In this document: piece after piece, positions 1 to 64,000 of the stretch
Layout: each line of letters starts with the position of its first letter
Position numbering within the stretch: position 1 is the stretch's first letter
From: Actinomadura luteofluorescens
Lineage (GTDB): Bacteria; Actinomycetota; Actinomycetes; Streptosporangiales; Streptosporangiaceae
DNA length: 64,000 nucleotides
Assembly (NCBI RefSeq): GCF_013409365.1
Contig: NZ_JACCBA010000001.1
Span: 5,394,001 to 5,458,000 of the forward strand
Direction of reading: 5' to 3'
The notes under the pieces: model-generated
What the model was told of the DNA's origin: nothing
The model's input: the letters and a program-made list of their open reading frames with translations, nothing else
Database searches by the model: none
Made by a program: the position numbers and the translations under genes

Positions 1-92
1 GATTCGTCCAGAACGGGAACCCGCAGACCTACCTCACCGGCCTGCTCGCCGGTGTCGCCCTCATCGCGGCCGCGGTGGTGATCTTCCAGTGA
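1..92 (+). CDS. nuoL: NADH-quinone oxidoreductase subunit L, C-terminal end (partial)
   Basis: The window opens inside a reading frame whose first whole codon is at position 3. It encodes the tail FVQNGNPQTYLTGLLAGVAL followed by more hydrophobic residues and a TGA at 90-92. It overlaps the nuoM GTG start by 4 nt. The hydrophobic tail and position directly ahead of nuoM identify it as the last transmembrane helix of the antiporter-like subunit L of complex I. The call rests mostly on operon order because only about 29 residues are visible. Confidence 0.8.
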   Translation, partial: FVQNGNPQTYLTGLLAGVALIAAAVVIFQ

Positions 93-1597
93 TCTTCGTG
101 CTGATGATGGCGATCCCGCTGCTCGGGGCGCTGGCGATGCTCGTCCCGGCGAACCGGTTCCTGCGCACCGGCTTCGCCGTCCGCGCCTTCGGGACGGCCG
201 TGTCCGCCGCGACCCTCCTCGTCGCGATCTCGGCCATGACGGCGTTCGACTTCGGCGACACGTCCCGCATGCAGCTGGAGGTCGACCGGGCCTGGGCGCC
301 CGCCGTCGGCCTGCGGTTCCACCTCGGCGTCGACGGGATCTCGCTGCCGCTCGTCGTGCTGACCGCCCTCCTGACGTTCCTGTGCTTCCTCTACACGCTG
401 CGGCACCCACCGGAAGGCGGCCGGATCCGGCTGCTGACCGCGCTGCTGCTCGTCCTGGAGGTCGGGATGCTCGGCACCTTCGTCGCGCTCGACCTCGTGC
501 TGTTCTTCGTGTTCTTCGAGACCGTCCTGGTCCCCATGTACGTGGTGATCATGCTGTGGGGCGGGACGGGACGCCGCGCCGCCGCCACGAAGTTCATCCT
601 CTACACGCTCCTCGGCTCCGGGCTCCTGCTCGCCGGGATGCTGCTCGTCGGCGCCGAGGCCGGCACGCTCGACATGACCGACCTCGCCGCCCGGCACGGG
701 TCCGGCCTCTCGCACGGCCTCCAGGTCACGGCGTTCGCCCTGATGGGGATCGGGTTCGCGGTCAAGGCGCCGATGTGGCCGCTGCACACCTGGCTGCCGG
801 ACGCGCACACCGAGGCCCCCACCGTCGGGTCCGTCCTGCTGGCCGGGGTGCTGCTCAAGATGGGCACCTACGGCCTCGTCCGCGTCGCGCTCCCGCTCGC
901 CCCGGACGGCGCGCGGGTCTGGGCGCCGTGGCTCGGCCTCCTCGCCGTCATCGGGATCGTCTACGGCGCGCTCGCCTGCCTCGCCCAGCGCGACCTCAAA
1001 CGGATGATCGCCTACTCGTCCGTCGGGCACATGGGGTTCGTCCTGCTCGGCATCGCGACCCTCACGCCCGTCGGCGTCAACGCCGCCCTGTTCGGCAACA
1101 TCGCGCACGGCCTGATCACCGGCCTGCTGTTCTTCCTCGCCGGCGCGGTCAAGGAACGCTGGGACACCGCCGACATGAACGCCCTCGGCGGCGGCATGCT
1201 CAGCACGTCCCCGCGGCTGGCCTCCATCCTGACCTTCGCGGCCGTGGCGTCCCTCGGGCTCCCCGGCCTCGCCGGGTTCTGGGGCGAGGTGCTCGCGCTG
1301 ATCGGCGCGTACCGGCCGCACGCCGACCTGCCCCGCGAGACGTTCGTGACGTTCATGGCCGTCGCCGCGCTCGGCACCGTCCTCACCGCCGCCTACTTCC
1401 TGCGGATGCTCGCCAGGCTCACCCACGGGCCGTCCGACGGCGTCGCCGTCCCCCGCGGACCGGTCGCACGGGTCTCCCTCCAGGAGTACGCCGCCTGGGT
1501 GCCGCTGATCGCGCTGACGCTGCTGGTCGGCCTCTGGCCGAAGACCCTGCTGGACGTGACCACGGGTCCGGTCCGCGCGCTGTTCGGAGGCGGCTGA
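89..1597 (+). CDS. nuoM: NADH-quinone oxidoreductase subunit M
   Basis: This 502-residue polytopic membrane protein is one of the three antiporter-like, proton-pumping subunits of complex I. Visible family hallmarks are the conserved Glu-containing segment [20 protein letters not shown], the stretch [30 protein letters not shown] with its essential Lys and the WLPDAH signature (in two parts: [13 protein letters not shown] and LPDAHTEAP), and the block [20 protein letters not shown]. Length matches the family. The GTG start overlaps the nuoL stop (GTGA) and its TGA overlaps the nuoN ATG, so translation is probably coupled through nuoL-M-N. Confidence 0.95.
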
Positions 1598-3081
1598 TGA
1601 TCCAGGACATCGACTACGCGGCGGTCGCGCCGCCCCTGATCCTCGCCGTCGCCGCGATCGTGCTGCTGCTCGCCGACGCCTTCGACGCGCCCCGCCGCGT
1701 CCTGTCCCGGCTGTCCGGCGGGTCGCTCGCCGCCGCGCTCGCCGCCGTGGCCGCGCTCGCCGCCGGGGACCGCCGCGCCACCTTCTGCCTGCCGGACGGC
1801 CTGCGCTCCGGCGGCCCCGCCTCCTGCTCCTACGTCGCCGACGACTTCACCCTGCTGTTCCAGGGGATCATCCTCGGCGCCGCCGTCATCGTCGTGCTGC
1901 TGTCCCTCCAGGAGATCACCGACTCGAAGATCCCGGTGGGGGAGTACCACTTCCTGCTGCTCGCCGCCGTCATCGGCGCCCTCACCCTGGTCGCGGCCCG
2001 CGACCTCATCCTCCTGGTCGTCGCCCTGGAGACCCTCTCCCTGCCGGTGTTCGCGCTGTCCGCGCTGCGCCGCTACGACGGGACGTCCTCCGAGGCCGCG
2101 CTGAAACTGTTCCTCGTCTCCGTCGTGTCCACCGCGGTCATGCTGTTCGGCATCAGCCTCGTGTACGGCGCGACCGGTGCCATGCACCTGGACCGGATCG
2201 CGCCCGCCCTCGCCCGGCTTCCCGCCGACCTCGACCCCGTCGCCGCGCTGGGCTCCGTGCTCGTCCTCGCCGGGTTCGCGTTCAAGGTCGCCGCCGTCCC
2301 GTTCCACTTCTGGGCCCCGGACGTCTACCAGGGCTCCCCGCTGCCCGTCGCCGCGTTCCTCGCCGTCGTCTCCAAGGCCGCCGGGTTCGCCGGGCTCGCG
2401 ATCGTCCTCGCCCTGGGCCTGCCCGCCTACGGGCACGTGTGGGGCCCCGTCGTCGCCGTCCTGGCCGCGCTCACCATGACCCTCGGGAACCTCGCCGCGC
2501 TCCGCCAGCGGACCGCGATCCGCCTACTCGCCTGGTCGTCGGTGGCCCAGTCCGGCTACATGCTCGCGCCCCTCGCGGTCGGCTCGCACCGCCTCCCGGA
2601 GGCCGTCGCCGCCACCACCGCCTACGTCGCCCTCTACGCCGTCATGAACATCGGCGCGTTCGCCGTCGTGATCGGCTTCCACCGCCGCGGCACCACGAAA
2701 CGCTGGGACACCCTCGACGACTACCGCGGCCTCGCCCACCGCAGCCCCGCCGTCGCCACCGCCCTCGCCTTCTTCCTCATCTGCCTCGCCGGCCTGCCCC
2801 CCGGCGTCATGGGGCTGTTCGCGAAGGTCGTCGTGTTCCGTGCCACACTCGCCGGCGGCGTCACCTGGCTCGCCGTCGTCATGGCGATCAACACGGTGAT
2901 CGGCCTCTACTACTACCTCGCGTGGGCGGTCCGCCTCTTCACCCCGTCCGCCACCAGCGAGGACTACGACGCGGCGCCCGGCCTCGGCGTCCGCGTCGCC
3001 ATCACCGCGGCGGCCGCCGGCGCGGTCGTGCTGTCGGCCGCGCCGCAGATCGTCCTGCGGACGATCGCGCTGGCCACCTGA
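1597..3081 (+). CDS. nuoN: NADH-quinone oxidoreductase subunit N
   Basis: This 494-residue membrane protein is the third antiporter-like subunit of complex I and normally the last gene of the nuo operon. The sequence shows many hydrophobic helices, the block [20 protein letters not shown] with the conserved Lys and WAPDVY signature, and [17 protein letters not shown]. The ATG at 1597 shares one base with the nuoM stop. A strong inverted repeat lies right behind the stop codon, consistent with the operon ending here. Confidence 0.95.
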
Positions 3082-3111
3082 CTGGGGAAACGTTTGGGAA
3101 CGTTCCCCCAG
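3082..3111. terminator. Inverted repeat after nuoN (terminator or operator)
   Basis: A 30-nt inverted repeat has 13-nt arms that match at 12 positions around a 4-nt loop (TGGG). It begins directly after the nuoN TGA and has no T tract. It could terminate the nuo operon. Because it also lies about 50 nt upstream of htpX, an operator role for that stress-protease gene is an alternative. Confidence 0.55.
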
Positions 3112-3158
3112 GTCAAACCGTTGATGTTCATGCCGGAGTCGACGGGGAGGCAACGCAG

Positions 3159-4013
3159 GTGCAGTTCAACGGCGTCAAGACGGCAGCATTGATCGCTGCG
3201 CTGTCGGCACTGATGCTGGTCGCCGGCTGGACGTTCGGCGGCGGGGCCGGTCTGACGATCGCGCTGGTCATCGCCCTCGGAACCAACGGCGTCGCGTACT
3301 TCTTCAGCGACCGGATCGCGCTGCGCTCGATGCGCGCCCACCCGGTCGGCGAGGTCGAGGCGCCGCTGCTCTACCGGCTCGTCCGGGAGCTGTCGACCTC
3401 GGCCCGCCAGCCCATGCCGCGCCTGTACGTCTCCGAGACCCGCCAGCCCAACGCGTTCGCGACCGGCCGCAACCCGCGCAACGCCGCCGTCTGCTGCACC
3501 CGCGGCATCCTCCAGATGCTGGACGAGCGCGAACTGCGCGCCGTCCTCGGCCACGAGCTGTCCCACGTCTACAACCGCGACATCCTCATCTCGTCCGTCG
3601 CCGCCGCGATCGCCACCGTCATCACCTACCTGTCCCACCTGGCGATCTTCCTGCCGATCGGGCGCTCCGAGGACGACGACGGCCCCGGCATCCTCGGAGC
3701 CCTCCTCATGCTGATCCTCGGCCCGGTCGCGGCCGCGGTCGTCCAGATGGCCATCAGCCGGACCCGCGAGTACTCCGCCGATGCCGCCGGCGCCCGCCTC
3801 ACCGGCGACCCGCTGGCCCTGGCCTCCGCCCTCCGCAAGATCGACGCAGGCACCCGCGCGCTCCCCCTGCCGCAGGACCCCGAGCTCGCCACCACCAGCT
3901 CCCTGATGATCGCCAACCCGTTCCAGGGCGCCGGCATCGGCAAGCTGTTCTCCACCCACCCCCCGACCGCCGACCGCATCGCCCGCCTGGAACGCATGGC
4001 CGGCCGCCGCTAG
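3159..4013 (+). CDS. htpX: HtpX-family membrane zinc metalloprotease (M48)
   Basis: HtpX is a membrane protease involved in quality control of membrane proteins. The 284-residue product starts with two transmembrane helices (about residues 7-50). It carries the zinc motif HELSH (H132, H136) in [11 protein letters not shown], two further hydrophobic segments, and the third-ligand region [10 protein letters not shown]. The GTG at 3159 is chosen because GGGGAGG lies about 8 nt upstream; earlier in-frame sequence is low-complexity readthrough. It appears monocistronic, between the nuoN inverted repeat and a strong convergent terminator. Confidence 0.92.
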
Positions 4014-4057
4014 ATTCGACCGAACCACTCCGGACGCCGCCGCGTCATAACACACAA

Positions 4058-4100
4058 GAGCGCGCCGGCCACTTCTGCGGGGGATGGGGCCGGCGCGCTC
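4058..4100. terminator. Bidirectional terminator between htpX and yajQ
   Basis: A perfect 13-bp GC stem (GAGCGCGCCGGCC and its complement) with a 17-nt loop sits between two convergent genes. It can serve both strands. Confidence 0.8.
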
Positions 4101-4108
4101 CCCTCGTC

Positions 4109-4597
4109 CTACCGGTAGTTGATGAACTGCAGCGCGACCTCGAGGTCCTTGCCCTTCAGCAAAGCGATGATCTGCTGGAGGTCGTCCTTCTTCTTCGAGC
4201 TGACGCGCAGCTCGTCCCCCTGGATCTGGGCCTTCACACCCTTCGGCCCCTCATCCCGGATGATCTTGCCGATCTTCTTCGCGTCCTCCTGGGCGATGCC
4301 CTCCTTCAGGCCCACGCCCAGCTTGTACACCTTGCCCGACAGCTTCGGCTCACCCGCGTCGATCGCCTTCAACGAGATCCCCCGCTTGACGAGCTTGTCC
4401 TTCAGCACGTCCAGCACGGCGTTCGCCCGCTCCTCGGTGTTCGCCTGGATCTCGATCGACTCCCCGGACCACTTGATCCCCGCGTCCACGTTCCGGAAGT
4501 CGAACCGGGTCGCCACCTCCTTGGCGGCCTGGTTCACCGCGTTGTCGACCTCCTGCCGGTCGAGCTTCGACACGATGTCAAACGACGAGTCGGCCAT
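4109..4597 (-). CDS. yajQ: YajQ-family nucleotide-binding protein (DUF520)
   Basis: The 162-residue protein begins [20 protein letters not shown] and ends [11 protein letters not shown], both hallmark ends of the YajQ/UPF0234 family. Family members bind nucleotides or nucleic acid, and some bind cyclic di-GMP; the role in actinomycetes is unclear. The ATG at 4597 is preferred to an in-frame GTG three codons upstream because GAGGGG is at normal distance from the ATG. It is a single gene converging with htpX. Confidence 0.93.
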
Positions 4598-4724
4598 CGC
4601 CCACACATCCCCTCAGCAGCAGCATCACGATCTACAGAGCGTATCGACTCCCCACGCCCCGCACGCCCCGCCTCGATGTCACACCCACCCCGACGGTCCG
4701 CTATCCTTTCCAGCGAAACACCAC

Positions 4725-4806
4725 GGCGGGTTGCCCGAGTGGCCAATGGGAGCGGACTGTAAATCCGTCGGCTTAGCCTACGCAGGTTCGAACCCTGCAC
4801 CCGCCA
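4725..4806 (+). tRNA. tRNA-Tyr (GTA), integration target
   Basis: This 82-nt class II tRNA has acceptor stem GGCGGGT/ACCCGCC, anticodon loop CTGTAAA (anticodon GTA), a long variable arm, and T arm with GGTTCGAACC. CCA is not encoded. Everything from the first base of the anticodon loop (4757) onward is repeated at 18703, so the 3' half was supplied or restored by the integrated element and the tRNA remains intact. Confidence 0.97.
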
Positions 4807-4819
4807 CACCACACAGAAC
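4757..4819 (+). repeat. attL: 63-bp direct repeat at the tRNA-Tyr 3' half
   Basis: These 63 bp are identical to 18703-18765. The identity starts exactly at the first base of the anticodon loop and runs 13 nt past the tRNA discriminator base. This is the usual crossover region of tRNA-targeting tyrosine integrases. Mismatched similarity continues beyond it because an older related element lies on the far side. Confidence 0.92.
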
Positions 4820-4857
4820 AGCCCCTGACCAGCATCAACGCGGTCAGGGGCTGTTCT
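4815..4857 (+). terminator. tRNA-Tyr terminator carried by the element
   Basis: A perfect 16-bp stem (AGAACAGCCCCTGACC and its complement, loop 11 nt) starts 9 nt after the tRNA. The matching hairpin at 18761 has a compensated pair change (A-T to G-C), so both copies keep the fold. Confidence 0.8.
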
Positions 4858-4906
4858 CGTCGCTTCCCGGTGAGTCCCGACTCCTACCGGCGATTGCCGG
4901 GTGTTC

Positions 4907-4925
4907 ACGGGACAGTGACGGGACA
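4907..4925. repeat. Candidate integrase arm-binding direct repeats
   Basis: ACGGGACA occurs at 4907-4914 and 4918-4925, an 11-nt period (one helical turn), between attL and the int stop codon. The older element's arm keeps the same arrangement as ACGGAACA at 18853 and 18864. Conservation of spacing suggests integrase arm-type sites. This is inference. Confidence 0.4.
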
Positions 4926-4946
4926 AGCTTTGCGGCCGTGGCCTCC

Positions 4947-6311
4947 CTAGTCGTCCTTGAGAGCGTCCTCAATGCGGCCATTCCACATCTGCTCATGACC
5001 GTCGATGCACCCGGCGTAGACCCGTAGCAGGACATCGACGCCATGGCCGGCGCGGCGGGCGACCTCGGGCGCCGGGACGCCGGCGTTCAGGGCGAGCGTG
5101 ACGCCGCTATGGCGGAGGTCGTAGGGCCGTCCAGCCAGAGGAGAGGCCACCTGTCCGGGTGTGAGCGCCAAGTCGCGGGCGACCTGCCAGACGCGCCCGT
5201 ACACGCTCTCCGAGAGCGGCCCACCGCGCCCACCGGAGAACAGCCGGCCATCCGGCGCCGTCCCGTGCTCGGCCAGGTGATGACGCAGCAGCCGGACGAG
5301 CTCGGGCGGAATCGGCACGGGCCGAGCGACCTTCTTCGCCCGGTGCTTCAACTGCCGTTCCTCGTGGCTCGTCCCGGTGTCCGTCCACTCCGACCCGACG
5401 CGGGGCGAGTTGCCGCTGAGCAAGAGCTGGCCCCATCCCTCGTCGGGCAGGTTGATGCAGTCGCTCTTACGCAGGACTTTGGCCTCACCGGGCCGCATGT
5501 AGGCGTAGTACAGGCAGCCGTAGAACGCGGTGAGCTCGGGCCGCTTGTCCTCGATCGCGGCCAGGAGCGCCCGGACCTGGCGGGGCCGCGCCACCACGTT
5601 GCGGTTGACCTCCTCGGCGATGGCCGGGGCCTTCCAGGCCACGCGGTCGATGGGGTTCGCCGGCAAGATGTCGAGCTCTACGGCGTAGTTCAACGTGCCG
5701 TAGAAGATCGCTCGCTTCCGGGCGACGGTCTTCGCCGCGGCGGGCGTGCCGTCCATCTTGAGCGCGATCGTGTCTAGCGCCGAGCGGATGAGTTGGGACC
5801 GCTGGTCTTTCTCGTTGAGCGTGACGACCTTCAACGAGTTGTCCTGTAGCCACTTGAGCGCAGCGGCCTCCTTGCCGGTGAGCTTGGTCGTCTCTCGGCG
5901 GACCTTGTGGAAGGCCCAGCCGTACAGTGCGGCGCGTAGAACCTTGTCGTCAGGCTTCCCGCGCTTCGAGGCCACCAAGACCGGCGTGACGGTCGCGAGG
6001 GCATCGGCGATGCCCGTCCGGGACTTGGCCGCGGCGTGCGGCCACTTGAGATCCACGAACCGGCACGCGAGGTCGAACCACGTGACCGCGAGTTGGGCCC
6101 GGACCATGGACTCCGGAAGACCCGTCTCCGTGTCGAATCCCTCGCCTCTCCTTGCGGCCTGCATGAGCTTGGACCGGTAGCTGTCGGCCAACGCCCGTTC
6201 GGTGAACCATTTCGAGGATTCCCTGCCGTTGACCGTCCAACGGACGCCGTGACCGCGCTTGCGATTCTTCCTGGCCAGCCCCCAAAAGCTGACGTCGTGG
6301 GAATAGGCCAC
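4947..6311 (-). CDS. int: Tyrosine recombinase, AICE integrase
   Basis: The 454-residue site-specific recombinase should catalyse integration into and, with Xis, excision from tRNA-Tyr. The catalytic C-terminal half shows the first Arg in YYAYMRPGEAKVL, box II as YDLRHSGVT, the following His in RRAGH, and the nucleophile Tyr in LLRVYAGCID. The N-terminal third should hold the arm-binding and core-binding domains. The GTG at 6311 lies 1 nt after the xis stop, so the two are translationally coupled; the longer open frame upstream is only the xis gene in another frame. The stop lies about 130 nt from the core site, the usual AICE arrangement. Confidence 0.93.
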   Translation of the reverse strand: MAYSHDVSFWGLARKNRKRGHGVRWTVNGRESSKWFTERALADSYRSKLMQAARRGEGFDTETGLPESMVRAQLAVTWFDLACRFVDLKWPHAAAKSRTGIADALATVTPVLVASKRGKPDDKVLRAALYGWAFHKVRRETTKLTGKEAAALKWLQDNSLKVVTLNEKDQRSQLIRSALDTIALKMDGTPAAAKTVARKRAIFYGTLNYAVELDILPANPIDRVAWKAPAIAEEVNRNVVARPRQVRALLAAIEDKRPELTAFYGCLYYAYMRPGEAKVLRKSDCINLPDEGWGQLLLSGNSPRVGSEWTDTGTSHEERQLKHRAKKVARPVPIPPELVRLLRHHLAEHGTAPDGRLFSGGRGGPLSESVYGRVWQVARDLALTPGQVASPLAGRPYDLRHSGVTLALNAGVPAPEVARRAGHGVDVLLRVYAGCIDGHEQMWNGRIEDALKDD

Positions 6312-6312
6312 T

Positions 6313-6525
6313 TCAGACCGCCCCCGCGACCTCGGTGCGCGTCGAGAGCCACGCGTCGAGGTCGTCACGGTGGACGCGAATGCGTCCGTTCGGCAGCTTG
6401 ATGCACTTGGGGGCGGTGCCGAGCGTTCGCCAGGTGTCGAAGGTGCTCCGGGACACACGAAGCTCGTCGAGCACTTCGGCGAGCGTGAGCAGGTTGGACG
6501 GCGCGGCGAGATTCCGAGCGGCCAT
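6313..6525 (-). CDS. xis: Excisionase (MerR/Xis-like helix-turn-helix)
   Basis: The 70-residue product contains LLTLAEVLDELRVSRSTFDT and KLPNGRIRVHRDDLDAWLST, the layout of the helix_turn_helix_17 (excisionase) family. Such proteins bend attachment-site DNA and steer the integrase toward excision. The ATG at 6525 is preceded by AGAAGGG. It is the first gene of the xis-int pair and lies about 20-70 nt downstream (minus strand) of one copy of the conserved leader hairpin. Confidence 0.9.
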   Translation of the reverse strand: MAARNLAAPSNLLTLAEVLDELRVSRSTFDTWRTLGTAPKCIKLPNGRIRVHRDDLDAWLSTRTEVAGAV

Positions 6526-6542
6526 GCTGGGCCCTTCTGGAC

Positions 6543-6594
6543 GTGATCGGTTGGACGGTGCCGGCGGCGGGCTTGGTGGCTTGTGCGCCGGGCG
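6543..6594 (-). promoter_or_regulatory. Conserved AICE leader element, copy 1 (upstream of xis)
   Basis: This is the most divergent of three copies of an intergenic element in the AICE. On the plus strand it reads GTGATCGGTTGGA, then a GC stem around the conserved GGGCTTGGTGGCTTGTGCG. It sits directly upstream (minus-strand sense) of the xis ribosome site. The stem is weaker here than in copies 2 and 3. Confidence 0.6.
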
Positions 6595-6761
6595 ACGGAG
6601 CGTGAGGCGAGTCGAGGGCCGAGGGGGTGCGCGGGGACGGGGGACACGGGGACAGAAGGCGACACAAGGACTTGCGTCGGCTTCTGTCACCCTGTCCCGG
6701 CGTCCCGGTCGCGAGATCTGCGCCGGGAGCGGTAACGGCCCGTAACGGCGTCCGAGGCGAG

Positions 6762-8741
6762 TCACCGGAAGTCCTCCGACAGGTCGGGGTGGGTCTCGTA
6801 GCCCGGTGAGGTGGGCCGTCCTCCCGTCCGTGTGCCGGGTACCTGGCGAATCCAGCCGTGGGTTTGCAGCACACGCAGGACCGGTTCCAGGTCGGCGACC
6901 TTCCGGGCGCGATTCTTGAGCGGGCCGCGCATGAGGTCGCGGGCAGTGAATCGGGCGGTTTCGGTGCGGCGTGCCCAGTCCAGAACGGTGCGGGCATGGT
7001 TGACGGCAGGGTCGGCGCCGATGGCGTCATAAGCCGCTTGGGCGTGCGCGGTGAAGTACTCGCCGAGCTGGCAGGCTTCCCGGAACGTGGCGAGGTCGAT
7101 CGGGCGCCCGTACCCGTCGCGCAAGTGCTTCGCCAGATGAAGAAGGGCGGCAATGCGCACGACGGCGCCGACCAGCTTGCCACCCCAATCGGTCATGTGG
7201 GCCAGGTCGCCGCTACCCGGGCGAAAGCGCGGCTCGGTTGCCTCCAACAGGTCGATGACGGCCTCTTGTGCTTCGCCGGTGAACGTCAGGGCGACAGGTT
7301 CGCCGTCCGGGTCGCCGAACCTGCGCAGCGACAGGACGAGATCGGTAAGCGTCCGCTCGTAGGCGTGGGCGGCGTGCGCGGGGATTGGGGCGGGACGGGC
7401 GTTGCGGTGGCCGAGCATGGATTCCGGCATGGTGATCAGCAGGCGTCCGAGCAAGCCCTGTTCACGGAATTCGGGGGTGTCACCGAGCCCGGCCAGCACG
7501 CCGGGTTGCAGGCACACGCCGATGGTCAGGGCGGCGGCGTCGATGCGCTCGGACGAGCGGCCCACGCGCTCGATGCGCATTTCCTCGCCGGCGTGCCCGG
7601 ACAGGAAGACGCCGATGTCCGGGGAACCGGAGTAGCGGCCACCGGCGATCGAGAACAGCTTGCCGCCCTCGGGCGCCATGACGGCGTATCGGCCGTTCTG
7701 TTCGGCCAGTCGTGAGGTGACCTTCTCAACGGTCGAGTCGTTCCCGCCGAAGAGCGCGGGCTCGGCGGGCACCGTGGCGTTGTCGAGAGCCATCCGCGCG
7801 GCGGACGCGTCGGCGCGCCGGTCGAGACTGTCCGGGTGGTCGGTGGCGGCTTTCTCCGAACGCTCGGCCTCGGCCTCAGCGACCTTGCGGGCAATGGTCG
7901 CCTCGGCGATGAGCGGCGCGGCCAGGTCGGTGAGGATGCCCTCGGCGGCCCGGATGGGGCCGGTCATGGCCTTGTAGACCTCGGACTTCCGGTTCCCGGG
8001 CGGCAGGACCATGACCAAGAACAGGTTCACCGGCTCCGACCATGCCCCCGCGCTCACCGTCACGTTGCCGGCGGCGGCCACGGCGAGCGCGGCCAGGGCG
8101 AGACACCCGGCCAGATCTACCGGCGTCTGGGTGACGTCGGCGACGCCAGCGGCGTACTCGGCGGCCCAGTCCGGAAGGCACCAAATGGGGAACGTCGGCA
8201 GGTCGGGCGCGGTCGAGAGCGGCGTTGGGTCGGGCCAGCCGCGCCGGTCGGCGCCGGTCACGGCGGCGACCTCGGCGGCCACTTGCGCGCGCAGCTCGGC
8301 GGCGTCGCCCTCGGCGACGGTGGCGAGCTGGACGAGCCGGGTACCGGTCTCGGCGACGGTGCGGGCGTATGCCAGGTCCCGCACCATGTGAGCCCAGTAG
8401 ACGGCGTTCGCCGCGGTCGGGACACGGCTGATCAGCGTGTGGAGGTACGGGCCACCGCCGAGCTTGGCCAGTTGGCGGGCGCCGATGTGCGCACCGACCG
8501 AGAGCGGGTCGGCGGGCGCGCCACGGTCGGCCAGCGCGCACACCGCGTCCCAGATCTGAGCGTGCGCGGGCCGGTAGAAGTCGGCGCCGTCCAGCAGCGG
8601 CCGGACCTCGGCGAGCGCGGTCGGCGAGAGCATCACCCCGCCGAGGACGTATTGCTCGGCGTCGATGCTGTGCGGTGTCGCGTCGAGGTCGGCGCCGGCG
8701 GGCGCGCTGTCGACCACACGCAACGATGCGGGCTTGGTCAT
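6762..8741 (-). CDS. AICE replication protein: DnaB N-terminal-like plus DUF3987 helicase domain
   Basis: The 659-residue protein begins with a DnaB-type N-terminal domain (about residues 25-140; TPHSIDAEQYVLGGVMLSPT is typical). A DUF3987-type P-loop ATPase domain follows with the Walker-A variant LPPGNRKSEV near residue 245, and a predicted winged-helix tail (TARFTARDLMRGPLKNRARKV). In pSAM2 the corresponding position holds RepSA, so this protein is probably the initiator or helicase for autonomous replication of the excised element. The ATG at 8741 overlaps the upstream stop (ATGA), so it is coupled to the zinc-ribbon gene. Confidence 0.75.
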   Translation of the reverse strand: MTKPASLRVVDSAPAGADLDATPHSIDAEQYVLGGVMLSPTALAEVRPLLDGADFYRPAHAQIWDAVCALADRGAPADPLSVGAHIGARQLAKLGGGPYLHTLISRVPTAANAVYWAHMVRDLAYARTVAETGTRLVQLATVAEGDAAELRAQVAAEVAAVTGADRRGWPDPTPLSTAPDLPTFPIWCLPDWAAEYAAGVADVTQTPVDLAGCLALAALAVAAAGNVTVSAGAWSEPVNLFLVMVLPPGNRKSEVYKAMTGPIRAAEGILTDLAAPLIAEATIARKVAEAEAERSEKAATDHPDSLDRRADASAARMALDNATVPAEPALFGGNDSTVEKVTSRLAEQNGRYAVMAPEGGKLFSIAGGRYSGSPDIGVFLSGHAGEEMRIERVGRSSERIDAAALTIGVCLQPGVLAGLGDTPEFREQGLLGRLLITMPESMLGHRNARPAPIPAHAAHAYERTLTDLVLSLRRFGDPDGEPVALTFTGEAQEAVIDLLEATEPRFRPGSGDLAHMTDWGGKLVGAVVRIAALLHLAKHLRDGYGRPIDLATFREACQLGEYFTAHAQAAYDAIGADPAVNHARTVLDWARRTETARFTARDLMRGPLKNRARKVADLEPVLRVLQTHGWIRQVPGTRTGGRPTSPGYETHPDLSEDFR

Positions 8742-9094
8742 GCGGCGTCCTCGGTGAAGATGATCAGGCCCTCGGGGGTCAGGACGAACTCGTGTCCGTG
8801 CTCGCAGAGCCACAGGTCGCCCGGAGTCTCGGGGGCGAGCGCGGCCCAGCAGGTGACGACGGTGCGGCAGTGCGGGCAGTCGGGGCCGTCCAGCACGGGC
8901 CAGTGGGTGACGGGGATGAACCAGTCGGTGGGGCAGGCGCGGCAGCGCCAGACGTTGACCTCGTCGCCCTCGGCGAAAGTGGCGGGCCCAATCCATGCCA
9001 CGTCGGCGGAGCGGCGGCAGGTGGGGCAGTCGGGGGCGGCCAGCACGGGCCATTGCTCGACCGGCGGGAACGGGACTTGGTTCGGTGTCATCAT
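8738..9094 (-). CDS. Zinc-ribbon protein with internal duplication
   Basis: The 118-residue protein has paired cysteines (CPTC, CRAC, CPHC, then a C-terminal CEHGH). The motif EQWPVLAAPDCPTC recurs as THWPVLDGPDCPHC, so the fold is an internal tandem duplication of a rubredoxin-like knuckle. A strong AAGGAGGT lies before the ATG at 9094. Its stop overlaps the replication-gene start, suggesting a role in replication or its regulation. No specific function is recognised. Confidence 0.75.
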   Translation of the reverse strand: MMTPNQVPFPPVEQWPVLAAPDCPTCRRSADVAWIGPATFAEGDEVNVWRCRACPTDWFIPVTHWPVLDGPDCPHCRTVVTCWAALAPETPGDLWLCEHGHEFVLTPEGLIIFTEDAA

Positions 9095-9127
9095 GGAGTG
9101 ACCTCCTTCTAGGGACCTGGCGGTTCC

Positions 9128-9188
9128 GTGATCGGTTGGAGGTGCGGCCCTCGGCGGCGTGCTTGGTGGCTTGTGCGCCGAGGGCCGC
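9128..9188 (-). promoter_or_regulatory. Conserved AICE leader hairpin, copy 2 (upstream of the zinc-ribbon/replication operon)
   Basis: On the plus strand GTGATCGGTTGGA is followed by a perfect 13-bp stem (9144-9156 with 9176-9188) enclosing a 19-nt loop with GCTTGGTGGCTTGTG. It lies about 35-95 nt upstream of the zinc-ribbon ATG, in its 5' leader or just after the traB transcript. Loop and flank are conserved with the copies at 6543 and 14274 while the stem varies. Confidence 0.7.
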
Positions 9189-9210
9189 TTTGCCTCCTGG
9201 TGCGGGCGGT

Positions 9211-9337
9211 GTTGCACCTGGCGTTGCGGGCGGGCGGGGGTTTGGGGGTTGGTTGCCTGTTCGGCGGGGGTGCAACGCGGGTGTTGCGCCCCTGTGTTGC
9301 AGGGGTGTTGCACCTCCCGCGTTGCACCCGTTGCACC
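9211..9337. repeat. GTTGCACC repeat cluster downstream of traB (candidate clt)
   Basis: Exact GTTGCACC occurs at 9211, 9307, 9321 and 9330, with an inverted copy at 9269-9276 and near-matches at 9223, 9252, 9283 and 9296. The cluster begins about 60 nt past the traB stop. TraB translocases of Streptomyces plasmids recognise clusters of 8-bp repeats (TRS) at the clt transfer locus, often close to traB. Iterons for replication are the main alternative. Confidence 0.55.
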
Positions 9338-9398
9338 ATGATCAACTTCGCGCGGCGCGCTGCCTGCGCGCAGCCGTGCGGGTGCGCGTGCGCGCGGG

Positions 9399-11405
9399 TC
9401 AGGCGGCGTCGGAGACGGCGAGCAGCAGGTGACGTTGGGCGTCGTCGTCGTAGCCGAGCACGCCCTGTTCGCGTAGGCGGCGGATCTGGTTCTGTGCCCA
9501 CTGGCGGGACAGGCCGGCGCCGGTCCACACCTCGGACAGGTCGGCGGTGGTGAAGTCCTCGCGGCCCTCGGCGGCCCATGCGGCGATGCGCTCACGCAGC
9601 GCCTGGCGCGCCTCGGCGGCGGTCATGGTCGGCTCGGGCCGGGTGAACTCCCATTCCTCGTCGTCGGGGTCGTCCTCGATCGGATCGTCCATGCCGGCGG
9701 TCATGGTCGGGTCGGGGTCCTCGGTGGTCAGCTCGTCGGCAGCCGACCAACCCTCGTCCGCGTCGCCTTCGGCGTCGTCGCGGGCGTCGTCCGTGGGGCC
9801 GGGCTCGCCGACCGGGCGAGCGCCCGTGGTGCCGGTGGCGTTGCCGGTGATGGCGGCGGTGAACTCGTCCACCGTCTTGCCGGTGGCGGGCCACTCGGCA
9901 GCGTGGGCGGCTATGGCGGCGGTGTCGGGCTTCCCGCTGGCGTCGAGCCATGCGAAGGTGCGCAGCGGCATCGCGATGCGCTCGATGGGGATGCCGGGGG
10001 CGTCGAGGTAGGCCATACCGGGCTGGGACGATCCCCACAGTTCCGGGCGGGCCCCGGCGTCCTCCTGAGCCTCGGACAGGCCGAACGCGGCGTCATGGGA
10101 GTTGGCGACTCCGAAGCACATGTTGGCCAGCTGGCCGCGGGCGATGGTGGGCATCTGCGTCCAGTCCGAACGCTGCAAGCTCATGACGATGGTTCCGCCG
10201 GCGGACCGGACGGCCTTGAGCAGTCGGAGGAAGGTCTCCATGCCCTTGTCGCCGAGGGCGTCGCCGATGTCGGGGAACTCCTCCAGCCACAGCACCCAGT
10301 AGGCCAGCCCGCATCCGGGCTCCCAGTTGACGTATCCGCGCGCCGAGAGCCAGTCGGTACGGGGCTTGAGCTGCGCTTCGATGTCGCTGATCAGGGACCG
10401 CACACCCTGTTTGGTGGTTTCGAAGCGGTGCAGGGCGGGGCGGAGCGGTCCGAGGGTCTGCTCTCCCTTGGTGATGTCGGCGGCGAACACCGCCACGTCC
10501 GTGCGGGTGATGATCTCGGCGAGGTAGTCCCAGGCACCGCCGATGGACTTGCCGGAGCCGGTCTTGCCCATGAACTGGCGGTGGCTTCCGGGGATGGTGT
10601 CGGCGACGTCGTCGCCGTCCTGCCAGACGCCGGGGCGGACCGGTTCGGCGATCGAGCCGCCGGGCCGGGACGGTCCGGGCCAGGGGATCGGGGCGCGCAT
10701 GATGCGCGGGTCGGACAAGGTGACCTTGGCGCGGTCGGCGCGGTCGGTGTCGGCGGCCACCGACAGGGTGCCGGGTGGCAGGCCCATGGCGCCCTCGATG
10801 TGCTCGGTCTTCTTCTGCACGTCGCCCACGGTCTTCTGTCCGGCGGGCAGCGCCATGGCGGCCTCGATCTTGCGTTCACCGGCCTTGACGGTGGCCATGC
10901 GGGCGCCGTCCAGGCCGGTGCTGTCCTTGCCTTGGTCGAACAGGAACGCCAGCGGATCGGTAACGCCGGACAGGCCGGTCTTGGCGCGGATCACGGTCCG
11001 GATGTTCCAGCCGGTGCAGACGGTCACGCCACCGGCCAGGAAGAACCAGGTCACCACCGGCTGACCGATCCCGGCGACCGAGCATGAGGTGACCCACATC
11101 CCGGTCGTGAACGTGGTGACGGTGGCGGAGCCTCGGCCGAGGATGCCGCGGGTGTGGGAGACCAGCCACGTCACCCCGGACAGGACTCCCGTCCCGAGGG
11201 TGAGGCCGATGGCCGACCATGCGACGCCGGGACCGGTGCCCCACAGGGTGTGGGCGGCGTGCCCGATTCCGGCGACGACCGGCCAGATCAGCCACGGCGG
11301 GGCGAGCGTGGCGAGTTTGGAGGCTTGGGCGGCCTTGAACCGGTCCCACGAGGCGTCGTCCACGGTGGCCAGTTGCGTGCTCTTGAGCGTGTTCTTGGCA
11401 GCCAT
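9399..11405 (-). CDS. traB: TraB-type FtsK/SpoIIIE DNA translocase (conjugal transfer)
   Basis: The 668-residue protein should pump double-stranded element DNA between hyphae. It has an N-terminal membrane region (helices around residues 37-80 and 105-130), a motor domain with Walker A GKTGSGKS (residues 280-287) and a Walker-B-like region VLWLEEFPDIG, an acidic linker (about 545-600), and a C-terminal winged helix (TTADLSEVWTGAGLSRQWAQ) like the clt-binding domain of TraB. The ATG at 11405 overlaps the upstream stop by one base. It is the only large transfer gene needed by this element class. Confidence 0.92.
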   Translation of the reverse strand: MAAKNTLKSTQLATVDDASWDRFKAAQASKLATLAPPWLIWPVVAGIGHAAHTLWGTGPGVAWSAIGLTLGTGVLSGVTWLVSHTRGILGRGSATVTTFTTGMWVTSCSVAGIGQPVVTWFFLAGGVTVCTGWNIRTVIRAKTGLSGVTDPLAFLFDQGKDSTGLDGARMATVKAGERKIEAAMALPAGQKTVGDVQKKTEHIEGAMGLPPGTLSVAADTDRADRAKVTLSDPRIMRAPIPWPGPSRPGGSIAEPVRPGVWQDGDDVADTIPGSHRQFMGKTGSGKSIGGAWDYLAEIITRTDVAVFAADITKGEQTLGPLRPALHRFETTKQGVRSLISDIEAQLKPRTDWLSARGYVNWEPGCGLAYWVLWLEEFPDIGDALGDKGMETFLRLLKAVRSAGGTIVMSLQRSDWTQMPTIARGQLANMCFGVANSHDAAFGLSEAQEDAGARPELWGSSQPGMAYLDAPGIPIERIAMPLRTFAWLDASGKPDTAAIAAHAAEWPATGKTVDEFTAAITGNATGTTGARPVGEPGPTDDARDDAEGDADEGWSAADELTTEDPDPTMTAGMDDPIEDDPDDEEWEFTRPEPTMTAAEARQALRERIAAWAAEGREDFTTADLSEVWTGAGLSRQWAQNQIRRLREQGVLGYDDDAQRHLLLAVSDAA

Positions 11406-11767
11406 CAGGCGTCGTCCTTGAAGTCGAACTTGGGCTTGCGCTTGGGCGGGTTGAGGATGTCGGCGAACTCGGTGCGGAACTGGTTGTGGAACTTCACCGT
11501 TTCCACCGCCGCGCCCTTGGCGTGCTCGGACGCGCGCCGCAGGCGGTTGCGCACCCGGCGGGCGCGAATCTTGACGTCCACGCCGAACAAGGCCGGGTGC
11601 CCCTTCTGGGAGGCCACCAGGGCGCCGTAGACCTCATCGGCGGCCATCTCGAACTCCATGGACAGGTCCCGGCAGATCGACCGGGACGCCTGGCTGTAAG
11701 CGGTGATCGACTTGGCCCCGGTGAACTCGATGTTCCCCAACTCCGTGACGCGCCTGCCGGTACTCAA
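11405..11767 (-). CDS. Conserved AICE transfer-operon protein, function unknown
   Basis: The 120-residue soluble, basic protein ends NPPKRKPKFDFKDDA. A TTG start at 11767 is chosen because GGAGG lies 7 nt upstream and the codon overlaps the preceding stop (TTGA). The middle (ELGNIEFTGAKSITAYSQAS ...) predicts mostly helix. It is coupled on both sides within the tra operon, so a transfer or spread accessory role is likely. I do not recognise a family. Confidence 0.7.
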   Translation of the reverse strand: MSTGRRVTELGNIEFTGAKSITAYSQASRSICRDLSMEFEMAADEVYGALVASQKGHPALFGVDVKIRARRVRNRLRRASEHAKGAAVETVKFHNQFRTEFADILNPPKRKPKFDFKDDA

Positions 11768-12066
11768 CGGCTTTCCTCCTTGGTCTCGATATCGGTCCTG
11801 GGGTCGTCCAGGGGGTGGTCGTCGGGGTCGTCGATGACCTCGGCGTCGATGGCGCCGGCGCGTCCGGCGCGGTATTCGTCGGCGATCAGGTGGCCCAGGC
11901 GTGTCGCCGAGGCCGGGGGCGTGCCGAGGGCGGCCGAGGCGAGCGCGGCCACCGCACCGGCCAGCAGTCGGGCCACAGCCCACAGACCGCGCAGGACGGC
12001 GCACAGTGCGTCCAGCGCGGCGCCGGGACGGGCGCGGTTCGGGCGGGGCGGGTAGTCCAGCGTCAT
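11764..12066 (-). CDS. Small membrane protein of the transfer operon
   Basis: The 100-residue product has one long hydrophobic segment (about residues 15-45, LRGLWAVARLLAGAVAALAS) followed by an acidic tail (EVIDDPDDHPLDDPRTD). The ATG at 12066 overlaps the upstream stop (ATGA). The layout resembles the small Spd (spread) proteins of Streptomyces plasmids, but the assignment to a named Spd is inference from context. Confidence 0.65.
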   Translation of the reverse strand: MTLDYPPRPNRARPGAALDALCAVLRGLWAVARLLAGAVAALASAALGTPPASATRLGHLIADEYRAGRAGAIDAEVIDDPDDHPLDDPRTDIETKEESR

Positions 12067-12335
12067 CGCCGCGGCCTCCACTCCAGCAGGGGCCGAAGGT
12101 GCGGCAACCGCTTGACGGTCACCAGCACCCCGAGGGCGAACACGAACACCAGCACCCCCGCGGCGGTCGCGGTGCCGGTCGGCAGGTGCGCCAGGTGCAG
12201 GGCGAACAGGTACACCGCGCCACCGGTCGAACCGGCCAGCATGAACCGATCAGCGAACGCCAGCCGGTAGCCCGGACGCGTCCGACGGGTACGCCGGACC
12301 GGGCGGGGGTTGGGCGCGGGGGTACGGGTGGTCAT
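12063..12335 (-). CDS. Small two-helix membrane protein (Spd-like)
   Basis: The 90-residue protein has a basic, proline-rich N-terminus and two predicted transmembrane helices (around GGAVYLFALHLAHL and AAGVLVFVFALGVLVTV). A strong GGAGG precedes the ATG at 12335, which overlaps the upstream stop. It is consistent with an intramycelial-spread membrane protein encoded next to traB. Confidence 0.68.
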   Translation of the reverse strand: MTTRTPAPNPRPVRRTRRTRPGYRLAFADRFMLAGSTGGAVYLFALHLAHLPTGTATAAGVLVFVFALGVLVTVKRLPHLRPLLEWRPRR

Positions 12336-13186
12336 GACAGGACCTCCTTGCCTGCCGTCGCGGTCACCGGGGTACGGGCGGCGGAGTCGAGGGACGCGAG
12401 GTACTCGCGGACCTGGGATGCCTTGGTCTGACCGCACCGAAGCGTGGACTTGATCCGGCGGATCGAGGGCACCTGTCCGGCGGCGATCTCTTCGGAGAAC
12501 ACCGCCACGGCGCGCACCTCGGCGGGGTCGCCGCTCGGACGGGTACGCCGCGCCGGGCGCACCTCAGCGGACATGGGTACACGCGCGCCGGACGTGGCGG
12601 GTACGGCCGGAGACGACGCCTCGGGTACGGCCGTGGACGCGCCCTCGGCGAGTGCGGGCACGGGTACGGGGGCCGACTCGGGTACGGGCTGGGGCGGATC
12701 GGCGTCATCACCGACGCGGTATGCCGCCTCGGCCACGTCGCCGGACTCGGGCTCGGCCTCGGCCGACTGGCGGCCGCGCCGGATCATGCCCATGAGCAAC
12801 TCGACAACCAGAATGAGCGTGATGGCCGGCCACGCGCCGACGACGGCGCCGACCGGGCCATGGGCCAGCCCGTGCAGCACGTTCACCGCGACCGTTGCCG
12901 CGATGCCCAGAGCGAGCGCCACGCGCGCCAGCATCGGCGCGCGGTCACCGCGCCGGGCGGCGTCCAGCAGGACCATGGACGCGGTGAACACGAGCCCGTC
13001 CACCGTCAACGGCGTCAGGTAGGCGGTCACCCCGGACTCGCCGTTGTCGCGGACGACTTCCAGCGCGTGCCGGAACGAGACCACCGCGGCGATACCGCCG
13101 ATGCCCACCACCGTGGCGGCGGTGCTGGCACGAATCACCCGATCACCCGTCCGAGGCTGCGCACTGCGCGCCTGTGCGGAACTCAC
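12332..13186 (-). CDS. DUF2637-type membrane protein of the transfer operon
   Basis: The 284-residue protein has four predicted helices in its first half (TVVGIGGIAAVVSFRHALEV; LTPLTVDGLVFTASMVLLDA; a helix near residue 90; and AWPAITLILVVELLMGM). The HALEV and LTPLTVDGL blocks are typical of DUF2637 proteins in actinomycete plasmids and AICEs. A Pro/Ala-rich linker leads to a C-terminal helix-turn-helix-like region (PSIRRIKSTLRCGQTKASQV). The GTG start overlaps the upstream stop (GTGA). It probably acts in transfer or spread; a DNA-contacting tail is inference. Confidence 0.78.
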   Translation of the reverse strand: MSSAQARSAQPRTGDRVIRASTAATVVGIGGIAAVVSFRHALEVVRDNGESGVTAYLTPLTVDGLVFTASMVLLDAARRGDRAPMLARVALALGIAATVAVNVLHGLAHGPVGAVVGAWPAITLILVVELLMGMIRRGRQSAEAEPESGDVAEAAYRVGDDADPPQPVPESAPVPVPALAEGASTAVPEASSPAVPATSGARVPMSAEVRPARRTRPSGDPAEVRAVAVFSEEIAAGQVPSIRRIKSTLRCGQTKASQVREYLASLDSAARTPVTATAGKEVLS

Positions 13187-13758
13187 CGCGCCACCCCCGC
13201 CGAGTCGAGGGCGGACATGATCGGAGCCATGCGGGCGGTCACCAGTTCGGCCAGCCGCCGCACCGATGCCTTGGCATCGGCCACGGTGAGCGCCTCGGGC
13301 GCGTCCTGGGGGACGTACAGCTCACCGGCACCGATCTCGAACAGCAACAAGGAACTGGTCAGCATCGCCGGACGGCGGGCCAGGGCTTCATCGGCCGGGG
13401 TGTGGTAGCCGCGGTTCCAGCGGTCGCCACGGTCCCAGTCGGCGAACCCCCGCACCTCGGCGAGCGCGGCCGGGCGGGGAACGGCGACCTGGACACGAGC
13501 GATCAGCGCGGCGCCTTCCTCGCTGCCGGTGAAGGTCACCGCCTGGACGCGCTCGGCCGTCCAGTCCAGGTAGGGCGGTGCCATGATCGGGGACGTGGCC
13601 ACCTGCCACGCCGCAGCGGCGAACTCGCCCGGGTCGGTCGTCACCGCGCCGTCCCCGTCGCCGAACAGCCTCGGGTACTGCCGCAGATACACGCCGTACC
13701 GGGACACGCCGTCCGAGGCGCGGTCACGGTCGTCGGCGTCGTTGAAGACGAACGTCAT
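13183..13758 (-). CDS. Hypothetical protein of the AICE transfer operon
   Basis: The 191-residue soluble protein begins MTFVFNDADDRDRASDGVSR and has no recognised catalytic motif or membrane segment. AAGAAG upstream supports the ATG at 13758; the longer open frame upstream is low-complexity shadow of neighbouring genes. It is translationally coupled to the DUF2637 gene downstream. Function unknown. Confidence 0.65.
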   Translation of the reverse strand: MTFVFNDADDRDRASDGVSRYGVYLRQYPRLFGDGDGAVTTDPGEFAAAAWQVATSPIMAPPYLDWTAERVQAVTFTGSEEGAALIARVQVAVPRPAALAEVRGFADWDRGDRWNRGYHTPADEALARRPAMLTSSLLLFEIGAGELYVPQDAPEALTVADAKASVRRLAELVTARMAPIMSALDSAGVAR

Positions 13759-13763
13759 GCCGG

Positions 13764-13868
13764 TCACTTCTTCTTGCCAGACTGTGCGGCGTCGTAGGCG
13801 TCCCGGACGCTCTTGGGCTCGCCGTTCGGCCACGTCGAGGACTTGTCCTTGGTCGGCTTGTCGGACAT
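13764..13868 (-). CDS. 34-residue hydrophilic small protein
   Basis: A short gene encodes MSDKPTKDKSSTWPNGEPKS followed by VRDAYDAAQSGKKK. It has a strong AAGGAAGGAG site before the ATG and ends 5 nt before the next start, so it is a genuine operon member rather than noise. It is lysine-rich with no membrane segment. Function unknown. Confidence 0.65.
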   Translation of the reverse strand: MSDKPTKDKSSTWPNGEPKSVRDAYDAAQSGKKK

Positions 13869-13954
13869 CGTTGAAGCTCCTTCCTTGGAAGGAACCCAGG
13901 GGCGTTCGCTCTTGGCCGTTCGGGCGCTCCTGGGTCCCCATTGATCGGACGGGG

Positions 13955-14254
13955 TCAGGCGACCTCGTCGAGGTCGAGGGCGAACAGCGCGGCCAGTTCC
14001 GTGGCGGTGAAGCCCGCCCACACGCCGTGCTCCGGGCGGATTCGCGCCGCCAGCTCGAAGCAGGCACCGCGCAGCGGGCAGGACTCGCAGACCTCGGCGG
14101 CCACGACCTCACGTGCCGCACGCTCGTCCGGCGACTCCTGGCCGTCCGGGCCGGTGTGCAAGTCAGGGTCGAAACGGCACTGTGCGCCCTCGATCGGCTC
14201 GCCGCGCAGGTCCATGGCGGACAGCGCCGAAACGGCGGTCAGGGGTCGGGACAC
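13955..14254 (-). CDS. WhiB-like iron-sulfur regulator
   Basis: The 99-residue protein has the four-cysteine WhiB arrangement (CRFDPD; CESCPLRGAC; region around residues 30-75) and the turn motif GVWAG. Wbl proteins bind a 4Fe-4S cluster and usually contact the primary sigma factor. The GTG at 14254 is chosen for AAGGAG 7 nt upstream. Element-borne Wbl proteins often adjust transfer or host gene expression. It lies behind copy 3 of the conserved leader hairpin. Confidence 0.88.
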   Translation of the reverse strand: MSRPLTAVSALSAMDLRGEPIEGAQCRFDPDLHTGPDGQESPDERAAREVVAAEVCESCPLRGACFELAARIRPEHGVWAGFTATELAALFALDLDEVA

Positions 14255-14273
14255 GAGGCAGCTCCTTGATTCG

Positions 14274-14333
14274 GTGATCGGCTGGAAGCGCGGCCCCGGC
14301 GGCGTGCTTGGTGGCGTGTGCGCCGGGGCCGGC
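14274..14333 (-). promoter_or_regulatory. Conserved AICE leader hairpin, copy 3 (upstream of whiB-like)
   Basis: It has the same architecture as the copies at 6543 and 9128: GTGATCGGCTGGA, then an 11-bp stem (14291-14301 with 14321-14331) around GTGCTTGGTGGCGTGTG. Its stem sequence differs from copy 2 but still pairs, so structure is conserved. It lies 20-80 nt upstream of the whiB-like GTG. Confidence 0.7.
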
Positions 14334-14357
14334 TGCGAGTGGCGGACGGGCACTTGA

Positions 14358-14504
14358 TCAGCCCAGGGCGTTGGCGAAGCGGGACACGGCGTCGAAGAAG
14401 CCGGTCACGAAGCCCGCGGCCTTCTCGGGGTTCTGGAAGACGAAGACCGCCAGAACCAGCGCGGTGACCCACTGGCCGATCTTGCTCGACTTGTCCGGGA
14501 ACAT
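14358..14504 (-). CDS. 48-residue single-pass membrane protein
   Basis: The product begins MFPDKSSKIGQWVTALVLAV and has one transmembrane helix (about residues 10-26), then an amphipathic tail with FVTGFFDAVSRFANALG. GAGGAGG precedes the ATG at 14504. It is the first gene of the minus-strand operon, directly downstream of the paired operator, so its expression should be set by the divergent GntR regulator. Function unknown. Confidence 0.68.
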   Translation of the reverse strand: MFPDKSSKIGQWVTALVLAVFVFQNPEKAAGFVTGFFDAVSRFANALG

Positions 14505-14525
14505 CCGACGCCTCCTCAGCGTTGT

Positions 14526-14545
14526 AACGCCAAACGTTTGGCGTT
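14526..14545. promoter_or_regulatory. Operator 1: perfect 20-bp palindrome
   Basis: AACGCCAAACGTTTGGCGTT is a perfect palindrome 22 nt upstream of the minus-strand operon start codon. It is the likely site for the divergent GntR/KorSA-type repressor. Confidence 0.8.
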
Positions 14546-14587
14546 TGCTCAACTCCGATTGTGGCCATGCGCGGCCGGATGTCAAGT

Positions 14588-14607
14588 AACGCCAGTCGTT
14601 TGGCGTA
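14588..14607. promoter_or_regulatory. Operator 2: imperfect copy of the palindrome
   Basis: AACGCCAGTCGTTTGGCGTA matches operator 1 at most positions. The two centres are 62 bp apart, close to six helical turns, suiting cooperative binding on one DNA face. It lies 53 nt before the regulator ATG, consistent with autorepression. Confidence 0.75.
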
Positions 14608-14659
14608 TGCAGTAGGGTCTAGTTAGGTAGCCCTAAGCGGGCTAGGAAGGAGCAGGTCA

Positions 14660-15427
14660 ATGCAGCAGTCGGAGCGTCACGGGTTCCGCGACATCGCCGC
14701 GAAAATTCGTCAGGAAATCATGGACGGCCGGTACGCCACCGGGTCCGTCCTGCCGGCCGAGCCGGAGCTTGCCGACCGGTACGGGGCTTCCCGTAGCTTG
14801 GTGAACAGGGCAATGCAGGTACTCGCGGCCGAGGGTCTCGTCCGGCCTCGGCAGGGACGGGGCACGATGGTCACCTGGCTGCCGCCGATGCTCCACTCGC
14901 CGGCGCGCTACGACCGGGCCACCCGCGAGAACAACGGCGCCCGCGGCGCGTTCGACGCCGAGGTTCGGGCCCGTGGTCTGGAGCCGCAGCACGAGATCAC
15001 CACCGAGCGCGCCGAGCCGCCGGCGGCCGTCGCCGAGGCGCTCGGCCTTCCGGCCGGTGAGGTGAACTGCCTTGTCCGGCGTCGGCGACTGCTCGCCAGC
15101 GGCATTCCCGTGCGGCTCAACGCCAGTTGGTTCCCGCTCGACATCGCCGAGGGAACCGTCCTGGAGGAGGACGGCCCGGTGATCGTCGGCGGCGTCAAGA
15201 GCGCGCTTGCCGAACTCGGCTACGCGCAGACCCGGGCGCGCGAGCAGATCATCCCGAGCCGTCTGCCCACCGAGGCCGAGGCGCACGCGCTGGAGATCAG
15301 CCCTGAGCGCACGGTCGTCGAGATCACGCATGTCGGCATGACGGCCGAGGGCCGCGCCGTCGAGGTCACGGTCTCAGTCGCCCCCGCCCACTACGTGACG
15401 GCTCAGTACGAGTTCCCGCTTGCCTGA
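14660..15427 (+). CDS. GntR-family (HutC/UTRA) regulator, KorSA-like
   Basis: The 255-residue protein has an N-terminal winged helix (residues 8-75, PAEPELADRYGASRSLVNRA is the GntR signature) and a C-terminal UTRA ligand-binding domain (about 100-250). In pSAM2 the GntR repressor KorSA controls the activator and hence excision and transfer; this gene occupies the same divergent position with two palindromes in its promoter region. AGGAAGGAG precedes the ATG at 14660. The UTRA domain implies control by a small molecule. Confidence 0.88.
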   Translation: MQQSERHGFRDIAAKIRQEIMDGRYATGSVLPAEPELADRYGASRSLVNRAMQVLAAEGLVRPRQGRGTMVTWLPPMLHSPARYDRATRENNGARGAFDAEVRARGLEPQHEITTERAEPPAAVAEALGLPAGEVNCLVRRRRLLASGIPVRLNASWFPLDIAEGTVLEEDGPVIVGGVKSALAELGYAQTRAREQIIPSRLPTEAEAHALEISPERTVVEITHVGMTAEGRAVEVTVSVAPAHYVTAQYEFPLA

Positions 15428-15449
15428 CAACCGGAAGAGACCACATCCG

Positions 15450-16610
15450 ATGATCACGCGCCTAGTCGAAGACCACGCCCAAGCCCTTGCCGGCAAGGGC
15501 GAGCTACCCGCGTTCGTCTACGACCTCGCCGCGCTGCGTGAGGACGCGGCCGAGGTCAAGGCCGCGCTCTCGGAGCCCGGTGCGCCGGAGATCTTCTATG
15601 CCGCGAAGGCCAACCCGGACGCGCCGATCCTCCAGGCTCTCGCCCCGTACGTCGATGGCGTCGAGGTCGCGTCCGGCGGCGAGTTGGCGCACGTGCGCGA
15701 GGCATTGCCGGACGCTCGGTTGGCGTTCGGCGGCCCCGGCAAGACCGACGACGAACTACGGCTTGCCCTCGACCTCGGTGTCGAGCGCATCCACGTCGAA
15801 AGCCCCTATGAGCTGTCCCGCCTGGCCGACATCGCTCGGGCGTCCGGCCGCGAGGTCGATGTCCTGCTACGGGTCAACCTCGCCGGCGACCGCAGCGGCG
15901 TCGCGCTCGCCATGAGCGGCCCGTTCGGCATGGACCCGGAACTTATCGAGTCGTGCACCGGCATCCTGGAGAACTCTCCGCAGGTGCGCCTCCGCGGCAT
16001 TCACGCGCACTTGGCGTCCGGCCTGGACGCCTCCGCCATGGTCGCCCAGTCCGCCGAGATCCTCGCGTGGGGCCGCGCGTGGCTCGACAGGATCGGCCAC
16101 ACCGGACCGCGTGAGTTCAACCTCGGCGGCGGCATGGCCGTCGACTACTCCACACCCGAGACCCGATTCGACTGGAAGCAGTACGGCGCCGACGTCGCCG
16201 CGCTCGCCGAGCCGGGCGAAACGCTGCGCATCGAACCGGGCCGCTCCATCAGCGTCTACGCCGGGTGGTACCTCACCGAGGTCCTGGACGTGAAGAAGGC
16301 ACACGGCCAGTGGTACGCCGTCCTACGCGGCGGCACCATGCACATCCGCACACCCGTCACCAAGCAACACAACCACCCGCACGACATCCTCACCCGCAAC
16401 GGCGACGGCCCTGCAGCCGCCGGTGAGCCCGTGACTCTCGTCGGCCAACTCTGCACTCCGAAAGACGTATTCGCACGCGAAGTCCCCACAGACCGCATCG
16501 CCGTCGGCGATCTAGTCGCCTTCTCCATGTCCGGCGCCTACGCCTGGAACATCTCCCACCACGACTTCCTAATGCACCCTAAGCCAGCCTTTTCCTACCT
16601 CGACAACTAG
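15450..16610 (+). CDS. Group III PLP-dependent decarboxylase (DAP/ornithine decarboxylase-like)
   Basis: The 386-residue alanine-racemase-fold enzyme shows the PLP lysine in FYAAKAN (K53), HAHLASGLD, the phosphate-binding FNLGGGMAVDY, EPGRSIS, the C-terminal catalytic Cys/Asp in LCTPKDVFARE, and SMSGAYAWN. This matches diaminopimelate/ornithine/arginine-type decarboxylases; the substrate cannot be read from sequence. It follows the GntR gene by 22 nt (an alternative TTG at 15420 overlaps it), so the two are co-expressed. A metabolic enzyme coupled to an AICE repressor is unusual. Confidence 0.82.
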   Translation: MITRLVEDHAQALAGKGELPAFVYDLAALREDAAEVKAALSEPGAPEIFYAAKANPDAPILQALAPYVDGVEVASGGELAHVREALPDARLAFGGPGKTDDELRLALDLGVERIHVESPYELSRLADIARASGREVDVLLRVNLAGDRSGVALAMSGPFGMDPELIESCTGILENSPQVRLRGIHAHLASGLDASAMVAQSAEILAWGRAWLDRIGHTGPREFNLGGGMAVDYSTPETRFDWKQYGADVAALAEPGETLRIEPGRSISVYAGWYLTEVLDVKKAHGQWYAVLRGGTMHIRTPVTKQHNHPHDILTRNGDGPAAAGEPVTLVGQLCTPKDVFAREVPTDRIAVGDLVAFSMSGAYAWNISHHDFLMHPKPAFSYLDN

Positions 16611-16624
16611 CCTTGAGGCGCCAC

Positions 16625-16664
16625 GCAAAGTCCGTCCGTTGTTGTAAATTCGGGCGGACTTTGC
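16625..16664. terminator. Bidirectional terminator after the decarboxylase gene
   Basis: A 14-bp stem (GCAAAGTCCGTCCG with one G-T pair) and a 12-nt AT-rich loop lie between convergent genes, supporting termination on both strands. Confidence 0.8.
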
Positions 16665-16698
16665 TGTGCTCACTCCTGAGTAGCTTAGGATGCTGAAT

Positions 16699-18537
16699 TC
16701 AGGCCGTGCTCCCTTTGCGTGATGCCGCGTGGGTAGGAGGATCGAGTTCTACTCGATAAACCCGAACTCCTTTACGGGCCTCATGCTGATTTAGTTTGGT
16801 CATAATGCCAACGCGATCTCCGGCGTTTGCTGCATTGACTTGTCGATCGTTAATACGCAGAGAGGTGACCGACTCTTCGACGAAGTCGACTGGCAGTTCA
16901 TAGGCAATGCGGTCGCCTACGTGTAGTGGTCCACTCTGGAGGCGTAGTCCAAGTGCAGATGCCTTCGCCCAGTAGCCATCTACGTAACCAATCGGTTTGT
17001 AGTGCGCTGGTAGGGGGCACATGCGACCGGAGGTAACGAACAACTCGGCGACATCCTCATGCCGCCAATCATTGCTAATGAAGCCCCGGACAAGTCGGAA
17101 CAGGTCCCATGTCGTCAGCAGTGTTAGGTCTTGCTCTTTGGCGGTCGTGAGAACGTCCGACTGAAAAACGTGCTCGTGTTCCCGGTCGAGCGCAGGAAGG
17201 TTTCGCTGGTGATTCACTATGGCCAAACCGTGAATGTCTGTGCGACCCCACTCTTTCATTCGCGGTGCAATGTACTTAGCAACCTGTAGAGCGTTGACTT
17301 CTTTGGGCTTACCAGTGATGCCCTTGACTTCGACAAGCACCGGCATAGGTGCGTCCATAATCCGCAAATCCTCTCGGCGAGGACCAGTTTCACCAGCGGC
17401 CTCGGCCTCGGCGTCGACGTCACGGACATCGTGGAACCCTATTGTCTGAAGGGCATGAATCACAGCCTGGACCAAATCATCGCCGGTTGCAGTGACAAGG
17501 TCGTGCAGGAAACCGTACCGTTGGCGCTCATTTTCAATCTTCTCTTCAAGCTGGCGTACGCGGGTACGAGAATCCTCCTGTATTGCCGTGATCTCGCTCT
17601 TGAGGGAGGCTATCCGAGGGAGGTCATATTCTGGACGACGGGTCCAGCGACTGCCTTCGGCGTGAGGAAACAGCCGTGGTGACATCTCTGGGAGAATTCG
17701 TTCAACGAGTTCAACCACTAGTTCCCTTCTTCGGCTTAGCTGAGGGAAAATGAAAATCAGGTTAAGATTGCCTTCCTGCTCCTCTGTGAAAAGTCCGGCG
17801 ACGGGATCGCCGTACTTGTTTGTGGCGAGTGTCGACCAATTTTCCTCGTAGCCTCTTCCAGGCTTGACGACGCATTCAAAGTGGCCATCGTCGAAGTAGC
17901 CATCGATCCCGAGTCTTCGTGCAACACCGTTATCGGCGACGTCCATCTCCTGTCCCGTGTCCTTGTGAACAGCGAGTCGTCGTAGTGCAGGCAAAAGGCA
18001 CCAGTTATCAGCTAGATAGGGCCTTGCGCGCAGGGAATCGAGATCGCCAGAGTAATCGTGGCGTTCGCCCACCATATATTTCGGGTCAAAAGGTGCGGCT
18101 GCGAAAATGACAAAGACGCCGCCGTGGCGGTAGATGCGGTTCATTGAACCTTGTGCATGCAGCATCGCCATTGGGCGCTCGTCGATCAAACCATACTTCG
18201 CTGGCGCCCAGACTGTAGTCACCCCAGGTGAGGGGTGCGCAAAAGATTCCTTCGTGCCTTCCGCTGGAGTTTGGCCTGAAAGGTTTGCGACGATGATTTC
18301 TTGCTCCGTGTGCCCCGGAAGGTCTGGGACCGGTTTCAACGCAACATAGCTTGCGGATCTGTTGACAAGGAAGCGTTTGCCGAACGTCCCCAATACAGCA
18401 GCGTAACCGCGGAGCTGTAAAGCTTCGACAATGTCTGGATCGTCATCAATTACAAGGATCTTGGGACTGGTGTACTTGGGTTTGGAGGCGATCTCTGAAA
18501 GTGTGGGCCGCCTATTTGATCTCCATATCGAAGGCAA
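16699..18537 (-). CDS. AICE cargo protein: predicted PD-(D/E)XK nuclease domain plus EF-Tu-domain-2-like barrel
   Basis: The 612-residue protein matches no family I can name. An N-terminal alpha/beta region opens with PKILVIDDDPDIVEAL. A large unassigned region follows to about residue 295, then a coiled coil (about 305-345, LKSEITAIQEDSRTRVRQLE). Next comes a restriction-endonuclease-like block (about 355-470: GFHDVRDVD, REDLRI, LVEVKGITGKP, ALQVAKY), then a C-terminal barrel (about 540-600: SGPLHVGDRI, EESVTSLRIN, AANAGDRVGI) like EF-Tu domain 2. It is visibly more AT-rich than its neighbours and lies beside attR, typical of acquired cargo. TTG at 18537 with GAAGGGA upstream is the likely start. 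A defence role is plausible but inferred. Confidence 0.65.
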   Translation of the reverse strand: MPSIWRSNRRPTLSEIASKPKYTSPKILVIDDDPDIVEALQLRGYAAVLGTFGKRFLVNRSASYVALKPVPDLPGHTEQEIIVANLSGQTPAEGTKESFAHPSPGVTTVWAPAKYGLIDERPMAMLHAQGSMNRIYRHGGVFVIFAAAPFDPKYMVGERHDYSGDLDSLRARPYLADNWCLLPALRRLAVHKDTGQEMDVADNGVARRLGIDGYFDDGHFECVVKPGRGYEENWSTLATNKYGDPVAGLFTEEQEGNLNLIFIFPQLSRRRELVVELVERILPEMSPRLFPHAEGSRWTRRPEYDLPRIASLKSEITAIQEDSRTRVRQLEEKIENERQRYGFLHDLVTATGDDLVQAVIHALQTIGFHDVRDVDAEAEAAGETGPRREDLRIMDAPMPVLVEVKGITGKPKEVNALQVAKYIAPRMKEWGRTDIHGLAIVNHQRNLPALDREHEHVFQSDVLTTAKEQDLTLLTTWDLFRLVRGFISNDWRHEDVAELFVTSGRMCPLPAHYKPIGYVDGYWAKASALGLRLQSGPLHVGDRIAYELPVDFVEESVTSLRINDRQVNAANAGDRVGIMTKLNQHEARKGVRVYRVELDPPTHAASRKGSTA

Positions 18538-18702
18538 GGTTGATCCCTTCGGTAGTCAGCTACGACCGATCAGTCACCGGGTATCGTGCAACTCGTTCGG
18601 TCGCTTGAGCGGGACCCTGACGGAACGAATGTGGCCAGGCGTAGCCCAGGTAGGAGCCTAGCCGCAGGTCACCTGCGAGATGGCCATAACTCCGTGTTCT
18701 CT

Positions 18703-18765
18703 CTGTAAATCCGTCGGCTTAGCCTACGCAGGTTCGAACCCTGCACCCGCCACACCACACAGAAC
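18703..18765 (+). repeat. attR: 63-bp direct repeat (tRNA-Tyr 3' half)
   Basis: It is identical to 4757-4819. Only the 3' half of the tRNA is present, so it is not a functional tRNA gene. It marks the far end of the AICE. Confidence 0.92.
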
Positions 18766-18803
18766 GGCCCCTGACCAGCTTGAACGCTGTCAGGGGCCGT
18801 TCT
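18761..18803 (+). terminator. Second tRNA-Tyr terminator hairpin
   Basis: A 15-bp stem (AGAACGGCCCCTGAC and its complement) is homologous to the hairpin at 4815, with a compensated base-pair change. It was the terminator of the tRNA before the newer element inserted. Confidence 0.7.
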
Positions 18804-18871
18804 CGTTGCTTCTCGGTAGCTCCCCACTCCTACCGGCCATTGCCGGGTGTTCACGGAACAGTCACGGAACA
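18766..18871. other. Remnant attachment arm of an older, related element
   Basis: This stretch beyond attR is clearly similar to 4820-4925, which lies inside the AICE between attL and int. It keeps TCCTACCGG, ATTGCCGGGTGTTCACGG and the paired 11-nt-period repeats. Such similarity outside the crossover core is expected only if an earlier element with the same att arm already occupied this tRNA gene. Confidence 0.65.
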
Positions 18872-18894
18872 TGGCCGGGGCGTCCGAGCGCTCT

Positions 18895-20229
18895 CTAGTC
18901 GACGTCCTCGACCGCGTTGTCGCCCGGACCCGTGTGAGGAGGCACCTTCGGCTTCCACTGCGAGCAGTAGGTGTGGAGCGAGTCGAAACGCCCCGTGTAG
19001 GCCGCGTACAGCGTGGCGTTCCGCACGCGGAGGATGTTCTCGTCCTGCTGGCGCAGTGCCTGGACGGTGAGGTTGTGGCTGCCCACGTACAGGCCGGACG
19101 ACGTGCCCTTACTGATCTGCATGAACTTCTCGTGCATCCACGAGATGTTGTTCACCGGCCCGCAGTACCTGACGCCGCCCTCGATGTAGGAGCTGTACGC
19201 GAGCTTGTTGACCGCCGCGTAGATCAGCTCCGCCCCACCGTCCTCATAGGCGATGTCCCCGGTGAGCACTCGGACTGTACAGCCGCGCTTCCCAGCATCG
19301 ATGAGCGCGTTGGCCACCGCCATCCGGGCGACCCTGACGTTCGCCACGTTGATGACGTCGTCGCTGGCACTGCGCGAGCACCTCGCCGCCTTCACGTCCG
19401 CCACGACCGGATCGTTGGACGCACTCCTGCGCGCTTTCCCGGCGGCCTCCCTCCGAGGGAACGTGTAGACCTGATACTTCCCGCCGGACGGCTTGTACAC
19501 GTGACTCGACCCGTAGTTGTCGAGCCGCCCCGACCTGTTCGCGAGACGGTACATGTCGTCGAAATATCTGCTGTAGAACCTGTACAGCCCGGCGTCCCGC
19601 ACCGTGATGGCACTTTCGTACGAGGTCCACTCGTGCAGATTGGCGGACGCCACGTAGACGACGTTCCGCGCGACGCCTCCCCCCTTCTTCGCGACCTTGT
19701 CGATCGTCATGAACTTGTTGTGCATGCGCGAGTAGTTGTCGCCGACCTTCCGGTTGGCGGCGCATCCGCGAGTGGATATGTAGCGCCCGCTCTGCTTCGG
19801 GAACCCGCCGGCGCCGTCCGTGACCCGCTGCCCGCACGTCCGCACCGCATCGGGCGAGTCGGCGAACGCCGCCGTCAGCTCCCGGTACTGCGGCATGCCG
19901 ATCTCGCTGCCGTTGATGACGACCCTGACCTTGACGCCCCGCCCCTTCGCCCTGCTGAGAGAGGTCACGATCTTGCTCTGGCTGAAGTAGTACAGCGGGA
20001 GCCGGATCGTCGCCCCGCTCGGCGCGGCGTCGATGAGGGCCTTGGCGTGATCGGAGATCACCGTGTTGTCGTCCTCGGTGAACTTCACATAGTCGTCCAC
20101 CTGATCGAGGGCGATGGGAATCGCCTCATTCGGCGGATCGGCGTGCACCGGACCGGCCGGGAGCGCGGCACTCGCGAAAGCGAGCGCACTGAGAGCGACG
20201 GGCACCTTGAGGGGGAGCTTGCTGGACAT
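18895..20229 (-). CDS. Secreted phospholipase D-like protein
   Basis: The 444-residue protein has a Sec-type signal peptide (LKVPVALSALAFASAALPAG) cut near ADPPNE. It has two PLD half-domains: a first HKD motif HNKFMTID (around residue 169) and a second HEKFMQIS (around residue 376) in which the usual Asp is Ser. Conserved ANLHEW and GSHNLT follow each motif. PLD-family enzymes hydrolyse or transfer phosphodiester bonds; substrate is unknown. It lies between the remnant att arm and the integrase remnant of the older element, so it may be that element's cargo. Confidence 0.82.
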   Translation of the reverse strand: MSSKLPLKVPVALSALAFASAALPAGPVHADPPNEAIPIALDQVDDYVKFTEDDNTVISDHAKALIDAAPSGATIRLPLYYFSQSKIVTSLSRAKGRGVKVRVVINGSEIGMPQYRELTAAFADSPDAVRTCGQRVTDGAGGFPKQSGRYISTRGCAANRKVGDNYSRMHNKFMTIDKVAKKGGGVARNVVYVASANLHEWTSYESAITVRDAGLYRFYSRYFDDMYRLANRSGRLDNYGSSHVYKPSGGKYQVYTFPRREAAGKARRSASNDPVVADVKAARCSRSASDDVINVANVRVARMAVANALIDAGKRGCTVRVLTGDIAYEDGGAELIYAAVNKLAYSSYIEGGVRYCGPVNNISWMHEKFMQISKGTSSGLYVGSHNLTVQALRQQDENILRVRNATLYAAYTGRFDSLHTYCSQWKPKVPPHTGPGDNAVEDVD

Positions 20230-20333
20230 CTTCAGCCTTCCGGTAGGGATCTGAGCCTCGCTGTTGGACGCCTTCCGACCGATGTCACATCCGCTGTCTT
20301 GGCGATGAGGCTAAAAACCCTCCGAACCCTCAA

Positions 20334-20362
20334 CTAGGGCCCTAGGACCCTAGGACCGCAGA
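20334..20362. promoter_or_regulatory. Palindrome and direct repeats upstream of the PLD-like gene
   Basis: CTAGGGCCCTAG (20334-20345) is a perfect 12-bp palindrome, followed by a repeated CCTAGGAC. It lies about 105 nt upstream of the PLD-like ATG. An operator is possible; no binding protein can be named. Confidence 0.35.
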
Positions 20363-20515
20363 GCGGGGACCCCAACCCGAACACCTCACGCCCAAACACC
20401 AGCGCTGCCACTGAGCCATCTGGCACAGGACGGCCAGAACGCCTCCGCGCAGTTCACCGGTGTCGATGACCTCGCCGGTCCCCTCCGGTCGTCCTGGCGG
20501 GCATCGCACTCCTGG

Positions 20516-20626
20516 CTAGTCGCCGTCCTCGAGAGCGTCCTCGATACGGCCGTTCCACATGTGCTCGTGGCCGTCGGTGCACCCGGCGTAGACCCTTAGC
20601 AGGACGCCGACGCCGTGACCGGCGCG
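20516..20626 (-). pseudogene. Integrase remnant (last 36 codons)
   Basis: Read on the minus strand this encodes RAGHGVGVLLRVYAGCTDGH then EHMWNGRIEDALEDGD and a stop. It aligns without gaps to the C-terminus of the intact integrase at 4947, including the catalytic Tyr, with a handful of substitutions. Sequence beyond 20626 is unrelated, so only the 3' end of a second integrase gene survives. It is the relic of an older AICE of the same family. Confidence 0.85.
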
Positions 20627-20925
20627 TGGTGAGGTGGCCTCGCTCTGGGGCACACAGGGCCGAGGTGCGGTTGGTCCTTGGACGAGGGCTTGCGGACGCC
20701 CTGCGTGGCGGTGCCCGCCGGGGGAAGTTCTCCTCCGCGAGCTCGGTGCGGAGGGTCTCGTACGTGCTGAGGATGAGCATCCCGCCCAGCATGCGGATCA
20801 CGTCTGGGAGCAGCTCGTCGGCCAGCTTCGCAGCCGTCGGGCTCTCGGAGCCATCCTGGGCAGGGACAGGAGGACCTCAGCTTGTCTGCGGCAGCGGGGG
20901 ACGGGCCGGGAAGGTTTCGAGTCAT
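20627..20925 (-). pseudogene. Frameshifted, truncated hypothetical gene
   Basis: A strong AAGGAG lies before an ATG at 20925 that opens MTRNLPGPSPAAADKLRSS. Removing one C in the TCCTCC run near 20874 joins it to VPAQDGSESPTAAKLADELL and PDVIRMLGGMLILSTYETLR. The frame then runs without a stop into the integrase remnant, out of frame with it. It looks like a broken gene fused to the relic integrase. Function unknown. Confidence 0.45.
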
Positions 20926-21145
20926 GGGATCTCCTTTGAGGAACGCGATACCCAAGGCCTTCGCGCCGTTCCGAAGTGGCCACGTCGCGGTCCGAGTGCC
21001 TCATCGGTCTTGTCGTCCTACTCTCGGCGGCTCGGGACGACGGTCGCCGGGGCCGTGCGGGCGGCCGTGGTCGAGGTGTGCCGGCGTGCTGCCTGGCAGG
21101 ACGGGAGTTTCGCGAGGGTCGGTCTTGTGACGCCACAATGTGGCC

Positions 21146-21664
21146 ATGGATGCAGGAGTCGCCGCTCTTCTTGGTGCCGCTGTTGGCTCTTTCAGCACTC
21201 TGGGTGCAGCTGTCGTGAACGGTAGGACACAAGCGCGAACACAACACGCCCAATGGCGCCGTCAGTATCGACGCGATGCCTATGCCGCCTACCTCGGTGC
21301 TCTCCATGACCGCGATATGGCCATGGACGCGATACTCAAGGCCCTGCAGGCGGCTTCTCCCGACCTGGCTGAGTTGGATCGGACGGTGCAGCACTTCATC
21401 ACTCGGGCCCGTGATGTCCACCGCGCCGCAGAAGTCGTCATCATTGAAGGCCCTCCATCCATCGTGGAGGCGATCGACCGCATCGCCGAGGCTTCCAGCG
21501 GCCTATCCGAGGTCATGCAGCAGATGGTGAAGGCTGCTCGCGCAGCAGATACCAGCGAGAGGATGGAGCACTCCGCTACCGCCTCAGTGAGAGAGCGACG
21601 GCTCTACCGGGCTGTCAGTGAGTTTCGTGTCCAAGCTCGCGGCGTCCTTGGCAATGCCGACTGA
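21146..21664 (+). CDS. Hypothetical protein with N-terminal membrane anchor
   Basis: The 172-residue product starts MDAGVAALLGAAVGSFSTLG (a glycine/alanine-rich membrane helix), then a basic QWRRQYRRDAYAAYL segment and a helical cytosolic part. This layout is common in small actinomycete hypothetical proteins found in accessory regions. A GTG two codons earlier (21140) is an alternative start. No function is recognised. Confidence 0.65.
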   Translation: MDAGVAALLGAAVGSFSTLGAAVVNGRTQARTQHAQWRRQYRRDAYAAYLGALHDRDMAMDAILKALQAASPDLAELDRTVQHFITRARDVHRAAEVVIIEGPPSIVEAIDRIAEASSGLSEVMQQMVKAARAADTSERMEHSATASVRERRLYRAVSEFRVQARGVLGNAD

Positions 21665-21896
21665 CAGGTCATGCAGGTTGCTCGGGGGGCGGGCTGGGTG
21701 GGCGTGGGGCTCTCTTCGACCCTGCGCTGTTGAGGATGGCGGCCGGATTCTGGAAGGCAGGGCGTCCTTCGGTGTCACTGGGAGCCTCCCTATCCTCCTG
21801 TGGCGAGATCGCAGGTCAGGGCTGCTGGGGATGGTTCGCGGTGCTTCCTGTTCGGTACAGTGCGCTTCTGGCGGGCCTTGGAAAGGTGGGCGGTCC

Positions 21897-22325
21897 ATGA
21901 AGAGCAGGAGCCCTCAGGAGAAGAAGCGACTCAGCTATGCCAAGGATCGTCGCAATGCCTACGCAGAGAATGACAAGAGTTCCAGGAACGCCGTTCGGCT
22001 GAACAAGCGGTTTCCTAATCGTGCCAACCGCCATCGCCTTCATCAGCTTCTTCAGGAGGCGGCGGGCAGTCCCGACGTGGGGAAGGCGGTTGAGGTCGAG
22101 GAGCGTCCGGGGCGTCGGAGGCCGAAGACGTGGCGCAAGGAGCCCGGTCTGCCGTTGGGGGACTGGGTCGAGAGCAGGTTGCAGCGGCGTCTCCGGTCGG
22201 AAGGTGACGGTCAGGCCGATGAGCGACGTCTGGCCCGGGTTCGGCGGCGTGGCCGGCGGGGCCGGCTCCGCACTCTCCCCACCGCACGTGTCGCGGTCGG
22301 GGGCACGGTTGAGCGGCGCTGGTAG
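21897..22325 (+). CDS. Hypothetical basic protein
   Basis: The 142-residue protein opens MKSRSPQEKKRLSYAKDRRN and continues with Asn/Arg-rich sequence (NRANRHRLHQLLQEA), then an Arg-rich tail. GGAAAGG precedes the ATG at 21897; the open frame further upstream is unlikely to be coding. It is highly basic and may bind nucleic acid. Function unknown. Confidence 0.6.
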   Translation: MKSRSPQEKKRLSYAKDRRNAYAENDKSSRNAVRLNKRFPNRANRHRLHQLLQEAAGSPDVGKAVEVEERPGRRRPKTWRKEPGLPLGDWVESRLQRRLRSEGDGQADERRLARVRRRGRRGRLRTLPTARVAVGGTVERRW

Positions 22326-22421
22326 CGCGCATTGCTCCTGCGAGGGAGAGGTGCCCGGGCTCTGTTCGGCACGAGATCATGAGCGGGTGACGGGTCTATC
22401 CGTGCCCTGCGGGAGGTGGCG

Positions 22422-23210
22422 GTGAGCTCAGGATGGACGCTGGTGGGCGACCCGGACGAGTTCGTCGGGGGCGAGGAGTTCCTGCTGGGACGGGCTGCGA
22501 CCAATCTTCCCTTGCTGATCGCGCTGTCCGCCGTCCGCCGTCCGGGTGGCGGGGCGCCTCCATTGTTCGGCTGGTGGACGGGCCCCGAGGGGATGGTCGG
22601 GGGCGCGTTCGTTCGTCCGTCCTTTGGTCCGCTGCTTCTCGGTGACATGCCGGTGGAAGCCGCCGCAGCGCTGCCCGGGTATCTGGACGATGCGCCGCAC
22701 GCGTGGGAGGGACGCAGCGATGTCGTCGAGGCGTTCGCGTCGGAGTGCCCTGGGCAGCCGGTCGGCCACCGATCGCGGCTGCACCGGCTGGAGACGCTCC
22801 AGCCGTACTCGACGCCGGACGGTTTCGCGAGGCCGGCGACGTCGGCGGACCACGATCTGCTGGACCGCTGGTACGAGGCCGTCACCCGGGGACATGGCTC
22901 GCCCGGCGCGGTGGCGGGCCGGCTCGCTTCCGGCGACCTGCACCTTTGGGAGACCGGTGGCCGCGTGGTGGCGGTGGCCGGACACGGGCCCCGGTTCGGC
23001 TCGGCGGTGCGCCTCGACCCGATCTACACCGCGTACGAGCATCGGGGGTACGGCTACGCGACCGCCTTGGTGGCCGCCGTCACCCGTTCGTTGCTGACCA
23101 ACGGCGCGACCGAGGTCGTGCACGTCACGACCCCTGCGAACCCCGCCGCCCATCAACGTCTCGGCTTCCAACCCGTCGCCGACTACGTGACCTACTCCCG
23201 CGCCGCCTGA
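22422..23210 (+). CDS. GNAT-family N-acetyltransferase
   Basis: The 262-residue protein has a C-terminal acetyl-CoA-binding GNAT core (about residues 140-255). Motif A appears as YEHRGYGYATALVAAVTRSL, and the end TPANPAAHQRLGFQPVADY is the classic last strand of the fold. The N-terminal half is the less conserved part of two-domain GNATs. The GTG at 22422 is chosen for GGGAGG 5 nt upstream. The substrate is unknown. Confidence 0.85.
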   Translation: MSSGWTLVGDPDEFVGGEEFLLGRAATNLPLLIALSAVRRPGGGAPPLFGWWTGPEGMVGGAFVRPSFGPLLLGDMPVEAAAALPGYLDDAPHAWEGRSDVVEAFASECPGQPVGHRSRLHRLETLQPYSTPDGFARPATSADHDLLDRWYEAVTRGHGSPGAVAGRLASGDLHLWETGGRVVAVAGHGPRFGSAVRLDPIYTAYEHRGYGYATALVAAVTRSLLTNGATEVVHVTTPANPAAHQRLGFQPVADYVTYSRAA

Positions 23211-23328
23211 CGCAAACGGCAGAGTGGCCGAGGACAGCGCTTTTGCTAACGGTTTGCGTTCGTGGGTGGTCCGAGCTGCGGGAATCAATCCTGTAGCCGA
23301 AGCACAAACGAAGGGACGAAGTGCACCA

Positions 23329-23612
23329 ATGGCAGAGCAAGGTTTCAACTAACGCGCAACCAGGTCGTCGCAGCCCTGATCGCCGGGGCGATCGTTGGGG
23401 AGCCGCACTCCGCGAGGAAGAGGCGCAGGGGTCGACCACGCAGAGCGTACGAGACCACGGTGCCGCCGAAGACGACGCTGGTCGTCACCCCGGGCTTCGA
23501 GATGCGCAAGATCTACGGGAACTCGCACTGCACCTGGAGTAACTGCGAAACCGGGAGGTGTAAGAGCTTCGTGCTGACCGCGCCCCACGGCCGCTACACG
23601 GCGTTCAAATAG
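23329..23612 (+). pseudogene. Hypothetical small protein gene, apparently frameshifted near its start
   Basis: AAGGGA precedes an ATG at 23329 that reads MAEQGF and stops. A one-base shift near 23347 continues as LTRNQVVAALIAGAIVGEPH to the TAG at 23610-23612, with a Cys-containing tail (HCTWSNCETGRCKSF). LTRNQVVAALIAGA resembles ITRRQVIGAAAVGA of the gene at 24023. The open frame also allows an unshifted start at 23262, so intactness is uncertain. Confidence 0.4.
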
Positions 23613-24022
23613 CCGGCCGCTGGCGCCGCAGAAGTGACTACTTTTATGTTATTTCGGGATTCACGTAAAGGCGGTCTCGTGTCTGTCGACGCTTTTGTCT
23701 GGCCTCCTTCGCATGTGCCTTCTCGCACGGGATGGCCGCGGTTCGGTCCCTGACTCCGCCATCCCCGGCTACGGCTGGGCAGCAAGCGTGCGATGCAGGT
23801 CGCTGAGGAAAACGCGCCTGAGTGCTCTCGGTGGTCAGCGGCACACCTTCCTGGCTCCGCGGATGCGCGCGACGCCGCTGACTCCGCGCGCTGATCCCGA
23901 TGCGATGGCTGCCGTGCTCACCGAATGCTCTCAGCCACTTGCGCTAGGGCGTGGTGCACGGACGGTACGTCCTGCGGGCTCGGTCCCGCAGTCAACTGAA
24001 AAACAAGAGAAAAGAGAGAACC
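23613..24022. other. 410-nt gap without a supported gene
   Basis: Open frames here have no ribosome site or recognisable product. The last 30 nt are A-rich and include the ribosome site of the next small gene. Confidence 0.5.
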
Positions 24023-24184
24023 ATGGGAGACGCCAAGATCACCCGGCGACAGGTCATCGGAGCAGCGGCTGTCGGGGCTGTGCTCGCAGTGACGGGTGGC
24101 AAGGACAAGGACGAAGAGAAGAAGAGCCCCCAGCAGGAGGCTCCTCGCTCTGGCGACTCCACCACGGAGCAGCCGAAGCGCTGA
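24023..24184 (+). CDS. 53-residue protein with twin-arginine-like hydrophobic N-terminus
   Basis: The product starts MGDAKITRRQVIGAAAVGAV, an RRQVI twin-arginine-like motif before a short hydrophobic stretch, followed by a charged tail (KDKDEEKKSPQQEAP). AAAGAGAG precedes the ATG. It may be a membrane-anchored or Tat-like small protein. A strong terminator follows immediately. Function unknown. Confidence 0.6.
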   Translation: MGDAKITRRQVIGAAAVGAVLAVTGGKDKDEEKKSPQQEAPRSGDSTTEQPKR

Positions 24185-24199
24185 TCGCGAAGAATTCAG

Positions 24200-24227
24200 C
24201 CGGGCCCCCCTCCACGAGGGGGCCCGG
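24200..24227. terminator. Terminator between the small protein and the CadD-like gene
   Basis: A perfect 10-bp stem CCGGGCCCCC with an 8-nt loop is followed by a TACTTTT stretch on the plus strand. The two flanking genes converge here. Confidence 0.85.
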
Positions 24228-24283
24228 CCCTACTTTTGCGATGCCTCTTCCTGCTGCGGTTCGTCTCCAGGCAGGGGCCGGGG

Positions 24284-24892
24284 TTAGAGGCCGAGGGCGT
24301 GGCGGAGGTCGGGGGCCGACCGCAGGACGATCAGGGCGCCGATGGTGATGAAGGCGATCGGGACCAGCCATCGGCCGTGCTGGTCGAGGAGGTCGATGAC
24401 CTTCTTGTGCGAGCCGAGCCAGGACGCGGCCAGGCACCACAGGGCCACGCCGGCGGCGAAGACCGCGACGGTGACGAGGGTGGACTCCGGGCCGATGGCG
24501 CGGAAGACCGGGGTGTAGGCCGAGATGTTGTCGGCGCCGTTGGCGATCGTCACGCCGGCGATCGGAAGCAGGCCCGAGGCCACCGCGGGCGGGCCGTCGT
24601 GGCCGCGGGAACGGACGGCCGCGACGAGACCGCGGACCCCCAGTGCCAGCGGGATGAGGCCGAGCAGGCCGATCCACGCGTCCGGGACGATCGTCAGGCC
24701 CAGCGCGGCGACCACCGAGACGAGGACCAGGGCGGCGATGCCCGTGTACTGGCCGGCCCAGATCTGCCAGGTCCTGGGGGAGCCGGTCGCGCGTCCGGAA
24801 AGGAAGAGCACCGTCAGGACGATGAGGTCGTCGACGTTCGTCGCCGCGAACATGCCGCACGCGGCCGAGATCGTGCCTGCGATTCCGTCCAC
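24284..24892 (-). CDS. Cadmium resistance transporter-like (CadD family) membrane protein
   Basis: The 202-residue protein has about six hydrophobic helices. It opens TISAACGMFAATNVDDLIVL, the TNVDDL signature of the Cad/CadD family, and repeats the theme in the second half as TIANGADNISAYTPVF. Family members are linked to cadmium efflux or resistance, though many homologues are uncharacterised. GTG at 24892 is the start of the open frame; the ribosome site is weak. Confidence 0.82.
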   Translation of the reverse strand: MDGIAGTISAACGMFAATNVDDLIVLTVLFLSGRATGSPRTWQIWAGQYTGIAALVLVSVVAALGLTIVPDAWIGLLGLIPLALGVRGLVAAVRSRGHDGPPAVASGLLPIAGVTIANGADNISAYTPVFRAIGPESTLVTVAVFAAGVALWCLAASWLGSHKKVIDLLDQHGRWLVPIAFITIGALIVLRSAPDLRHALGL

Positions 24893-24947
24893 CCGGCGGA
24901 ACCTACCGGAGGGGAGCGGAGGCCGGGGAGGGCCCCGGCCTCCACCG

Positions 24948-25112
24948 TCAGCCCCTGCGCGCCGGGAGGATGCGCTTCACCGCGAGGCCCGCGGAGACCA
25001 GGGTGAAGAGCGCGAGGCCGAGCCAGAGGGCCTGCATGCCGAGCCAGGGGGACGCGGCGGCGGCGCCGCCGAAGCCGGCGGCCACCCCGCCGATCGGGGG
25101 ATTGTTGTACAT
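24948..25112 (-). CDS. 54-residue membrane protein coupled to the glycosyltransferase
   Basis: The product begins MYNNPPIGGVAAGFGGAAAA and has one transmembrane helix (MQALWLGLALFTLVSAGLAV) with a basic C-terminus (KRILPARRG). It starts 3 nt after the glycosyltransferase stop and is too short for routine ORF calling. Constant spacing and hydrophobicity suggest an accessory subunit of the polysaccharide synthase. That role is inference. Confidence 0.65.
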   Translation of the reverse strand: MYNNPPIGGVAAGFGGAAAASPWLGMQALWLGLALFTLVSAGLAVKRILPARRG

Positions 25113-25115
25113 GGA

Positions 25116-26561
25116 TCACCATTTCCTTTCTTTGCGCCAGGCGGCCTGCCAGAACGCACGCGCCTGGACGATCTGGAGGAAGACGTCGAAGACCATCTCG
25201 ACGACGATGGTGGCGGCGATCGCCATCTGCGCCGGGCCGCGCCGGCGGACGGTCACCACCCGCTCCACCATGAAGATCACTGTGATGCCGGCCCACAGCG
25301 GGCTGATCTGGATGCCGCCGAGCCAGATCACCGAGTAGGTGAGCGAGAGCAGGTAGGCGGTGATCACCAGGATGCCGACGAGGGAGAGCAGTTGCCGTCC
25401 CCAGTAGGGGCGGGTGACGGGCGTCCAGCCGTAGTCGACGAGGTTCTCCAGCGCGCCGCGCTTCCAGCGGAGCCTCTGCTGGGCCAGTTCGCGCCACGTC
25501 GGCATCACCTCGGTGGTGAGCGTGCACTCCTTGGGGCAGAGGATGCGGAAGCCGAGGTGGAGGATCGCGAGGGTCAGCTCGTTGTCCTCGGTCAGGACGC
25601 GGACGTCGTAGACGTGCGGCAGGCCTGGGAGGCGCCGGTCCCGGCGTGCGGCGATCACTTCCTGGAGCGTGGCGGCCCGGAAGATCGTGGCGGTGCCGGT
25701 GAGGACGAGGGCCTTGCCCTGCAGCCGCCGGACGTCGCGGGCGTAGCGCGCGTACTCGTTGCGCTGGAACATGCCGACGGCGCCGCCGCCCGGCTTGCCG
25801 GTGAAGGTGCCGCCGACGGCGGCGTACCGGCCGGTGGCGAGGTGGTCGACGCCGTGCCGGATGAACCCGGGGTCGAGCGCCGAGTCGGCGTCCATCACCA
25901 TGATCGCGTCGTCCGGGCCGAAGATCGGCAGTAGCCGGTCCAGGACCTGGTTCAGCGCGCCCGCCTTCTTGTGCCTGTTGCCGCGGGTGCCGACGATCTC
26001 GACGCCGCACAGCTGCGCGAACGCGGCGGTGGCGTCGGTGCAGTTGTCGGCGATCACGATGATGTGGTCCGGGGGGCGCTCCTGGCGGCGCAGCGAGGCG
26101 ATCGTCTCGGTGATCTGCTTGGCCTCGTTGTGCGCCGGGATCAGGACGGTCACGCGCATCGCGTCCGCGCGCACGGCCGGCAGGTCGCGCTTCCCGTCGC
26201 GCTTCCCGTCGCGCTTCTGCGGCACGGGCGGTGCCGGCACGGGCGGTGCCGGCACGGGCGGTTGCCGGACGCGGGCGGACGGGCGCGGGCGCGGGGGCGG
26301 GGGCTGGGACGGGGCCGAGGGGCGCCGCACTGGCGGGGGCATGAGCGCGGCCGCCGTCCGGTCGGGGACGGTGACGGTCGGGGACGGGGAGCGGTGGGGG
26401 GCCGGGCCTCCCCACGCCGCCGAGGACGCCAGGTGTCCTGAGCCGGGTGCCCGCCGGACCGGGGACGTTCCGCCGAGGGGTGCCGGGTGGGCCGTGCGGG
26501 GGAGACGGTGCCGGCCCTGGCGGGGGCCGGGTCCGTCGGGGGTTCCGGAGGCGGAGCGCAT
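25116..26561 (-). CDS. Processive family-2 glycosyltransferase (cellulose/PNAG synthase-like)
   Basis: The 481-residue membrane enzyme has a GT2 domain (about residues 135-370). It shows VTVLIPAHNEA at its start, the metal-binding DADS, the catalytic TEDNEL and the QQRLRWKRG (QxxRW) motif of processive beta-glycosyltransferases, followed by three C-terminal helices. A 130-residue Pro/Arg-rich N-terminal extension includes repeated APPVP. It probably extrudes a surface polysaccharide. It lies between a class F sortase gene and a small membrane protein gene in the same direction. Confidence 0.87.
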   Translation of the reverse strand: MRSASGTPDGPGPRQGRHRLPRTAHPAPLGGTSPVRRAPGSGHLASSAAWGGPAPHRSPSPTVTVPDRTAAALMPPPVRRPSAPSQPPPPRPRPSARVRQPPVPAPPVPAPPVPQKRDGKRDGKRDLPAVRADAMRVTVLIPAHNEAKQITETIASLRRQERPPDHIIVIADNCTDATAAFAQLCGVEIVGTRGNRHKKAGALNQVLDRLLPIFGPDDAIMVMDADSALDPGFIRHGVDHLATGRYAAVGGTFTGKPGGGAVGMFQRNEYARYARDVRRLQGKALVLTGTATIFRAATLQEVIAARRDRRLPGLPHVYDVRVLTEDNELTLAILHLGFRILCPKECTLTTEVMPTWRELAQQRLRWKRGALENLVDYGWTPVTRPYWGRQLLSLVGILVITAYLLSLTYSVIWLGGIQISPLWAGITVIFMVERVVTVRRRGPAQMAIAATIVVEMVFDVFLQIVQARAFWQAAWRKERKW

Positions 26562-26562
26562 G

Positions 26563-27210
26563 TCAGCGGGTCCCTTCGGTGCGCACGAGGTGGCCGAAGG
26601 CGATGACGTTGTCGACGTAGTGGCCGGTGGCGCGGTCGAACCGCCCGCCGCAGGTGATCAGGCGGATCGCCGCGTAGCCGGGGTCGGAGTAGACGCGGCG
26701 GGTGGGGAAGCGGGCCTTGCCGAACCTCTCGACGGAGTCGACCCGGAAGACGGCGGTGCGGCCGTCGGCGCGCAGGACGCTCGCCCGGTCGCCGGGGCGC
26801 AGCTCTCCGAGCCGGTAGAACACGGCCGGGCCGCGCGCCGAGTCCACATGTCCGATGATCACGGCCGCGCCCCGGCTGCCGGGCGCGGCGCCGAGGCGGT
26901 ACCAGCCGGCCTCCTGCGCGCGGCTCAGCGGGGGCGTCTCGACGGTCCGGTCCGGGTTCTTGGCCAGTTTCATGAGCGATGTCCGGACGTCGATCCGCGG
27001 CACTTCGAGGCGGAGCGGCGCCGCGGGCTTCAGGGCCGCCGCGGTGGCGGGTTCGGCCGGACGGGACGCGTCGGGCGACGGCATCGGCGGAGCGGCGGTC
27101 GCCGGGTCCGCGCGGAAGGCATGGAAGGCCAGGAACGCGGCCACGAGCAGGGCGGACGCACCCACGGCGACGGCGGCGAGGACACGCGCGCGTTGACTGC
27201 GAGGGGTCAC
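26563..27210 (-). CDS. Class F sortase
   Basis: The 215-residue protein has an N-terminal transmembrane anchor (VLAAVAVGASALLVAAFLAF), a Pro/Ala-rich linker and a sortase barrel. Catalytic residues are visible: His in VIIGHVDSA, Cys in IRLITCGG and Arg in GRFDRATGHYVDN. Sortases attach proteins to the cell wall, and class F is typical of actinomycetes. The GTG at 27210 has AAGGAGAG upstream; a GTG at 27252 would add 14 residues. It ends 1 nt before the glycosyltransferase frame. Confidence 0.88.
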   Translation of the reverse strand: MTPRSQRARVLAAVAVGASALLVAAFLAFHAFRADPATAAPPMPSPDASRPAEPATAAALKPAAPLRLEVPRIDVRTSLMKLAKNPDRTVETPPLSRAQEAGWYRLGAAPGSRGAAVIIGHVDSARGPAVFYRLGELRPGDRASVLRADGRTAVFRVDSVERFGKARFPTRRVYSDPGYAAIRLITCGGRFDRATGHYVDNVIAFGHLVRTEGTR

Positions 27211-27764
27211 GGGGGGTCGCTCTCCTTCGCGGCTCGGTGGTGGGGGCGCCACGGATCGCGGCGATGTTCGAACGGTAATGGGCCAGAGTTAACGATTGGG
27301 GCTTGAGGACGGTGAAGTCGCAGATGAACGGCCTGTGACAGTTGAGGTGACTTGTTCCATGTGGGAGTCATTGGTCCTGTCAAGCAGCCCGTTCGCGCGG
27401 GACGTCGCAGACCAGGGGGCCGCTTGAGAGCTCCGGCATGCGCTTCTTGACCTGCGAAGACGTTGATTCGGACGGGGGCGGCCGGTCGCCGGTGCGGGCG
27501 GGCCGGCGCCGTCGGGATGACCATGGAGCGGATACAAAGATCGCTGTCCGAAAGTGGCCCATCTCTCAGCCGAAAAATGATCTTCGCAGGTCACAGGACT
27601 GAAGGCGTGGCCTACTCGTCGTGCCCGAAAACGTGCGTGCGGCTCGGGCCATGCTCGGCGGCGGGCCGAGCATGACCGTCCCACTGGCGACCACTTCAGG
27701 ACGCGGGGCGGGGGAATCGGTCTAGCGGCCCGCGGAGGGCTGTTCAGCGGGTAGACCTGCATCC
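27211..27764. other. About 550-nt intergenic region
   Basis: I see no gene. It should hold the sortase promoter (minus) and the promoter of the phosphatase gene (plus). A 10-bp hairpin (CATGCTCGGC and complement) lies at 27650-27674. Confidence 0.5.
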
Positions 27765-28508
27765 GTGCAGGTGAGTTATGTGAGTGTGGCGACGCCGGGA
27801 CGGGATAACGAGGACTTCGTGGCGGCCGGGCCCGGATGGGTGGTGCTGCTGGACGGCGCGACGGCGCCGCAGGGGGTGGACAGCGGGTGCCGCCACGATC
27901 CGGCGTGGCTGGTGCGCAGGCTCGGCGGTCGGATCGCGGCGCTGCTGGCGCTGGAGGACGGCAAGCCGCTGCCCGACCTGGTCGCCGAGGCGATCAAGGT
28001 GACCGGGGAGGCGCACACCGACACGTGCGACCTGGAGAATCCGGACAGCCCGTCCGCGACCGTGTCGCTGCTGCGCCGCCGCGGCGCGGCCGTGGAGTGG
28101 TACGTCCTCGCCGACTCGCCGATCGTGGTGGACGTCGGCGAGATCAGGGTCTTCCGGGACGACCGGGTCGACCATCTGCCGAGCTACACCCTGGAGGGCG
28201 TCCGGCGGTCGCGCAACAGTCCCGGCGGGTTCTGGGTGGCGAGCACCAGGCCGGAGGCCGCGTACGAGGGGCTGACCGGTGAGGTGCCGGTCGAGGGGCT
28301 GCGGCGGGCGGCGGTGCTGAGCGACGGCGCGTCCAGGCTCGTGGAGCGGTTCGGCCGGATGGAGTGGGGCGGCCTGCTCCGGCTCCTCGAGGAGGAGGGG
28401 CCGCGGGAACTGGTCAGGAGGACCAGGGCCGCGGAGGCGGAGGCGCCCGCGGCCCGCGGGAAGAGGTACGACGACGCCACCGCCGTCTTCGTCCGCTTCG
28501 ATCCCTGA
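27765..28508 (+). CDS. PP2C-like serine/threonine phosphatase
   Basis: The 247-residue protein has a PP2C layout: VATPGRDNEDFVAAG and VVLLDGATAP (first metal Asp motif), DSPSATVSLLRRRG, WYVLADSPIVV, AAVLSDGASR, and the final metal motif YDDATAVFVRF. It lacks some classic PP2C residues (DGMG is DGAT), as in many actinomycete integrated-stress-type phosphatases. GTG start with few upstream clues. It is monocistronic; the target is unknown. Confidence 0.78.
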   Translation: MQVSYVSVATPGRDNEDFVAAGPGWVVLLDGATAPQGVDSGCRHDPAWLVRRLGGRIAALLALEDGKPLPDLVAEAIKVTGEAHTDTCDLENPDSPSATVSLLRRRGAAVEWYVLADSPIVVDVGEIRVFRDDRVDHLPSYTLEGVRRSRNSPGGFWVASTRPEAAYEGLTGEVPVEGLRRAAVLSDGASRLVERFGRMEWGGLLRLLEEEGPRELVRRTRAAEAEAPAARGKRYDDATAVFVRFDP

Positions 28509-28550
28509 CCGCGGCCCGACCCGCCGTTCACGCGTCGGGGCCGCCCTCCG

Positions 28551-29582
28551 TCAGCGCGTCGGGGCCTTGATGTGCGGCCACCAGGCGTCCAGGTCCTCCG
28601 GCAGGTGCATGCCGTCCAGGCGGAGGGTGGCGGGCATGAGGGGGAAGCGCCGTCCGGCGGGGAACGTGCGCTCGTAGGACGGCGGGTCGATCACGACGAC
28701 GCGGGTGCCGTTCACGACCGGGATGTCGGCCGGGACGCCCTCGTTCCAGATCGGTTCGCCGTGCGCGTCGACGAGGTTCCACGGGCTGGAGATGATCGGG
28801 CGCCCGGGCGGGGTGTCGGCGTTGAGGAAGCAGGCGATGATCTCGGGGGCGGGACGGTCGCCGGTCAGCCCGCCGGGACGCCCGATGAGCGCGCCCCCGA
28901 GCAGGACGTGCAGCTGGAAGTTGTCGCCGATCCCGCCGATGGTGACCGTCCAGCCCTTGCGGCTCGCGCGGTCGAGGACGAGGAGGCGCTCGCCGTCCAG
29001 GACGCGCAGCAGCGCCTGGTAGTGCTCCATCTGCCCGAGGTACTGGGCGGCCTGCCCGGCGGCGAAGGCGAGGAAGTCGCGCTCGGCGAGGCCCGCCCGC
29101 ACCGAGGGGCCCATCTGCAGGACGGTGCAGCCCGCCATCGTGAACTGCGGCAGCGCGAACCACGACATCATCGCGGTCACGGCGCCGTCCCCGAGGTGCG
29201 GCGCGACGGTGTCGAAGACCTGCTGGGACGGCTGCTCCTCCTGCATGTCCGGGGGCGGCTTGCCGCCGGCGGCCTGGTCCCACGCGTTCGCGAACGCCAG
29301 CGCGGCGGCGGTGACCTCGGAGAGGCGGTGGACGAGGGGCCCGCCGACGGGGGCGGGGTCGGCGCCGTTCTCGACCCAGGCGCCGGAGACGATGGCGAGC
29401 CAGCCGCCGAGGTTCGGGGGCGCCTCGGCGATGCCCTCCGCGAGGCGGGGCATCGCGGCGTTCATCTCGGCGGGCGAGGCCGTCTGGAACACCTGCATGA
29501 GCTGCGGGAGGAGGTCGCCGAAGGAGCGGTCCTCGACCACCGCGGCCCGGACGATCTGATCGACGAGATGCTGGAGCGACAT
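28551..29582 (-). CDS. Conserved hypothetical protein
   Basis: The 343-residue soluble protein begins MSLQHLVDQIVRAAVVEDRS. It has an Ala-rich helical first half and a beta-rich second half (GWTVTIGGIGDNFQLHVLLG; RPIISSPWNLVDAHGEPIWN). No signal peptide, membrane helix or catalytic motif is evident. It is divergent from the acyl-CoA dehydrogenase gene with only about 70 nt between them, so the two may share control. I do not recognise the family. Confidence 0.7.
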   Translation of the reverse strand: MSLQHLVDQIVRAAVVEDRSFGDLLPQLMQVFQTASPAEMNAAMPRLAEGIAEAPPNLGGWLAIVSGAWVENGADPAPVGGPLVHRLSEVTAAALAFANAWDQAAGGKPPPDMQEEQPSQQVFDTVAPHLGDGAVTAMMSWFALPQFTMAGCTVLQMGPSVRAGLAERDFLAFAAGQAAQYLGQMEHYQALLRVLDGERLLVLDRASRKGWTVTIGGIGDNFQLHVLLGGALIGRPGGLTGDRPAPEIIACFLNADTPPGRPIISSPWNLVDAHGEPIWNEGVPADIPVVNGTRVVVIDPPSYERTFPAGRRFPLMPATLRLDGMHLPEDLDAWWPHIKAPTR

Positions 29583-29636
29583 AATCGATCACCCTGGCAT
29601 ATCGGGTGCGCCGGGAGGGAACCCGCGGCACGATCC

Positions 29637-29651
29637 TGGAATCTGATTCTA
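29637..29651. promoter_or_regulatory. Palindromic operator candidate before the acyl-CoA dehydrogenase
   Basis: TGGAATCTGATTCTA has 7-nt arms with one mismatch around a single T. It ends 3 nt before the first ATG and resembles TetR-type sites at fatty-acid degradation genes. Assignment to a regulator is inference. Confidence 0.4.
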
Positions 29652-29653
29652 GA

Positions 29654-30791
29654 ATGAAGTCCATGGAGCCACAGGATCTCGCCGACGTGCTCAGGGCCGT
29701 CCGCAGCTTCGTCCGCGACCAGGTCGTCCCGTGCGAGGAGGAGATCGAGGAGACCGACGCGATCCCGGAGCGGCTGCGGCGCACGTCCCGCGACATGGGC
29801 CTGTTCGGGTATGCGCTGCCCGAGGAGTACGGCGGGCTCGGCCTCTCGCTGAGCGAGGAGGTGCGGCTGGTCTTCGAGCTCGGCTACGCCAGCCCCGCGT
29901 TCCGCTCGATGTTCGGCACCAGCAACGGCATCGCCGGGCAGGTCCTGGTGAACGCCGGGACGGCGGCGCAGAAGGACGCCTGGCTGCCGAGGCTCGCGTC
30001 CGGCGAGGTCGTCGGGGCGTTCGCGCTCACCGAGTCCGAGGCCGGGTCCGACCCGAGCGCGCTGACCACGACCGCGGGCCCGCGACGGCGACGACTACGT
30101 CATCGACGGCGCCAAGCGGTTCATCACCAACGCGCCCGAGGCCGACGTCTTCATGGTCTTCGCCAGGACGGGCGGCCCCGGCTCGCGCGGCATCTCCACC
30201 TTCCTCGTAGAGAAGGGCACGGACGGCCTGCGCGTCGGCCCGTCCGACGAGAAGATGGGCCAGCGCGGAGCCCACACGGCCGAGGTCTTCTTCGACGGCG
30301 TGCGCGTCCCCGCCGACGCCATGGTCGGGACGGAGGGGACGGGCTTCCGTACCGCGATGGCTTCGCTCGCCCATGGACGGGTAAGCATCGCCGCCGTCTG
30401 CGTGGGTCTCGCCCAAAGGATCCTGGACGAGACAGTCGCGTACGCGAAGGAACGCAGCCAGGGCGGCAGGACGATCGGCGAATACCAGCTCGTCCAAGGG
30501 CTCATCGCCGACTCGCAGACCGAGCTGTACGCGGGACGCTCGATGGTCCTGGAAGCGGCTCGCGCCTACGACGCGGGCGAGGACACCAAGCTCGGCCCGT
30601 CCTGCGCCAAGTACTACTGCTCGGAGATGGTCGGACGGGTCGCCGACCGCGCCGTCCAGGTCTACGGGGGCATGGGCTACATGCGCGGCGTCGCCGTCGA
30701 GCGCTTCTACCGCGACGTCCGTCTGTTCCGCATCTACGAGGGGACGAGCCAGATCCAGCAGCTCGTCATCGCCCGCGACCTGCTGCGCTGA
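29654..30791 (+). pseudogene. Acyl-CoA dehydrogenase with an internal frameshift
   Basis: Both halves are unmistakable. The N-terminal part (EEYGGLGLSLSEEVRL, GAFALTESEAGSDPSALTTT) is in one frame, and the C-terminal part (DGDDYVIDGAKRFITNAPEA, then VYGGMGYMRGVAVERFYRDV and EGTSQIQQLVIARDLLR) is in another. Dropping one G in the GCGGGCCCGCG run near 30076 restores about 378 codons, the normal length of this FAD enzyme of beta-oxidation. The catalytic Glu region (RIYEGTSQIQ) is intact. It is either a recent inactivation or a sequencing error. Confidence 0.85.
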
Positions 30792-30871
30792 CCAGCGCGG
30801 ACACCGGCACGGGAATCCGGTTCGCACCACGCGCCCTGGCCGTGTATGGTTTCACTGCGCGAACGACGCAG

Positions 30872-30944
30872 GCCCCTTTAGCTCAGTCGGCAGAGCGTCT
30901 CCATGGTAAGGAGAAGGTCTACGGTTCGATTCCGTAAAGGGGCT
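30872..30944 (+). tRNA. tRNA-Thr (GGT)
   Basis: The 73-nt cloverleaf has acceptor GCCCCTT/AAGGGGC, D arm GCTC/GAGC, anticodon loop ATGGTAA between TCTCC and GGAGA, and T arm ACGGTTCGATTCCGT. It lies 80 nt after the acyl-CoA dehydrogenase. Confidence 0.97.
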
Positions 30945-31236
30945 CACGGCACACCGGCCGCCATCCGCATTCCGGAGGGCGGCCTTCGTCGTACCGGGGC
31001 ACGGCCGCCGCCGTCCCCGCGACGGCGACCGCCCTGATTCGCTCCATAACTGGGCCTGTGGTACCGTCCCACCGGTTCCAGCAGGACGTTTCGCAGCTCA
31101 CCGGCCCACCCGGTAGTCTGGAGACGGTCCCGCGGAGCCCGCGGAACCGGTTCCCCGATCTTCGTCCGGGTTCTCGTGTTCCCAGGGCTCGGTGCGCATC
31201 CGGTATCCTGGCAATCCGGTCCACACCGACCATCTC

Positions 31237-31310
31237 GGCGGGGTAGCTCAGTCAGGCAGAGCAAGCGGCTCATAATCGCTGTGTCGCCGGTTCAAGTCCG
31301 GCCCTCGCTA
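31237..31310 (+). tRNA. tRNA-Met (CAT, elongator-type)
   Basis: The 74-nt cloverleaf has acceptor GGCGGGG/CCTCGCT with two G-T pairs, anticodon CAT in GCGGCTCATAATCGC, and T arm GCCGGTTCAAGTCCGGC. The acceptor pairing and the rpmG neighbour suggest elongator Met. CAT could also mark a lysidine-modified Ile tRNA, judged less likely. Confidence 0.93.
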
Positions 31311-31325
31311 CTACCCAGGTCTCTC

Positions 31326-31346
31326 ACCCCTCGACGGGGGTGAGAA
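31326..31346 (+). terminator. Hairpin between tRNA-Met and rpmG
   Basis: An 8-bp stem (CTCACCCC/GGGGTGAG) follows the tRNA. It could end tRNA transcription or be a processing structure in a tRNA-rpmG transcript. There is no T tract. Confidence 0.45.
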
Positions 31347-31428
31347 GGCTGGGTCGAATCGCCGGCCGTCCCCCGGGGACGGCCGAGGTCCGAAAGTCCC
31401 TGTCCCTAGCTCAGAAAGGCACTCCATC

Positions 31429-31593
31429 GTGGCTGCCACCGACGTCCGGCCGAAGATCACGCTGGCCTGCCAGGAGTGCAAGCACCGCAACTACATCACG
31501 CGGAAGAACCGGCGCAACGACCCGGACCGCCTGGAGATCAAGAAGTACTGCCCCAACTGCCGGACGCACCGTCCGCACCGGGAGACCCGCTGA
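31429..31593 (+). CDS. rpmG: Large ribosomal subunit protein bL33
   Basis: The 54-residue product reads [20 protein letters not shown], then [20 protein letters not shown] and [14 protein letters not shown]. The two CxxC pairs show a zinc-binding (C+) form of bL33. The start is a GTG at 31429 with AAAGG upstream. Its position after tRNA-Thr/tRNA-Met and before hadAB/secE-nusG matches the usual actinobacterial neighbourhood. Confidence 0.96.
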
Positions 31594-31608
31594 CCGAGGT
31601 CCCGGACG

Positions 31609-31712
31609 GAGAAGTACTGCCCTGACCGCAGGGCCAGGACCCACCGTCCACATCGGGACACCCGTCGGCCACGGACCCACGGTCCATGCCCGGGAGCCCG
31701 GCCACGGTGCGA
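31609..31712 (+). pseudogene. Decayed tandem copies of the rpmG 3' end
   Basis: Directly after rpmG, 31609-31668 encodes EKYCPDRRARTHRPHRDTRR, a clear relative of the bL33 tail [17 protein letters not shown] with a lost Cys. A further partial copy (ACCCACGGTCCATGCCCGGG) follows from about 31675. The copies lack a start codon and the N-terminal part, so they are duplication debris. Confidence 0.65.
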
Positions 31713-31894
31713 GTCCGCCCCGCAGCGCAGACTTCTTCGCACGCTTGCCACTGACACGCATCAGCCCGTTCTCGCAGTGATACCAGCGAGGGCGGGCTGA
31801 ACGTCGTCCTGGTGCCGCCCGGCCGGCGGCCCGGCATCGGCCCGCAGCGGACCATCACACCGAGTCAGGTCCCGAGGACCGGTCGGCGGTTCAG

Positions 31895-31976
31895 GCGCCA
31901 ACCGGTCCCCAGGCGGGTTCACCCGGTCACTTCCCAGGCAGTCTCACCTGGTCCATGCTCAGGCGGGGCTCACGGA
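31895..31976. repeat. Degenerate tandem repeat
   Basis: Three imperfect units of 21-26 nt share the form CCGGTCxxx(C)CAGGCxGxxTCAC: CCGGTCCCCAGGCGGGTTCAC, then two variants ending AGTCTCAC and GGGGCTCAC. They lie between the rpmG debris and the Nudix stop codon. No function is evident. Confidence 0.4.
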
Positions 31977-32536
31977 CGATTGGTCTCGTCCGTGAGCATG
32001 AACTCCTCGATCTCCCGCAGCTCCGGCTCGGTCACCGTGATCAGGTCGGCCTCGGCGAGCCACCGGACCCAGGAGAACGTGATCCCGGGCTCGCTGACCC
32101 ACTCCTCGTCGGTGAGCTCGCCCCTGACGCGGAGCAGGGTGCGCCCGACCAGCTTCTGCAGATCGGCCCTGGAGACCCATCGCATCTTGCTGAACGAGCC
32201 CTTGTCGGGGTTGAGGCACCCCTCCGCTTCGGCGACGTACACCTGCCAGAAGTGGCCCATTCCGTACGGACCGTCTCCTCGCTTGCAGGGGTTGTCACGC
32301 CACACCTCGTCGTCGAACAGTGGCGTCAGTGATGTGACCGTCAGGCCCGTCTCCTCGCGGACTTCCCCGTGAGCCGCTTCGACGTAGCTCTTGAAGTCGT
32401 CCTTGACGTGCCCGCCCACACCGGACGCACCGCGGCCGTCGGAGATGTTGCCGATCAGGATGCCCAACCGGGGATCGACGATGATGACAGCGACGGAATG
32501 ACCGTCGCACCTCTTCTTATTCGGGGCAGCGTTCAT
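31970..32536 (-). CDS. Nudix hydrolase
   Basis: The 188-residue protein carries a Nudix box spread over GVGGHVKDDFKSYVEAAHGE followed by VREETGL; the usual Arg before EUxEE is Gly, so the motif is slightly degenerate, but REETGL is intact. SVAVIIVDPRLGILIGN precedes it as expected. The C-terminal part (about residues 125-188) is family-specific. Nudix enzymes cleave nucleoside diphosphates linked to another moiety; the substrate is not predictable. GAGGGAG before the ATG at 32536 decides the start. Confidence 0.82.
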   Translation of the reverse strand: MNAAPNKKRCDGHSVAVIIVDPRLGILIGNISDGRGASGVGGHVKDDFKSYVEAAHGEVREETGLTVTSLTPLFDDEVWRDNPCKRGDGPYGMGHFWQVYVAEAEGCLNPDKGSFSKMRWVSRADLQKLVGRTLLRVRGELTDEEWVSEPGITFSWVRWLAEADLITVTEPELREIEEFMLTDETNRP

Positions 32537-32834
32537 CGCTGCTTCACTCCCTCTGGTTCTTGTTTGTCGGATTTTTGGCGCGGCACTATGCCGCACTTTG
32601 GACTGTCCAGGATCGGCCGCTCATCGCAATGGACGGGGAGCCTGACGGCCGGCCTTTTCGGCGCGGTGCGCGGGCTGATCAGAGCGGTGCGCACACCGGT
32701 CACCGCCCGGCGGTAACTCGTCCCCAACAGGGGTTGCGGCCGGCCCGCATCGCCGGACGATCAAGACCGTGCCCGAGATCCGGGTGCCCTTGCGACGTCT
32801 CGGACGGCGCAAGGAGGTTCAACGGAGAAAAAAG
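32537..32834. other. Intergenic region between Nudix and LOG-family genes
   Basis: About 300 nt hold the divergent promoters. No gene or clear operator is seen. AAGGAGG at 32811 lies 17 nt before the ATG at 32835 with an A-rich GGAGAAAAAAG nearer the start. Confidence 0.45.
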
Positions 32835-33539
32835 ATGACAGAACCGATTTGCTCCTCCGGTTCGGAGGAGCGCGGCAGGGCCCTGCCCACCTCAGGGGCG
32901 GCCGAGCCGGCCTTGGTCGAGTCCAGCTCCACCCTGGGCCACCGTGCGCAGGCCGAGTTCGCCGAGGGCTTCCAGCTCCTCGACCCCGTCGACGTGCCGT
33001 TGGTCGCGGTGATGGGAAGCGCTCGGACCAAGGTCGGCACGAAGGAGTACCAGCGCGGCGTCGAGGTCGGCGCGGCGCTGGTCGCGCAGAGGTTCGGCGT
33101 GATGACGGGCGGTGGCGGCGGCGCGATGGCCGCCGCCAACGAAGGAGCGCACAAGGCCGGCGGCGTGTCGGTGGGGCTGAACATCAAGCTCCCCTTCGAG
33201 CAGCGGCCCAACCGGTGGCACCGCATCGCGCGCCTGTTCCGGTACTTCTTCGTCCGCAAGGTGATGTTCGTGAAGTACTCGTGCGCGTTCGTCGTGCTGC
33301 CGGGCGGTTTCGGCAGCCTCGACGAGCTGTTCGAGATGCTGGTCCTCATCCAGACCAGGAAGGTGCCCGGCCGGCCGGTCGTGCTGGTCGGCACGGAGTT
33401 CTGGGGAGGCCTCATCACCTGGATCAAGGAGACCCTGCTCGCCGAGGGCATGATCTCCGAGGAGGACCTCGACCTGTTCCACGTCGTCGACACGGCGGAG
33501 CAGGTCGCGGCCCTGATGCCCAAGCACGCCGTCTCCTAG
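32835..33539 (+). CDS. LOG-family protein (putative cytokinin riboside 5'-monophosphate phosphoribohydrolase)
   Basis: The 234-residue protein has a Rossmann-like lysine-decarboxylase-type fold. It shows VAVMGSARTKVG, TGGGGGAMAAANEGA and the family signature PGGFGSLDELFE (PGGxGTxxE type). LOG enzymes remove the base from nucleoside monophosphates; the native substrate in actinomycetes is uncertain. The stop codon lies inside a perfect palindrome that can act as terminator. Confidence 0.88.
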   Translation: MTEPICSSGSEERGRALPTSGAAEPALVESSSTLGHRAQAEFAEGFQLLDPVDVPLVAVMGSARTKVGTKEYQRGVEVGAALVAQRFGVMTGGGGGAMAAANEGAHKAGGVSVGLNIKLPFEQRPNRWHRIARLFRYFFVRKVMFVKYSCAFVVLPGGFGSLDELFEMLVLIQTRKVPGRPVVLVGTEFWGGLITWIKETLLAEGMISEEDLDLFHVVDTAEQVAALMPKHAVS

Positions 33540-33550
33540 GAGACGGCGTG
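33525..33550. terminator. Perfect palindrome across the LOG-gene stop codon
   Basis: CACGCCGTCTCC and its exact complement meet with a 2-nt centre (TA). The stop TAG is in the centre. Further hairpins follow at 33554-33580 and 33602-33640, so the 370-nt gap before hadA is rich in structure but holds no gene. Confidence 0.7.
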
Positions 33551-33918
33551 AAGTAGGGGTCCCGCTCTCCAGGCGGGATCCCTGAGCGTCACGGGACTCC
33601 CGGTCGGACAGCGCCTCGCTGCCCGCCCGGGAGTTTCACGTATGTGCCGACACTTTCGCCACCGCCCCCCGGTGGGAGCCCCGAATCCGGCCGTCCGTCG
33701 CTCTTCCCTAGGCCGCTCATTCCACAGGCCGTCCAGATAGTCGCGGCCTGTCCGTTCTGGCGGTGAGACCCGCGCGGACGGTGTGAATGCCGTTCTGTTA
33801 CCGTCCGTCCGGAGAGGCGGAACCAGCGCGCTCAGAAGGCGCCCGGACGCCCCGGCCGGCGGAGCGGTGCGGCCGGCGGGTCCGCGGGGCCCTGGTCCAT
33901 CTGGAGGGAACGGACTGC

Positions 33919-34356
33919 ATGGCACTCAACCGTGATTTCATCGGGCGGAGCTTCCCGCCCAGCGAGCCCTACGAGGTCAGCCGGGTGAAGATCCGCGAGT
34001 TCGCGGACGCGATCGGTGACCGCAACCCGATCTACCGCGACCGCGAGGCGGCCAAGGCGGCCGGGTACCCCGACGTCATCGCGCCGCCCACCTTCCCGAT
34101 CGTGGTCTCCCTCGGCAACCCCGGCCTCGCCGACCCCGACCTCGGCCTCAACTACGCGATGGTCGTGCACGGCGAGCAGCGCTTCGAGTACACCCGCCCC
34201 CTGCGCGCCGGGGACGTCATCACCTGCACCTCGACGATCACCGAGATCAGGTCGATCGGCAACAACGAGAAGATGGTCGTGGAGACCGAGATCGCGACCG
34301 TCGAGGGCGAGCCGGTCTGCAAGTCCTACAACACGATCGTGGAGCGGGGTGCCTGA
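33919..34356 (+). CDS. hadA: (3R)-hydroxyacyl-ACP dehydratase subunit HadA-like
   Basis: The 145-residue protein has a FAS1-type dehydratase/MaoC-like hot-dog domain: REFADAIGDRNPIYRDREAA, DVIAPPTFPIV and QRFEYTRPLRAGDVITCTST. HadA is the substrate-binding partner and lacks the catalytic dyad, which HadB supplies. GGAGGGAA before the ATG at 33919 fixes the start. Its stop overlaps the hadB ATG. The pair dehydrates hydroxyacyl-ACP in type II fatty-acid synthesis. Confidence 0.88.
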   Translation: MALNRDFIGRSFPPSEPYEVSRVKIREFADAIGDRNPIYRDREAAKAAGYPDVIAPPTFPIVVSLGNPGLADPDLGLNYAMVVHGEQRFEYTRPLRAGDVITCTSTITEIRSIGNNEKMVVETEIATVEGEPVCKSYNTIVERGA

Positions 34357-34781
34357 TGACCGCCAAGGTGAACTACGCCGACGTCGAGGTCGGCACCGAG
34401 ATCCCCAAGCAGACCTACGCCGTCGACCGCGCCAACCTCGTCATGTACGCGGGCGCGTCCGGCGACTTCAACCCGATCCACTGGCGCGAGGGCGTCGCCA
34501 GGGCCGTCGGCCTCCCGGACGTGATCGCGCACGGCATGTACACGATGGCGCAGGGCGGCCGGTTCGTCACCGACTGGGCCGGCGACCCGGGCGCCGTCGT
34601 GGACTACGGGGTACGGTTCTCCTCTCCGGTCGTGGTCCCGGACGAGGGCGGCGCGACCCTGGAGATCAGCGGCAAGGTGGAGGAGAAGCTCGACGACAAC
34701 AAGGTCGTCGTGGCGCTCACCGCCAGGTCCAACGACCAGAAGGTCCTCACGCGCGCCAAGGCGGTCGTCAGGCTCGCCTGA
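34356..34781 (+). CDS. hadB: (3R)-hydroxyacyl-ACP dehydratase subunit HadB-like (MaoC)
   Basis: The 141-residue hot-dog protein has the hydratase-2 motif GDFNPIHWREGVARAVGLPD with catalytic Asp and His, then VIAHGMYTMAQGGRFVTDW. It forms a heterodimer with HadA. The ATG shares one base with the hadA stop. The hadAB pair sits upstream of murB and the secE-nusG-rplK cluster as in related actinobacteria; no hadC is present. Confidence 0.9.
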   Translation: MTAKVNYADVEVGTEIPKQTYAVDRANLVMYAGASGDFNPIHWREGVARAVGLPDVIAHGMYTMAQGGRFVTDWAGDPGAVVDYGVRFSSPVVVPDEGGATLEISGKVEEKLDDNKVVVALTARSNDQKVLTRAKAVVRLA

Positions 34782-34898
34782 GCGCGGCGGCACACCGGCC
34801 GGGGCCGCCCCGGCCGGTGCGCACGTCACCGGACGGGGCGGCGTGAGGCGGGGCGGGCCGGCCCGGCGGCGCGGGGCACGGCAGGAGAGGGAGACGAC

Positions 34899-35966
34899 GT
34901 GGCGGTGTTCGCCGAGGACGTGAACCTGGCCGGTTACACCACGCTGCGGCTGGGCGGCCCCGCGCGGCGCTTCGTCGAGGCGACGACGGAGACGGAGCTG
35001 GTCGCCGCCGTCCGCAAGGCCGACGACGAGGGCGAACCGGTCCTGGTACTCGGGGGCGGCAGCAACCTCGTGGTGTCCGACGACGGGTTCCCCGGGACCG
35101 TCGTGCACATCGGGACGCGCGGCACCGAACGCGTCGCCGCCGAGGGCGGCAGGGTGCGCCTGCGCGTCCAGGCGGGGGAGGACTGGGACCCGTTCGTCGC
35201 CCGCTGCGTCGCCGACGGCCTCGCCGGCGTCGAGTGCCTGTCCGGCATCCCCGGCCGCGTCGGCGCCACGCCGATCCAGAACGTCGGCGCCTACGGGCAG
35301 GACGTCAGCGAGACGATCGTGGAGGTCCGCGCCTACGACCGGGAGGCCCGCGCCTGCGTCACCCTCGACCGCGACGCCTGCCGGTTCACCTACCGGCACA
35401 GCGCCTTCAAGGGCAACGACCGGTACGTCGTCCTCGACGTGACGTACGCCTTGTACGAGGCGGAGGAGTCGCAGCCCATCGCCTACGCCGAGCTCGCGCG
35501 GAGGCTGGGCGTCCAGCCGGGGGACCGGGTCACGCTGAAGGAGGCCCGCGACGCCGTCCTCGAACTGCGGCGGGGCAAGGGCATGGTCCTGGACGCGGCC
35601 GACCCCGACACCCGCAGCGCCGGATCCTTCTTCACCAACCCCATCCTCGACCCAGAGCAGCTCGCCGAGCTCGAACGCCGCGTCGCCGAACGCCTCGGCC
35701 CGGACGCGACGTTCCCCCGCTACCCGGACGCAGGCGGCCGGATGAAGACGTCCGCCGCCTGGCTCATCGACCGCGCCGGGTTCGCCAAGGGGCACGCGCG
35801 CGGACCGGCCCGCATCTCCACCAAGCACACCCTCGCGCTCACCAACCCGGGCGGCGCCAGCACCGCCGACCTGCTCGCGCTGGCCCGCGAGGTCCGCGGC
35901 GGCGTCAAGGACGCGTTCGGCGTCGAGCTGGTCAACGAGCCCGTCATGGTCGGTGTGACCCTCTGA
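34899..35966 (+). CDS. murB: UDP-N-acetylenolpyruvoylglucosamine reductase
   Basis: The 355-residue cytosolic FAD enzyme reduces UDP-GlcNAc-enolpyruvate to UDP-MurNAc. It shows LGGPARRFVEA, the FAD-binding LGGGSNLVVSDDGF, GIPGRVGATPIQNVGAYGQD, YRHSAFKG, the catalytic Ser in SAGSFFTNPI, and a late Glu in ELVNEPVMVG. This is the type I MurB layout. The GTG at 34899 has GGAGAGGGAG upstream. Confidence 0.95.
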   Translation: MAVFAEDVNLAGYTTLRLGGPARRFVEATTETELVAAVRKADDEGEPVLVLGGGSNLVVSDDGFPGTVVHIGTRGTERVAAEGGRVRLRVQAGEDWDPFVARCVADGLAGVECLSGIPGRVGATPIQNVGAYGQDVSETIVEVRAYDREARACVTLDRDACRFTYRHSAFKGNDRYVVLDVTYALYEAEESQPIAYAELARRLGVQPGDRVTLKEARDAVLELRRGKGMVLDAADPDTRSAGSFFTNPILDPEQLAELERRVAERLGPDATFPRYPDAGGRMKTSAAWLIDRAGFAKGHARGPARISTKHTLALTNPGGASTADLLALAREVRGGVKDAFGVELVNEPVMVGVTL

Positions 35967-36003
35967 CCGCGGGGCCGCCCCGGCCTCGTTGGTAGGGTGG
36001 ACG

Positions 36004-36137
36004 GCGTCGAGGGGGAGTAGTCCCAATCGCGTGGTCGACATACTGGCGCCGCCGACGGCGCCCGGTCACGCGGGCCCGGTTCACATCGCGGCGGACGAGA
36101 CCTTCGGCCTGGCAGTCATGCCGGGCCGAGGTCGTGC
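36004..36137 (+). ncRNA. yybP-ykoY manganese riboswitch
   Basis: The leader contains the family hallmarks in order: GGGGGAGTAG near 36011, GTCGACATACTG, and ACGAGACCTTCGGCCTGGCA at 36094-36113, which pairs with TGCCGGGCCGAGGT (36118-36131). These are the conserved Mn2+-sensing loops of yybP-ykoY RNAs. It ends about 50 nt before the GTG of a TMEM165/GDT1-family gene, a known target class (manganese exporters). Boundaries are approximate. Confidence 0.82.
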
Positions 36138-36184
36138 GCGCGAGCCCCCGCCCTTCGCCCGGCAGCACGAGCGAAAGGGAACCG

Positions 36185-36766
36185 GTGACCGCCTTCCTCA
36201 TCAGCCTGGCTGTGATCTTCGTGGCCGAGCTGGGCGACAAGAGCCAGCTCATGGCCATGACGTTCGCCACCCGCTTCCGGGCGCTTCCGGTGCTGATCGG
36301 CATCACGGCCGCGACCGCGATCGTCCACCTGGCCAGCGTCGCCCTCGGCGCGGCCCTCGGGGCCGCGCTCCCCACCGGCCCGATCTCGATCATCGCCGGC
36401 GTCGCGTTCCTCGGCTTCGCGCTGTGGACGCTGCGCGGCGACAAGCTGGACGACGACGAGCGGGACAAGGCGCGGCGCGCCACCGGATCGGCGATCCTCG
36501 CCGTCGGCGGGGCGTTCTTCCTCGCCGAGCTGGGCGACAAGACGATGCTCGCCACCGTCACCCTCGCCGCCGACCACGGCGGCCTCGCCGGGCTGACCGG
36601 CGTGTGGCTCGGCTCGACGGTCGGGATGGTCGCCGCCGACGCGCTCGCCATCGTCGTCGGCCAGATGCTCGGCCGCCGGCTGCCCGAGCGGGTCATCAAG
36701 TACGGCGCCGCCGCCGGGTTCGCCGTCTTCGGCGTGCTGCTGCTGATCGAGGGCATCACCGCGTGA
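36185..36766 (+). CDS. TMEM165/GDT1-family (UPF0016) transporter, probable manganese exporter
   Basis: The 193-residue protein has six predicted helices in two repeats, each with the family signature: AELGDKSQLMAMTFATRFR near the start and AELGDKTMLATVTLA in the second half. Bacterial members under yybP-ykoY control export Mn2+. GTG at 36185 follows GAAAGGGA. The riboswitch upstream supports expression under excess manganese. Confidence 0.92.
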   Translation: MTAFLISLAVIFVAELGDKSQLMAMTFATRFRALPVLIGITAATAIVHLASVALGAALGAALPTGPISIIAGVAFLGFALWTLRGDKLDDDERDKARRATGSAILAVGGAFFLAELGDKTMLATVTLAADHGGLAGLTGVWLGSTVGMVAADALAIVVGQMLGRRLPERVIKYGAAAGFAVFGVLLLIEGITA

Positions 36767-36846
36767 CGCGGCGGGAACACTCCCTCCAGGGCCCCTGAGC
36801 GACGGTGAGGCTCCACCGCGGCAGGGGCCGGACGGGAGTTACCACC

Positions 36847-37560
36847 GTGGCCCTACCCGCCTCCCTCCCCCCGCCGCGGCAGGCGCTCGGCGCGCGGCTC
36901 CAGCTGAGCGACGAGGCCGCCGCCCGCATCCGCGAACTGATCATGGACGGGCGCATCCGGCCCGGCGACCATCTGCGGCTGGAACGGCTGGCCCTGGAGT
37001 TCGGCATCAGCGTCACACCCGTCAGGGAGGCGCTGAAGTCGCTGCGCAGCGAGGGCTTCGTCGTCCTGGAGCCGCGGCGCGGGTTCGTCGTCGCGCCGCT
37101 GTCGCAGCGCGACGTCCAGGACCTGTTCTGGGTGCAGGCGGGCATCGCCGCCGAGCTGGCCGTGCGCGCCGCGTCCCGGATCGGCCCCGCCGCCCTGGGG
37201 CGGCTGGACGGCCTCCAGCAGGCGTTGGCACGTGACAAGGCCGCGCGCCGCCCCGACCTGATGGAGGGGCGCAACCACCACTTCCACCGGGAGATCAACC
37301 TGGCCGCGGACTCGCCGAAGCTCGCCTGGTCGCTCGGCACGGCCGCCCGGTACGTGCCGCGCGGCCTGTACGGGCGGCTGGCCGACTGGCCGGACGTCGC
37401 CGTCCGCGACCACGGGCGGATCCTGGCGGCGCTCCGGGACGGGGACGCCCGCACGGCCGGCGAGGAGATGCGCGCCCACATCGTCCGGGCCGGGGAACTG
37501 CTGGTATGCCACCTCGAACGCCGGGGCCTGTGGCGCCCGGCCACGCGATCGCCGCAGTGA
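36847..37560 (+). CDS. GntR-family regulator with FCD domain
   Basis: The 237-residue protein has an N-terminal winged helix (IRELIMDGRIRPGDHLRLER; FGISVTPVREALKSLRSEGF) and a helical FCD ligand-binding domain with metal-binding-type residues (RNHHFHREINLAADS). FadR-subfamily regulators answer organic acids or acyl metabolites. GTG at 36847 is chosen for GGGAG upstream. It converges on the adenosine deaminase-like gene; its target is unknown. Confidence 0.87.
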   Translation: MALPASLPPPRQALGARLQLSDEAAARIRELIMDGRIRPGDHLRLERLALEFGISVTPVREALKSLRSEGFVVLEPRRGFVVAPLSQRDVQDLFWVQAGIAAELAVRAASRIGPAALGRLDGLQQALARDKAARRPDLMEGRNHHFHREINLAADSPKLAWSLGTAARYVPRGLYGRLADWPDVAVRDHGRILAALRDGDARTAGEEMRAHIVRAGELLVCHLERRGLWRPATRSPQ

Positions 37561-37588
37561 CGGTTCGCGCGGCCGGTCGCGCGGCCGG

Positions 37589-38650
37589 TCACGCGGCCCC
37601 GTCGCCGAGCCAGGCGTCGACGCCCGCCAGCAGCCGGCGCCGCACGTCGTCCGGCGCCGCCGAGGCCCGGATCGACTGCCGGGCCAGCTCCGCCAGCTCG
37701 GCGTCGGTGAACGCGTGGGCGGTGCGGGCCAGCTCGTACTGGCGCGCCAGACGCGAGCCGAACAGCAGCGGGTCGTCGGCGCCGAGCGCGATCGACGCGC
37801 CCGCCTCGAACAGCCGCCGCAGCGGGACGTCCGACGCCGTCGCCGCCACGCCGAGACCCACGTTCGACGCCGGGCAGACCTCCAGCGTGACCCCGCGGTC
37901 CACGATGCGCTCCAGGAGCCGCGGATCCTCCACGGCGCGGACTCCGTGCCCGATCCGGTCGGCCTCCAGCGTCTCCAGGCACTCGCGGACGCTCGCCGGG
38001 CCGAGCAGCTCGCCGCCGTGCGGGTCCGACAGCAGGCCGCCGCGTTTGGCGATCCGGAACGCGCCCTCGAAGTCGTAGGCGCGGCCCCGCCGCTCGTCGT
38101 TGGACAGGCCGAACCCGACGACGCCCCTGCCGGTGTAGCGCACGGCGAGGCGGGCGAGGGTCTTGGCGTCCAGGGGGTGCCGGGTCCGGTTCGCCGCGAT
38201 CACCACGCCGATCCCGACGCCGGTCGCCTCCGACGCGTCGCGCGCGGCGTCCAGCACCAGCTCCACGGTCGGGGTCAGCCCGCCGAAGCGCGCCGCGTAC
38301 CCGCTCGGATCGACCTGGATCTCCAGCCAGCCCGATCCCTCCGCGGCCTCGTCCTCGGCGGTCTCGCGCAGCAGCCGGCGCAGGTCGTCCGGCGTCTGCA
38401 GGACCGAGCGGGCGATGTCGTACAGGCGCTGGAAACGGAACCAGCCGCGCTCGTCGGTGGCGTGCAGCCGGGGCGGCCAGTCCTCGACGAGGGCGTCCGG
38501 CAGATGGACGCCGTGCAGGTCGGCGAGCTCCACTAGCGTGGAGTGCCGCATCGACCCGGTGAAGTGAAGGTGCAGATGCGCCTTGGGGAGCAGGGCCACG
38601 TCCGGGCGGGCGGGACCGCGCGCGGGCACGGGCTCCCGGGGGTCCGGCAT
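37589..38650 (-). CDS. Adenosine deaminase-family protein
   Basis: The 353-residue metal-dependent amidohydrolase has the zinc motif KAHLHLHFTGS, LSDPHGGELLGP (His and Glu), RIGHGVRAVED, CPASNVGLG and GADDPLLFGS with the late catalytic Asp. These are ADA/adenine deaminase hallmarks; adenosine versus another purine or modified base cannot be separated by eye. MPDPREPV at 38650 is the preferred start; in-frame ATGs at 38695 and 38716 would add 15-22 residues. Confidence 0.85.
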   Translation of the reverse strand: MPDPREPVPARGPARPDVALLPKAHLHLHFTGSMRHSTLVELADLHGVHLPDALVEDWPPRLHATDERGWFRFQRLYDIARSVLQTPDDLRRLLRETAEDEAAEGSGWLEIQVDPSGYAARFGGLTPTVELVLDAARDASEATGVGIGVVIAANRTRHPLDAKTLARLAVRYTGRGVVGFGLSNDERRGRAYDFEGAFRIAKRGGLLSDPHGGELLGPASVRECLETLEADRIGHGVRAVEDPRLLERIVDRGVTLEVCPASNVGLGVAATASDVPLRRLFEAGASIALGADDPLLFGSRLARQYELARTAHAFTDAELAELARQSIRASAAPDDVRRRLLAGVDAWLGDGAA

Positions 38651-38930
38651 GGAACGGTCCTCGGCCGGACGGGCTGAAACGGTACGGGCCTCCATGAGCC
38701 AATGTTGCCGGATCATCGTCCTCCTCGAACGCCCGCCCCGGCAGGATCACCACACCGGACTACCTCGCATGACACGCGGCGGCCATCACGCCCCATGGGC
38801 ATCCCCGAAAAAAGTTTGGAATCCCGTGCAACCCTCCACCGGCACCGTGCGTATACGAGGGGCGCCAGAGAGAGACAGGCACTCCTGAGCAACACCCCCC
38901 GAGCAAGACCCCCGTCAGAAGGGATTCACG

Positions 38931-39917
38931 ATGATCACGCTGAAGGCCGCCTTGATCGCAGCGTCCGCCGTCGGAACCGTGGCCGTGGGCGGCGGCGCGA
39001 CGTGGGCCATGACCGGCTCCCACCACGAGGCCGGCCTCCAGTCGAGCGGCTCCAAGGCCCCCGCCGTGGAGCGCAAGCTGCAGGACGCCGCGCCCAAGGG
39101 CCTCCCGACGTGCATCCCGGCGAAGCTTCCCGCCAAGCCCGAGCTGCCCAAGGTCCCCGCCGACGGGGTGAAGAAGCAGGTCGAGCAGCACCTCAAGCAG
39201 AACCCGGCGACCAAGAACCTGCCGCAGGGCCAGCTGCCGAAGACGGGCGTCCCCGGCAAGGACCTGCCGCAGACCGGCATCCCGGGCGCCGATCTCCCCG
39301 GCGCGAAGCTCCCGGACGGCACGACCCTCCCCGCCAAGCCCGACGTTCCGGCGAAGCCCGGCGTTCCCGCCAAGCCCGGCGTCCCGGCGGACCTGCCGAC
39401 CTGCGTGCCGTCCACCGGCGACCTGCCCGGCGGCGCCCCCGCCGCCAAGCCGAACGCGAAGGTGCCCGGCGCGCCCGCCAAGCCCGCCCTGCCCGCGCTG
39501 CCCAAGCTCGACTGCAGCACGCTGAAGCCCGCCGTGAAGGTCGGCAGCACCGTCGAGAAGACCGTCATGACCGCCAAGGGCCTGCGCTACGTGTCGGCCG
39601 TCCCCGGCTCCGCCGACCTGCGCAAGGCGCAGATCTGCGCCGTCACGCAGAAGTGGACCGGCAAGGCCGGCCAGTGGCTCACCGTCGAGACGATCAAGAC
39701 GCGCGCCGGCATGACGCAGGAGCAGCTGCGCCAGGCGCTCGGCCTGCCCCAGGGCGGCACCCCGCTGACCATCGCCGGCGTGGCCGCCTGGCAGAGCCCG
39801 AACGGCAACGGCGTGCTGCTGTTCGACCCGAACGGCTCCTCGCTGTTCGTCAACGGCAGCCCCGTCCTGGCCGGTGGGACGAAGGACCTGGCCGCCGCCC
39901 TGCACAAGGCCGGCTGA
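38931..39917 (+). CDS. Secreted Pro/Lys-rich repeat protein
   Basis: The 328-residue product has an N-terminal hydrophobic segment (LIAASAVGTVAVGGGATWAM), then a low-complexity region of LPK/LPA/VPAKPG repeats (about residues 55-195), e.g. KPDVPAKPGVPAKPGVPADL. A folded C-terminal domain (about 200-328) ends LFVNGSPVLAGGTKDLAAAL. Three Cys are present outside the signal region. It is probably envelope-associated. It sits just upstream of an ECF sigma gene. Function unknown. Confidence 0.75.
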   Translation: MITLKAALIAASAVGTVAVGGGATWAMTGSHHEAGLQSSGSKAPAVERKLQDAAPKGLPTCIPAKLPAKPELPKVPADGVKKQVEQHLKQNPATKNLPQGQLPKTGVPGKDLPQTGIPGADLPGAKLPDGTTLPAKPDVPAKPGVPAKPGVPADLPTCVPSTGDLPGGAPAAKPNAKVPGAPAKPALPALPKLDCSTLKPAVKVGSTVEKTVMTAKGLRYVSAVPGSADLRKAQICAVTQKWTGKAGQWLTVETIKTRAGMTQEQLRQALGLPQGGTPLTIAGVAAWQSPNGNGVLLFDPNGSSLFVNGSPVLAGGTKDLAAALHKAG

Positions 39918-39970
39918 CACCCCGTTAGCGAACCAGGGCAACAGCAACTCAGCTAACACAACACAGGCGT

Positions 39971-40004
39971 GGGCGGGCGGCCCTGGCGCGGAGGCCGCCC
40001 GCCC
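39971..40004. terminator. Terminator after the secreted repeat protein
   Basis: A perfect 12-bp stem GGGCGGGCGGCC with a 10-nt loop lies between the secreted-protein stop and the sigma-factor start. Confidence 0.7.
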
Positions 40005-40050
40005 CGACAGCACGAAACTGCCGGAACCGCTCTAGCCGGGACGGAGCACT

Positions 40051-40560
40051 GTGGGGCGTCGAGACGACGAGTCGTTCGTGGAGTTCGTGGCGGCACGCGG
40101 CGATGCCCTGCTGCGCACCGCGGCACTGATGTGCGGGGCCCGGCAGGACGCCGAGGACATCCTGCAGACCGCGCTCGAGAAGGCCTACCGCCACTGGGGC
40201 CGGCTGGAGGCGGGCAGCGATCCCGAACCCTACGTCCGCCGGATCCTGGTCAACCTGGTGATCAGCCGGTCCCGGCGGTGGAAGGTGCTCCGGGAGATCC
40301 AGATGGCGAGGCTCCCGGAGACGCAGACCGACTCGCCGAACCATTCCGTCGAACTGAGGGGGACCCTCATGGAGGAGTTGCGCAAGCTCGGCCCGCGGCA
40401 GCGCGCCGTGCTGGTCCTGCGCTTCTGGGAGGACCTTTCGGAGGCGGAGACCGCCCAGGCTCTCGGCTGTTCGGTCGGAACGGTGAAGAGCCAGGCGTCC
40501 CGGGGGCTGGCCAGGCTCCGGGAACGCCTCGGCAAGAACCTGGCTCCACTGGGGAGATGA
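40051..40560 (+). CDS. ECF sigma factor, SigE family
   Basis: The 169-residue protein has region 2 (FVEFVAARGDALLRTAALMC, DAEDILQTALEKAYRHW) and region 4 (LGPRQRAVLVLRFWEDLSEA, LGCSVGTVKSQASRGLARLR). This matches the actinobacterial SigE-family (TIGR02983-like) group. The GTG at 40051 follows GGGACGGAG. The next gene starts 3 nt after its stop and is probably its partner. Confidence 0.9.
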   Translation: MGRRDDESFVEFVAARGDALLRTAALMCGARQDAEDILQTALEKAYRHWGRLEAGSDPEPYVRRILVNLVISRSRRWKVLREIQMARLPETQTDSPNHSVELRGTLMEELRKLGPRQRAVLVLRFWEDLSEAETAQALGCSVGTVKSQASRGLARLRERLGKNLAPLGR

Positions 40561-40563
40561 GCG

Positions 40564-41322
40564 ATGGATCTGGAGAGTGAACTGCGGAAGGCCATGGCCG
40601 AGCAGGTGGCCGGGGCGACCGCGTCACCGTCGCTCGTCACCGACGTGAAGCGGCGCCACCGCCGCCGCAAGGCCCGCCTTCACGCGGCCGCCGGCGTCGC
40701 GGCCGCCTCGGTCGCGGCCCTGGCACTCGTGCCCACCTATCAGTCGTTCCAGGCCACACCCGCCGGGGACACCGAGACGACCCGTCCCAGCAACACCGTC
40801 TCGGCCCTCCGGCTGCCGGAGCGACCTCCCGCCTCGGGCCTCCCCGAGTCCCCGTCTCCTAAGGGGAGGTCCGAGGCAGGAGCCTCACAGAAGCCGGAGC
40901 CGCGCGGCTCGTCCGCCCCCGGGGAGACCCCGGCCACGCCGGGCGCGGGCGGCATCGTGGACGCGCTGCCGAAGTGGATCACGTACCTGCCGGACGGCCT
41001 GGCCGCCGCCGGTCCGTGCGTGGTCTCCGGCGACGGCGGCGCGGACCGCACGACCACGACGTGCACGTGGCGCGGCGCCGACGGCTGGGTGGAGATCGCC
41101 CTGGTGAAGGGCGGCAAGCTGACCGGCCCGCAGGACCTGCTGCGCGTGACCGGCATCCCCCGCCGCACGTCCGTCCACGGGACGCCCGCGCTGACCGGCG
41201 ACCGCACCGACTCGGCGCGGCAGATCTCCTGGCTTGCGCGGCACGGCGTCGGCGTCACCGTGACCGCCTCCGGCCCGGCGAAGGACCGGCTCATGCGCAT
41301 CGCCGAGGGCGTGCGCCCCTGA
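40564..41322 (+). CDS. Single-pass membrane protein, probable sigma-factor partner
   Basis: The 252-residue protein has a short cytoplasmic N-terminus (DLESELRKAMAEQVAGATAS), a basic stretch and one membrane helix (AAAGVAAASVAALALVPTY). A Pro/Ser-rich linker and an extracytoplasmic domain (about 140-252) follow. This topology and coupling 3 nt behind an ECF sigma gene suit an anti-sigma factor, but no zinc-binding anti-sigma motif is visible. The function is inferred from context. Confidence 0.72.
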   Translation: MDLESELRKAMAEQVAGATASPSLVTDVKRRHRRRKARLHAAAGVAAASVAALALVPTYQSFQATPAGDTETTRPSNTVSALRLPERPPASGLPESPSPKGRSEAGASQKPEPRGSSAPGETPATPGAGGIVDALPKWITYLPDGLAAAGPCVVSGDGGADRTTTTCTWRGADGWVEIALVKGGKLTGPQDLLRVTGIPRRTSVHGTPALTGDRTDSARQISWLARHGVGVTVTASGPAKDRLMRIAEGVRP

Positions 41323-41417
41323 ACCCCGTTCCGGCGGGGCGTCCCACGGCGGAGAGGGGCCGTGCGCGGGACGTCCCGCCGGACCTCCTGGGACGGGAAC
41401 CGGCGGAACCCGTCCCA

Positions 41418-41462
41418 CACGAAACCGGCCCCGGGATTTGTGCGCCCGGGGCCGGTTTCGTG
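41418..41462. terminator. Strong bidirectional terminator
   Basis: A perfect 18-bp stem (CACGAAACCGGCCCCGGG and complement) with a 9-nt loop lies between convergent genes, with T- and A-rich stem ends serving both strands. Confidence 0.88.
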
Positions 41463-41506
41463 TACGCCGTGTTCGCGGTTCCGCGCGGGCGGCGTGCCCG
41501 TCGAGG

Positions 41507-42718
41507 TCAGCTCGCCTCGGACAGCAGCTTCGCGACGCGCGAGACGCCCTCGACCAGGTCGTCGTCGCCCAGCGCGTAGGAGAGGCGGAAGTAGCCCGGC
41601 GTGCCGAACGCCTCGCCCGGCACCAGGGCGACCTCGGCCTCCTCCAGGATCAGCGAGGCCAGCTCCACCGACGTCTCCGGGCGCTTGCCGCGCAGCTGCT
41701 TGCCGAGCAGCGCCTTGACCGACGGGTAGGCGTAGAACGCGCCCTCCGGCTCGGGGCACACCATCCCCGGGATCTCGTTCAGCATCCGCACCATCGTCTG
41801 CCGGCGCCGGTCGAACGCCTTGCGCATCTCCGCGACCGCCGACAGGTCGCCGGTCACCGCGGCGAGCGCGGCGGCCTGGGACACGTTCGCCACGTTGGAC
41901 GTCGCGTGCGACTGGAGGTTCTGCGCGGCCTTCACCACGTCCGCCGGGCCGACCAGCCAGCCGACCCGCCAGCCGGTCATCGCGTAGGTCTTGGCGACCC
42001 CGTTCAGGACGAGCGTCCGGTCGGCCAGCTCCGGCACCACCACGGGCATCGAGTGGAACTCGGCGGCCCCGTACACGAGGTGCTCGTAGATCTCGTCGGT
42101 GACGACCCACAGGCCGTGCCCGTCGGCCCAGCGCCCGATCGCCTCGATCTCGTCGCGGCCGTAGACCGCGCCCGTCGGGTTGGACGGCGAGACGAACAGC
42201 AGCACCTTCGTCCGGTCGGTGCGGGCCGCCTCCAGCTGCTCGACGTTCACCTTGTAGCCGGTGGTCTCGTCGGCGACGACGTCCACGGGCACCCCGCCCG
42301 CCAGCTTGATCGACTCGGGGTAGGTCGTCCAGTACGGCGTCGGGACGATCACCTCGTCGCCCGGGTCGAGCAGCGCCGCGAACGCCTCGTACACCGCCTG
42401 CTTGCCGCCGTTGGTCACCAGGACCTGGGACGCCTCGACCCGGTAGCCGGAGTCGCGCTCGGTCTTCTCGGCGATCGCGGCGCGCAGCTCGGGCAGCCCG
42501 CCGGCGGGCGTGTACTTGTGGAAGCGCGGTACCCGGCAGGCGGTCACCGCGGCCTCGACGATGTAGTCGGGCGTCGGGAAGTCGGGCTCGCCCGCGCCGA
42601 ACCCGATGACCGGGCGGCCCGCCGCCTTCAGCGCCTTGGCCTTGGCGTCGACGGCCAGCGTGGCGGACTCGGATATCGCGGCGATGCGCTTGGAGATGCG
42701 AGGACGGTCGATGCTCAT
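41507..42718 (-). CDS. Class I/II aminotransferase, aspartate aminotransferase-like
   Basis: The 403-residue fold-type I PLP enzyme shows [65 protein letters not shown], the PLP lysine in [16 protein letters not shown], and a C-terminal substrate Arg in YFRLSYALG. It matches the AspC subgroup Ib found near secE-nusG in actinomycetes. ATG at 42718 with AGGGG upstream. It may supply aspartate; substrate specificity is by homology. Confidence 0.9.
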
Positions 42719-42973
42719 GCCCCTATCGTTACAGACGGCGCACCGGGACCCGCAGCCATATATCCGGGCCGGTCGGACGGGTCGCCGCCGCGGCCACCCG
42801 GCGGTCCCCCGATATCCGGTTCGACGCGGGCCCCTCCGGCACGTAGACTCCTCCTCCAAGTGACGTGTCGCCGGTATACGAGCCTGTCCGCACGCGGGCA
42901 CCGATCAGGCCGTAAGCTGGGACCCGGCACCACCCGGTCCTGTGGTCGGGTTTCTCCTTAGCCGGAGAAGTGA

Positions 42974-43046
42974 AGGGCAGTGGCTCAATTGGTAGAGCTC
43001 CGGTCTCCAAAACCGGCGGTTGGGGGTTCGAGTCCCTCCTGCCCTG
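42974..43046 (+). tRNA. tRNA-Trp (CCA)
   Basis: The 73-nt cloverleaf has acceptor AGGGCAG/CTGCCCT, anticodon loop CTCCAAA between CCGGT and ACCGG, and T arm GGGGGTTCGAGTCCCTC. It immediately precedes secE, as in other actinobacteria. Confidence 0.97.
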
Positions 43047-43168
43047 CGAGGTGCGGTGCGCGCACCCGTGCCGGCCGCGCCATGGCGTCGCCGTGGCACT
43101 CCGCGGCACGGGACCGCGCGGCAACCACAGGGTGGTTGAATCACGACCTATGAGGTGAACGGCGGCAA

Positions 43169-44364
<1,196 letters not shown>

Positions 44365-44398
44365 CCGAGCCGCCTCGATCAGGTCGTATCCTGAACGG

Positions 44399-44547
44399 GT
44401 CGTCCCCGCGCACGCGGGGGCGCTCAGGTCCTTGTCCCGGTCTTCGGACGCGGGACATCGACGACCCCCGCGCGACGCGGGGGATGGCCCCGACGATGTC
44501 GCCGCGCTCGTGAGAACGCGGATTCGCGCCCGCGCACGCGGGGACGT
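44399..44547. CRISPR. Degenerate CRISPR-like mini-array in the nusG-rplK gap
   Basis: Three GC hairpins, CCCCGCGCACGCGGGG (44404-44419), CCCCCGCGCGACGCGGGGG (44465-44483) and CCCGCGCACGCGGG (44529-44542), have centres 62.5 and 61.5 nt apart. The first, as GTCGTCCCCGCGCACGCGGG plus GGCGCTC, resembles actinobacterial type I-E repeats (28-29 nt with 32-33-nt spacers, period about 61). Flanks are degenerate and no cas genes are in the window. Structured leader or repeat DNA is the alternative. Confidence 0.4.
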
Positions 44548-44647
44548 GGGGTCGGCCAAGGTCCCAACGCGGCGGTCCAGTTCCGCCCGCCGTGTTGCCC
44601 GGTCTCCGGGAGTCGGGACCACGTGAAACGGAACACGAGGGAGAGGC

Positions 44648-45079
44648 ATGCCTCCCAAGAGGAAAAAAGTCGCCGCTCTGGTGAAGGTCCAGCTGCAGGC
44701 CGGCCAGGCCACCCCGGCTCCGCCGGTCGGTACCGCGCTCGGCCCGCACGGCGTCAACATCATGGACTTCTGCAAGCAGTACAACGCTGCCACGGAGGCC
44801 CAGCGCGGCAACGTCATCCCCGTAGAGATCACCATCTACGAGGACCGGTCGTTCAGCTTCGTCACCAAGACCCCGCCGGCCGCGCAGCTCATCCTGAAGG
44901 CCGCGGGCGTGGAGAAGGGCAGCGGCGAGCCGCACAAGACCAAGGTCGGCTCGGTCACCCGCGACCAGGTCCGTGAGATCGCCACGACCAAGATGCCCGA
45001 CCTCAACGCCAAGGACCTCGACGCCGCCGAGAAGATCGTCGCCGGCACCGCGCGGTCGATGGGCATCGAGGTCAAGTAA
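44648..45079 (+). CDS. rplK: Large ribosomal subunit protein uL11
   Basis: The 143-residue protein starts [20 protein letters not shown] and contains [20 protein letters not shown], the proline-rich L11 hallmark, and ends ARSMGIEVK. It forms the base of the L7/L12 stalk in the GTPase centre. It is followed by rplA in the usual order. Confidence 0.97.
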
Positions 45080-45140
45080 GACGTCCCAGTGGGAGGGCCG
45101 GCGCTGGCCCCGACCACGAGTTCCGACTGGAGGAACGCAC

Positions 45141-45857
45141 ATGAAGCGCAGCAAGGGCTACCGCGCCGCGGCGGAGAAGATCGACCGGGAGCGGCTGTAC
45201 AGCCCGGTCGAGGCCGTGAAGCTGGCCAAGGAGACCGCGGTCACCAAGTTCGACGCGACCGTCGAGGTCGCCATGCGGCTGGGCGTCGACCCGCGCAAGG
45301 CCGACCAGATGGTCCGCGGCACGGTCAACCTGCCGCACGGCACCGGCAAGACGGCCCGCGTGCTCGTCTTCGCCGTCGGCGCCAAGGCGCAGGAGGCCGA
45401 GGCCGCGGGCGCCGACATCGTCGGCTCGGACGACATGATCGAGCGGATCCAGGGCGGCTTCCTGGACTTCGACGCCGTGGTCGCGACGCCGGACCAGATG
45501 GGCAAGGTCGGCCGGCTCGGCCGGGTGCTCGGTCCGCGCGGCCTGATGCCGAACCCGAAGACCGGCACGGTCACCATGGACGTGTCGAAGGCCGTCACCG
45601 ACATCAAGGGCGGCAAGATCGAGTTCCGGGTCGACCGGCACGCGAACCTGCACTTCATCATCGGCAAGGCGTCCTTCGACGAGCGCCAGCTGGTGGAGAA
45701 CTACGCCGCGGCGGTCGACGAGATCCAGCGTCTCAAGCCGTCCGCCGCGAAGGGCCGGTACGTCAAGAAGGCGGCGCTGACCACGTCGATGGGCCCGAGC
45801 ATCCCGGTGGACCCGAACGCGGTCCGCAACCTGACGGCCGAGCTCGAAGAGGCCTGA
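45141..45857 (+). CDS. rplA: Large ribosomal subunit protein uL1
   Basis: The 238-residue protein opens [20 protein letters not shown] and shows the L1 signature in the [20 protein letters not shown] region. GGAGGAA precedes the ATG. In other bacteria L1 autoregulates the rplK-rplA mRNA. A strong terminator follows 22 nt after the stop. Confidence 0.97.
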
Positions 45858-45878
45858 TCGAGCCCGGCACAGAACGCC

Positions 45879-45915
45879 GAACAGGGCGCTCCCCAGTACG
45901 GGGGGCGCCCTGTTC
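45879..45915 (+). terminator. rplKA intrinsic terminator
   Basis: A 16-bp stem (GAACAGGGCGCTCCCC, one mismatch) with a short loop is followed by GCTTTTC. Confidence 0.85.
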
Positions 45916-46023
45916 GCTTTTCACCGGGCCGTGTTATCGGGTCGCGTTCAGCGGGACGCGACCGGCCCCGACCTCTGCTCCGCCGCTAGATTCGGCGCTC
46001 GGATCGTCGGCGAAGGGGATGCG

Positions 46024-47571
46024 ATGGGCGGGACGCGGCGTCGGGACGTCCACCGGCTGTACGACGTGCTCGCCGCGGCCGCGGAGGACGCCCCCGAGGC
46101 TCCGGCGCTGTCGGTCGACGGCATGACGTGGACGTTCCGGGAGTTGCGCGCCCGGACGGACGCGCTGAGCGCCCACCTGTCCGCGCGGTGCTCTCCTGGG
46201 GCGCGGGTGGCGCTGCTCGCGCACAACCGGCTGGAGTACGTGGCGGCCTATTACGGGGTCCCGCGCGAAGGCAGGATCCTGGTGCCGCTCAACCAGAGGC
46301 TGCATCCGCGCGAGTGGGCCGACCAGGTCGTCCGCTGCGGCGCCGAGCTCGTCATCGGGGAGCCGGAGCTGCTGGAGAGGCTGGCCCGCGAGGGAGGACT
46401 TCCCCCTGACCATCCGCCGCTCGTGGACGTCGCCGACCTTCCTCGGGATGGCTCGGCCCCCTCACTGGAGGGCGACCGCGATCCGGGGGAGGTCGCCTGG
46501 CTGATGTTCACCAGCGGCACGACCGGCCGGCCGAAGGGAGTGCGGCTCACCCACAGGAGCCTGCTCGCGGGCGTCACGGCCACGGCGTCGGGGCGTCCCG
46601 TTCTGCCGGACGACGTGTTCTGCACGCCGTTCCCCCTGTGCCATGTGGCGGGTTACCAGGTCGTCCTGCATCACCTGTTCCGGCGGCATGCCGTCGTGAT
46701 GCGCCGGTTCGGTCCGGCCGTCCTGGTGGACGCGGCGCGCCGGCACGGTGTCACGAACCTGTCGCTCGCCCCGACGATGCTGGAGGATCTGCTCGCTCAC
46801 CTTGAGGGGGACCCGGCGGCGCTGGAGGCGCTGCGGGCCACCGTCCGGGTGATCGCGTACGGTTCGGCGCCGATGCCGGTGCCGCTGCTGCGCCGTGCGG
46901 ACGCGGTGCTCGGCTGCGACCTGAACCAGGGGTACGGCATGACCGAGCTGTCCGGCAACGCGACGTTCCTGTCCCCGGCGGACCACCGTGCCGCGGTCGC
47001 GGGGAGGCCGGAGCTGGCGGCGTCGGCGGGCCGTCCGGGCGACGGCGTGGAGATCGCCGTGATCGGCGAGGACGGGTCGCGGCTGCCGCCCGGTGCGCAG
47101 GGCGAGGTCGCCGTCCGGGGAGCGCAGATGGCGGACGGGTACTGGGACGATCCCGAGGCGACCGCCGAGGCGTTCGCGGGCGGCTGGTTCCGCACCGGCG
47201 ACGCGGGCCGCCTCGACGGGGACGGTTACCTCTATCTCGCCGACCGGCTCAAGGACGTGATCATCACGGGCGGGGAGAACGTCTCGTCGCGCGAGGTCGA
47301 GGACGTCCTGCGCACGGTCCCGGGGGTCGGCGAGGTCGCGGTGGTGGGGCTGCCCGATCCGCGCTGGGGCCAGTCGGTCTGCGCGGTGATCGTGCCGGAC
47401 GGCGTCCCGCCGCGGGTGGAGGACCTGACGGCGGCCTGCCGTGCCCGGCTCGCCGGTTTCAAGACGCCGCGGCGCGTCGAGTTCGTGGCGGCCCTGCCCC
47501 GCACCGGCACCGGCAAGATCCGCAAGGCCGCCCTCCGCGCCGAGCTGATAGACCGCCCCGAAAGCCCCTGA
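46024..47571 (+). CDS. AMP-dependent acyl-CoA synthetase/ligase
   Basis: The 515-residue adenylate-forming enzyme shows the P-loop-like AMP-binding motif FTSGTTGRPKGVRLTH, LNQGYGMTELSGNATF, GWFRTGDAGRLDGDGYLYLA and DRLKDVIITGGENVSSREVE. Its C-terminal catalytic Lys is in PRTGTGKIRKAALR. It should activate a fatty or aromatic acid to its CoA thioester; the substrate is unknown. GAAGGGG before the ATG at 46024. It appears monocistronic, inserted between the two ribosomal protein operons. Confidence 0.9.
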   Translation: MGGTRRRDVHRLYDVLAAAAEDAPEAPALSVDGMTWTFRELRARTDALSAHLSARCSPGARVALLAHNRLEYVAAYYGVPREGRILVPLNQRLHPREWADQVVRCGAELVIGEPELLERLAREGGLPPDHPPLVDVADLPRDGSAPSLEGDRDPGEVAWLMFTSGTTGRPKGVRLTHRSLLAGVTATASGRPVLPDDVFCTPFPLCHVAGYQVVLHHLFRRHAVVMRRFGPAVLVDAARRHGVTNLSLAPTMLEDLLAHLEGDPAALEALRATVRVIAYGSAPMPVPLLRRADAVLGCDLNQGYGMTELSGNATFLSPADHRAAVAGRPELAASAGRPGDGVEIAVIGEDGSRLPPGAQGEVAVRGAQMADGYWDDPEATAEAFAGGWFRTGDAGRLDGDGYLYLADRLKDVIITGGENVSSREVEDVLRTVPGVGEVAVVGLPDPRWGQSVCAVIVPDGVPPRVEDLTAACRARLAGFKTPRRVEFVAALPRTGTGKIRKAALRAELIDRPESP

Positions 47572-47662
47572 AACGGCGGATACACGGCTCGGAGTCCGGA
47601 ACCGGACAATTTGGTATCTGATTGTTTTGTTACCGGCGAGGAACCTGGTGTTGAATTGCCGC

Positions 47663-48541
47663 GTGAAGCGTCGTACCGATCGGGCCATCGCCATCTCCGC
47701 CGTGACCGCGGTGGCCGTCGTGCCCACGGCGATCCTGATGGTGGTGAAGATCGGGGGCGATTCGCCCAAGGACTCGGGGGCGCTGCCTCCCTCCGCGGCG
47801 ATGGCCCAGCGCGACCCCGCCAACCCGAACGGCGCCGCGTCCGCCACGGTCTCCCCGGGCACGCCCGGTGCGCCGGGACCGGGGGCCGCCCCGGGCGCGA
47901 GCGCGCGTCCCGGAACGCGCGCGCCCGGAAACGGGGGCGCCGCGCACGGCCTGCCGACGGCGCCGCCCCAGCCCGGCCCCAGCCTGCACTCCTTCACCCG
48001 CAAGACGGACATGAAGGTGACGGTCGGGTCGGACGGCGACTACCGGCACGCCACCGAGACGGCCTCGTTCACGCTGTGGCCGAAGTTCGCGATGAGCGCC
48101 ACCGGCGTCACGCGGACGATGAAGGGCGGCGAGCTGTCCAAGGTCACCCAGAAGGTGATCGTCCAGGGGAGCACGCTCAAGGGGTTCGACGGTCAGAAGT
48201 GGACGCGGTCCACGCTGACCCCGGCGCAGCTGGGCACCCTGCAGAACGGCTCCGACCCCCGGCAGTTCACCTTCATGATCGGGACCCTGCCCGGCATGAC
48301 GGCGGGCGAGCCGGACGCCGCCGGGCTGACGCGCTTCACCGCGCAGGCGCTCATGGGAGGCGTGTACGCGCTGCTGCCGCAGGACGCGGCGACGGCGTTC
48401 CGCAAGTGGGTGCCGGACGACACCGGATGCGGGCTCGATCTGCTGGCCGACAGCGAGGCCCGTCCGACCACGATCAGCCTCAGCGCGCAGGCGCCCGGCG
48501 CGGGGCTCGCCGGGTCGATGACCTTCGGTTCCTTCCGCTGA
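47663..48541 (+). CDS. Membrane-anchored LprG/LppX-like protein
   Basis: The 292-residue protein has an N-terminal anchor (AIAISAVTAVAVVPTAILMV), a Pro/Ala/Gly-rich linker (about residues 35-105) and a beta-rich domain. The domain has FAMSATGVTRTMKGGELSKV and FDGQKWTRSTLTPAQLGTLQ, resembling the half-barrel of the LppX_LprAFG lipoproteins encoded next to it. There is no lipobox Cys, so it is membrane-tethered rather than lipidated. GTG at 47663 is chosen because the basic VKRRTDR precedes the anchor. Confidence 0.72.
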   Translation: MKRRTDRAIAISAVTAVAVVPTAILMVVKIGGDSPKDSGALPPSAAMAQRDPANPNGAASATVSPGTPGAPGPGAAPGASARPGTRAPGNGGAAHGLPTAPPQPGPSLHSFTRKTDMKVTVGSDGDYRHATETASFTLWPKFAMSATGVTRTMKGGELSKVTQKVIVQGSTLKGFDGQKWTRSTLTPAQLGTLQNGSDPRQFTFMIGTLPGMTAGEPDAAGLTRFTAQALMGGVYALLPQDAATAFRKWVPDDTGCGLDLLADSEARPTTISLSAQAPGAGLAGSMTFGSFR

Positions 48542-48703
48542 CGCGGGTTCGCGGGGCCGGATCACCCTGACGTCGGGCCAGGGGGCGGCTACGCCGTTGG
48601 TCGTACCGCGAGAGGTCCCATTCGTACCACCGGGGGATGCCTCGCCGTTAGCGCCCGAAGAGACTGGGAACACCAGCAGGGCGACAAGGGAGGCTCAACC
48701 CTC

Positions 48704-49558
48704 ATGAAACGACGATTCGTGGTGGCCGCCGGCGGCACCGCCGTGGGCGCCGCGCTCCTCCTGTCCGGATGCAACGGGGACGGGTCGGAGAACAACACCG
48801 GCAACATGAAGCTCAGCGCGAACCAGGCGCTGCTGAAGGCGTCCGAGAAGACCGGCAAGGCCGACACGTTCAAGGCCGACCTGACGGTGACGGGCACCGG
48901 TGACGGCGGTGGGAAGGTCCACGCCAACGGGCAGTTCCGGCTGCGCCCGTCGCTGGAGTTCAGCGCGAAGCTGGACGACTTCAGCCAGAACGGGCAGAGC
49001 ATGCCGGGCGCCAAGGGTCAGGCCGTCTTCACCGGCAACGTGCTGTACGCGAAGGTCCCGCAGCTCGCGCAGTTCGTCAGCGGCGGCAAGCCGTGGGTGA
49101 AGATCGACGTGAACCAGATGCAGCAGCGGACGGGCTTCGACGTCCGGGGCCTGGTCGACCAGGTGCAGAAGGTCGACCCGGCCGAGCAGACCAAGATGTT
49201 CACCGGCTCCAAGGACGCCCGCAGGGTCGGCACCGAGACGGTCGACGGCGTCAAGACGACGCACTACGCCGGGACGGTCACCGTCGACGAGGCACTGAAG
49301 CGGCTGGACGCGCAGGCCCGCACGAAGGTGCAGCAGTGGCTGCCGAAGGACCGCGCCAACGGCAAGATCAATTTCGACCTGTGGACGGACGGCGACAACC
49401 TGCCGCGCAAGCTCGTCTCCAAGGCGACCGGCTCGCAGGGCGAGAACGGCTCGGTGACCGTCCTGTACAGCGACTACGGCAAGTCGTTCAAGGTGAACAC
49501 GCCCCCGTCCGACCAGGTGGGGCAGCTGTCCCTCCAGGGTCTTCTCGGCGGCAACTGA
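48704..49558 (+). CDS. LppX/LprAFG-type lipoprotein, copy 1
   Basis: The 284-residue protein has a type II signal peptide with lipobox LLSGC (Cys23). Its beta-rich fold has LSANQALLKASEKTGKADTF, SGGKPWVKIDVNQMQQRTGF and VDGVKTTHYAGTVTVDEALK. Family members such as mycobacterial LprG and LppX carry acylated lipids across the envelope. It is paralogous to the next gene along its whole length. GGGAGG-like sequence precedes the ATG. Confidence 0.85.
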   Translation: MKRRFVVAAGGTAVGAALLLSGCNGDGSENNTGNMKLSANQALLKASEKTGKADTFKADLTVTGTGDGGGKVHANGQFRLRPSLEFSAKLDDFSQNGQSMPGAKGQAVFTGNVLYAKVPQLAQFVSGGKPWVKIDVNQMQQRTGFDVRGLVDQVQKVDPAEQTKMFTGSKDARRVGTETVDGVKTTHYAGTVTVDEALKRLDAQARTKVQQWLPKDRANGKINFDLWTDGDNLPRKLVSKATGSQGENGSVTVLYSDYGKSFKVNTPPSDQVGQLSLQGLLGGN

Positions 49559-49646
49559 GAACGGTGAACCTCAGCGGGGTCGTTTGCGTCTGATGTACCG
49601 TTCGGCCCCATTGCTGGGTGCCAAGGAGACCAAGGAGAACCCCCTG

Positions 49647-50525
49647 ATGATCCGTCGTTTCGCGGCAGGCACGGCGCTGGCCACCGGCCTCGCCCTCTCG
49701 CTGACCGGCTGCCTCGGGGACGCCGGGAAGACGGTGGACGACGCCGGCAAGGGACTGCGGCTGTCCGCGGCGCAGGTCCTCGGCAAGGCCGCCGAGAAGA
49801 CCGGCAAGATCGACTCGTTCCAGGCCGACCTGACGATGAAGATGACCGGCTCCTCGACGGGCGACGTGTCGATGAACGGCACGATGCAGTACCGCACGAA
49901 GCCCGATCTGGCCTACAGCATGAACTTCGGGCAGATGACGGTCGCGGGCAAGTCGACGTCCGGCATGGAGCAGCGGCTCGTCGGCCGGAACATGTACATG
50001 AAGATGCCGATGCTGTCCCAGCTCGGCGGCGGGTCCAAGCCGTGGATCAAGATCTCGCTGGACGAGCTGGGCGCCAAGTCCGGGATGAACATCGACGAGC
50101 TGCTCCAGCAGTCCCGGCAGATGGACCCGGTGCAGAACACCAAGATGCTGACGGCGTCCAAGGACGCGCGCGAGGTCGGCAAGGAGACGATCGACGGCGT
50201 CCAGACGACGCACTACACCGGCACGTACCGGATGGAGGACGCGGTCGCCAAGCTGTCCCCGGAGACGCGGGAGGCCTACCGCAAGAGCCTCGGCACGACG
50301 GGACTGCAGGCCATGCACTTCGACCTGTGGGTGGACGGCCAGCAGCTGCCGCGCCAGATGACGATGAAGTCGACGGAGTCGACGCAGGGCGACATGACCA
50401 TGACGATGAAGTACCGCGACTACGGCAAGCCGGTGCAGGTCACCGAGCCGCCGGCGAGCGAGGTCACGGACTTCGGCGAGATCATGGGCCGGCTCGGCGC
50501 CGGCGCCGGGACGCCCGGCGCCTGA
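49647..50525 (+). CDS. LppX/LprAFG-type lipoprotein, copy 2
   Basis: The 292-residue lipoprotein has lipobox SLTGC. It aligns with the preceding protein (LSAAQVLGKAAEKTGKIDSF against LSANQALLKASEKTGKADTF; IDGVQTTHYTGTYRMEDAVA). CAAGGAGA before the ATG at 49647 sets the start. It is a tandem duplicate with a distinct, Met-rich centre. A probable lipid carrier or binder on the outer face of the membrane. Confidence 0.86.
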   Translation: MIRRFAAGTALATGLALSLTGCLGDAGKTVDDAGKGLRLSAAQVLGKAAEKTGKIDSFQADLTMKMTGSSTGDVSMNGTMQYRTKPDLAYSMNFGQMTVAGKSTSGMEQRLVGRNMYMKMPMLSQLGGGSKPWIKISLDELGAKSGMNIDELLQQSRQMDPVQNTKMLTASKDAREVGKETIDGVQTTHYTGTYRMEDAVAKLSPETREAYRKSLGTTGLQAMHFDLWVDGQQLPRQMTMKSTESTQGDMTMTMKYRDYGKPVQVTEPPASEVTDFGEIMGRLGAGAGTPGA

Positions 50526-50543
50526 CTCGGGCCCGAGCGCGAC

Positions 50544-50579
50544 CGAGGGACCGCACCCCGTCCGGGGCGCGGTCCCTCG
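50544..50579 (+). terminator. Terminator after the lipoprotein genes
   Basis: A 16-nt arm pair (CGAGGGACCGCACCCC, one mismatch) with a 4-nt loop lies 19 nt after the stop. Confidence 0.8.
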
Positions 50580-50628
50580 CTCCGTCTCCCGATTTGGCCT
50601 CGTTCAGCGAGGCCGCGTATGCTGTCCG

Positions 50629-50776
50629 ATGCCGAAGACCGCCGGTCGTCACCTCCCGCGAGGTGACCGAAGGACCCGACTCAGTTCGGGCGGCCTGCGT
50701 AGGTGAGACGAGAGCTTCCCGCATGGCCTCTGTGCCGTGCCTGGACGCCCCGTGCGCCTGCGCCGGGGCGTTTTTT
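50629..50776 (+). ncRNA. Actinobacterial L10 leader with attenuator (rplJ leader)
   Basis: The leader contains GCCGAAGACCGCCGGTCG, AGGTGACCGAAGG and GGCCTGCGTAGGTGAGACGA, the pattern of ribosomal L10 leaders that bind L10(L12)4. It ends in a true intrinsic terminator: stem CGCCCCG/CGGGGCG (50746-50770) followed by six T at 50771-50776, 75 nt before rplJ. L10 binding should favour termination, giving autoregulation of rplJ-rplL. Confidence 0.82.
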
Positions 50777-50850
50777 GGTGGATCGGCGCCCCAGTTCGTC
50801 CAGCGGACTGCGGCGCGGGTCGGACCACCCAGGTAATCGGAAGGAGGGCT

Positions 50851-51414
50851 ATGGCCAAGGCCCACAAGGACGCGGCGATCGCCGAGCTCAAGAACGAGTT
50901 CGAGAGCTCCAACGGCGCCGTGCTGACCGAGTACCGCGGGCTTTCCGTCGCGCAGGTCAAGGAGCTGCGCGACAACCTCGGCGAGACCGCGCGGTTCCGC
51001 GTGGTGAAGAACACGCTGACCAAGCGCGCCGCGAACGAGGCCGGTGTCGACGAGCAGTTCCGTGAGCTGCTCGAAGGCCCGTCGGCCATCGCGTTCGTCC
51101 GCGGCGACGTGGTCGAGGCCGCCAAGGGCCTGCGCGACTTCGCCAAGACGAACCCGATGCTGGTGATCAAGGGCGGCTTCATCGACGGTCAGTCGATGGA
51201 CGCGGCCGAGATCACCAAGCTGGCGGACCTCGAGTCGCGCGAGGTGCTCCTCGCGAAGCTGGCCGGTGCGATGAAGGGCTCGATGGCCAACGCCGCCGCG
51301 CTGTTCAACGCCCTGCCGACGCAGGCCGCCCAGCTCGCCGAGGCGCTGCGCGCCAAGCGCGAGGCCGAGGGCGAGAGCGCCGAGGCACCCGCCGCCGAGG
51401 CGTCCGCCGAGTAG
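50851..51414 (+). CDS. rplJ: Large ribosomal subunit protein uL10
   Basis: The 187-residue protein starts [20 protein letters not shown] and shows the L10 signature [17 protein letters not shown]; its Ala/Glu-rich C-terminal helix binds L7/L12 dimers. GGAAGGAGGG precedes the ATG at 50851. It is co-transcribed with rplL behind an L10 leader. Confidence 0.97.
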
Positions 51415-51468
51415 GCAACCCGCGGTTCCGTACCACCCCAGATCACAAGCCATAGCGGAGGAATCATC

Positions 51469-51852
51469 ATGGCGAAGCTCAGCACCGACGACCTGCTCGA
51501 CGCCTTCAAGGAGATGACCCTTCTCGAGCTCTCCGAGTTCGTGAAGCAGTTCGAAGAGGTCTTCGACGTCAAGGCCGCCGCCCCCGTCGCGGCCGTCGCC
51601 CCGGGCCAGGGCCCGGCGCCCGCCGAGGAGGCCCCGGCGCAGGACGAGTTCGACGTCATCCTCGAGGGTGCCGGCGACAAGAAGATCCAGGTCATCAAGG
51701 AGGTGCGCGCCCTGACGAGCCTCGGCCTCAAGGAGGCCAAGGACCTGGTCGACGGCGCGCCGAAGCCGCTGCTGGAGAAGGTCAACAAGGAGACGGCCGA
51801 CAAGGCCAAGGAGGCCCTGGAGAAGGCCGGCGCCTCGGTCACCGTCAAGTAA
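51469..51852 (+). CDS. rplL: Large ribosomal subunit protein bL12
   Basis: The 127-residue acidic protein has the N-terminal dimerisation helix region ([20 protein letters not shown]), an Ala/Pro hinge ([20 protein letters not shown]) and the C-terminal factor-binding domain ([30 protein letters not shown]). AGCGGAGG lies upstream of the ATG. Confidence 0.97.
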
Positions 51853-51896
51853 CGACGCTCCAGAGCACCGGAGCCGGCGCGGCTCCACCGCTCTCC

Positions 51897-51933
51897 AAGG
51901 AGGCGGTCACCCCGATGGGGCGGCCGCCTCCTT
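51897..51933 (+). terminator. rplJL terminator
   Basis: A 10-bp stem (AAGGAGGCGG/CCGCCTCCTT) 45 nt after rplL is followed by CTGTTT. Confidence 0.8.
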
Positions 51934-52222
51934 CTGTTTCCGCGGGGGCCCGGCCGCGGCCGGTGGGCGGTCTTGTCGTGGAGCGTGGAGGGGCCATGCC
52001 AGGAAGGTCCGTTTTCTGTGCTGAGGTGACAAACAGCTGCGGGAAACCGTGTGCCCCGGCGGGTTGTGCGGCTTCCCGCCCCCGGCGTAGCGTCCCGTCC
52101 TGACGCTGTGGCCACACCCGGCCGCTCACGTCTCCGCGGTGCGGCGGGCCGCACGGTCGCGGCCGTCCCCGGGCACCCCGGTCTTGAGGCTCCGGTTCTT
52201 GGACCACTAGTCTCATAGGCGC

Positions 52223-52244
52223 CGTAAGTAACGATTGTCTTACG
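52223..52244. promoter_or_regulatory. Inverted repeat upstream of the mce operon
   Basis: CGTAAG and CTTACG are separated by 10 nt, in an AT-richer patch about 225 nt before the first mce-operon gene. The symmetry and size suit a TetR-type operator, as known for several mce loci. The remaining 617-nt gap after rplL holds no gene. Confidence 0.45.
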
Positions 52245-52353
52245 ACGTCGCATTTAGCCGCTGATCTGGGTGGGAACCCCTTCCATTTGGACGGGGGGCC
52301 GCTACGGTGGTGGCACCCGTCACGGCTACCGGACGGTAGCAATGCGGCGGACA

Positions 52354-52407
52354 CGCGGTGTGACGACCGAACGCGGCGTGGAGACAGAGCGCGGTGTGAC
52401 GACAGAA
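52354..52407. repeat. Three 18-nt tandem repeats before the mce operon
   Basis: Units CGCGGTGTGACGACCGAA, CGCGGCGTGGAGACAGAG and CGCGGTGTGACGACAGAA are contiguous and end 62 nt before the GTG of the ATPase gene. They could be in the untranslated leader. Function unknown. Confidence 0.55.
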
Positions 52408-52469
52408 AGAGCCTGAGTGCTACTCGCTCATTGGTTCGGGATTCCCCCGGCCTGGACGAAAGGTGACGA

Positions 52470-53594
52470 GTGGGCGTCGAGATCAGAGTCGAGGGCCTGA
52501 CGAAGTCCTTCGGCCGCCAGGTGATCTGGCAGGACGTGTCGCTGACCATTCCCGCAGGTGAGATCTCCGTTCTCCTGGGTCCGTCCGGCACCGGAAAGTC
52601 GGTCTTCCTGAAGTCCCTCGTGGGGCTGCTCAAGCCCGACCGCGGGCACATCTGGATCGGCGACAGGGACCTGCCCTACCTGCCCGAGTCGCAGCTGTAC
52701 GACACCCGGAAGCTGTTCGGCGTCCTGTTCCAGGACGGCGCCCTGTTCGGCTCCATGAACCTGTTCGACAACATCGCGTTCCCGCTCCGCGAGCACACCA
52801 AGAAGTCCGAGTCCGAGATCAAGCGCATCGTCATGGAGAAGATGGACCTGGTCGGTCTTCTCGGTGCCGAGCACAAACTTCCCGGTGAGATCTCCGGCGG
52901 CATGAAGAAGCGCGCCGGCCTGGCCCGCGCGCTCGTCCTGGACCCCGAGATCCTGCTGGTGGACGAGCCGGACTCCGGCCTCGACCCGGTCCGCACCGCG
53001 TTCCTGAACCAGGTCTTCATCGACCTCAACGCGCAGATCGGCGCGACGTTCCTGATCGTCACCCACGACATCAACACCGCCCGCACCCTCCCGGACAACA
53101 TCGGCCTGCTGTACCAGCGGCACCTGGCGATGTTCGGGCCGCGGGAGATGCTGCTGTCCAGCGAGGAGCCGGTCGTCCGGCAGTTCCTCAACGCCAGCAA
53201 GATCGGCCCGATCGGCATGTCCGAGGAGAAGGACGAGTCCGAGCTGGAGGCCGAGGCGAAGATGGGCCACGACCCGGGCAAGCTGCCGCCGATCCCGCCG
53301 CAGCAGATGCCGAGCAACGGGCTGATCCGCACCGGCATGCACGCACCCGGCGCGTGGTGCGCGGCGCACGGCGTCACGCCGCCGCCCGGCTCGTTCATCG
53401 ACGACCTCGGCCGCAACTGGGTGGAGGAGTGGCCGCGGTACGTGGCGTCCATGACCCCCGTCGGCGCCCCCGCGGGCGGCGCGCACGGGGCGCCCGGCGC
53501 CATGCCGCCCTCCGGACCTCCGCCCGGCGGCCCCGGGGGCCAGTTCCCCGGCAACCCGCCGCCCGGCCGGCCGGGAGCGGGTGCAGGCTACTGA
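52470..53594 (+). CDS. ABC-type Mce transporter ATPase (MceG/MlaF-like)
   Basis: The 374-residue cytoplasmic ATPase drives Mce lipid import. It shows Walker A LGPSGTGKSVFLKSLVG, a Q-loop in VLFQDGALFG, the signature SGGMKKRAGLARALVLDPEI, Walker B LLVDEPDSGLDPVR and the H-loop VTHD. After the ABC core (about 1-245) comes a 130-residue Pro/Gly-rich tail typical of actinobacterial Mkl/MceG. Here it heads the mce operon rather than lying elsewhere. GTG start; GAAAGGTGA upstream. Confidence 0.92.
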   Translation: MGVEIRVEGLTKSFGRQVIWQDVSLTIPAGEISVLLGPSGTGKSVFLKSLVGLLKPDRGHIWIGDRDLPYLPESQLYDTRKLFGVLFQDGALFGSMNLFDNIAFPLREHTKKSESEIKRIVMEKMDLVGLLGAEHKLPGEISGGMKKRAGLARALVLDPEILLVDEPDSGLDPVRTAFLNQVFIDLNAQIGATFLIVTHDINTARTLPDNIGLLYQRHLAMFGPREMLLSSEEPVVRQFLNASKIGPIGMSEEKDESELEAEAKMGHDPGKLPPIPPQQMPSNGLIRTGMHAPGAWCAAHGVTPPPGSFIDDLGRNWVEEWPRYVASMTPVGAPAGGAHGAPGAMPPSGPPPGGPGGQFPGNPPPGRPGAGAGY

Positions 53595-54445
53595 TGTCCA
53601 CTCCTGGTATCGGCGCGGACCAGCGAGGGGCAGGGAAGGGCGGGGGCTCTTCGGCGACGTTCCGCAAGATCGGGGACGGCGCGGCCAACGTCGCGATCAA
53701 GGAACCGGGCCGCTTCTTCGCCCTGTGCCTGGACACCGGGCGCGCCATGTTCCAGTGGCCCTTCCAGTGGCGCGAGTTCATCCAGCAGGCCTGGTTCATC
53801 GTCAGCGTCACCGTCGTCCCCACGATGCTGGTCGCCATCCCCTTCGGCGGCGTGCTGTCCCTCCAGGTCGGCGGGCTGATCCGGCAGCTCGGCGCGCAGT
53901 CCTACACCGGCGCGACCGCGGTGGTCGCGATCGTCCGGGAGGCCAGCCCGCTGGTCACCTCGCTGCTGGTCGCGGGCGCCGCCGGGTCGGCGATGTGCGC
54001 CGACATCGGCTCCCGGAAGATCCGCGAGGAGATCGACGCCATGGAGGTGCTGGGCATCAACCCCCTGCACCGCCTGGTGGTGCCGCGGATGCTCGCCTGC
54101 GCGTTCGTCGCGCTGTTCCTCAACGGGCTGGTCTCGGTGGTCGGCCTGCTGGGCGGCTACTTCTTCAACGTGATGCTCCAGGGCGGCACCCCCGGCGCCT
54201 ACCTGGCGTCCTTCAACGCCATCGCGCAGCTGCCCGACCTGCTGCAGGCCGAGTTCAAGGCGTTCGTCTTCGGCATCACCGCGGGCCTGGTCGCCGCCTA
54301 CAAGGGCCTGAACGCCAAGGGCGGGCCCAAGGGCGTGGGCGACGCGGTCAACCAGACCGTCGTCATCACGTTCATGCTCCTGTTCCTGGAGAACTTCCTG
54401 ATCTCCACGCTGTACTTCCAGTTCGTCCCGTCGAAGGGGATGTAG
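53594..54445 (+). CDS. yrbEA: MlaE/YrbE-type permease A
   Basis: The 283-residue membrane protein of the MlaE permease family has the hallmark region IVREASPLVTSLLVAGAAGS, MCADIGSRKIREEIDAMEVL and GINPLHRLVVPRMLA. It forms the inner-membrane channel with YrbEB and the ATPase. The ATG shares its first base with the ATPase stop. An N-terminal 50-residue hydrophilic extension precedes the membrane part. Confidence 0.93.
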   Translation: MSTPGIGADQRGAGKGGGSSATFRKIGDGAANVAIKEPGRFFALCLDTGRAMFQWPFQWREFIQQAWFIVSVTVVPTMLVAIPFGGVLSLQVGGLIRQLGAQSYTGATAVVAIVREASPLVTSLLVAGAAGSAMCADIGSRKIREEIDAMEVLGINPLHRLVVPRMLACAFVALFLNGLVSVVGLLGGYFFNVMLQGGTPGAYLASFNAIAQLPDLLQAEFKAFVFGITAGLVAAYKGLNAKGGPKGVGDAVNQTVVITFMLLFLENFLISTLYFQFVPSKGM

Positions 54446-55294
54446 ATGACCGCCCCTGGCAAGACGGGCAAGGCCGCCCGGCGGGTGGTGAGCGCCCCGC
54501 TCGACCGGCTGGACGACTTCGGCCACCAGATGTCGTTCTACGCCGGCGCGTTCGCGTGGGTGTTCCGGGTGCTGCGCCGGTACCGCAAGGAGGTGCTGCG
54601 GCTGCTGGCCGAGGTGAGCCTCGGCACCGGCGGCCTCGCGGTGATCGGCGGCTCGGTGGTGATCGTCGGGTTCATGACGTTCTTCACCGGCAGCCAGGTC
54701 GGCCTCCAGGGCTACGAGTCGCTGAACCAGATCGGCACGGCCGCGTTCACCGGGTTCGTCGCGTCCTACTTCAACACCCGCGAGATCGCGCCGCTGGTGT
54801 CGGCGCTCGCGCTGTCGGCGACGGTCGGCTGCGGGTTCACCGCCCAGCTCGGCGCGATGCGGATCTCCGACGAGATCGACGCGCTGGAGGTCATGGCCGT
54901 CCCGTCGATGCCTTTCCTGGTCACCACCCGGATGCTCGCCGGGATGATCGCGGTCATCCCGCTGTACATCGTGGGCCTGCTCGCCTCCTACGGCGCGACC
55001 CGGGTCATCGTGACGATGTTCTACGGCCAGTCGACCGGCACCTACGACCACTATTTCCATCTGTTCCTACCGCCGTACGACATCTTGTGGTCGTTCGGAA
55101 AAGTGATCGTCTTCGCGGTGCTGGTGATGCTGATCCACTGCTACTACGGCTACCACGCCTCCGGCGGCCCGGCGGGCGTCGGCGTGGCGGTGGGCCGCGC
55201 GGTGCGCACCAGCATCGTGGTGATCAACGTGGTCGACCTGATGCTCGGCATGGCGATCTGGGGCACGACCACCAGCGTCCGGATCGCGGGGTGA
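54446..55294 (+). CDS. yrbEB: MlaE/YrbE-type permease B
   Basis: The 282-residue permease is paralogous to the preceding one, with SALALSATVGCGFTAQLGAM, RISDEIDALEVMAVPSMPFL and VTTRMLAGMIAVIPLYIVGL. It begins directly after the YrbEA stop and its own stop overlaps the first mce gene (GTGA). The tandem permease pair followed by six mce genes is the canonical actinobacterial mce operon. Confidence 0.93.
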   Translation: MTAPGKTGKAARRVVSAPLDRLDDFGHQMSFYAGAFAWVFRVLRRYRKEVLRLLAEVSLGTGGLAVIGGSVVIVGFMTFFTGSQVGLQGYESLNQIGTAAFTGFVASYFNTREIAPLVSALALSATVGCGFTAQLGAMRISDEIDALEVMAVPSMPFLVTTRMLAGMIAVIPLYIVGLLASYGATRVIVTMFYGQSTGTYDHYFHLFLPPYDILWSFGKVIVFAVLVMLIHCYYGYHASGGPAGVGVAVGRAVRTSIVVINVVDLMLGMAIWGTTTSVRIAG

Positions 55295-56604
55295 CGGCGA
55301 TGGGCGAACGTCTGCGCTTCCGCATCCTCGGCGCGTCCATGGTCGTCGTGATCGTTCTGCTGCTGGCGCTGACCGTGGCGCTGTACAACAAGGCCTTCAC
55401 ACCGACGCTCGACGTGAAGGTGCGGAGCGAGCGGGCGGGGCTGCAGCTGCTGCCGCACTCGGACGTGAAGGTCCGCGGCCTGATCGTCGGCGAGGTGCGC
55501 GACACCGACGCCGACGCGCAGGGGGCGACGCTCCACCTGGCGCTCGACCCGGGCAAGGCGAAGCTGATCCCGCGCAACGTGCAGGCGCGGCTGCTGCCGA
55601 AGACGCTGTTCGGCGAGAAGTACGTGGATCTGGAGATCCCGGCGCAGGCGGGCGCGCTCGGGCTGCGCTCGGGCCAGGTGATCCAGCAGGACCGCTCCCA
55701 AGCGGCCGTCGAGATCGACAAGGTGCTGAACGACCTGCTCCCGCTGCTGCAGGCGGTGAAGCCGGCGGAGCTGAACGCGACGCTGAACGCCCTGGCGACG
55801 GCGCTGCAGGGCCGCGGCGACCAGATCGGTCGGAACCTGGAGGAGGCCGACGAGCTGCTGCGGAAGGTCAACCCGCAGCTCGGCACGCTGGTGCACGACC
55901 TGAACGCCCTGGCCGACGTCTCCGACATCTACAACGCCGCGGCGCCCGACCTGCTGCAGACGCTCCGCAACCTCAACGTCACCAGCCGGACGATCACCGA
56001 CAAGAAGGCCACGATCGAGCAGCTGATCCCGGCGACGACCGCGCTGGCCCAGGACGGCGACGTGTTCATGCGGCAGAACGCCCCGAAGATCATCGGCTTC
56101 AACATCGCGAACCGGGACGGCCTGGACCTGATCGCCCGCTACTCGCCGTCCCTGCCGTGCGTCTTCGCCGGGCTGATGAAGCTCAAGCCGGAGTCGCAGC
56201 GGGTGGCCGGCGGCAACGGGTCCAAGACCTTCAACCTGACGGTCGAGATCGTCAAGCCGGTGCCGGGCTACAAGTACCCGCTGGACAAGCCGGAGGCGAA
56301 GGACCAGCGCGATCCGCGCTGCTACGGGCTGCCGAACCCCAAGGTCCCGTCCCCGACCTACCTCGCGCTGGACGGCACGCAGGACGACCTGTGGTGGAAG
56401 AACCCCGATGACCCGAACGCCGGCGGGAGCCGCGGCCGGGCGCTGTCGAACGTCTTCGTCGACCCGGGCTCGATGAGCGAGAAGGACAAGATCAAGAACG
56501 TGCTCGGACCGGTGACGCGGACCCGCGCCGACCAGCTGTCCGACGTCGCGGCGCTGATGTTCGGGCCGCTGCTGGGCGACGGATCGGTGGTGACGGTCAA
56601 GTGA
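55291..56604 (+). CDS. mceA: Mce family protein A
   Basis: The 437-residue protein has an N-terminal membrane anchor (LGASMVVVIVLLLALTVALY), an MCE/MlaD domain (about residues 40-120; LPHSDVKVRGLIVGEVRDTD), a long helical region that would form the lipid tunnel, and a C-terminal region rich in charged residues. The GTG at 55291 overlaps the permease stop; ATG at 55300 is the alternative. The six Mce proteins are expected to form a hetero-hexameric shuttle. Confidence 0.9.
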   Translation: MTAMGERLRFRILGASMVVVIVLLLALTVALYNKAFTPTLDVKVRSERAGLQLLPHSDVKVRGLIVGEVRDTDADAQGATLHLALDPGKAKLIPRNVQARLLPKTLFGEKYVDLEIPAQAGALGLRSGQVIQQDRSQAAVEIDKVLNDLLPLLQAVKPAELNATLNALATALQGRGDQIGRNLEEADELLRKVNPQLGTLVHDLNALADVSDIYNAAAPDLLQTLRNLNVTSRTITDKKATIEQLIPATTALAQDGDVFMRQNAPKIIGFNIANRDGLDLIARYSPSLPCVFAGLMKLKPESQRVAGGNGSKTFNLTVEIVKPVPGYKYPLDKPEAKDQRDPRCYGLPNPKVPSPTYLALDGTQDDLWWKNPDDPNAGGSRGRALSNVFVDPGSMSEKDKIKNVLGPVTRTRADQLSDVAALMFGPLLGDGSVVTVK

Positions 56605-57632
56605 GGACGACCAGTGCGGCGATCAAGCTGGGAATCTTCGTGGTCGTCACCTCGCTGGCCACCGGGGTGCTGGCGATGACGATCTCCAACATGCGGTTCC
56701 GCGAGACGACCACCTACAAGGCGATCTTCTCGGACGTGACGGGCCTGCTCGACAAGGACGACGTGCGCGTCGCCGGCGTCCGGGTCGGCCAGATCGAGCA
56801 CATCGAGCTGTACAAGGGCGACAAGGCCGAGGTGACGTTCAGCCTCCAGAAGGAGAGCGTGTTCAAGGCGGGGCTGCCCTCGTCCACCCGGGCGCAGATC
56901 CGGTACCGCAACCTGATGGGCCAGCGGTACCTGGCGCTGACCGACGGCGCCGGCCAGGCCAACGACTACCTCAGGCCGGGCGGGACGATCCCCGTCGCGC
57001 AGACCACGCCCGCGCTGGACCTGACGACCCTGTTCAACGGGTTCCGGCCGCTGTTCCGCGCCCTGGAGCCCAAGGACGTCAACACGCTCGCGATGCAGAT
57101 CATCCAGGTGCTCCAGGGCGAGGGCGGGACGATCAACAGCCTGCTCGCGCACGTCGCGTCGCTGACCAACACGCTCGCCGACCGGGACAAGGTCATCGGC
57201 CAGGTCATCGACAACCTGAACACCGTGCTCGGCACCATCGACGAGCGGCACACCGAGGTCAACCAGCTGATCACGGACCTGCGCGGGTTCGTCAGCGGGG
57301 TCTCGGGGGACCGCCAGGCGATCTTCGACTCGGTGGCGGCGATCAACGATCTGACCGGGACCACGCAGGACCTGCTCGCCGACGCCCGCCCCGGCATCCG
57401 CAACGACATCGCGGGGCTGCGCAAGCTCACCGCCACGTTCGACGCGAACGGCAAGGAGCTCGACGCGGGCCTGCAGCGGACGCCGAAGCGGCTGGAGGGG
57501 CTGGTCAACATCTCCTCCTACGGCTCCTGGTTCAACATGTACATCTGCGGTCTCGACGCGCGGGTGCGGCTGCCGGGCGGACCGGTCTACCAGACGCCGG
57601 CGATCGTGAACGAGAACGCGAGGTGCAAGTAG
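56601..57632 (+). CDS. mceB: Mce family protein B
   Basis: The 343-residue protein has an N-terminal anchor (IKLGIFVVVTSLATGVLAMT), an MCE domain (FSDVTGLLDKDDVRVAGVRV GQ-type motif) and helical repeats with TLADRDKVIGQVIDNLNTVL. It ends with a Cys-containing tail (MYICGLDARVRL) conserved in Mce B/C-type proteins. The GTG overlaps the mceA stop (GTGA) and the next gene starts 1 nt after its TAG. Confidence 0.92.
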   Translation: MRTTSAAIKLGIFVVVTSLATGVLAMTISNMRFRETTTYKAIFSDVTGLLDKDDVRVAGVRVGQIEHIELYKGDKAEVTFSLQKESVFKAGLPSSTRAQIRYRNLMGQRYLALTDGAGQANDYLRPGGTIPVAQTTPALDLTTLFNGFRPLFRALEPKDVNTLAMQIIQVLQGEGGTINSLLAHVASLTNTLADRDKVIGQVIDNLNTVLGTIDERHTEVNQLITDLRGFVSGVSGDRQAIFDSVAAINDLTGTTQDLLADARPGIRNDIAGLRKLTATFDANGKELDAGLQRTPKRLEGLVNISSYGSWFNMYICGLDARVRLPGGPVYQTPAIVNENARCK

Positions 57633-58709
57633 ATGAGGATCCCGTTCCGGGAACGCAACCCGGTCCCCATCGGGCTCTCCGCGTTCGCGATCATCATCGT
57701 GCTGGTGGTGCTGGCGATGAACCTGGAGAACATCCCGTTCATCTCCGGCGGCAAGACCCACACCGCCGCGTTCCGTGAGGCGGCCGGGCTGCGGGCCGGC
57801 GAGGAGGTCCGCATCGCGGGCGTCAAGGTCGGCAAGGTCACCGGGCTGGAGCTGGACGGCGACCACGTCAAGGTCACCTTCCGGGTCGACGACGGCGTGC
57901 GGCTCGGCGACCGCACCGAGGCCGACATCAAGATCAAGACGGTGCTCGGCGCGCACTATCTCGCGCTCACCCCGCGCGGGCGCGGCCGGCTCGGCCGCAA
58001 CGTCCCGATCGAGCGGACGCACACCCCGTTCGAGGTCGTGCCCGCGATCAGCGAGCTGAGCCAGCGCGTCGGCGCGATCGACGTGCAGCAGGTCGCCAAG
58101 TCGTTCGACGTGCTGTCGGACACCTTCAAGAACTCCCCTGAGGAGGTCAGGGCCTCCCTGCAGGGGCTGCGCCGGCTGTCCAACACGGTCGCGTCCCGCG
58201 ACGACGAGCTGCACGAGCTGGCCGGCAAGGCCAAGGACGTCTCCAAGCTGCTCGCCGACCGCAACCAGGACTTCGCCAAGCTCGTCCAGGACGGCGACAA
58301 GGTGCTCCAGGCGGTGCAGGCCAGGCGCGAGGTGATCCACCAGCTGCTGATCAACACCGTGACCCTGTCGCAGCAGGTGAACGCGCTGATCAACGAGAAC
58401 GACCGGCAGCTGCGCCCGATGCTGGACAACCTGGCCAAGGTCAACCGGATCCTGCTGAAGAACCAGAACAACCTGGACCGGATCCTCCAGCTGTTCGCGC
58501 CGTTCGCCCGGCAGTTCTCCGACGTGACGGGCACCGGCCGCTGGTTCGACTCGTGGATCCAGAACCTGATCCCGATCCCCGCCTCGATCCAGAACCCCCC
58601 GTCCGGCGGAGGCGCGACGACGAACAGGCAGGGCGCCCGCCCGGGCGGCGGATCGCCCGGCCCCGGCAAGACCGGCAACAGCGACAACCCGTTGCCCTTC
58701 CTCCCGTGA
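57633..58709 (+). CDS. mceC: Mce family protein C
   Basis: The 358-residue protein has an anchor (IGLSAFAIIIVLVVLAMNLE), an MCE domain (AAGLRAGEEVRIAGVKVGKV), a helical needle region (SNTVASRDDELHELAGKAKD and following) and a Gly/Pro-rich, probably disordered C-terminus. ATG directly follows the mceB stop. Predicted periplasmic-side subunit of the Mce assembly. Confidence 0.92.
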   Translation: MRIPFRERNPVPIGLSAFAIIIVLVVLAMNLENIPFISGGKTHTAAFREAAGLRAGEEVRIAGVKVGKVTGLELDGDHVKVTFRVDDGVRLGDRTEADIKIKTVLGAHYLALTPRGRGRLGRNVPIERTHTPFEVVPAISELSQRVGAIDVQQVAKSFDVLSDTFKNSPEEVRASLQGLRRLSNTVASRDDELHELAGKAKDVSKLLADRNQDFAKLVQDGDKVLQAVQARREVIHQLLINTVTLSQQVNALINENDRQLRPMLDNLAKVNRILLKNQNNLDRILQLFAPFARQFSDVTGTGRWFDSWIQNLIPIPASIQNPPSGGGATTNRQGARPGGGSPGPGKTGNSDNPLPFLP

Positions 58710-58724
58710 GCAGGCAGGTCACCA

Positions 58725-60002
58725 GTGCGTAACTCCACGAGCATCCTTCGCCTGGGCGGCGCGATCCTCGCCGTCGCGGTGCTGGCCGCCGTGCTCCTGC
58801 TGGTCCTCCAGGAGCCGGGGCAGCGCCACATGACGGCGTACTTCACCAAGGCGGTCGGCCTGTACAAGGGCGCGGACGTCCGCATCCTCGGCATCCCCGT
58901 CGGGGAGGTCACCAGCGTCGAGCCCGTCGGCGACGCGGTGAAGGTCGAGCTGAGCTACGACGCGAAGTACAAGGTCCCCGCGGGCGCGCAGGCCGTGATC
59001 GTCAACCAGACGCTCGTCGCCGACCGCTACGTCCAGATCACGCCCGTCTACAAGGGCGGCGCCGTCCTGGCCGACGGCGCGACGCTGGGCACGAACCGCA
59101 CCGCGGTGCCGGTCGAGGTCGACGAGGTCGGCGGGAGCCTGAACGAGCTGTCCAAGGCGCTCGGCCCGCAGGGCGCGAACGCGCCCGGCGCGAACGGCGA
59201 GCAGGGCTCGCTGTCGCGGCTGCTCCAGGTCGGCGCGGCGAACCTGGACGGCCAGGGCGAGGACATCCGGCAGACGATCGCCGACGCGTCCAAGGCGCTC
59301 AGCACGCTGAGCACCGACCGCGGCGACGTGGCCGCGACGATCAAGAACCTGCGGATCATCACCGACGCGATGAAGGCCAACGACCAGCAGATCAAGTCGT
59401 TCTCCGGGCACCTCAACGGCGTCTCCGGGCAGCTGGCGGGGGAGAAGGAGGAGCTGAGCGCGGCCCTCAACACCCTGGCCCCGACGCTGAAGAACGTGCA
59501 GCGGTTCGTCAAGGGCAACCGCACCGAGCTGGCCGCCAACGTCCGGCAGCTCGCGCAGATCACCGGTGTGCTGGTGAAGGAGAAGGGCGCGCTCGCCGAG
59601 ATCCTCACCGCGGGTCCGCTCGCCGTCAACAACCTGGCCCGCGCCTACGACCCGATCAGCGGCACGATCCACACCCGCGACAACTTCCGCCAGTTCCACA
59701 ACCTGGCCGACTGGATCTGCTCGCTGGCCTACTCGGTGGGCACGCCCGCCAAGGAGTGCCTCGACTTCGTCACGCCCTACAACGGGATCGGCAAGGCGTT
59801 GACCGGGTTCAGCCTGGACCTGTCCTGGATCACCGCGCTGACCACGCACTACGACCCGGTGCCCGTCCCGCCGGACGCCTACGGACCGCAGGGCAGGCCC
59901 GGCAAGTCCGGCAAGACGAGCACCACGAACAAGACCGCGGCGACCGGAACCCAGAAGAAGCCGACGGACATCACGGCGCTGCTGCCTGGAGGTGGCCGAT
60001 GA
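58725..60002 (+). CDS. mceD: Mce family protein D
   Basis: The 425-residue protein has an N-terminal helix (LGGAILAVAVLAAVLLLVLQ), an MCE domain (AVGLYKGADVRILGIPVGEV), a long helical stretch, and the D-type region DNFRQFHNLADWICSLAYSV with CLDF. It ends in a Thr/Lys-rich tail. GTG start; its TGA overlaps the mceE ATG (ATGA). Confidence 0.92.
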   Translation: MRNSTSILRLGGAILAVAVLAAVLLLVLQEPGQRHMTAYFTKAVGLYKGADVRILGIPVGEVTSVEPVGDAVKVELSYDAKYKVPAGAQAVIVNQTLVADRYVQITPVYKGGAVLADGATLGTNRTAVPVEVDEVGGSLNELSKALGPQGANAPGANGEQGSLSRLLQVGAANLDGQGEDIRQTIADASKALSTLSTDRGDVAATIKNLRIITDAMKANDQQIKSFSGHLNGVSGQLAGEKEELSAALNTLAPTLKNVQRFVKGNRTELAANVRQLAQITGVLVKEKGALAEILTAGPLAVNNLARAYDPISGTIHTRDNFRQFHNLADWICSLAYSVGTPAKECLDFVTPYNGIGKALTGFSLDLSWITALTTHYDPVPVPPDAYGPQGRPGKSGKTSTTNKTAATGTQKKPTDITALLPGGGR

Positions 60003-61349
60003 GCAGGCGGTCGATCAGCAGGCGGTCGATCGGCAGGACGATCGGCGGGGCGCGTTTGCTCGGCGCCGCCGCGCTCGCGGGCGTGACGGCCCTGTCGGGC
60101 TGCTCGTTCAACGGCGTGGAGTCGCTGCCGCTGCCCGGCGGCCCCGACCTCGGCCCGCACCCCCGCACCGTGAAGATCGAGTTCGCGAACGTGCTGGACC
60201 TCGTCCCGCAGTCGGCGGTCAAGGTCAACGACGTGTCGGTGGGCAAGGTCGAGAAGATCGAGCTGGCCGGCGAGCCGGGCGGCGGGACGGGACAGGGCGG
60301 TCAGGGAGGCTGGCACGCGGTCGTCACGGTCAAGTTCCGCGGCGACGTCAAGCTCCCCGACAACGCGATCGCCACGGTCAGCCAGACCAGCCTGCTCGGC
60401 GAGAAGTTCGTGCAGCTCGAACCGCCGAAGAACGAGGCGCCGGTCGGGGAGCTCTCCGACGACGACCTGATCCCGCTGAACCGCACGTCCCGCGGCACCG
60501 AGATCGAAGAGGTGCTGTCGGCGATGTCGCTGCTGCTCAACGGCGGCGGCCTGGAGCAGGTCTCCACGATCAGCCACGAGCTGCAGGCCGCGATGGGCGG
60601 CCGGGAGTCCACGATCAAGTCGGTGCTGCAGCGGGTGAACACCTTCGCCGGGACGCTCGACCAGAACCGCGCCGCGATCACCCGGGCGCTGGACAGCATC
60701 GACCGGCTGACCGGCAAGCTGTCCGACGAGCGCAAGACGATCCAGGACACCATCGACAAGACCGGGCCCGCGATCACCGTCCTCAACCGCAACCGGGCCG
60801 ACCTCACCAAGATGCTGGTCGCGCTGAACAAGCTCAGCCGCACCACCACCTACGTGATCGACCAGTCCAAGGCCGACATGCTGGCCAACCTGCGGGACCT
60901 CGACACGATCCTGCGCAACCTCAACAAGGCCGGCTCGGACCTGCCGAAGTCGCTGGAGACGCTGATCACCTTCCCGTTCCCCGCCACGTTCGAGAACGTC
61001 ATCGCGGGCGACTACGGCAACGTGCGGCTCACCCTCGACCTGGACTTCGAGTCCATCGCGCAGAACCTGCTCGGCGGCACCGACCTGGAGGGGCTGCTCG
61101 GCAGCGGCAAGCAGATGCGCGGCATGCTCCAGGTCCCGAACGTGACGCTGCCGGACTCCCCGCTGGGCGTCCTGCCGCAGACGCCGGGCGGCGGCGGGAA
61201 CCAGGGCGGGCTGCCGGGGCCTGCCCGGCGGCACCACACAGACCCCAGGGAAGCCGGCCGGCACGAACGACCAGGGACGGCCGGGCGCGCTCGCCCCCGA
61301 CCCCGGTGACGGCGGTCTGCGGACCCTGATGACGGGGGGCCTCTCGTGA
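59999..61349 (+). pseudogene. mceE: Mce family lipoprotein E, frameshifted near the C-terminus
   Basis: The frame opens at ATG 59999 with a lipobox signal peptide (ALAGVTALSGC), an MCE domain (NVLDLVPQSAVKVNDVSVGK) and the helical region to PDSPLGVLPQTPGGGGNQGG. It then reads an Arg-rich nonsense tail to 61309. Deleting one C at 61220-61221 gives LPGGTTQTPGKPAG ... DGGLRTLMTGGLS and a TGA at 61347-61349 that overlaps the mceF GTG, as at the other junctions. So the sequence shows a probable +1 frameshift in the last 45 codons. Core domains are intact and the protein may still work. Confidence 0.82.
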
Positions 61350-62827
61350 TCCTCAAGCGCGGCGTCATCATCCAGCTCATCGCCTTCGCGGTCATCACCG
61401 TCGTCGGCGTGGCGATCGTCTCGGTCAACTACATCGGCATCGGCCGCGACCTGCTCGGCAAGCAGTACATCGCCTACGTCGACCTCACCGACTCCGGCGG
61501 CGTGTTCACCAACGCCGAGGTCACCTACCGGGGCGTCCCGGTCGGGCGCGTCGGCCCCATCGAGCTGACCAAGGACGGCATCCGCGTCAAGCTGCTGCTG
61601 GAGCGCGGCAAGCGGATCCCGCGCGAGGGCACCAAGGCCGTCGTGGCGAACCGGTCGGCGGTCGGCGAGCAGTACATCGACCTGGAGCCCACCACGAAGT
61701 CCGGGCCCTACATGGACCAGGGCGACCCGTACACCGTCCCGCGGAGCCGCACCACGCTGCCGGTGTCCACGGCCGAGCTGCTGCGCAACGTCGACTCCCT
61801 CGTGGGCTCGGTGAACACCAAGGACCTCGGGGTCATCGTGGACGAGCTGGACAAGGCGTTCTCCGGCTCCGCCTCGGACCTGCAGTCGATCCTGGACGAC
61901 ACCGACCGGCTGCTGAAGACCGCCAACGAGGCCTACCCCGACACCGAGCGGCTGCTGAACAACGGCGTGACCGTCCTGGACACCCAGCGCGGCCAGGCCG
62001 CCAACATCCAGGGCTTCGCCCGCAACCTGAACGCGCTGACCACCTCGCTCCGCAACGACGACCCGGCGCTGCGCAAGACCATCGACAACGCGCCGGGCGC
62101 GGTGGACGAGACCCACAAGGCCATCAACCAGCTCGCGCCGACGCTGCCCGTCCTGCTGGCCAACCTCACCACCACCGGCCAGGTCATCGCGTCCCGCAAG
62201 GCCGGCCTGCGGTCGCTGTTCATCCTCTACCCGGTGACGGTCGCAGGCGCGTTCACCGTCACGCCCGGCGACGGGACCCAGCACCTGGGCCTCGACCTGA
62301 ACATCGACGCGCCGCCCGCCTGCACCCAGGGCTACGAGAAGGTCAAGCACCGCTGGCCGCAGGACACCTCGAAGAAGAAGCCGCGCCTGGACGTCGGCTG
62401 CAAGGCGCCCCACAACGCCCCCACGGCCGTGCGCGGCGCCCGCAACTTCCCGCGTGACGCCATCGCGCCGTTCCCGCAGGTCCCCGCGGGCGCCACCACC
62501 GGCGCCGGGTTCCCCGAGGGCGGCGCGTACGGCACCCGCGGGGACGGCGGCGACAGCGGCGACGGCGACGGCGGCAAGACGGACGCCAAGGGCTCCGGCA
62601 AGACCAAGGCGAAGGCCGCGGCCGCCCCGACGGGCCAGCTCGCGGACGGAAACCTGTACCTGTCGTACCCGGCCGGTTCAGTCGAATTCGCTGGATACGA
62701 TCCATCGACGGGCGCGGTCTACGGCCCTGATGGCAAGCGCTACGTCATGCCGCGCAGCGCCGGTACACGCCAGTTGGGAGAGGAATCCTCGTGGAAGTGG
62801 CTCCTGCTCGGACCGCTGAGCCAGTGA
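61346..62827 (+). CDS. mceF: Mce family protein F
   Basis: The 493-residue protein has an N-terminal helix (IIQLIAFAVITVVGVAIVSV), an MCE domain (DSGGVFTNAEVTYRGVPVGR), helical region with SNLQ/NLNALTTSLRND-type repeats, and a long Gly/Asp/Lys-rich linker. It ends with a distinct tail (YLSYPAGSVEFAGYDPSTGA, VYGPDGKRYVM) typical of MceF. GTG start. Confidence 0.92.
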   Translation: MILKRGVIIQLIAFAVITVVGVAIVSVNYIGIGRDLLGKQYIAYVDLTDSGGVFTNAEVTYRGVPVGRVGPIELTKDGIRVKLLLERGKRIPREGTKAVVANRSAVGEQYIDLEPTTKSGPYMDQGDPYTVPRSRTTLPVSTAELLRNVDSLVGSVNTKDLGVIVDELDKAFSGSASDLQSILDDTDRLLKTANEAYPDTERLLNNGVTVLDTQRGQAANIQGFARNLNALTTSLRNDDPALRKTIDNAPGAVDETHKAINQLAPTLPVLLANLTTTGQVIASRKAGLRSLFILYPVTVAGAFTVTPGDGTQHLGLDLNIDAPPACTQGYEKVKHRWPQDTSKKKPRLDVGCKAPHNAPTAVRGARNFPRDAIAPFPQVPAGATTGAGFPEGGAYGTRGDGGDSGDGDGGKTDAKGSGKTKAKAAAAPTGQLADGNLYLSYPAGSVEFAGYDPSTGAVYGPDGKRYVMPRSAGTRQLGEESSWKWLLLGPLSQ

Positions 62828-62837
62828 GGCGGGCACG

Positions 62838-63326
62838 ATGAGGCGCCGTCTACCCCTGATCACCGCGATCGTGCTGAGCGTCGTCGTGGTGGGGCTCGCC
62901 ATCGCGTCCGGTTGGCTCGGCGTGGTCTCCCTCCGGAACAGGGACGAGGCCGACCAGAAGGCGAAGGCGATCCAGTCGGCGCGCCAGATGGGCGTCAACC
63001 TGATGTCGCTCAGCGCCGCCACCGCCCAGCGCGACCTGGACCGCATCGTGGGCGGCACCACCGGCGACCTCAAGAACAAGCTGGGAAGCCAGTCGAACGC
63101 CTTCATGCAGCAGATCACCAAGGCCAAGGCCAAGTCGACTGTCAGTGACGTGGACGCCGCGCTGGTCTCCATCGACGGCGACTCCGCCGAGGTGATGGTG
63201 TCCCTCACCGGGACCGTCACCAACGACAAGGTGCAGAACGGTACGCCGCAGGGCTACCGGTACCAGATGGACCTCACGCGGGTCGACGGCCGCTGGCTCG
63301 TGTCCGGACTGGAGGTTGTCCCGTGA
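62838..63326 (+). CDS. Mce-associated membrane protein
   Basis: The 162-residue protein has one N-terminal helix (LITAIVLSVVVVGLAIASGW) and an NTF2-like extracytoplasmic domain (ARQMGVNLMSLSAATAQRDL ... YQMDLTRVDGRWLVSGLEVV). Mas/Mam proteins stabilise or assist Mce complexes in mycobacteria. It starts 10 nt after mceF; its stop overlaps the next GTG. Confidence 0.88.
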   Translation: MRRRLPLITAIVLSVVVVGLAIASGWLGVVSLRNRDEADQKAKAIQSARQMGVNLMSLSAATAQRDLDRIVGGTTGDLKNKLGSQSNAFMQQITKAKAKSTVSDVDAALVSIDGDSAEVMVSLTGTVTNDKVQNGTPQGYRYQMDLTRVDGRWLVSGLEVVP

Positions 63327-64000
63327 CGATCAAGGCGGATCGAGCGGCCAGGGCCGAGGAGGCCGCCGAGGCGGCGCGCCTGGCGGAGGAGGCCGCGGCG
63401 AAGGCCCGGGAGGCCGCGCGGCTCGCCCAGATCGCCGCGGACGAGGCGGCCGCCGCCGAAGAGGCCGCGGCGGACGAGGCGCCGGACGAGGAGCCGGGAG
63501 AGGACGTCCCGGAGGAGGCTCCGAAGGCCCTCAAATCCCCCAAGAAGCCTCGTCGTAGCCGGAAGGCGTCCGAAGTCACGTCCGATGAGGACGAAGCCGC
63601 AGAGGGCGGCTCAGCGGCGGAGGCGGACACCGAGGCCCTCGCCGATGACGACACCAAGGCCGTCAAGACGACCAAGGCCGCAAAGGGCACCAAGGGCACC
63701 AAGAGCTCCAAGGCCGCCGAGGTCGTAGAGGCCGAGGAAGACGCTGAGGCCGAGGAAGACGCTGAGGCCGAGGAGGACGCCGAGGCCGAGGAGGACGCCG
63801 AGGCCGCGAAGCCTGCGAAGGCCGCCCGGACCAAGCGTCTGAACCTCAAGAAGCCCACCAAGGCCACCGACGAGGACGCCGAAGACGCTGAGGACGCCGA
63901 GCCGGAGGGCCGGTCCCGGCTGGGCGGCAGGTCGACCGTCATCGCCGTCCTGGCCGTCCTGGCGATCGCGCTCGCGGCCGGCACCACCGCGCTGGCGTTG
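63323..64000 (+). CDS. Second Mce-associated protein, partial (runs off the window)
   Basis: The visible 226 residues are a highly charged Ala/Glu/Lys-rich cytoplasmic region (ARAEEAAEAARLAEEAAAKA, then four EAEEDA repeats). A transmembrane helix begins at the window end (STVIAVLAVLAIALAAGTTA). This is the layout of Mce-associated proteins with long cytoplasmic N-termini; the extracytoplasmic domain lies outside. GTG overlaps the preceding stop. Confidence 0.8.
   Translation, partial: MTIKADRAARAEEAAEAARLAEEAAAKAREAARLAQIAADEAAAAEEAAADEAPDEEPGEDVPEEAPKALKSPKKPRRSRKASEVTSDEDEAAEGGSAAEADTEALADDDTKAVKTTKAAKGTKGTKSSKAAEVVEAEEDAEAEEDAEAEEDAEAEEDAEAAKPAKAARTKRLNLKKPTKATDEDAEDAEDAEPEGRSRLGGRSTVIAVLAVLAIALAAGTTALAL
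63728..63799 (+). repeat. Four 18-nt in-frame tandem repeats (EAEEDA)
   Basis: Four contiguous units GAGGCCGAGGAAGACGCT (two) and GAGGCCGAGGAGGACGCC (two) encode EAEEDA each. The units keep the protein but differ in synonymous bases between pairs, suggesting two duplication steps. Confidence 0.85.

Follow-up and report, generated by a model that had tools for sequence, protein, structure and literature searches.

A rare gene of an actinobacterial integrative and conjugative element, probable defense cargo, joins a FokI-like nuclease to an amidotransferase-like domain and a translation-factor-type barrel

What might a nuclease joined to a translation-factor-type barrel do for the mobile element that carries it? 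The gene that raises this question, here called gene X (16699..18537, minus strand), lies in a 64,000-nucleotide stretch of DNA from Actinomadura luteofluorescens (contig NZ_JACCBA010000001.1), the whole of which we refer to as the window. We favor, with moderate confidence, the explanation that gene X is mobile defense cargo and likely encodes an anti-phage nuclease not described before. Its carrier is an actinobacterial integrative and conjugative element (AICE), which agrees with the cargo setting proposed in an earlier note made from the sequence of the window. The features of an AICE were present: a tRNA-Tyr gene (4725..4807, plus strand) as the integration target, a 63-bp direct repeat forming the attL core (4757..4819, plus strand) and, in an identical copy, the attR core (18703..18765, plus strand), a tyrosine integrase (4947..6665, minus strand; Pfam Phage_integrase, E 3e-6) and a replication protein with DnaB-N and DUF3987 domains (6762..9275, minus strand; Pfam). 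An FtsK/TraB-like transfer ATPase (9399..11405, minus strand) was recognized by eye from its Walker A motif GKTGSGKS and had no Pfam match at 0.001. Profile matches identified a WhiB regulator, a GntR regulator (14660..15427, plus strand) and a PLP decarboxylase cargo gene (15420..16610, plus strand) that is convergent with gene X. The GntR gene overlaps this decarboxylase gene, which is of the ornithine/DAP type (window 14660-16610). No further gene lies between gene X and attR; X is flanked by the decarboxylase gene on one side and, beyond attR, by a PLD-like gene, so that no cognate methyltransferase lies directly beside it in the window.

Gene X is one intact reading frame, is present as a single copy in the host genome and has a GC content of 54.5%, versus 69.8% for the window. 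It encodes 612 amino acids from a TTG start codon, seven bases upstream of which is a likely ribosome-binding site, GAAGGG (18545..18550, minus strand; by eye). The protein had no match over the cut-off in Pfam, none in NCBIfam and none among the PADLOC-DB 2.0.0 models at E values up to 1. An AlphaFold2 model with a pLDDT of 94.1 resolved it into four parts, all encoded on the minus strand. The N-terminal region, to which the earlier note had given no identity, adopts a class-I amidotransferase/ThuA-like fold (residues ~20-285; 17683..18480, fold match) and is followed by a coiled-coil helix (residues 307-340; 17518..17619), a FokI-like PD-(D/E)XK nuclease domain (residues 341-508; 17014..17517, fold match and alignment) and an EF-Tu-domain-2-type beta barrel (residues 513-597; 16747..17001) whose closest fold match is the C-terminal domain of U32 peptidases. 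Structure prediction thus bore out the coiled coil, the restriction-like nuclease fold and the barrel with its likeness to U32 tails, all of which had been proposed in the earlier note. Identity as a U32 peptidase or a GTPase was set aside, there being no such domains in the Pfam scan, and no DNA-recognition domain was recognizable in the protein. The architecture was absent from the titles and abstract openings of the literature searched, which is limited evidence only of its novelty.

The catalytic site of the nuclease, D390 ... E403-V-K405 (residues 390-405; 17323..17370, minus strand), was located in an alignment of 99 relatives. D390 and K405 were invariant in all 99 rows, and position 403 was E in 91 and D in 8; also invariant within the domain were E389, G406, K421, N442 and R452. 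Both the alpha-beta core fold and the D...(D/E)-x-K site of the PD-(D/E)XK superfamily were present. For the N-terminal domain the structure model likewise shows the fold of class-I glutamine amidotransferases, but protein X differs from these enzymes and from ThuA-like proteins in having no conserved nucleophile Cys at the expected elbow, residues 146-148, which were mostly A, D/A and P/A across the 99 rows. The sole Cys kept in more than half of the rows was at position 222 (80/99). A pocket in this domain was nevertheless conserved, with D119, R121 and K241 in 98 rows each, G140 and G195 in 99 and E197 in 93 and with G139 as a further member, and its conservation fits a putative ligand-binding sensor. 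Positions conserved in at least 90% of rows numbered 38 in the nuclease, 32 in the N-terminal domain and 6 in the barrel, the folded domain with the least strict conservation.

The barrel merits separate consideration, as the earlier note had suggested that it might sense a tRNA- or translation-linked target. Its fold in the structure model is that of EF-Tu domain 2; the PF03144 score was 13.4 bits against a cut-off of 30.3, and two among the 120 homologues listed carried PF03144. In one MAFFT alignment that included the EF-Tu of the host, the Glu of the V-E-M-F motif and the Asn of the D-N-V-G motif, which we take to hold the 3' end of aminoacyl-tRNA, aligned with R561 and R575 of protein X. 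Since these EF-Tu residues are absent, a reading of tRNA by the barrel is unsupported at the residue level, and EF-Tu-type tRNA binding was set aside as a firm claim. That the barrel is a module added to X is shown by a barrel-less sister family. The nuclease part of the X profile also matched four other proteins of 457-482 aa in the window's family of organisms, and a protein search with one of these returned 215 relatives. Members of this family (~465 aa) have the amidotransferase-like domain, the coil and the PD-(D/E)XK domain as in X, and no barrel. They are largely without names, the matches listed being mostly hypothetical proteins with a few called Mrr-type, DUF4263 or restriction endonuclease. 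Aligned with X by hhalign (probability 99.4, E 2.4e-21), the family matched over 413 columns across the N-terminus, coil and nuclease, and the match stopped where the barrel of X starts; R-x-D ... E-x-K-G was invariant in 28 of 28 rows of the family's own alignment.

Stand-alone EF-Tu-domain-2-like barrel proteins of 85-95 aa occurred in many of the sampled Actinomycetota genomes (L034-L060). In that sample 54 of the 58 genomes with a match, as counted from the table, covered the barrel region alone, often in open frames of 85-95 aa and in six cases in frames of >500 aa. PF03144 was matched, below its cut-off, by two of these short proteins (E 6.7e-6 and 5e-4). At the place of V-T-S-L-R in X, the alignment with the host EF-Tu gives the small proteins V-x-S-(L/M/I)-Q, and they likewise have neither the V-E-M-F Glu nor the D-N-V-G Asn. 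These small proteins and the U32-peptidase C-terminal domain are single-domain proteins or enzyme tails, whereas in X the barrel is fused to a nuclease, a fusion that was not seen outside the X family in the proteins compared.

Gene X is very rare, yet spread over many phyla. Two protein searches returned 180 and 182 relatives, which were unnamed or hypothetical where a name was shown among the 120 listed per search. Of 396 genomes sampled from the window's phylum 2 had a full-length copy, as did 2 of 200 from its family; at a cut-off of 1e-40 the figures were 1 of 300 for the order that includes Paraburkholderia, 1 of 292 for the Scytonema phylum and 3 of 294 for the phylum to which a Phycisphaeraceae bin belongs. 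Every one of these figures takes in a query or center genome already known to carry the gene. Beyond known carriers the gene was present in 4 of 1,477 sampled genomes, one of the four (G1240) being a contig already counted as L010; the whole-genome searches scored 3-6 candidates per genome and may have missed a copy. A scan of genome contigs found 26 loci in many phyla. Carriers include Actinomycetota, Pseudomonadota, Cyanobacteriota, Planctomycetota, Bacteroidota, Bacillota and Eisenbacteria as well as archaeal bins of Methanothrix, with a copy cut by the contig end, and of Asgard archaea, with a 273-aa version. E. coli genomes searched with one Klebsiella relative gave no match, and IMG/VR yielded one contig alone. 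A housekeeping role was set aside because the gene is too rare. A tree built from 30 of 33 rows (L018, L020 and L024, which were too short, and L019 were left out) mostly followed phylum, requiring 8 changes where the minimum possible was 7, which argues that recent transfer between phyla has not been rampant. Pseudomonadota, Planctomycetota and Cyanobacteriota, however, required 2, 3 and 2 changes, and the copy from Herbaspirillum clustered with two cyanobacterial copies with support of 100/100. The copy of Plesiocystis pacifica (L019; G606:C94:14524-16232) looks broken, as its match is in two pieces, one of them with a stop codon.

The neighborhoods of 33 relatives (L001-L029, L066, L085, L086 and L088; L087 was dropped as it lies on the same contig as L010) were then read, with neighbors named largely by eye and part of the proteins identified individually by profile. 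Type I restriction-modification (R-M) genes, identified with Pfam, adjoined X in four of them (L005, L007, L024 and L026). In two of the four, X lies exactly between hsdS and hsdR: the order in L005 is hsdM, a four-helix gene, hsdS, X and hsdR, with X 4 and 7 bases from its neighbors, and that in L007 is hsdM, hsdS, X and hsdR, with X overlapping the flanking genes by 1 and 4 bases. Locus L026 reads hsdR, X, hsdM, a YhcG nuclease gene and hsdS (the last by eye), and its HsdR type and gene order differ from those of L005, although the two X copies are sisters. The copy in L007 falls in a different clade of the tree from the L005/L026 pair, so the linkage to R-M genes has either had more than one origin or been lost repeatedly. 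In L024 a C-terminal remnant of X is preceded by hsdM and Fic and followed by a further gene and hsdR. Here (L024:9153-10468) the Fic gene is followed after two bases by the C-terminal 141 residues of X within the type I operon, as if Fic had taken the place of the front part of X. Across 21 X-bearing genomes (126.4 Mb) there were 31 HsdM_N matches, and in three of the genomes one lay within 5 kb of X, versus 0.07 expected (Poisson P about 5e-5). It is important to note that this comparison was framed after the operons had been seen, that the genomes were picked for bearing X and that one of the three (L024/G610) carries only the 141-aa remnant.

Other defense genes were also found near relatives of X. 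On L027 the PADLOC model for PifA matched the gene next upstream of X (E 2e-261) and that for PD-T4-5 a gene about 3 kb downstream (E 4e-114), and in L085 the PADLOC candidate PDC-S11 adjoins X (E 3e-152). Weaker matches near X were to SIR2 in L066 (E 2e-9), to a methyl-directed restriction enzyme in L021 (E 7e-7) and to Csm3 in L018 (E 1e-6), where the matched gene overlaps X by 4 bases, hinting at a CRISPR-linked use. The last locus (L018:3265-5129) is from an Asgard (Helarchaeota) bin and its X consists of coil, nuclease and barrel without the N-terminal domain, beside the Csm3-like RAMP gene. Among ten hand-picked neighbor proteins, four had no PADLOC match and three had weak ones (E 1e-6 to 2e-9). 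At 1e-8, 201 PADLOC families were matched by 144 neighbor proteins versus 8 by 128 control proteins, a tally inflated in that the 25 families shown are nearly all overlapping models of a few type I/II methyltransferases and specificity subunits. The neighbor proteins came from 144 of 168 open reading frames, the 24 omitted being mostly doubtful calls in GC-rich loci, and the controls from 128 of 181 frames in 13 windows. No obvious defense or mobile neighbor was seen by eye in 18 or 19 of the 33 loci, many of them on short contigs. The defense role suggested in the earlier note is thus supported by the R-M, PADLOC-matched and mobile genes in the neighborhoods of some relatives, although most loci are without them; nor are the contexts consistently housekeeping ones.

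With regard to how protein X might act, we infer that it senses infection, dimerizes, cuts nucleic acid and thereby has an anti-phage effect. The catalytically dead amidotransferase/ThuA-like pocket would sense a ligand or partner that is produced or altered in the course of infection. The coiled coil may serve to pair two X subunits, since domains of the FokI type cut only with a partner. The PD-(D/E)XK domain, with its intact site, would then cut nucleic acid, while the barrel would position the protein on its target or partner. In the window's AICE, X stands alone, convergent with its neighbor; in some other hosts it is found within type I restriction operons or a defense island, where it may be an accessory effector.

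Two versions of this defense reading were weighed, and that in which DNA is cut appears the likelier. In it, which we hold only tentatively, X is a restriction-like enzyme whose barrel and N-terminal domain recognize a feature of foreign DNA or a phage protein, and there is no link to translation. FokI itself binds DNA sequence-specifically through separate domains and is accompanied by a cognate methyltransferase, and FokI-type domains cut DNA. Among the matches listed, that of the nuclease fold was FokI, restriction loci adjoin four relatives and the plasmid and phage-like settings of others would suit competition between elements. Protein X shares the cleavage-domain fold of FokI, but neither FokI's DNA-binding domains nor its methyltransferase were seen in or beside it. 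Because the genes flanking X in the window encode a decarboxylase and a PLD-like protein, self-protection would need another basis.

The other version, which we regard as rather unlikely, is modeled on PrrC: X would be a latent nuclease silenced by a partner, be it the type I enzyme or the amidotransferase-like domain of X itself, and freed when a phage disables the guard, whereupon the barrel would aim it at tRNA or some other translation component and protein synthesis would stop. PrrC and RloC combine an ABC-ATPase with an anticodon-nuclease domain, and prrC has the specificity gene on one side and the restriction gene on the other. The position of X in L005 and L007 matches this arrangement, the linkage to R-M genes recurs in different clades and the barrel is of the translation-factor kind. 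One source places prrC inside a type IC operon (PMC3874165), and another describes the link of PrrC orthologues to type Ic systems as invariable and PrrC as having an ABC-type ATPase (PMC2610378). Protein X has no such ATPase and is not a PrrC family member: PrrC/RloC domains gave no Pfam match at E values up to 1, and the model shows other folds. In the DNA read, 29 of the relatives' 33 loci had no type I R-M neighbor, and the window does not show such linkage either; the EF-Tu residues assumed to hold the tRNA end are not conserved, and DNA is the substrate of FokI-type domains. We speculate further, with considerable doubt, that X may be a restriction-linked guard nuclease, acting in the PrrC position of type I operons or by itself in mobile elements, in which the dead amidotransferase pocket silences the FokI-like nuclease until infection changes its ligand, the barrel directing the cut to translation machinery or RNA. 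If this were true, phage attack on restriction would be answered by a shutdown of protein synthesis. More generally, if the defense reading is right, X would represent a new defense family in which a FokI-like nuclease has a sensor fold resembling amidotransferases on one side and a barrel of the translation-factor type on the other. The PrrC setting in type I operons could then be filled by an unrelated effector, which would suggest a second line behind restriction, and X offers a concrete AICE cargo gene for testing.

Mobile settings were evident for a number of relatives. Locus L013 has an integrase beside X and a P2-type capsid scaffold gene at a distance of 5.4 kb, L025 encodes a conjugative coupling protein, L085 has an integrase about 5 kb from X and L066 is a contig of the viral collection with a terminase. 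Loci L027-L029 are plasmids, the first of them a conjugative plasmid of Klebsiella; of five plasmid matches, H3 and H4 were left out of the locus reading, as was the one match in a phage record, H6. Genome G530 holds a second AICE-like element, in which an X that is 62% identical has a 39-base tRNA-Arg remnant on one side and an integrase on the other. When ten proteins of the window's AICE were compared with this 60-kb stretch of G530, matches were limited to X (62%), the integrase (49-50%) and GntR (26-28%), so X does not depend on a single element backbone. It is improbable that X instead serves the element in transfer, maintenance or stress and repair, with the restriction neighbors of some relatives present by chance or hitch-hiking: such a role would suit the ordinary neighbors seen by eye in more than half of the loci and the location of X, which is close to att in the window and, in G530, close to an integrase and a remnant of att, but X is not bound to one backbone and is also present in plasmids and R-M operons, its active site being invariant. 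The G530 site itself (L089-L091; G530:C1:1570001-1630000) has one integrase gene and one GntR gene in the interval from the tRNA-Arg remnant to the tRNA-Arg and a second of each beyond that tRNA, as if two AICE-like elements share it.
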